From Gammaproteobacteria bacterium (GTDB taxonomy: Bacteria; Pseudomonadota; Gammaproteobacteria; Granulosicoccales; Granulosicoccaceae): 24,056 bases of DNA. Shown piece by piece: positions 1 to 24,056 of this stretch. Under the pieces are notes generated by a model. The model was not told where the DNA came from and did no database searches. It was given only the letters and a program-made list of their open reading frames with translations. Within the stretch, counting starts at the first letter, position 1, and each line of letters begins with the position of its first letter. The position numbers and the translations under genes were made by a program. Where the stretch lies: the NCBI GenBank assembly GCA_019634245.1, contig JAHQVR010000051.1, positions 1 to 24,056 of the forward strand, written 5' to 3'.

Positions 1-1
1 A

Positions 2-508
2 TTAGCGTTTGGAGACAGCTTAACGCGTGTCAAAGGAGTATCAGAGAGTTTTAGCTATCCCAGTGTATTAGCACAAATTAGTGGATTGGAGGTGGTTAAT
101 GCCGGCGTGTCAGGTGAATTGAGTGCCGCTGGATTACGACGCTTGCCACAGGTGCTGGAATCCAGCAACCCTGATTTGGTGCTACTGCTACATGGCGGAA
201 ATGACATTCTTCGCAATCAAAGCAAGGTGAACTTGCAATCCAATTTACTGAGCATGATAAGTCTGATTGAAAAATCGGGTGCTGAACTTCTTATGCTTTG
301 CCTTCCTGAAAAATCTTTGTTCTCCTCTTGTTCCTCTGTCTACACGGATTTGGCCGAAGATCATGGAGTGGTCCTGGAAAAAGGCATTATTGCCAAGCTG
401 ATCAAACAACCTTCGATGAAGTCCGATACTGTACATTTCAACAAAGCGGGTTATAGGGCTCTGGCCGAGAAAGTGCACGAGGAGCTCAAGAAAGAGGGTT
501 GGTTGTAG
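2..508 (+). CDS. GDSL/SGNH-family esterase, TesA-like (5' end outside window)
   Basis: The reading frame is open from base 2, so the gene starts upstream of the window. The first visible residues, L-A-F-G-D-S-L, are SGNH block I with the nucleophilic serine. Block II is N-A-G-V-S-G-E, block III is H-G-G-N-D, and the C-terminal D-T-V-H supplies the catalytic Asp and His. This order and spacing fit the TesA group (acyl-CoA thioesterase I / lysophospholipase / arylesterase), which is usually periplasmic; any signal peptide would lie in the missing part. The physiological substrate cannot be told from the sequence. The gene ends 35 bases before the stop of the convergent channel gene, and no strong terminator is visible between them. 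Family call is secure; the choice between thioesterase and arylesterase is open. Confidence 0.88.
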   Translation, partial: LAFGDSLTRVKGVSESFSYPSVLAQISGLEVVNAGVSGELSAAGLRRLPQVLESSNPDLVLLLHGGNDILRNQSKVNLQSNLLSMISLIEKSGAELLMLCLPEKSLFSSCSSVYTDLAEDHGVVLEKGIIAKLIKQPSMKSDTVHFNKAGYRALAEKVHEELKKEGWL

Positions 509-543
509 CAAAAGGGGTAAATCTGTTGCAGGTCAGGCACCGA

Positions 544-1329
544 TCATTCGTTAGTTCGTAAGTGTGCGACCTCTTTTCTAAGAGCTCTGATTTCATTTAG
601 TATGAGCTCTTGTTCGTTTTGCATCTGTTCTCTTTCCTGAGTGGCCGCGTCCTCATGTTCCGATTGCATCGCCGATACGATGATTCCAATAAAGAGATTT
701 AAAACCGTAAAGGTAGTGCATACAATAAACGGTATAAAAAACGCCCAGGCATAAGGGAACTGTTCCATGACCGGTCTTACAATTCCCATAGACCAGCTCT
801 CCAACGTCATAATTTGAAATAGTGAATAGGCCGAGAGGCCGATGTCGCCAAACCATTCCGGGAATTCAGCCCCGAATAGCTTGGTGGCCATCACGGAGAA
901 TACATAAAATACTAATGACAGTAGTAAGACAATCGAGCCCATGCCGGGCAGGGCTGCAACCAAACCTCCTACCACCTTACGTAAAGAGGGCACTAAGCTG
1001 ATGATACGCAATACGCGTAAGATTCTAAGGGCTCGAAGAACCGATAGCCCGCCAGCTGTCGGTACCCACGAAATGCCTACGACGGCAAGATCAAACAGAC
1101 ACCAAGGATCTTTGAAGAAGGACCATCGATAAACAAAAATACGTATCGCTAGTTCAATGGTAAACACGATCAGAAGCCATTTATCCACGGTATGGAGAAA
1201 GCCGCCGATTTCCTGTTGAGCGGTTTCACTGGTTTCCAATCCCAGCGTCACGGCATTAATCACAATCAATGCCGTAATCACCCACTCAAACTTGCGGGAA
1301 TCCACCAACACTCTTAATTTTTCCACCAT
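544..1329 (-). CDS. BacNav-type voltage-gated sodium channel (ion transport protein)
   Basis: A single-domain six-helix channel of 261 residues, expected to assemble as a tetramer in the inner membrane. S1 is near residues 14-32, S2 49-68, S3 74-92. S4 (about 95-117) carries arginines at every third position (99, 102, 105, 108), the voltage sensor. S5 is at about 130-152, the pore loop holds the filter T-L-E-S-W-S at 175-180, and S6 is at about 190-221. The C-terminus (about 225-261) is Glu/Gln-rich with heptad spacing, like the coiled-coil bundle of NavMs, NavAb and NaChBac. The Glu of T-L-E-S-W is the known sodium-selectivity residue of this family. An adjacent GTG at 1332 precedes the chosen ATG; neither has a good Shine-Dalgarno. 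The sequence just upstream is one arm of the repeat at 1335-1547, so the native leader may be altered. Confidence 0.93.
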   Translation of the reverse strand: MVEKLRVLVDSRKFEWVITALIVINAVTLGLETSETAQQEIGGFLHTVDKWLLIVFTIELAIRIFVYRWSFFKDPWCLFDLAVVGISWVPTAGGLSVLRALRILRVLRIISLVPSLRKVVGGLVAALPGMGSIVLLLSLVFYVFSVMATKLFGAEFPEWFGDIGLSAYSLFQIMTLESWSMGIVRPVMEQFPYAWAFFIPFIVCTTFTVLNLFIGIIVSAMQSEHEDAATQEREQMQNEQELILNEIRALRKEVAHLRTNE

Positions 1330-1334
1330 CACTC

Positions 1335-1547
1335 GGGTCGGACCACGATAACTGCCTGTAATAAATAGAATTTAGTACAGTTTGAGCTCTAATTCGCTCG
1401 CTTAATGCCTCTGTTTTGTCGCTGTTATCAGCTCATTAAGAGACAGGGAGTAAAACGGTGAAGATATATCCGATTGCTCAACACCATTTGTGTTAGGCCA
1501 AAACCGTGGTCCGACCCCTCTTGGTCCGACCCCTTCGGGTCTGACCC
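1335..1547. repeat. Short repeat-bounded intergenic element with 13-bp inverted ends
   Basis: A 13-base sequence, GGGTCGGACCACG, lies at 1335-1347. Its exact reverse complement lies at 1505-1517. Two further related units follow in tandem: GGTCCGACCCC at 1523-1533 and GGTCTGACCC at 1538-1547, each about 15 bases after the previous one. The arms fill almost the whole gap between the channel start (1329) and the protease stop codon (1556). The inner 157 bases hold no convincing reading frame. Units of the form GGGTC(A/G)GACC are, from memory, often seen beside REP-associated tyrosine transposases in proteobacteria, so this may be a remnant or a non-autonomous copy of such an element. The repeats are directly visible; the origin is inference. 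Confidence 0.55.
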
Positions 1548-1555
1548 AAAGGGGA

Positions 1556-2908
1556 TTAGCGGGGCTTGAGCGTTAGGGGGTACTCGGATAGGGGCTGGGT
1601 GGTGTGGGCGCTGGTGGTTAGGTTTGAGCGCGCTGCGACGGCCGGACACGTTGCGTTTAGGATGTAGCCAACAGCTGCGCCCATCATGCTGTCTCGATCC
1701 GATCCGCTCGGACCAGAAAAACTGTCGATTATCGGACAATCTGGGGCTAGCCCGCCAGGGTAAGTTTCACCTGCGGCGTTGGATATAGACACCTCCATCG
1801 CCGAAAGACGCTGGTCACAGCGTTCGTTCGCGATAGAGCCAAAGTATTTTCCTACTGTGGTGTCGCCTAGAGTGACAACGTCGATATACGGTCTTAACGA
1901 ATTCACCACTATTTCGGAGGCCGAGGCTGTGCCTTGGGAGGTTAATACCAACAATCTCGGTAGATTGAGTGAGCTTGCTGTTTGTCTAAAGGCAATGCGG
2001 GTGTCTGAGTCACTGTATTTGTCGTTAAAGCTCAGAGTGGCTGCCGTTTGGCCTGAGAAATCGCTTCCGGCAATGTTGGATATGAGTGTAATCGAAGAAT
2101 CGAGTGATCCACCAGGATTGCTGCGTAGATCAATTACTAACTCATCAATATCGCGCCCATCCAGATCCGCCATTACATTGCGAATTCGCTCGTTCACATC
2201 CCCGAAGAAAAACTGAATTTCAACAAACCCAACGCGTATGCCATTATCCAGTTCGTATACACGATGCTCTGGAACAGCAGTGAGGGCATAGGTAGCGCGA
2301 GCTAGTCGTTCGGTGCGGCGCTCACCATCGGCGCGTTGAATTAGGTCTAAATCGAGAAACTCAGTATCGATGCCATTAATCAAGTTGAACAATTGTTGAT
2401 TACGCAATTCACTGACAGGCACCTGATTGAGAGCAGTAATCAGATCACCACGCAAAATCGAGCCTTCAGACGCTGGGGATCCGCCATAGACACGAGTGAC
2501 TAACAAAACTTCTTCGCCGGTGTTGCTCAGCGTTGCTCGGCTAACCACTAATCCGAAATTAGTTTGATTAAAATTATCGGTGGGAACCCCAGGGCTGACT
2601 TCGGTTAAATCGACAACACTGCTAAATCTATCTGGCGGATCCACTCGGAGTACATCAAGTAATTGTTGTGGGGAAGAGAATTCGGAAGGATCGACCACCG
2701 GGACTTGATCATAGAAAAGATAGTAGTCCTGCATGGCCGAGTAGACCCACTCATTTACTGATTCCACTGAGCAGTCGATCTCGCCGGTGTCTTCAACTGG
2801 TAGAACGGGAATTTGATCGTCCTCCATCGCACTGTTATCGCCACTACCACCGCCACCGCAGGCAATCAGACTGATTCCACACAGTATGAGACTGGCAAGT
2901 CTAATCAT
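1556..2908 (-). CDS. S41-family (C-terminal processing) peptidase, lipoprotein
   Basis: A 450-residue secreted serine peptidase. The N-terminus has a short hydrophobic stretch and a lipobox L-I-A-C with Cys17, followed by a glycine-rich tether, so it is probably lipid-anchored. A PDZ-like segment lies at about 117-200. The S41 core follows, with D-L-R-S-N-P-G-G at 260-267, the catalytic Ser329 inside T-A-S-A-S-E, and Lys354 in V-G-K, 25 residues later as in CtpB and Prc. It would cleave substrates in the periplasm or at the outer membrane; the substrate is unknown. It is longer at the N-terminus than minimal CTPs and has a Ser/Thr/Pro-rich C-terminal tail of about 30 residues with no family match that I recognise. 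Its stop codon lies nine bases from the last unit of the 1335-1547 repeat. It is divergent from the PhyH gene. Confidence 0.88.
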   Translation of the reverse strand: MIRLASLILCGISLIACGGGGSGDNSAMEDDQIPVLPVEDTGEIDCSVESVNEWVYSAMQDYYLFYDQVPVVDPSEFSSPQQLLDVLRVDPPDRFSSVVDLTEVSPGVPTDNFNQTNFGLVVSRATLSNTGEEVLLVTRVYGGSPASEGSILRGDLITALNQVPVSELRNQQLFNLINGIDTEFLDLDLIQRADGERRTERLARATYALTAVPEHRVYELDNGIRVGFVEIQFFFGDVNERIRNVMADLDGRDIDELVIDLRSNPGGSLDSSITLISNIAGSDFSGQTAATLSFNDKYSDSDTRIAFRQTASSLNLPRLLVLTSQGTASASEIVVNSLRPYIDVVTLGDTTVGKYFGSIANERCDQRLSAMEVSISNAAGETYPGGLAPDCPIIDSFSGPSGSDRDSMMGAAVGYILNATCPAVAARSNLTTSAHTTQPLSEYPLTLKPR

Positions 2909-3049
2909 TGGCTGTTCTCTGGTTTGAGGTGGCGGGGGAGGTTTAGTATGATTTCAGCAGTCCTTAGACTACCAAGAAGTCTTCAGGATATGCTGTGAAT
3001 TGATACCTGAATCAGCCTCATTTCCCTTACTTTGCCTAGGTACGCCTCC

Positions 3050-3907
3050 ATGCTCGATGCAGCGATGAAGCAGAACTTTGAAGAAACCGGTTATCTGCTG
3101 GTCAGAGAGGCGCTGAGCGTAAATCAATTAACCGCGCTTAAATCTAAATTTACTGAATGGGTGGAAGATTCCCGCCAGCACACTGAGCCGTTTGGCGAGA
3201 CCTACGATGGCAGACCGAGATTTGATATCGAGCCCGGTCATAACCCTGCAAAACCGGCATTGAGACGCGTGGCGTCGCCTGTGGATATGTCTCCAGCTTA
3301 CTACGAGGCCATGAAAAACAATGGAGCGTTGACGCTACTGACTGAGCTACTCACACCTAATATACGCTTTCACCATTGCAAGATAAATTCTAAATTACCT
3401 GGCGCAGCTACTGCTGTTAAGTACCATCAGGATTTTATGTTTGAACCGCACACGAACGCTGATCTAGCGACGGTGTTGTTTTTTCTCGATGATGTTACTT
3501 TGGACAATGGTCCGTTGGAAGTGGTCCCAGGCTCCCATAAAGGAGAGCTTCATAGCTTGTGGCACGATGGAGTATTCACCGGTGCTGTTGGGTCGACGGT
3601 GGAGAAAAACGCACAAGCGGCATCGATTCCTTGCACAGGCAAGGCTGGTGATGCGTGCATTATGCACTCGCGCCTACTGCACGGATCAGCACCAAATCGC
3701 TCCATGGGTTCCCGAACTTTATTCATCTGCTGTTACGCTGCTGCTGATGCATTACCGCTGTCGCCAAATCCCTTGCCGACAAAGATCGCTGGTGAGATCG
3801 TCGCCGGAGCAGAGACGACTGAAATTCGTTCTGAGCATTTTGTTGTGGAGTTGCCAGAAGTGCCTACTGGGGCCTCCTTTTTTTCACAGCAACAGAAGGT
3901 TCAGTGA
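3050..3907 (+). CDS. PhyH-family (phytanoyl-CoA dioxygenase-like) Fe(II)/2-oxoglutarate dioxygenase
   Basis: A cytoplasmic non-haem iron oxygenase of 285 residues. The iron triad is visible: H126-x-D128 in Y-H-Q-D-F and His211 in L-L-H-G-S-A-P-N; Arg222 in S-R-T-L-F would bind the 2-oxoglutarate carboxylate. The stretch D-N-G-P-L-E-V-V-P-G-S-H is the PhyH/EctD signature between the metal ligands. It opens with the usual N-F-E-E-T-G-Y-L-L helix. The substrate cannot be assigned; the family includes ectoine hydroxylase, phytanoyl-CoA hydroxylase and many small-molecule hydroxylases. The frame extends up to a TTG at 3032, but that codon has no ribosome binding site, so the ATG at 3050 is preferred; an ATG at 3065 is also possible. 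It stands alone, divergent from the protease and upstream of the B12 leader. Confidence 0.88.
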   Translation: MLDAAMKQNFEETGYLLVREALSVNQLTALKSKFTEWVEDSRQHTEPFGETYDGRPRFDIEPGHNPAKPALRRVASPVDMSPAYYEAMKNNGALTLLTELLTPNIRFHHCKINSKLPGAATAVKYHQDFMFEPHTNADLATVLFFLDDVTLDNGPLEVVPGSHKGELHSLWHDGVFTGAVGSTVEKNAQAASIPCTGKAGDACIMHSRLLHGSAPNRSMGSRTLFICCYAAADALPLSPNPLPTKIAGEIVAGAETTEIRSEHFVVELPEVPTGASFFSQQQKVQ

Positions 3908-3984
3908 CTGCAATAAAAGTCTAGATTGGCATTGGACTGCTCACCCGGTGTCGCCCCTTGGGTGGCAGGTGTCACGAAATCGAA

Positions 3985-4013
3985 CTTTTAAATTTCCGAT
4001 TCTGAGGTACAAT
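3985..4013 (+). promoter_or_regulatory. Candidate promoter of the B12 uptake operon
   Basis: A good -10 hexamer TACAAT lies at 4008-4013, about six bases before the first riboswitch pairing segment at 4019, which is where transcription of a riboswitch leader should begin. The -35 region about 17 bases upstream (near 3985-3990) matches consensus poorly. Position relative to the riboswitch is the main support. Confidence 0.42.
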
Positions 4014-4018
4014 TAAGA

Positions 4019-4214
4019 TTCAGCTCGGTTCCGATTCAGGATTCAAAGGGAACGAAGTGAAATGCTTCGGCTGCCCCCGCAACTGTAATCGACGACACTG
4101 TCTGAAGTTCCACTGAGACAAACTAACGATTCGTTAGAACGTTTTGGGAAGGGTAGACAGTATGCCAATGCTCTAGCGTTGGCCGTTGATAGCCAGGAGA
4201 CCTGCCAAGCTGAA
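4019..4214 (+). promoter_or_regulatory. Cobalamin (B12) riboswitch
   Basis: The conserved core is directly readable. AAAGGGAA lies near 4045-4052, the junction CTGCCCCCGCAACTGTAA at 4071-4088, a GGGAAGG segment near 4146-4152, and the B12 box AGCCAGGAGACCTGCC at 4191-4206. The closing P1 helix is also visible: TTCAGCT at 4019-4025 pairs with AGCTGAA at 4208-4214, which fixes both edges. In Gram-negative bacteria this RNA represses translation or causes termination when adenosyl- or methylcobalamin is abundant. It sits directly ahead of a TonB-dependent receptor and BtuCDF-like genes, exactly the expected regulon. Confidence 0.96.
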
Positions 4215-4224
4215 GAAGCTAACG

Positions 4225-4243
4225 ACCAAACGGGGTGTTTGGT
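4225..4243 (+). promoter_or_regulatory. Hairpin just after the riboswitch (possible P13 / expression platform)
   Basis: A perfect 7-bp stem, ACCAAAC with GTTTGGT, closes a five-base GGGGT loop ten bases after P1. Cobalamin riboswitches use a downstream hairpin (P13) whose loop kisses L5, so this is a natural candidate. I cannot show the loop-loop pairing by eye, and no U-tract follows, so transcription termination is unlikely here. Confidence 0.4.
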
Positions 4244-4341
4244 ATCGCGAGCACAGCAGGCTTTGGTGTTTTCTCACCCTTCGTTCTCTGTCATCTTCGC
4301 GCGCCCCCTCGCAGTGGTCTTACATCATTCGGGCGTGCGAT

Positions 4342-6366
4342 TTGGGTTCATGCGACTACATAACGCTGATTTTTTCGATTGCCTGTGCAGTCGGCTCGTC
4401 TGTGTCTCTAGCTAACTCAACGGTTTCTACTGATGGGGAACATCATCATTCCCTGCAATTACTGACGTTAAATGACAACGCACTCGATACCATTGAGGTA
4501 ATTGCAGAACATCCCAGCACCGGTGAGGTGGTGCATGAAGAGTTTACCGGTAGCCATCAACGTATCCCCAGAGAAGAGTTGCAACGTCGAGATATTACCG
4601 TTAGCGATATTTTAGCCCACGAAGCAGGCGTGCAGAGTCGGCAAATGGGTGGCTTTGGCGCGTTTTCCAGCTTCACAGTTCGCGCTGCTTCGGCCGCACA
4701 AACCGGTGTGTACCTAGATGGCGTGTTGCTCAATAGCGCTGGCAATGCCGTAGTGGATTTATCCATGCTCGAACTCATGAACATTGAATCCATTGATGTG
4801 TATAGAGGTGCCAGTCCAGCACAGTTGGGCTTTGGATCTATCGGAGGCGCTATTAATTTAAGAAGCCCAACCGTGTTGCGTGAAGAGACTTCAACAATTG
4901 CGCTGTTGGGTGTTGGCAGTTTCAATACGCAGCAAGCACAACTACTGCATCGTTCAAGAAGCGGTGCTTGGGATGTAGTGGGGGCGTTTAGTTTGCAGCA
5001 AAGTGACAACGATTATTCATTTCTGGATAGTGCCGGAACACCCTTGAATGCCGATGATGACACACAACAAAATCGACACAATGCTCAGGTGCGACGCGTC
5101 AGTGGATTAGCCCGTGCCGGTATTCAATGGTCAGCACAGTCTCGATCTGATGTTACGCTGCAAACGACACAGCGTGAATTAGGAGTGCCAGAATGGCGCA
5201 ATGCTGAAAATAATGAAGCCGAATTAGTTTCAGATAATCTGCAACTGCAATTAACTCATACTATCGATTCGATAGGCGATTGGAATAGCCGACACACAGC
5301 GTATTGGCACGCCCAAAATGAGTTGTTTGATGACAGTCTAGCTCAAGTTGGGTTAGGAGCGAAGCGAACCGACTCGGAGAATCAAACTAAAGGACTATTG
5401 AGTTATTGGGAGCATATCGGATCTGCACGAACATCCAGTGTGAGTATGGAAGTTCGTGAAGAAACCAAACTGGCGAGTGACTTACTAGCTACCCAATTCA
5501 ACTATCGAGTACAACGTCAGAGTGTCAATGCCTCTGTTCAAAGTGTTAGCTACCATTGGAATGACAGGTTAATGATTGTTCCGGCTATTCGCTGGCAGTC
5601 GCATCAAAACCGCTATGATCGCATTACCGGCATTGATAGCGCCGAGCGCAGCGCCGGTGAACTGAGCCCTAGCTTAGGTGTTCGTTATAGTGCTAGTAAT
5701 ACGCTGAGTGCTAGAGCGAACCTGGGGCGTTACTACAGAGAACCCTCCTTCGATGAATTGTTCGCCAGCCGGGGTTTATATACGGGAAACAGTGACCTTG
5801 CACCGGAGGAAGGCCTCAACGCCGATATAGGTATCCATTGGCAACCGACTGAATCCTTAGAGTTGGATTCGTCGGTATTTGCCAGTTGGCGGGACGAACT
5901 GATTTCCACCGTTTACGATGCCCGCGGCATTGGCCGCACGATAAATTTAGGGAAAGCGCAAATACTTGGCGTTGAACTCAGTGCTAATTGGTCGATTACT
6001 CCGACAGTGTCTATGCGCGCGAATGTTACCGTGCAAGATGCTAAAAGCCTACTTGAGTTTGATGCCTTCGACGGTAAGCAATTACCTGGAGAGGCACAGC
6101 AAAGTGCTTATTTTCGACTGCAACGTACGCAACACAATACACGAGTGTTCATAGAAACCGATGGAGCCTGGAATCGCTTTTATGACCAGGCCAATGTGTT
6201 GCCCGCGAAAGACCGCTGGGTACAAAACCTCGGCGTTGATTGGCACCGTGGGCGCTGGACTATTAGTGGAGCGCTTACCAATTTAACTGATCAAAACGTC
6301 GAAGACTTTAATGGTCTGCCTCGTCCAGGTCGGTCTTTTTCACTCTCTATCACCACTGAACTATAA
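4342..6366 (+). CDS. btuB: TonB-dependent outer-membrane receptor, BtuB-like (cobalamin)
   Basis: An outer-membrane beta-barrel receptor under the B12 riboswitch, expected to bind cobalamin and import it with TonB energy. After a signal-like segment (I-T-L-I-F-S-I-A-C-A-V-G-S-S-V-S-L-A) a TonB-box-like D-T-I-E-V-I-A appears near residues 49-55. The plug domain follows, with V-S-D-I-L-A, V-Y-L-D-G-V and I-D-V-Y-R-G-A-S-P-A-Q-L-G-F-G-S-I-G-G-A typical of the family, then the barrel, ending in an aromatic/hydrophobic strand (S-F-S-L-S-I-T-T-E-L). Length is 674 residues from this start. The start is doubtful: the frame is open from inside the riboswitch, has no ATG in the leader, and the TTG at 4342 lacks a ribosome binding site. 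An out-of-frame ATG lies at 4350 (see findings). Substrate is inferred from the riboswitch and the btuCDF neighbours. Confidence 0.88.
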   Translation: MGSCDYITLIFSIACAVGSSVSLANSTVSTDGEHHHSLQLLTLNDNALDTIEVIAEHPSTGEVVHEEFTGSHQRIPREELQRRDITVSDILAHEAGVQSRQMGGFGAFSSFTVRAASAAQTGVYLDGVLLNSAGNAVVDLSMLELMNIESIDVYRGASPAQLGFGSIGGAINLRSPTVLREETSTIALLGVGSFNTQQAQLLHRSRSGAWDVVGAFSLQQSDNDYSFLDSAGTPLNADDDTQQNRHNAQVRRVSGLARAGIQWSAQSRSDVTLQTTQRELGVPEWRNAENNEAELVSDNLQLQLTHTIDSIGDWNSRHTAYWHAQNELFDDSLAQVGLGAKRTDSENQTKGLLSYWEHIGSARTSSVSMEVREETKLASDLLATQFNYRVQRQSVNASVQSVSYHWNDRLMIVPAIRWQSHQNRYDRITGIDSAERSAGELSPSLGVRYSASNTLSARANLGRYYREPSFDELFASRGLYTGNSDLAPEEGLNADIGIHWQPTESLELDSSVFASWRDELISTVYDARGIGRTINLGKAQILGVELSANWSITPTVSMRANVTVQDAKSLLEFDAFDGKQLPGEAQQSAYFRLQRTQHNTRVFIETDGAWNRFYDQANVLPAKDRWVQNLGVDWHRGRWTISGALTNLTDQNVEDFNGLPRPGRSFSLSITTEL

Positions 6367-6383
6367 ACCAAGGAATCTTGCTC

Positions 6384-7661
6384 ATGCTGTTGTCATCCTC
6401 TCGTTCTCATTCACCGACTCGCTGGTTAAGCGTCTTTGTGATCAGTGCCGTTCTCTTAAGCGGTTGTAGTTCCTCAGATGACTCCGTGGGTGAGTCTGAC
6501 GGTACGGACAGTGGATCCGATGGTGGAATGGACGGTGGCACCGACGGTGGGAGCACCGACGGCTCAACCGACGGCACCGGTGGATCTTCTAGTTTTGCCT
6601 TTGTCTCGGCAGCCACTCCCACGTTCGATGCTGGTCAAATCGAGAGATTCACACTCGGTGAGACAATTGCTGCAGCCGGCGCATACCCTGCAACTCTGTC
6701 AGATATCACCGTACGCACAAATGGTAGTGATGTGTTCCAGGTGGGCAGACTGGATTTGGAATCCATAACCCGATATACCACCGAGGAGTTGACCACACCT
6801 GTTTATCAGTACTCAGTGTTGAATGAGGAGACAGCTCCCAATACCTACGACATTGTGTTCGCCAGTGCAACCAAGGCGTATGTGTTGCAGTACGAAAGCT
6901 CCAATATACTTATAGTGAATCCGTCAGCGAGTAGTGAAGCAGAGTTTATAACCGGTAGCATAGATATCAGTGCTTATGATGAAGATGCACCTAATGCCAC
7001 CAGTGGCGTTATCGCTAATGGAAAGCTTTTCGTACTGCTTCAGCGTCTAACGGGTTTCAACCCGGTTAACCCAGGCTATGTAGCCGTGTTTGATGTAGAA
7101 ACTGATGCTGAAATATCTACCGGCATGAATAGCGAAGGACTCAATGGTATCGCTTTAACCTCACTGAATCCGGACACTTTGCAATATGTGGCTAGTAGCA
7201 ACGATATTTTAGTTAACGGCCGAGGCAACATCAATGTGGTATTCAACGAACTGCCCGGCGATCCGTACATGGGCGGTGTGGAAATTATTGATGCAGACTC
7301 CTATGTCCGTGATCTACTCGTTGATGATGGCACTGAAACTGACAACGATGGTTTCTTTTTCGCATCCATTCAGGCAGGTGACACCAGAGGTTATGTCATT
7401 ACCTCTGTGGGATACCAAGACAACACACTCCGGTCATACAACGTGGCCACAGGGCTTCTCGAAGATGGTGCAGTGGCTGGGTTGGAGTCGATGGACCTAA
7501 CGGGTCTTGCTATTGGGCCGTCGGGTAATCTTTGGGTGGGTATTGGAGGAATCGAGCCCGGATATCTGCGGATCAACCCAGAGGACAATTCCTTAGTCGG
7601 CGAAAAGGTGGACACGGAGTTTGTACCTAACCACATAGTATTTGTGGACGGCGGCAGTTAA
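6384..7661 (+). CDS. Propeller-like outer-membrane lipoprotein inside the B12 operon (unnamed)
   Basis: A lipoprotein of 425 residues; I do not recognise a named family. The signal peptide ends in L-L-S-G-C, with lipidated Cys28 and Ser at +2, which favours outer-membrane sorting. Residues about 35-70 are a low-complexity Asp/Gly/Ser/Thr tether built from D-G-G-T/D-G-S-T repeats. The rest repeats a beta-propeller-like pattern of strand pairs: S-S-N-I-L-I-V-N-P, G-Y-V-A-V-F-D-V-E-T, N-T-L-R-S-Y-N-V-A-T-G, N-L-W-V-G-I-G-G, with YncE-like spacing. The ATG at 6384 follows an AAGGA by nine bases; a TTG at 6378 is too close. It begins 17 bases after the receptor stop and overlaps btuC by 20 bases, so it belongs to the B12 operon. 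By place and build it could bind cobalamin outside the receptor, like Bacteroides BtuG; this is inference. Confidence 0.8.
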   Translation: MLLSSSRSHSPTRWLSVFVISAVLLSGCSSSDDSVGESDGTDSGSDGGMDGGTDGGSTDGSTDGTGGSSSFAFVSAATPTFDAGQIERFTLGETIAAAGAYPATLSDITVRTNGSDVFQVGRLDLESITRYTTEELTTPVYQYSVLNEETAPNTYDIVFASATKAYVLQYESSNILIVNPSASSEAEFITGSIDISAYDEDAPNATSGVIANGKLFVLLQRLTGFNPVNPGYVAVFDVETDAEISTGMNSEGLNGIALTSLNPDTLQYVASSNDILVNGRGNINVVFNELPGDPYMGGVEIIDADSYVRDLLVDDGTETDNDGFFFASIQAGDTRGYVITSVGYQDNTLRSYNVATGLLEDGAVAGLESMDLTGLAIGPSGNLWVGIGGIEPGYLRINPEDNSLVGEKVDTEFVPNHIVFVDGGS

Positions 7662-8652
7662 CACGCCGTCGCCGATAACGTTATGGCTAACACTGACAGT
7701 CGTTGTACTGTCGGTGATGAGCCTGTCGGTGGGAGCCGAGTCGCTTAGCTTACTCGACACGCTAACGCGGTTGTGGAGTAATCCTGATGCGATAGATGTC
7801 ATCATATTGCGTGAAGTACGGTTACCCAGAACCCTGATCGCAGTGGTCGCTGGTGCTACGTTAGGGTTGTGCGGTGCCGCTATGCAGGGGTTGTTGCGAA
7901 ATCCACTGGCTAGCCCTGGCTTGGTCGGCAGTGCTAGCGGTGCGGCCTTGGGTGCGGTGACGGTGTTGTATTTCGGAACCGGCTTTTTGCACCCCCAAAG
8001 TGTCCCGCTCGCTGGTATGCTCGGATCGCTTCTCGCGACCACCTTGGTGTACGTATTGGCTGGCCGCGATGCCAACGTAACGACATTGATTTTATCTGGA
8101 GTCGCGGTCAATGCTATGGCAACAGCGGCGATGTCACTGTTATTAAATTTTGCTCCTAGTCCTTATGCTGTTCAGGAGTTGGTGCTCTGGACGTTAGGCG
8201 ATTTGAGTGATCGGTCCATTCACGATTTTTGGTTGATGCTACCGTGCACACTATTGGGTTGGTTTCTTCTGGTGGGCGTTGGTCGACAGCTTGATGCGCT
8301 AACTCTCGGTGAGCGCACCGCTCAGAGCCTGGGTATCAATCCGCGCCGATTACGCTGGCGAGTGTTTATAGCGGTGTCTATGGCTGTGGGCGCTAGTGTT
8401 GCGACCACCGGAATGATCGGTTTTATAGGGCTTGTCGTTCCTCATCTATTACGCCCCTGGGTGGGCTATGAACCGAGGCGGTTGTTGTTAAGCTCTGCCT
8501 TGGGGGGCAGCGCCATGCTGCTTGCTGCCGACTTAGGCGTGCGTCTAATACCATCACCGGTTGCGCTAAAAGTCGGCGTATTAACCTCGCTGGTTGGTGC
8601 ACCCTTTTTCCTTCACCTCATTTTAAGGAGTCGGCGTGATGGCTATCGATAG
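7642..8652 (+). CDS. btuC: Cobalamin ABC transporter permease, BtuC-like (FecCD family)
   Basis: A polytopic inner-membrane permease of 336 residues (E. coli BtuC is about 326). Family landmarks are plain: R-L-P-R-T-L-I-A-V-V-A-G near the end of the first periplasmic loop, G-A-A-M-Q-G-L-L-R-N-P-L-A-S-P-G, the Gly-rich helix after it, and G-F-I-G-L-V-V-P-H-L-L-R, which forms the coupling helix that docks on the ATPase. Two copies would pair with two BtuD subunits. The start is a TTG within the last codons of the lipoprotein gene (20-base overlap); later starts (GTG 7714, ATG 7717) would delete the first membrane helix. There is no Shine-Dalgarno, so translation is probably coupled to the upstream gene. 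FecCD permeases also serve haem and siderophores; the riboswitch points to cobalamin. Confidence 0.92.
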   Translation: MWTAAVNTPSPITLWLTLTVVVLSVMSLSVGAESLSLLDTLTRLWSNPDAIDVIILREVRLPRTLIAVVAGATLGLCGAAMQGLLRNPLASPGLVGSASGAALGAVTVLYFGTGFLHPQSVPLAGMLGSLLATTLVYVLAGRDANVTTLILSGVAVNAMATAAMSLLLNFAPSPYAVQELVLWTLGDLSDRSIHDFWLMLPCTLLGWFLLVGVGRQLDALTLGERTAQSLGINPRRLRWRVFIAVSMAVGASVATTGMIGFIGLVVPHLLRPWVGYEPRRLLLSSALGGSAMLLAADLGVRLIPSPVALKVGVLTSLVGAPFFLHLILRSRRDGYR

Positions 8653-9442
8653 TTCAATAGCACGAGCCACTCCGCTACTGGCGGCTGAATCCATGAGTGT
8701 GGTTCGTGGCGGTAAGTCGATACTCAACGCTGTCTCTCTGTCACTATCGCCGCATGAATTGGTTGGCTTGGTTGGGCCGAATGGTGCGGGTAAGTCAACT
8801 CTACTCAGTGGCCTTGCCGGACTGATCCGGCTTGATAGTGGCCAAGTTTCGCTAAAAGGCAAACCGATTGAGTCCTATTCAGGCAGTGATCGAGCGAAGC
8901 TGTTGGGTTGGATGGAGCAGCTAGCCTCAGCGCATTGGCCTGTAAGTGCTGAACACTTGGTGTTACTCGGTCGAATACCTTATTTATCTCGATGGCAATC
9001 GGTCAGTAAGACTGATCGACAACTTGTGGCTGAGATGATGCGTGCTACCGACTGTTATGGGCTTAAGGATCAGGCGGTGTCGACACTCTCTGGAGGTGAA
9101 CTCAACCGCGTATTGCTGGCTCGTGTGCTTGCGTCTGAGCCTTCGGTTTTACTGGCTGACGAACCCACAGCGGCATTGGATATTGGGCATCAACTACAAA
9201 CGATGGAATTGCTCCGTGAGTTTTGTACGAAGGGTAGAGGCTGTATTGTCGTACTCCACGATCTTTCACTAGCCGCTCGGTATTGTGATCGATTGGTGTT
9301 GTTACACGAGGCACAAGTGGTGGCCAATGGTGCCCCGCTGGATGTTCTCAGCGAACGCAATGTACATGATGTGTATGGGGTAGAGCTGGCTGTGTTCGAT
9401 GGAGAGGTTCCTACGCTAGTACCGATGCGTCGTTCACTATGA
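8639..9442 (+). CDS. btuD: Cobalamin ABC transporter ATP-binding protein, BtuD-like
   Basis: The cytoplasmic ATPase that drives the BtuC permease, 267 residues. Walker A G-P-N-G-A-G-K-S-T is at 46-54, the ABC signature L-S-G-G-E at 150-154, Walker B V-L-L-A-D-E-P at 170-176 with its catalytic Glu, and the switch His at about 207 (V-L-H-D-L). The Q-loop segment reads W-M-E-Q. The ATG at 8639 is favoured over an adjacent GTG at 8636 because AAGGAG at 8625-8630 lies eight bases upstream. It overlaps the end of btuC by 14 bases and its stop overlaps the btuF start, the usual tight packing of an importer. Sequence alone would also allow a haem or siderophore importer; B12 follows from context. Confidence 0.93.
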   Translation: MAIDSSIARATPLLAAESMSVVRGGKSILNAVSLSLSPHELVGLVGPNGAGKSTLLSGLAGLIRLDSGQVSLKGKPIESYSGSDRAKLLGWMEQLASAHWPVSAEHLVLLGRIPYLSRWQSVSKTDRQLVAEMMRATDCYGLKDQAVSTLSGGELNRVLLARVLASEPSVLLADEPTAALDIGHQLQTMELLREFCTKGRGCIVVLHDLSLAARYCDRLVLLHEAQVVANGAPLDVLSERNVHDVYGVELAVFDGEVPTLVPMRRSL

Positions 9443-10317
9443 ACGTGAATGGCAAACTCCGAGGGTTAACTAAAATGTTCGGTCTCGGCTGTTTGTGTAT
9501 CGCAGTTACTTTGGCTGATACTTACGCTTCCGATGCCTCTTCGTCCGCCGAGTTGGCCAAACCTACTGTGGTTTCTATCAATTTGTGTGCAGATCAGTTG
9601 ACCTTGGTATTGGCGGAGCCGGTGCAGATTTTATCGCTCTCCCATCTATCCCATGAAGAAGGCGGTTCAGTGTATGTTGATTTAGCGAAGCGCTATCCAA
9701 CTAATACTGGCCTGGTCGAGCAGGTGCTTCCCCTGCAGCCTGATATTGTCATCGCTGGGCAATACACTTCGCGCTATACGCTGCGCATGCTCGAAGCTGT
9801 TGGTTTGCGAGTAGAAATTCTACCGATTGCCGATTCGATTGAGTCGATGCTCGGAAATATAACTAATCTATCTATTTGGCTTGGACAATCCCGCAAAGGG
9901 GAGGCATTGGTTAAAAAGCTTCGTCAACGCGTGGAAGCTCTCTCCAGTGAGTCTCTCTCTCACCGACCTCGGGCTGCTGTCTACGATCCGAATGGATATA
10001 CCGTCGGTGAGAACAGTCTACGGGGTGAGGTTTTGGAGTTGGCTGGTTGGCACAACGTTGCGTCTGATGTCGGAATAACCCGCTATGGGCAAATTTCGTT
10101 AGAAACGCTGCTGATATTGAACCCAGATGCCACCATCGAATCTCCTTATAGTCCCGACACCTGGTCCAGAGCTCAAGCGTTAAGTCTGCACCCTGCGATA
10201 AAAAGTCGTGGACTAGATGCGGACGTTATTCAAGTACCGAGTGCGCAGACTATCTGCGGGGGACCATGGACTGTAGATCTTATTGAGCAGCTGCGTTTGA
10301 AAGTGCTACGCGAATGA
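9439..10317 (+). CDS. btuF: Periplasmic cobalamin-binding protein, BtuF-like
   Basis: A class III (TroA/BtuF fold) periplasmic binding protein of 292 residues that would hand cobalamin to BtuCD. A signal peptide covers about the first 30 residues (hydrophobic F-G-L-G-C-L-C-I-A-V-T-L-A, cleavage near T-Y-A). The first lobe opens with V-V-S-I-N-L-C-A-D-Q-L-T, then L-Q-P-D-I-V-I-A-G, the standard motif of the family; a long linking helix spans about 140-175 and the C-terminal lobe ends with G-G-P-W-T-V-D-L-I-E-Q-L. The ATG overlaps the btuD stop (ATGA), so translation is probably coupled. An in-frame ATG at 9475 would also leave a workable signal peptide. The gene closes the operon; only 57 bases separate it from the convergent dehydrogenase and no good terminator is visible. 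Confidence 0.9.
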   Translation: MNVNGKLRGLTKMFGLGCLCIAVTLADTYASDASSSAELAKPTVVSINLCADQLTLVLAEPVQILSLSHLSHEEGGSVYVDLAKRYPTNTGLVEQVLPLQPDIVIAGQYTSRYTLRMLEAVGLRVEILPIADSIESMLGNITNLSIWLGQSRKGEALVKKLRQRVEALSSESLSHRPRAAVYDPNGYTVGENSLRGEVLELAGWHNVASDVGITRYGQISLETLLILNPDATIESPYSPDTWSRAQALSLHPAIKSRGLDADVIQVPSAQTICGGPWTVDLIEQLRLKVLRE

Positions 10318-10374
10318 TATTCCCTGCTCTATCTTGATTGCGATTTAGTGGCGAACAACACAGGCGCTATTGCG

Positions 10375-11481
10375 CTAGTTGAGTAGTATCGAATCATCGA
10401 TTTGCGAAATGTCCGGTTTGCCCAGTTGAGCCAACGCATCATCCACGTCCTTTTTCAGCAATTCAATCACTGTATCAAGACCGCGCTCGCCATCTGCGGC
10501 GATAGCGTAAAGGTAGGGTCTTCCTAACATAACAAAATTAGCGCCCTTAGCTAACGCTTTGATAATGGCAGCCCCATTGCGCACACCACTGTCGAATAGC
10601 AATGGGAAGTCCTGTCCTACCGCGGCACGTATCTTTGATAGTTGGTCGATAGGAGCTGGGGCGCTATCAAATTGGCGACCACCGTGGTTCGACACATACA
10701 CCGCATCACAGCCACACTGTTTTAGGCTGACAGCATCATCTGGTGACAACACGCCCTTGACAATGAGTTTATGCGGCCAGTGCTCACGAAGTCGAGCTAC
10801 GAATTCAAGATCCACTACGCCGCGAGTAGCATTTCTATCAAACGTTTTATCACCTGCATCAATGGCAATATTAGCCGGAGAAGGCGCGCCCTTACTCAAC
10901 GTTGTCAGTGACCAGCGCGGATGCAGCGCAAAATCCAAAAACTGTTTGGGCCCGATCTTTAGCGGAGCGCCAAAACCATTTCGCTTATCCCTTCTGCGTA
11001 TCGCTACCTGTTGTGCATCAATGGTCAGCATCAGAACGGGGTAGTTTGCAGCTAGTGCGCGATCAACCAGCTTTAAAGAATTGTCGATCGATTGTCCAAC
11101 ATAGAGTTGGAACCAGCCGTGTTGTTGCGCAACGGCTGCCATGTCTTCGATGCTGGTTGATGCGGCAGTGGAGAGGCATACTGGAATATTGTGTTTTTTC
11201 GCGGCGGTGGCGAGCATAAGGTCTGCACCGGGCCAGGCAAGGTTGCACATGCCCATCGGCGCAATACCAAACGGTGAAGAATAGGTCTGATCTAAAAAGG
11301 GGGTTTGTTGACTTCGAGAGGTGATGTCCACGAGGCCGCGAGGCAACAAACGCAACTGATCCAGGGACTGCTGATTGTTTAACTTTGCATACTCCTCTCC
11401 GGCCGCACCATCGATGAAGTCAAATATCATTTTTGGTAATCGACGTTTCGCTAAACGCCGAGCATCTTCGATGCAGTACAA
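10375..11481 (-). CDS. FMN-dependent 2-hydroxy-acid dehydrogenase, LldD/glycolate-oxidase family
   Basis: A flavin TIM-barrel enzyme of 368 residues that oxidises an L-2-hydroxy acid to the 2-keto acid. Visible active-site residues are Tyr127 (Q-L-Y-V), Asp155 (L-T-I-D), Arg164, Lys242 (I-V-K-G), and the catalytic His266 with Arg269 in S-N-H-G-G-R-Q-F-D. The FMN phosphate segment is D-S-G-V-R-N-G and M-L-G-R-P-Y-L-Y. Two spots are atypical: the conserved Tyr of F-x-Y-x-D-G-G is Phe22 here, and the usual P-x-x-G-x-R loop reads Q-Q-V-A-I-R. The substrate may therefore differ from lactate. The start is a TTG at 11481 with GAGAG seven bases upstream; that site overlaps the end of the preceding lipoprotein gene, so the two are probably one operon. 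Confidence 0.88.
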   Translation of the reverse strand: MYCIEDARRLAKRRLPKMIFDFIDGAAGEEYAKLNNQQSLDQLRLLPRGLVDITSRSQQTPFLDQTYSSPFGIAPMGMCNLAWPGADLMLATAAKKHNIPVCLSTAASTSIEDMAAVAQQHGWFQLYVGQSIDNSLKLVDRALAANYPVLMLTIDAQQVAIRRRDKRNGFGAPLKIGPKQFLDFALHPRWSLTTLSKGAPSPANIAIDAGDKTFDRNATRGVVDLEFVARLREHWPHKLIVKGVLSPDDAVSLKQCGCDAVYVSNHGGRQFDSAPAPIDQLSKIRAAVGQDFPLLFDSGVRNGAAIIKALAKGANFVMLGRPYLYAIAADGERGLDTVIELLKKDVDDALAQLGKPDISQIDDSILLN

Positions 11482-11491
11482 ATCGTTACTC

Positions 11492-12985
11492 TCAGTTCGG
11501 TTTCTGGTAGCCGGGAAGCTCTATGACGTAGCTATCGACGGAACCGGAATCGTACCAGTCTGAGCCAAAAATAATGCGCGTTCCAGATGGACTAATGGTG
11601 GCGTGTGGCTCACCAAAATAGGCTTTGTAAGGAGCGTTTTTCGCGTGCTTAGCGTAGGACCGATGATGGGCCAATCGGCAGATAACCGTATTATCGGGAT
11701 CGGTGTTTGCTAAATAGATTTCCGAAAACAATACCGGTGCTTTGCGGCCATTGGTAAACCAGCGGAATTGATCATAGCCAACACTCGACATCGCGATCCA
11801 TCCTGGTTTGTGAATCGCACGAGCAGACACATGTGTACCACTGGTTGTGTAAGGATAGCCGTTCGACTCACTGATAATCGGTCGACATTTGCCAGTTTCA
11901 AGATTAAATTCGGTGAGGTGTCCAACGCCTTGCCGGATGTCCCCATCGCATCCTTTGGGAGAAGGATCGAACACCGTGGAGAAAATAGCATCCTGACCGT
12001 TATATGTTTGGCCAACATTAGAATGCTCCCAGGCTTTTGCCATATCCAGCTTGTGACGAATGTTGGTTAGGTCTGGATCCAGGCTGGTGCCTTGGTAGAA
12101 CAGTGTTTTACCGCTGGGTCCGGGAGTGGGCGCAAGCCAGCTTTCCCAAGGCGTACCATCGCCGATTCTTTTCACGCTAACTTCATCGGTGCTGATTCGA
12201 TACGTCAGCATAATCCAGTTGCCATCCTCCTTTCGACAGCGAAATCCCCAGAAATCATCATCCAGTGATTGCATATGCACATCACCACCGCCGGTGGGCA
12301 TGCTTCTGAAACCACACTGTTTGGAAAAATCTTTGACTACTCGGGTTTTATTCGTTTTAACGTTGTATTTTTTGAAAAGACCGATATCGCTGGAATATTT
12401 ACTAACGTAGTAAAAAATATCCGGATCTTTGTGGCTCCAATACACTTCCTCAAGATCCGATGGCACGATGTTAAGTGCACGAATCGGCTCATATGTGTGT
12501 CCATCCAGAAGGATGTGAGTGCCTTGATCGAGCCCACTTCGATAGAGCATCAACAGAGATTCATCTGCATTCCAGGCTTGCATGGTGCTGTAAGCAGGTT
12601 TTTGTGATTCGCCCTTTCGGCTGTTTGTGACGCGAATAACTTTGGTGTTAAACGCCGGCTCACGATAGTGCTTTAGATAGGGTGGTTTGGCCACGGCCTT
12701 AATGGCCATGCGCTCTGTATGAGTCACGAGGCCTTCACACATGTTTAAATCTGGATCAATGTTTAACGCAGCAATGGGCGAGATCCCAGAGCTCTGGCTT
12801 TCTGTTCGTAACGATTCAGACGTTGATTCCGGCGCGGCTAATTCGGTGGTTGCAGAAGATTGAGCCAGCTGGGGAGCCGGGGGAGCTGTGTCGATCGGCT
12901 TAGCTCTGGCGGCGCTACAGGCGCTCATTGGCAGTACTAGCCCTAATAGAGCCAGGCTCAGAGTCAGCTTGAATTGATCCTTCAT
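11492..12985 (-). CDS. Predicted beta-propeller lipoprotein of unknown function
   Basis: I do not recognise a named family. The 497-residue product has a signal peptide ending in M-S-A-C (Cys23, Ser at +2), so it is probably an outer-membrane lipoprotein. A Pro/Ala/Ser/Thr-rich tether of about 60 residues follows. The remaining 420 residues are strand-rich with repeated W/Y-containing turns (M-Q-A-W-N-A-D-E-S-L-L, Y-W-S-H-K-D-P-D-I-F-Y-Y, I-S-P-S-G-T-R-I-I-F-G-S-D-W), the look of a TolB/WD40-like propeller. Several Cys (near C81, C224, C252, C357, C374) could form disulfides. Several His-containing motifs recall oligogalacturonate-lyase propellers, but too weakly to call. It precedes the FMN dehydrogenase by 10 bases on the same strand, so a shared process is likely. 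Confidence 0.72.
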   Translation of the reverse strand: MKDQFKLTLSLALLGLVLPMSACSAARAKPIDTAPPAPQLAQSSATTELAAPESTSESLRTESQSSGISPIAALNIDPDLNMCEGLVTHTERMAIKAVAKPPYLKHYREPAFNTKVIRVTNSRKGESQKPAYSTMQAWNADESLLMLYRSGLDQGTHILLDGHTYEPIRALNIVPSDLEEVYWSHKDPDIFYYVSKYSSDIGLFKKYNVKTNKTRVVKDFSKQCGFRSMPTGGGDVHMQSLDDDFWGFRCRKEDGNWIMLTYRISTDEVSVKRIGDGTPWESWLAPTPGPSGKTLFYQGTSLDPDLTNIRHKLDMAKAWEHSNVGQTYNGQDAIFSTVFDPSPKGCDGDIRQGVGHLTEFNLETGKCRPIISESNGYPYTTSGTHVSARAIHKPGWIAMSSVGYDQFRWFTNGRKAPVLFSEIYLANTDPDNTVICRLAHHRSYAKHAKNAPYKAYFGEPHATISPSGTRIIFGSDWYDSGSVDSYVIELPGYQKPN

Positions 12986-13296
12986 GTGATGAGTTACCTA
13001 TTAGACGCCAGAAGGCCCAACTGGGCTGCCGTTGCATTATATAGAGTCAATAGATTCTTAGGTGTAGGCGTTTTCCGATAGTTCCCAATGTGTTGCTCAG
13101 GCCGCAAATAGTGTTAACAATTTCGGCTTTTAGAGCGAAGTGGCCAGAATCATCCCGTTCAGTTCCTTTCATCGGGAAGGGCGAGGTGACGCGGATGTCA
13201 AAACGGTTTCTGAATGGCTAAAGCTGTGCGAAGGAAGCCAGGATCGGAGCAAACGGAGTTAGAACAACAAAGTCCCATCGCGCGGATTCTGTATTT
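12986..13296. other. Intergenic region upstream of the propeller lipoprotein
   Basis: No convincing gene. On the minus strand a TATAAT lies at 13041-13036, about 50 bases before the lipoprotein ATG, with only a weak -35, so it probably holds that gene's promoter; AGGT ten bases before the ATG is the likely ribosome binding site. A plus-strand frame from about 13214 runs through the aquaporin terminator and into its 3' end and does not look coding. I see nothing else in the remaining stretch. Confidence 0.5.
13036..13041 (-). promoter_or_regulatory. -10 box of the propeller-lipoprotein promoter
   Basis: A consensus TATAAT on the minus strand about 50 bases upstream of the lipoprotein start codon. 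The -35 region 17 bases further upstream is poor, so an activator or an alternative start is possible. Confidence 0.4.
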
Positions 13297-13327
13297 AAAA
13301 AAGGGCGGCTCGCAGAACAAGCCGCCC
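13297..13327 (-). terminator. Rho-independent terminator of aqpZ
   Basis: Read on the minus strand, an 8-bp GC-rich stem GGGCGGCT / AGCCGCCC encloses a nine-base loop (13303-13327) and is followed at once by six T residues (13302-13297). It lies 55 bases beyond the aqpZ stop codon. This is the best terminator in the window. Confidence 0.92.
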
Positions 13328-13381
13328 AGTAGGGGTATCGGATCGATCACACAGATGATTCTCTGTGCAGATGTTTTACAA

Positions 13382-14113
13382 CTAAGAGCTCGCTTCTGCG
13401 TCGAAGCGGCCACCCGCCAGCGTCATCTTGTAAAGGATTGCGCCGAGAACGGCACCTACAATGGGAGCCGCCCAAAATACCCAAAGCTGCGTCAATGCCG
13501 TGGCGTCCATTGAAATCAAGGCTGGACCGGTACTCCGAGCAGGGTTCACAGAAGTATTCGATACTGGGATAGAGATCAGGTGGATAAGCGTCAAGCCAAG
13601 ACCGATAGCAATCGGGGCAAACCCGGCAGCAGTCCCGGCACGTTCATCGGTAGCACCCAAAATGATAAACAGAAATGCTGCGGTCATAACGACTTCTGTA
13701 ATGAGCACAGCCAGCAGATTGTACTTACCCGGTGATGCTTCACCATAGCCGTTCGACGCTAACGTGCCGATCTCTGATCCGTTACCGGTAACGATGATGG
13801 CCAGTACAGCAGCGGCAGCGATGGCGCCAAGTACTTGTGAAATAATGTAGGGCACCAATTGTCCACCCGAAAATCGACCACCGACAAACAGTCCAATGGA
13901 AACCGCTGGGTTAAAGTGACCACCCGATACTGGGCCAACAGCGTAGGCCATTGTCAGCACTGTCAAACCAAAAGCCAGCGAAACACCCACCAACCCAATA
14001 TTGATTCCATCGGCATTGCCAAACGTAGCCGCTAACATAGCGCTACCACAGCCACCCAGAACCAACCAGAAGGTCCCTATAAATTCTGCAATTAATTTGT
14101 TGTGTACTTTCAT
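13382..14113 (-). CDS. aqpZ: Aquaporin Z (water channel)
   Basis: An inner-membrane water channel of 243 residues with six helices and two half-helices. The first N-P-A (68-70, in H-F-N-P-A-V-S) and second N-P-A (190-192, in S-V-N-P-A-R-S) are intact. The aromatic/arginine filter matches E. coli AqpZ by offset: Phe48, His178, Thr187, Arg193, which predicts a water-selective rather than glycerol-conducting pore. [18 protein letters not shown] is nearly the AqpZ signature. It is monocistronic: a strong terminator follows and a long leader of about 170 bases or more precedes it, with several repeat motifs. A role in osmotic adjustment fits the family. Confidence 0.96.
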
Positions 14114-14196
14114 AATTCACCACTAACGTTTTAGAGCTAATCGGATTGAAACCACTTGGCTAGGAGTCGATACCTTCTAATCGAGAGAAGATTCGC

Positions 14197-14215
14197 GTAC
14201 AGAACAAATCTGTAC
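14197..14215. repeat. Perfect 7-bp inverted repeat in the aqpZ leader
   Basis: GTACAGA and TCTGTAC face each other across ACAAA. It would lie in the 5' untranslated region of aqpZ, about 85-100 bases before the start codon, and could be an operator or an RNA hairpin. Confidence 0.45.
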
Positions 14216-14301
14216 AGGAGCTGCTAGTCAAATCCATAACTTGGGCAGCAATCAAATTTGCAAGCGACAACGTTTCAGCGTGGTGCGATTATAGGCGGCG
14301 G

Positions 14302-14330
14302 TTTATCCTAAAGATTAGGGCAACTGTCAA
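14302..14330 (-). promoter_or_regulatory. Candidate sigma-70 promoter of aqpZ
   Basis: On the minus strand a consensus TTGACA (14330-14325) is followed after exactly 17 bases by GATAAA (14307-14302). The spacer contains the palindrome CCTAA-AGA-TTAGG (14307-14319), a possible operator. A competing TATAAT at 14293-14288 has no good -35. Confidence 0.5.
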
Positions 14331-14444
14331 GAAGCGTTAACTCCTTAAGTGTTTGTAAACATGTGTAAACTGAAAGGCCGATAAGTTTGGTCTATTGTCG
14401 GCATAAAAACTTGCATAAAAATGCAGAGGTTGTTTCTAAAACGA

Positions 14445-14999
14445 TTATTGTCCGTAGGTGTTAGCTTCTTTGAGGTATTCAATTTCTTCGGCTGTAGAGC
14501 TTCGAGACAGTGCTGTGTTGCGATGGGGAAATCGGCCAAATTGTTTAATGACATCCCTATGTTCTATTGCGTATTTCACAGTGTTTTCGTTTCCCAATTC
14601 GGTAAAACGCTCGACACCAAAGTTTTGGTCATCGATATTTTCAGAATGCATAAATGGCATAAATAGAAACTGTAATTCGTGGCCATCCATTGCTTTGTGG
14701 TGTTCTCTTTCATAGGTAGCTCGGGCTAGTTGGGTAGCGGTTGCATCGTTGGCAAACGCGGCAGCTGATTTCCGGTAGATGTTTCTAGAAAACTGATCTA
14801 GCGCGATCACCGCAGCCAAAGCGGCGTGAGGGTTGGTTTCAGTTTCCACTGGGAGTTCCTTCGCCAGGGCTAGAACTGTTGGTTCGAATCGTTGTTTAAT
14901 TATGGTATCCAATTCATTACTGCCCGAGTACCACTGCTTAGGTTCGAGTTCTTTAAACCAAAAATCCAAAATATCCTGAAACCAATTGATCGAAAGCAT
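14445..14999 (-). CDS. DUF924 family protein
   Basis: A 184-residue, all-helical cytoplasmic protein of the DUF924 family (TPR-like superhelix); the biochemical role is unknown. It opens with I-L-D-F-W-F, a constant feature of the family, and carries I-A-L-D-Q-F-S-R-N-I-Y-R near residue 65, followed by A-F-A-N-D; L-F-M-P-F-M-H-S-E is the second conserved block. The full family length is present. AGGAG lies six bases before the ATG. It follows otnK by 34 bases on the same strand, so it is probably co-transcribed with it, though nothing in DUF924 proteins suggests a role in sugar-acid catabolism. Confidence 0.9.
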   Translation of the reverse strand: MLSINWFQDILDFWFKELEPKQWYSGSNELDTIIKQRFEPTVLALAKELPVETETNPHAALAAVIALDQFSRNIYRKSAAAFANDATATQLARATYEREHHKAMDGHELQFLFMPFMHSENIDDQNFGVERFTELGNENTVKYAIEHRDVIKQFGRFPHRNTALSRSSTAEEIEYLKEANTYGQ

Positions 15000-15033
15000 G
15001 TTAGTTCTCCTAATAGCTGTTTGTAGGTTCTAC

Positions 15034-16311
15034 TCAGGTTTCGAGCGCATCATTGAAAAAGTGAGAACCGCCAAAGTTCCCGCTTTTTAGCGCTAGCTGT
15101 ACCAGCGGCTCTCCGTTTGCGTCCATGGCCTGTGTCCAAGGAACACCCGGCGCAATTTCCTGCCCAATTTTTAGTGCGTTGATACCTAGCGCGTTGGTAA
15201 CCGCACCGGAGGTTTCACCACCGGCCACCACGATGCGTCCTAGATTAACTTCTCCTGCTAATTTACTTGCTACGCGGCTCATTGCAGCTTCAGCAACGAC
15301 GCTGGCTTGCTCGACACCCAGTACGTGTTGCGCTTTAGCAATTTGCTCTTTATCACCTGAGGTGTAAATCAGCACTGGTTGATCTTCCAGTGCACGCTTA
15401 GCCCATTGAATCGTATCGTCTATTAAACTCGAATTTTCATCGATATCAAGTGGATCTAGACGACGAGCTACCCCTCCGGAAGCTATAAAGCTGGATATTT
15501 GCTCAAGCGTTGCGTTTGAACAACTTCCTGCAAGCAAAAGCGTAGAACCACTGGTTTTTAGAAGCGGTTCCCTGGCAATGTCATCGCTGTTTTGCTCCTT
15601 GTGGAATTGCGCAAGCGGGGTGGCCAAACCAGAGCCACCGCAGATAAGTGGCTGGTGTTGCAGAGCCTGAGCTAGAACCAATAAGTCCTCGGTGGTAGTG
15701 GTGTCGGCAATGGTGTGTTCCAGTGCCTCCGAAGTGTTTAATTGCAGCTGATCTTTCACGGCTGCTGATGATTGCCGTATGAGCTCCAAAGGCAATAGGT
15801 TCACCGGATTCGGGGTTTGATGGGCTAACCAACGAACCAGATTTGAATCCGTCATGGGGTTAATGGGGTGGTTCTGCATACCGCTTTCACTGAGTAGTTG
15901 GTCGAATACAAACAGGTGTCCTTTGTAGACGGTGCGGCCATTGATCGGAAGAGCGGGTACATGGACAAGCCGCTGGCAGTTCAAATGCATCGCAAGGGCA
16001 TCGGCGACAGGGCCGATGTTCCCTGCCTGTGTAGAGTCGAAGGTGGAGCAGTATTTAAAGTAGATTTGTTTGGGTTGGCGTTTGCTTAGAGCCATAAGCG
16101 CTGCCAGCGATTGCTCGATGGCCAACTCGGCAGCGATAGAGCGTGATTTCAAAGCTATAACCACGGCATCGCATTCCAGCGATTGCATGAGTGCGTCGGT
16201 GGGTATGCCTATCGTTTGAACCACAGTGAGTCCACCACGGACGAGCATGGAGGCGATATCGGTAGCACCGGTAAAATCATCGGCAATGACCCCAATGGAG
16301 AAATTATTCAT
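15034..16311 (-). CDS. otnK: 3-oxo-tetronate kinase (four-carbon acid sugar kinase, DUF1537)
   Basis: A 425-residue cytoplasmic kinase expected to phosphorylate a 3-oxo-tetronate (four-carbon sugar acid) with ATP. The N-terminus I-A-D-D-F-T-G-A-T-D-I-A-S-M-L is the DUF1537 substrate-domain signature; Y-F-K-Y-C-S-T-F-D-S-T and N-G-R-T-V-Y follow, and the nucleotide domain carries G-G-S-G-L-A, L-A-G-S-C-S-N-A-T and V-A-G-G-E-T-S-G-A-V. Length and order match OtnK closely. In known pathways OtnK works with OtnD/LtnD dehydrogenases, OtnI isomerase and the aldolase OtnC/YgbL; none of these is next to it here, so partners must lie elsewhere or the substrate differs. It is divergent from creD, with a 179-base gap. 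Confidence 0.87.
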   Translation of the reverse strand: MNNFSIGVIADDFTGATDIASMLVRGGLTVVQTIGIPTDALMQSLECDAVVIALKSRSIAAELAIEQSLAALMALSKRQPKQIYFKYCSTFDSTQAGNIGPVADALAMHLNCQRLVHVPALPINGRTVYKGHLFVFDQLLSESGMQNHPINPMTDSNLVRWLAHQTPNPVNLLPLELIRQSSAAVKDQLQLNTSEALEHTIADTTTTEDLLVLAQALQHQPLICGGSGLATPLAQFHKEQNSDDIAREPLLKTSGSTLLLAGSCSNATLEQISSFIASGGVARRLDPLDIDENSSLIDDTIQWAKRALEDQPVLIYTSGDKEQIAKAQHVLGVEQASVVAEAAMSRVASKLAGEVNLGRIVVAGGETSGAVTNALGINALKIGQEIAPGVPWTQAMDANGEPLVQLALKSGNFGGSHFFNDALET

Positions 16312-16490
16312 GGATTATCTTTCTTGCTCTGATTGTTTGGTGAATGTGTGCATGGTAACTGAATCACAGAGTCATATTTCATCTGAATTCATCATGGAAT
16401 CATGACACCTTGCAGTGTCTCTGTCTGGTTTGATGCGTGTTTTAACGCAACTCAAACATCCCTGGAATAATCTGGGTCGAGGAAAAAACC

Positions 16491-17918
16491 GTGACTGAAG
16501 TTCTCTCTAACGACGAAAACTCTTCGTCGGATACCACCGCAGCGGTACGCGGCGTCGTTAACAAGATAGGTGGTTCACTTACTCTGCGGGTTGCCTATGT
16601 GGCCGGATTGGCGCTAGCGATGTTAGTTCCTGTTCTGTTTCTAACGGTGACGGTAAGCGAACGAGGCGGCCGTTATCAGCAAGTGTTATACGACATCGCG
16701 TCCAGTTGGGGGCATGAACAAATGATTCAAGGTCCGGTGATAGAGGTGCCCTACACCCGAATACATCGTTATCAAGAAACCATAACCATGGCCAACGGTC
16801 AGGATCGAGAAATCGAGAAATCGAAAACACTGAACCTAAGCTTATATATTCTGCCCACGACACTGGCTCTGGATATAAATCTAGATACTGAGTCTCGACA
16901 CCGAGGTATATACCACTCGTTGGTGTATCGAGCAGACGTGTTGATGGACGCTCAGTTCAGCGCCTTAAAAACGGAAGACTTACCTCCAGAGATTGAAACC
17001 ATACATTGGGATAGAGCCACGGTGGCCTTCGGATTGTCTGATTCCAGAGCGGTGGAAGAGGTGAAATCGGTTCTTTGGAATAACAAGCCCAATCGATTGA
17101 AGCCAGGGCACACGGTGGATCCATTAAATAGTGGTTTTCATTTGCGATTGACGGATTTTGATCCCTTCAGAGAGCACAGCTTGAAATTGGATGTCAGTGT
17201 CAGAGGAAGCGGTAGCTTGATGTTTACACCCTTTGGCGAAATGACTGAGGTGTCCCTAACCTCTTCCTGGCCACACCCCAGCTTTATAGGGCGAGTATTA
17301 CCCGTAACTCGTGAAATCACAGAGAGCGGATTTTCGGCCAGTTACGCTATTCCACACTTGGCAAGAACCTACCCGCAGGTTTGGTCTAGCGATATGCAAC
17401 AGGTGAATCTGACAGAACTGACCGCAGGTGTGCGTATATTTGAGCCGGTATCGCTGTACGTCAAAATACAGCGATCCGTGAAATACGCGGTGTTGTTTAT
17501 TGGGCTGACCTTCCTGTTGATGCTGGTGTTCGAACAGGCCGTAGCCACTCGAATGCATGCGGTGCAATACATTCTGGTTGGTTGTGCATTAGCCCTATTT
17601 TATTTAGTGCTACTGTCCTTATCCGAGCACATAGCATTTATTCTGGCGTATTTGCTCTCGGCAATTGCTATTGTCTTAATTATATCGGTCTATGTGGGCG
17701 TAGTGCTTCGCAGCAAGTGGCGCGGTTTTCAGATGCTTTCGATGATGTCGCTTCTCTATGGAGTGCTGTATTCGTTGCTTCAGTTGGAGGACTATGCCTT
17801 ATTGTTGGGCACCTCGTTGCTGTTTGCTGTCCTGGTATCTCTAATGCTAGTGACAAAAAACTTGGCTAAACGTACTATCAGCGAATCGGCTCAGGTATCT
17901 GACGTGAGCGCCACATGA
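16491..17918 (+). CDS. creD: CreD-like inner membrane protein
   Basis: A 475-residue inner-membrane protein of the CreD family, linked in enteric bacteria and Pseudomonas to cell-envelope integrity and the CreBC two-component system. One N-terminal helix (about 33-55) is followed by a large periplasmic domain (about 56-325) containing Q-G-P-V-I-E-V-P and, later, S-F-I-G-R-V-L-P and V-S-L-Y-V-K-I-Q-R-S-V-K-Y, typical CreD markers, then five or so helices to residue 450. GTG is the start, with GAGGA seven bases before it. I find no TTCAC-N6-TTCAC CreB box upstream, and no creBC genes nearby, so control may differ from the E. coli system. The GNAT gene follows after nine bases. Confidence 0.9.
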   Translation: MTEVLSNDENSSSDTTAAVRGVVNKIGGSLTLRVAYVAGLALAMLVPVLFLTVTVSERGGRYQQVLYDIASSWGHEQMIQGPVIEVPYTRIHRYQETITMANGQDREIEKSKTLNLSLYILPTTLALDINLDTESRHRGIYHSLVYRADVLMDAQFSALKTEDLPPEIETIHWDRATVAFGLSDSRAVEEVKSVLWNNKPNRLKPGHTVDPLNSGFHLRLTDFDPFREHSLKLDVSVRGSGSLMFTPFGEMTEVSLTSSWPHPSFIGRVLPVTREITESGFSASYAIPHLARTYPQVWSSDMQQVNLTELTAGVRIFEPVSLYVKIQRSVKYAVLFIGLTFLLMLVFEQAVATRMHAVQYILVGCALALFYLVLLSLSEHIAFILAYLLSAIAIVLIISVYVGVVLRSKWRGFQMLSMMSLLYGVLYSLLQLEDYALLLGTSLLFAVLVSLMLVTKNLAKRTISESAQVSDVSAT

Positions 17919-17927
17919 GAGTGTTCT

Positions 17928-18365
17928 GTGATCAGGGCGGTAGAAGCAGGTCAAAAAGACCAATGGCTTGACTTATTTAATGGGTATGCGGAATTTTATA
18001 AAGTCAGCCTTGATCAAAACACCCATCAAAATGTCTGGTCCTGGATACAGGACCAGAATGAAAGCTTTTGGTGTGATGGGTATGTATCCGAAGAGGGGCG
18101 GTTGCTCGGTTTCACGCAGTACTCATTGATTCATCGCTCACTCTCTGGCGGCAAGGTGGTTTATCTGAGTGATCTTTATGTGTTACCGGAGTTCCGTGGC
18201 CAAGGGATCGCCAGAGCGCTAATAGATCATGTGTTCGAATTTGCCAGGCGCCATGGATATTCCAATGTTCGTTGGCTAACGGCTGAATCCAACTACACCG
18301 CTCGGCAGTTGTACGACAGCTATCAAACACGTACCGAATTTGTGCTTTATAGCATTAATACTTGA
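17928..18365 (+). CDS. GNAT-family N-acetyltransferase
   Basis: A compact 145-residue acyltransferase that would move an acetyl group from acetyl-CoA to an amine. Motif A is clear: L-Y-V-L-P-E-F-R-G-Q-G-I-A-R-A-L-I at 83-99, where R-G-Q-G-I-A forms the pyrophosphate-binding loop. Motif B is the C-terminal W-L-T-A-E-S-N-Y-T-A-R-Q-L-Y-D-S-Y, with the usual Tyr general acid. The acceptor is unknown. It begins at GTG, nine bases after the creD stop, with a GAGAG ribosome binding site, so it is probably in the creD transcript. Confidence 0.9.
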   Translation: MIRAVEAGQKDQWLDLFNGYAEFYKVSLDQNTHQNVWSWIQDQNESFWCDGYVSEEGRLLGFTQYSLIHRSLSGGKVVYLSDLYVLPEFRGQGIARALIDHVFEFARRHGYSNVRWLTAESNYTARQLYDSYQTRTEFVLYSINT

Positions 18366-18443
18366 AATATCTCTGTGAGCCATTTCGATCGGGCTTTGTG
18401 GCTGGTAGGATACTGACCTACGTTAATTTCCGAGAATTTTAGA

Positions 18444-19688
18444 ATGTTTGAACCAGAACTGCTGGCCGAAGTGCGTGATCGGTTCCATCATGTCGATGCC
18501 TGCCCATATCAAGGTTCCAGAGCGTTTTTTGAAAACGCTGGCGGTTCGCTAACACTGAAGTCGGTGGTCGATATCAACACCACACTATCGTCTCTTCCAG
18601 ACAATCAGGGCCGAGACAATCCTGCATCAAAGGAATTGGTGAGAATTATCAACGACGCTAAGCAAGATATGCATTTATTTCTTGGCACGTCGGACGGAAC
18701 CGTTTTCGTGGGCGAAAGTGGCACTGAGTTGTTATTTCGGATTGTGCGTACCGCCATACTTGGAACACCAGAGGGTGAGGTGCTGGGCAGCACGCTAGAA
18801 CATCCGGCCACCCGGAGTGCTTGTCAGCGCTGGGCAGGTATAGCAGGAAAGAAACATGTGCTGGTTGCCCACAACAACGACACTGGTGCAATCACCGCTG
18901 AGGACTACAAACACTTTGTTACCCCGAGTACTCGTGTTGCCACCATTATACAAACCAGCCCGGTCACCGGTATGGGCGTGGAGCTTCGTGAAGTTGTTGA
19001 CGTTATCCGTGCGGTGTCACCGGAATGTTTGATAATCGTAGATGGTATTCAACACGCCGCGCATGGCGCGCTATCGGTAGCAGATTACGACATTGATGCG
19101 TTTGCCGTATCAGCCTACAAGGTGTTTTCCAAGCACAATTATGGAGTCGCTTGGCTTTCTCCACGACTCACGGTGTTGTCGCACGATCAGCTCGATGGAA
19201 CGCCTGACACCCAATGGGAGTTGGGCACCCGCGATACCTCGGCTTATGCCACTTTCTCTATGGTGGTGCGCTATCTGGAGTGGCTTGGGTCCCATTTCAC
19301 CAACGCCACTGATCCTCGTAAACAACTACTGGCGGCAGGTTCGGCAATGGTTGAGCATGAGGCTCATCTGGTCGAAAAAATGATTCATGGCGTTAATGGC
19401 TCACCCGGTTTAATGGATATGCCAACCGTGCACATTATTGGAGGCATTGATAATCCGAAAAGAGAAGGTTTGGTAGCGTTAACGGTTGATGGCGTCGATT
19501 CGTTTGAAGTCGTTGAGCAGTTGAACAATGATGGTGTTCGTACACATGTTCGGAAAGCGGATTATTTTTCTGGGAATGTTCTGGATCCACTCGGGTTGGA
19601 AACCTGTGTGCGGGTCTCTATGTGTCACTATAATTCTGTGGAAGAAGTTCAACGCTTCTTGGATTCTATGCGTCGTATTGCTACTTGA
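18444..19688 (+). CDS. Class V PLP-dependent aminotransferase / cysteine-desulfurase-like enzyme
   Basis: A 414-residue fold-type I PLP enzyme. The PLP lysine is Lys226 in S-A-Y-K-V-F; the pyridine-nitrogen Asp is Asp200 in I-I-V-D-G-I-Q-H, and the stacking histidine is His120 in L-E-H-P-A-T. The N-terminal F-F-E-N-A-G-G-S helix entrance and the C-terminal R-V-S-M-C-H-Y-N-S-V-E-E-V domain match the SufS/CsdA-like superfamily rather than IscS. The Cys of the N-terminal region is not placed like a SufS sulfur acceptor, so desulfurase activity is not assured; an isopenicillin-epimerase-like or other beta-elimination role is equally possible. It lies 78 bases after the GNAT gene on the same strand. 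Confidence 0.85.
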   Translation: MFEPELLAEVRDRFHHVDACPYQGSRAFFENAGGSLTLKSVVDINTTLSSLPDNQGRDNPASKELVRIINDAKQDMHLFLGTSDGTVFVGESGTELLFRIVRTAILGTPEGEVLGSTLEHPATRSACQRWAGIAGKKHVLVAHNNDTGAITAEDYKHFVTPSTRVATIIQTSPVTGMGVELREVVDVIRAVSPECLIIVDGIQHAAHGALSVADYDIDAFAVSAYKVFSKHNYGVAWLSPRLTVLSHDQLDGTPDTQWELGTRDTSAYATFSMVVRYLEWLGSHFTNATDPRKQLLAAGSAMVEHEAHLVEKMIHGVNGSPGLMDMPTVHIIGGIDNPKREGLVALTVDGVDSFEVVEQLNNDGVRTHVRKADYFSGNVLDPLGLETCVRVSMCHYNSVEEVQRFLDSMRRIAT

Positions 19689-19716
19689 TTCGGCGTTTAT
19701 TGTAAGGTAACGCTCT

Positions 19717-20616
19717 ATGCCAAGTTTGATGACGATCATCTCGAACCACTGGCATGGAAAAAATGACCTAAAGTCATCCATTTGGACCGTACTAGCACTT
19801 CCGCTAATAACACTCATCGTTGTCCATCGATTTATCATTAATGAGTGGGTGGCGCGAGATTGGGTGCCTGCCATTCCCGCTGCCGGGATTCTTTTCGTCC
19901 TCTATGTAGGTTTGCTGTGTTGGCAGCTCGTTGGCATTCGACGAAGTTCCAGGCGGGAGTTGGCTGCCTATGGCTCAACAACCGACACCTACTATGTGTA
20001 CGGAATTGTGTGTGTTGCGATCTTATTCATTGTGGTCAATTTACTGGATGTGCTCACCAATCAGAACACACATGGACAGCCTCAGCCATTTTCGCATACA
20101 GGGTTAGATCCCATAGCGCCATCGTTTGACATAAGGTCTCACAATAACGATTCATCCTCGGTAACTGTACAAGGACTGTTTGGCGTTGCCGCCACTCGTC
20201 AACTCACTGCTTACTTGGATGAGCACCCGGACGTACACACGCTGGTGTTGCACAGTGGGGGTGGAAACATTTTTGAAGCGCGTGGTGTTGGACGTTTAAT
20301 TCGGAAGCGACGGCTCTCCACGCACGTTGATCGCCTATGCGTATCGGCGTGCACGTTGGCCTTTGTCAGCGGATTGAGTCGGACGGCTTCTGCTCAAGCC
20401 GTGTTTGGTTTTCATGCCTACCGGATCGATTCTGAAAGTCAGTTGGCCTGGCTGGATACCGAAAAACAGCAGCAGATGGATCGGCAACAGTTTGAAGCCA
20501 GTGGGGTATCACCGGAGTTTTTGAATCAACTTTATTCCGCTGATGCGAACAGCCTTTGGTACCCCAGTCACGAAGAAATGCAAGCTGCCGGTTTTCTTAC
20601 AGCGAACCGCTATTAG
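19717..20616 (+). CDS. Membrane protein with ClpP-like periplasmic domain (COG3904-like)
   Basis: A 299-residue protein with three predicted helices (about 21-40, 52-73, 92-114) and a soluble domain from about 145. That domain has the ClpP/crotonase pattern: L-V-L-H-S-G-G-G-N-I-F-E-A at 177-188 (oxyanion glycine strand), then C-V-S-A-C-T with Ser210 in the nucleophile position, and G-F-H with His233 as a plausible base. This layout resembles COG3904, a poorly characterised group of predicted periplasmic ClpP-like proteins. Cys208 and Cys212 flanking the Ser are striking. Whether it is a peptidase is unknown. AAGG nine bases upstream supports the ATG. It follows the PLP gene by 28 bases and ends three bases from the convergent dehydratase. 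Confidence 0.72.
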   Translation: MPSLMTIISNHWHGKNDLKSSIWTVLALPLITLIVVHRFIINEWVARDWVPAIPAAGILFVLYVGLLCWQLVGIRRSSRRELAAYGSTTDTYYVYGIVCVAILFIVVNLLDVLTNQNTHGQPQPFSHTGLDPIAPSFDIRSHNNDSSSVTVQGLFGVAATRQLTAYLDEHPDVHTLVLHSGGGNIFEARGVGRLIRKRRLSTHVDRLCVSACTLAFVSGLSRTASAQAVFGFHAYRIDSESQLAWLDTEKQQQMDRQQFEASGVSPEFLNQLYSADANSLWYPSHEEMQAAGFLTANRY

Positions 20617-20619
20617 TCG

Positions 20620-22398
20620 TTAGTGATTGTCCCGTGGTAGATCTTTGCGTATTTTCTGGTAGGCCGTGGCCAACTCCAAACAACCGCCATCAGCGAGCTG
20701 CCCCACATGCATTCGATACATTTCCTGCCATGGGGTTTGGTGTTTAAGTTCTGGTTGTTGCCAATTCGCACGGCGTTGTTGCCAAGTGTCCTCATCGACC
20801 AATGCGTTCATTGTGTTGGCGTTTAGGTCGAGCCGAACTCTATCGCCGGTTTGCAAAAGGGCGAGTCCGCCACCCACAACCGATTCGGGGGAAGCATTTA
20901 AGATCGAAGGGCTTTCTGAGGTGCCTGACTGACGTCCATCGCCCACGGTGGGCAGGTGGGTGACTCCGTCTTTAAGAAGCTGATCGGGGGGCTGCATGTT
21001 AACCACTTCTGCCGATCCTGGGTAACCCACACAACCAACACCTCGGATGAACAAAATGCAGTTTTCATCGATGTTAAGCTCGGGGTCGTTAATTCTTGCG
21101 TGATAGTCTTCGGGGCCTTCAAACACGATTGCTCGGGCTTCAAGTACACCTTCGTTACCAGGCGAGGACAAAAACCGGCGGCTGAACTCTTCAGAGATCA
21201 CACTGGTTTTCATTAATGCTGAATCGAATAGGTTGCCACTGAGCACGAGAAAACCGGCTTTTTCGCGCATCGGTGATTGATAGCGATGAATGACTTCAGT
21301 GTCAGTGCTGTGCTTCGAAGCGAGGTTGTGTTCCATAGTCTGGCCGGACACAGTTTGTACCTGACCATGTAGTTTCCCGGCAGTTAGTAGTTCAGCCATA
21401 ACTGCTGGAACTCCACCAGCGCGATAAAAACGTTCCCCTAAATACTCCCCAGCCGGTTGCATATTTACCAGTAGCGGAATATCAAAACCGACGGACTGCC
21501 AATCTTCCACTCGAAGTTCGACACCAGCGTGTCTGGCTACTGCTTGCAGATGTGGTGGGGCGTTCGTTGATCCGCCAATAGCGGTATTGACCCGGATCGC
21601 ATTTTCAAACGCTTCGCGAGTGAGGATATCCGAGGGCTTAAGATCGGCATGTACTAAGTCGACGGCCCGCTTACCGGTTTCGTAGGCCATGGCCATACGC
21701 TCACGGTAGGGAGCAGGAATAGCCGAGCAGCCAGGTAGACTCATACCCAATGCCTCAGCCATGGCGTTCATCGTGCTTGCCGTGCCCATAGTGTTGCAGT
21801 GCCCCAACGACGGTGCAGCAGAGCATACCCGGCTGATAAATTCATCCTCATCGATTCGCCCTTCAGCGAGCAGACGCCGTGCCTCCCAAGCGACGGTTCC
21901 AGACCCTACCAACTTGCCCTCCCACCAACCATCCAGCATTGGTCCACCCGAGAGAACTATGGCGGGTAAATCAACCGTGGCCGCACCCATCAACATCGCA
22001 GGAGTGGTTTTATCGCAGCCTGTGGTTAACACCACACCGTCAATAGGGTAGCCATGCAGAACCTCTACCAACGACAAATACGCAAGATTTCTATCTAACG
22101 CTGCGGTCGGGCGTTTTCCGGTTTCTTGTATAGGGTGCACTGGAAATTCCATGGGCAGACCACCAGCATCTCGGATACCCGCCTTGATTCTGTCAAGTAA
22201 AAACACATGGATTTTGTTGCACGGAGCGAGGTCGGATCCGGTTTGGGCTATGCCTATAACGGGTCGTCCAGACTGTAATTCACCCCGGGTGTATTCCTGG
22301 TTCTGGTAGCGTTCAACGTACAACGCCGTCATGCCCGGGTTATCTGGGTTGTTAAACCATTCTTCAGAGCGAAACGTTTTGGGAGTTTTCTTGGCCAT
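20620..22398 (-). CDS. xylD: D-xylonate-type sugar-acid dehydratase (IlvD/Edd family)
   Basis: A 592-residue iron-sulfur dehydratase that converts an aldonate (probably D-xylonate) to the 2-keto-3-deoxy acid. The three cluster cysteines are visible: Cys60 (A-P-C-N-K-I-H), Cys128 (T-T-G-C-D-K-T) and Cys201 (G-H-C-N-T-M-G). Its opening F-R-S-E-E-W-F-N-N-P, the G-C-D-K-T-T-P-A block and the C-terminal L-P-R-D-N-H closely resemble Caulobacter XylD as I remember it, and length is the same. The family also contains L-arabinonate and D-fuconate dehydratases, so the exact sugar is less certain than the reaction. The start is ATG three bases after the FAH-family stop, and the two clearly form one operon. 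Confidence 0.85.
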   Translation of the reverse strand: MAKKTPKTFRSEEWFNNPDNPGMTALYVERYQNQEYTRGELQSGRPVIGIAQTGSDLAPCNKIHVFLLDRIKAGIRDAGGLPMEFPVHPIQETGKRPTAALDRNLAYLSLVEVLHGYPIDGVVLTTGCDKTTPAMLMGAATVDLPAIVLSGGPMLDGWWEGKLVGSGTVAWEARRLLAEGRIDEDEFISRVCSAAPSLGHCNTMGTASTMNAMAEALGMSLPGCSAIPAPYRERMAMAYETGKRAVDLVHADLKPSDILTREAFENAIRVNTAIGGSTNAPPHLQAVARHAGVELRVEDWQSVGFDIPLLVNMQPAGEYLGERFYRAGGVPAVMAELLTAGKLHGQVQTVSGQTMEHNLASKHSTDTEVIHRYQSPMREKAGFLVLSGNLFDSALMKTSVISEEFSRRFLSSPGNEGVLEARAIVFEGPEDYHARINDPELNIDENCILFIRGVGCVGYPGSAEVVNMQPPDQLLKDGVTHLPTVGDGRQSGTSESPSILNASPESVVGGGLALLQTGDRVRLDLNANTMNALVDEDTWQQRRANWQQPELKHQTPWQEMYRMHVGQLADGGCLELATAYQKIRKDLPRDNH

Positions 22399-22401
22399 AC
22401 G

Positions 22402-23250
22402 TTAGAGGTCTGCTACCACTTTTTGTGTTTGTGAGCCCAGGTTTTCAATGCCCAGTGACATTGTTTGACCGGGTTGTAGATACACAGGCTCTGGTTTGAT
22501 GCCCATGCCGACGCCTGGGGGTGTGCCGGTGGCGATCACATCGCCGGTGTGCAAGGTAAAAAACTGACTGAGATAGTGAATTAAAAATGCAACACCAAAT
22601 ACCATAGTTCGGGTGCTGCCATCTTGATAACGTTTGCCATCAACGTCGAGCCACATCTTCAGATTTTGCGGATCTGGTACTTCGTCTTTAGTGACCAGCC
22701 AGGGTCCGAGCGGACCGAACGTGTCGCAACTTTTGCCTTTCACCCATTGACCACTTCGCTCGATTTGAAACTCTCGCTCCGATACATCATTGGCCACACA
22801 ATAACCCGCGACATGATCCAGGGCGTCTGCTTCAGCAACATACTTAGCTGGCTTGCCGATAACGACCGTGAGCTCGACTTCCCAATCGGTTTTGACTGAG
22901 TTGCGTGGAATGACCACATCATCGTTCGGGCCCACTACGGCACTGGTGGCTTTCGAAAATAAAATGGGCTCATCTGGTACCTTTAATCCTGTCTCAGCTG
23001 CATGGTCAGAGTAGTTGAGTCCGATACACAGGAACTTGCCAATTTGACCCGTACAAGCACCCAAACGTGTATCGGCATCTACCGTGTCCAATGAGGAGAG
23101 GTCCAGTTGGCTCAGCCGATCTAAGTTTTCGGGCAGAAGCACATCACCCGCGATATCACTGACGCTGCCGGAGAGGTCACGAATTACCCCATCGGAGTCG
23201 AGTACGCCGGGTTTTTCAGCACCGGGTGATCCATAGCGCAACAGTTTCAT
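22402..23250 (-). CDS. Fumarylacetoacetate-hydrolase-family protein (diketo-acid hydrolase-like)
   Basis: A cytoplasmic enzyme of 282 residues of the FAH fold. The metal site is present: Glu124 and Glu126 in D-W-E-V-E, and Asp155 in N-D-V-S-E. G-L-N-Y-S-D-H-A-A-E and T-G-T-P-P-G-V-G are further family markers. It is nearest, by my reading, to the group annotated as ureidoglycolate lyase or 2,4-diketo-3-deoxy-L-fuconate/rhamnonate hydrolase. It is about 100 residues shorter than Weimberg XylX, so it is probably not the keto-deoxyxylonate dehydratase. The ATG at 23250 starts the usual M-K-L-L-R-Y-G; GGGGA lies a few bases upstream. An ATT/ATG-like extension to 23271 is unlikely. Three bases separate it from the dehydratase gene. 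Confidence 0.85.
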   Translation of the reverse strand: MKLLRYGSPGAEKPGVLDSDGVIRDLSGSVSDIAGDVLLPENLDRLSQLDLSSLDTVDADTRLGACTGQIGKFLCIGLNYSDHAAETGLKVPDEPILFSKATSAVVGPNDDVVIPRNSVKTDWEVELTVVIGKPAKYVAEADALDHVAGYCVANDVSEREFQIERSGQWVKGKSCDTFGPLGPWLVTKDEVPDPQNLKMWLDVDGKRYQDGSTRTMVFGVAFLIHYLSQFFTLHTGDVIATGTPPGVGMGIKPEPVYLQPGQTMSLGIENLGSQTQKVVADL

Positions 23251-23340
23251 TCTAGTCCCCAAAACGTCCATTGTACCTAAGATAGGCTCTTGGTCAGCCT
23301 GGCTTTCCCCTAAATGGTTAGGCCCGGTTAAAATGGTCTG

Positions 23341-23880
23341 ATGGAAAACTATGTTGTGGACGATCTCATCTCCGCCAAGGCCATTGCTGCGCGGGTCGAG
23401 GCGCTGGCAGCTGAGATCACCTCGGCTTTTGCCGATACTGATAAGTTGATCGTGGTCGGTCTATTGCGTGGCTCCTTTATGTTCATCGCGGATCTGGCTC
23501 GTGAGCTTGAATTACCCATTGAGGTGGATTTTCTCGAAACGTCCTCGTACGGGGACAGCACCGAATCGTCCCGAACCGTAAAAATTCTTAAAGATTTACG
23601 CGCCGATATTGCTGGTCGAGATGTATTGGTAGTCGAGGATATTGTCGATACCGGCTACACCTTGGAAGCGGTGACCAATCTGCTAAATTCAAGAAAACCC
23701 AAGCGCATGAAAGTGTGTGCATTGCTTGACAAACCTTCACGGCGTGAAACCAATGTTAGAGCTGATTATGTAGGATTTGAGATCCCTGATACGCTTGTAG
23801 TTGGCTATGGCATCGACTATGCGCAGCGCAACAGGAACCTACCGTTTATCGGCGCTGTCCGATTTATAGAAAACTCATAA
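23341..23880 (+). CDS. hpt: Hypoxanthine phosphoribosyltransferase
   Basis: A cytoplasmic purine-salvage enzyme of 179 residues that joins hypoxanthine (and often guanine) with PRPP to give IMP. The PRPP-binding loop [14 protein letters not shown] is at 95-108; the flexible loop segment with S-S-Y-G-D-S is at 68-73, and the early L-L-R-G-S is at 41-45. D-Y-V-G-F-E-I-P and V-G-Y-G-I-D-Y are typical of the Hpt group. No good Shine-Dalgarno precedes the ATG. It is divergent from the sugar-acid operon and 17 bases upstream of a PCu(A)C gene. Confidence 0.95.
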
Positions 23881-23897
23881 GAAATAGGGCAAATAAC

Positions 23898-24056
23898 TTG
23901 GCTCGTTTTAAGGTTTTGATGGCGGCACTGACAATCACAGTGCTAACTATCCCGCAGGGTTTTGCTAATGATGCAAATGGAAGCCTCACAATCAGTAACC
24001 CGCATGTCAGTATTGCAGCACCAGTGGCTCCGGTGGCTGGTGGATATTTGCGCATC
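23898..24056 (+). CDS. PCu(A)C-family copper chaperone (3' end outside window)
   Basis: Only the first 53 residues are present. A TTG at 23898 with AGGG eight bases upstream begins a signal peptide (M-A-R-F-K-V-L, hydrophobic core A-A-L-T-I-T-V-L-T-I-P, cleavage near G-F-A); an in-frame ATG at 23919 is an alternative start. After cleavage the sequence reads I-S-N-P-H-V-S-I-A-A-P-V-A-P-V-A-G-G-Y-L, the characteristic opening of PCu(A)C periplasmic copper chaperones, where x-N-P-x-(V/A)-R-x-x-x-P-G-x-x-x-x-A-x-Y is usual. It would deliver Cu(I) to cytochrome oxidase assembly. The His/Met ligands lie beyond the window edge, so they cannot be checked. Confidence 0.78.
   Translation, partial: MARFKVLMAALTITVLTIPQGFANDANGSLTISNPHVSIAAPVAPVAGGYLRI

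Follow-up and report, generated by a model that had tools for sequence, protein, structure and literature searches.

A candidate BtuG homologue adjoining a BtuB-like receptor gene in a cobalamin-riboswitch operon of Granulosicoccaceae

The analyzed window is a stretch of 24,056 nucleotides (contig JAHQVR010000051.1 of GenBank assembly GCA_019634245.1) from a gammaproteobacterium of the family Granulosicoccaceae. It contains a single same-strand unit, which starts with a cobalamin riboswitch, continues through a receptor, a lipoprotein, btuC, btuD, and btuF, and ends at position 10317:

4009..4223, forward strand: cobalamin riboswitch aptamer (Rfam RF00174, 93.3 bits, E 2.5e-22)
4342..6366, forward strand, start uncertain: BtuB-like TonB-dependent receptor (Pfam Plug and barrel domains)
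6384..7661, forward strand: BtuG-like propeller lipoprotein (ATG 6384, stop 7661, lipobox, predicted fold)
7642..8652, forward strand: btuC-like permease (FecCD; inferred start TTG 7642)
8636..9442, forward strand: btuD-like ABC ATPase (domain match)
9439..10317, forward strand: btuF-like periplasmic binding protein (Peripla_BP_2 domain match)

The original prediction had placed a lipoprotein with Ser at position +2 between the receptor and btuC within a riboswitch-controlled unit, and this is borne out by the open reading frame, the lipobox, and the RF00174 match. In the open reading frame list the lipoprotein frame begins at TTG 6378; ATG 6384, which follows the receptor stop at 6366 after 17 bases, was taken as the start. 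The subsequent genes overlap by 20, 17, and 4 bases, the first of these overlaps being as predicted if btuC starts at TTG 7642. The forward-strand terminator-like site closest to the receptor-lipoprotein junction (6312-6332) lies within the coding end of the receptor, and the number of such sites in the region (nine found, 6.3 expected, sd 2.6) barely exceeds chance.

Among PDB sequences the receptor was most similar to B. theta BtuB1 (8blw_A, 2.3e-15); BtuB proteins made up 10 of the top 11 matches, the remaining one (9gbc) being a TonB-linked receptor by name. Directly below the riboswitch, the receptor frame offers no ATG; its first TTG (4186) lies within the aptamer, TTG 4342 could serve as an in-frame start, and ATG 4350 is out of frame. 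The gene may have an unusual start, or the sequence may contain an error. In the closest locus found (L001, also Granulosicoccaceae), the identity to the window proteins was 81% for BtuC, 65% for the receptor, and 67% for the lipoprotein. The window also encodes a second predicted lipoprotein on the reverse strand (1556-2908), in which the Cys is followed by GGGGSGDN and which was judged by eye to be a putative S41-type protease.

The lipoprotein of the operon has a length of 425 amino acids and consists of a signal peptide with the lipobox LLSGC ending at Cys28 (Ser at +2), a tether (residues 29-69), and a propeller (residues 70-421). In the AlphaFold model the latter is almost wholly composed of beta strands and loops, mostly with pLDDT > 90, which form seven blades closed by the C-terminal strand; the propeller-like repeated strand pattern recognized earlier thus corresponds to a predicted seven-bladed propeller. 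Neither Pfam nor NCBIfam provided an assignment above cut-off, and a single-sequence search of the PDB gave no meaningful match, its hits resting mostly on the low-complexity tether. A search of 5.8 billion proteins identified at least 44 homologues besides the lipoprotein itself, none of them usefully named, and 39 of these were aligned with it (alignment A1). The lipobox Cys occurs in 39 of the 40 rows of A1, the remaining row having a gap, and in all 40 rows of alignment A5 (see below). The 41 tether residues comprise 13 G, 11 S, 9 D, and 5 T, and the long Asp/Gly tether of the original prediction is thus present in this protein. As an argument for surface exposure it carries little weight, because tether length is not constant among the 40 diverse members (13-111 residues, median 20). 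Two members (L073:1498-3072 and L074:1054-2595) exceed 500 amino acids owing to additional sequence between lipobox and propeller, which in L073 matches a Calx-beta domain. Marine proteins are often acidic anyway, and the propeller has a net charge of -37. BtuG2 of Bacteroides is described as binding its ligand via a negatively charged face (PMC10404256).

When the model was compared with the PDB by Foldseek, the 13 best matches were all BtuG chains, and the structure check proposed with the original prediction accordingly gave a propeller as fold and BtuG as the nearest solved structure. For a distant member from Marinobacter, BtuG accounted for the top 16 matches. The A1 profile retrieved nine PDB sequences up to an E-value of 10, all of which were BtuG (best E 0.0014); 8baz and 8puj, which bear generic names only, were assigned to BtuG from the aligned letters. 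The best-scoring stretch common to A1 and BtuG was a single blade (KAYV...NP). The profile of a more diverse set (A3) found 37 PDB sequences up to E 10, of which the best was a generic two-component sensor propeller and nine of the first 14 were BtuG.

Direct comparison of profiles used a BtuG alignment (A2) consisting of a Bacteroides finegoldii record, which is identical to the solved BtuG2 fragment over 60 residues, a relative from Persicobacter, and 15 sequences taken from the 120 protein-search matches listed. Compared with A2, hhalign yielded 71.4% (P 3.6e-5) for A1 and 97.2% (P 3.3e-11) for A3. The distant member L080 carries a DUF4374 gene elsewhere in its genome, on another contig; P0169, which is identical to L080 in 402 of 404 residues, has a precomputed DUF4374 tag that was not reproduced by hmmscan. 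L080 was removed as doubtful, and the rerun with the resulting alignment A5 gave 96.5% (P 7.4e-10). The alignment with BtuG is collinear and comprises 231 columns from residue 151 to residue 420, the first blades not being covered. A single family served as control, namely lactonase propellers, represented by 12 aligned sequences from the order of the L001 genome; it reached 0.15% (P 0.4) against A1, 0.8% (P 0.069) against A3, and 2.2% (P 0.021) against A5. These profile comparisons give good support for homology to BtuG, over and above the similarity common to propellers.

The little profile similarity to lactonases also bears on the possibility that the protein is a lactonase-like propeller enzyme of unrelated role that is merely carried along in the operon. 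Some members do show weak matches to Lactonase (6/40), Reg_prop (5/40), or SGL, but none of the 20 lactonase propellers encoded in the genomes of the same order was located near a cobalamin riboswitch, and this reading is the least probable of all those considered. An identification as Lactonase PF10282 was rejected, as the window protein does not match this family and the best E-value among the six matching members is 0.04. The cut-off of the generic repeat Reg_prop was just passed by two of ten proteins scanned. Regarding the BtuG family model itself, the window lipoprotein does not match Pfam DUF5074 (PF16819), for which B. finegoldii BtuG2 scores 73.6 bits; two of the 40 A1 members match it weakly (best E 0.0064), and L070 remains just below the cut-off (26.6 versus 27.2 bits). 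The protein search with A3 gave at least 49 matches, and among those listed none carried BtuG or DUF5074 as a name or tag.

A scan of the genome collection identified 25 loci with the lipoprotein, all gammaproteobacterial by title and mostly from Granulosicoccaceae. The other genera include Solimonas, Panacagrimonas, Hydrocarboniphaga, Marinobacter, Reinekea, and more, and we take those named to belong to the Gammaproteobacteria. Of 48 genomes from the order to which the L001 genome belongs, 40 carried the family; it was also present in 22 of 369 genomes sampled from the class and in one of 398 sampled from the phylum, which was the L001 genome itself. Cobalamin riboswitches were detected in 266 of the 369 class-sample genomes, including all 22 with the lipoprotein, and most riboswitch-containing genomes thus do without it. 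A plasmid search at E 1e-3 gave no match to the lipoprotein. One genome (G049, locus L056) contained five lipoprotein-profile matches, each on its own contig and four only partial, as well as four cobalamin riboswitches; the extra matches are possibly paralogues.

The pairing with the receptor gene is nearly constant. In all 25 loci a receptor gene lies directly upstream on the same strand, and in 22 it is preceded by a cobalamin riboswitch; for the other three (L002, L009, and L019) the available stretch starts inside the receptor. Among the order genomes, 30 of the 40 matches were obtained as loci, of which 29 have the upstream receptor and one (L041) begins at a contig edge. The 18 class-sample genomes outside the order set all showed an upstream same-strand receptor match, a weak one in L080; L081, which lacks a receptor, is the second half of a gene split across two contigs in one class-sample genome. 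Genome-wide, the lipoprotein is located 2.1-2.6 kb below a same-strand cobalamin riboswitch in 33 of the 40 order genomes. In two of the remaining seven no riboswitch was detected, and in five it lies on another contig; none of the seven contigs extends more than 2.31 kb upstream of the match, which is mostly too short for receptor plus riboswitch. These sets are not independent, since at least 15 of the 25 loci recur among the sampled order or class genomes. Homologues scattered away from B12 loci, named at the outset as a finding that would speak against the prediction, were not the pattern observed, and with at least 44 homologues and recurrence in 25 of 25 loci the receptor-lipoprotein order is not due to chance. 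A role in B12 uptake is well supported.

The transporter genes are less constant. Same-strand btuC and btuD follow the lipoprotein in 13 of the 25 loci. In the other 12 the receptor is present and no same-strand btuC was found downstream; among them are L025, which ends inside the lipoprotein gene, and L022, in which btuC and btuD are encoded on the opposite strand. The BtuF of the window had no match in seven of the 13 loci with adjacent btuC and btuD (L003, L004, L005, L006, L008, L010, and L011), and none of these seven contains a same-strand open reading frame of 200-400 amino acids starting within 2.5 kb after btuD. On a Hydrocarboniphaga contig (L019:1698-2240), a cobalamin adenosyltransferase gene is situated directly 3' of the lipoprotein.

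This context also bears on the second-nearest fold relative. XusB, a DUF4374 propeller, was the next fold match behind BtuG, and the lipoprotein could accordingly be a siderophore-binding propeller of the XusB type whose receptor is under a cobalamin riboswitch only incidentally. The linkage to the riboswitch and to adjoining btuCDF or, in L019, cobalamin adenosyltransferase genes argues against this, as does BtuB being the nearest relative of the receptor; moreover, the window contains no DUF4374 match and this domain was found in two of 369 class genomes. The identification as XusB was rejected on the same grounds, and we assign the reading a very slim chance.

Five aromatic residues are named for the corrinoid pocket of BtuG2: Trp194, Tyr239, Trp272, Tyr316, and Tyr335 (PMC10404256). 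The hhalign alignment places these at F225, I283, E318, T373, and I390 of the window protein, although a residue-level mapping is unsure at such low identity. An aromatic residue occupies the Trp194 position in 38 of 40 diverse members and the Tyr239 position in 20 of 40, and the positions of Trp272, Tyr316, and Tyr335 are aromatic in 0 of 40 members each in this weak residue-level alignment. The conservation of loops on the presumed binding face (mean 0.592) did not differ detectably from that on the other face (0.586; permutation p 0.40), with faces assigned according to our own analysis. The idea of a proteobacterial BtuG counterpart, as put forward originally, is upheld with respect to propeller fold, profile homology, and location at B12 loci, but not with respect to the pocket, where most of the named BtuG2 aromatic contacts are not conserved among the 40 members. 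Given these pocket residues and the missing Pfam match, the protein is regarded as a divergent BtuG-like variant and is not filed as a BtuG member. The same residues, combined with an almost absolute pairing with the receptor, would also fit a lid or gate that modulates receptor access and does not itself bind corrinoids. The retention of one pocket aromatic in 38 of 40 members and the fact that several of the nearest fold relatives were solved with bound cobalamin make such a non-binding lid rather improbable.

Co-variation was assessed from pairwise distances between 14 loci with full genes. Across all 14, lipoprotein distances correlated with receptor distances at 0.88 and with BtuC distances at 0.36, and the value between receptor and BtuC was 0.27; the partial correlation was 0.87. 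The BtuC of L003 is divergent, and without this locus the values were 0.90, 0.65, and 0.77 (partial 0.82); without L003 and L013 they were 0.93, 0.70, and 0.75 (partial 0.86). When L003, L015, L016, and L018 were omitted (n = 10), the values were 0.86, 0.82, and 0.93 (partial 0.50), and the lipoprotein-receptor pair is thus not special in this subset. Permutation gave 0/5000 in each case, with phylogeny being ignored. Taken together, the distances support a putative receptor-lipoprotein module and do not prove contact.

An alternative location for the protein would be the periplasmic face of the outer membrane, where it could take over the corrinoid below the receptor and either pass it to BtuF or replace BtuF. 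Gammaproteobacterial lipoproteins with a neutral +2 residue, such as the Ser present here, normally reside on the inner leaflet, and the unmatched BtuF in seven of 13 loci would be in line with replacement. A surface-export machine was not found either: a search for SlipAM was negative in all 48 order genomes, but it likewise gave no signal in any control genome, so that absence is not shown. As regards a lipoprotein export signal of the Bacteroidetes type, acidic residues follow the Cys in seven of the eight members caught, and the comparison set of only two other lipoproteins has no power. Against a periplasmic position stand the window's own BtuF, the 12 of 25 loci that have a receptor and no same-strand btuC downstream, and the co-variation in the full set, where the receptor tracks the lipoprotein more closely than BtuC does, albeit not in one subset. 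The nearest relative, BtuG, is moreover described as extracellular (PMC6143338). We consider a periplasmic role unlikely, although less so than any other alternative.

Our preferred interpretation, to which we assign a probability of roughly 70%, is that the lipoprotein is a BtuG homologue and the dedicated partner of the adjoining BtuB-like receptor, capturing corrinoid and handing it over to the latter. At low cobalamin the riboswitch, judging from its family, would permit expression of the operon, and the protein would be lipidated at Cys28 and presumably sorted to the outer membrane. There the propeller would cover the extracellular mouth of the receptor and pass corrinoid from its central cavity to the receptor, from which TonB-driven uptake would lead via BtuF to BtuCD. 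Such a lid-and-capture mechanism appears likeliest, its surface exposure and corrinoid binding steps being proposed by analogy with BtuG. Evenly balanced, in our estimate, is the more far-reaching proposal that Gammaproteobacteria including the Granulosicoccaceae capture B12 at the cell surface with a genuine lid that is homologous to BtuG and has a rebuilt corrinoid pocket. This lid would reach the surface without the Bacteroidetes export signal and belong to a module of receptor and lipoprotein that is passed on, by inheritance or exchange, independently of the other transporter genes.

BtuG homologues were reported to be exclusive to Bacteroidetes within the BlastP limits of a study of 313 gut genomes (eLife 2018, PMC6143338). 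Among the literature matches listed, no title or start of an abstract referred to a proteobacterial BtuG, subscription papers being outside the scope, and the literature joining "BtuG" and "Gammaproteobacteria" concerned the BAM complex in the text available. A BtuG-like capture strategy may extend well beyond the Bacteroides group in which it was described. If a homologue paired with a receptor is spread across a gammaproteobacterial order, lid-assisted B12 capture would be older or more mobile than thought, and it would then not be a gut-specific arms-race trait. For outer membrane biology it would raise the question by which route such a lipoprotein reaches the gammaproteobacterial surface. 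There is also relevance for algae, since the Granulosicoccaceae include the kelp-associated genus Granulosicoccus. This genus is described as ranking first in abundance in the microbiome of one kelp, in a study whose authors stress its B12 synthesis, with at least ten biosynthesis genes in seven of eight genomes (PMC9238374). According to the same source, corrin-ring genes occurred in one of the eight genomes and btuB in seven, which suggests to us that some of these organisms may be B12 scavengers.

In comparison with known systems, the Granulosicoccaceae protein most closely resembles BtuG1, BtuG2, and BtuG3 of Bacteroides (PDB 8bmy, 8bmx, 8okv, 8p97, and 3dsm), which likewise are seven-bladed propellers. 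It shares with BtuG the lipoprotein anchor with a linker, the gene location beside btuB in a cobalamin-riboswitch unit, and a homology detectable by profiles, but differs in its gammaproteobacterial host, an identity of approximately 15%, three absent pocket aromatics out of five, and, compared with BtuG2, the missing DUF5074 match. The lipoprotein gene follows the receptor gene here and in Persicobacter (L029), whereas it precedes the receptor gene in B. finegoldii (L028). XusB of Bacteroides is likewise a propeller lipoprotein at the cell surface with a TonB receptor as its partner (PMC13142918), but it binds siderophores and is a weaker fold match than BtuG; the match to BtuK1 (PDB 9s6c), titled a B12 binding protein, is much weaker than that to BtuG. 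The BtuBFCD system of Escherichia coli has a BtuB-type receptor, BtuF, BtuC, and BtuD in common with the operon described here, but is reported to lack a BtuG homologue (PMC6143338), which in Bacteroides forms the extracellular lid on BtuB according to a structural paper from 2023 (PMC10404256).
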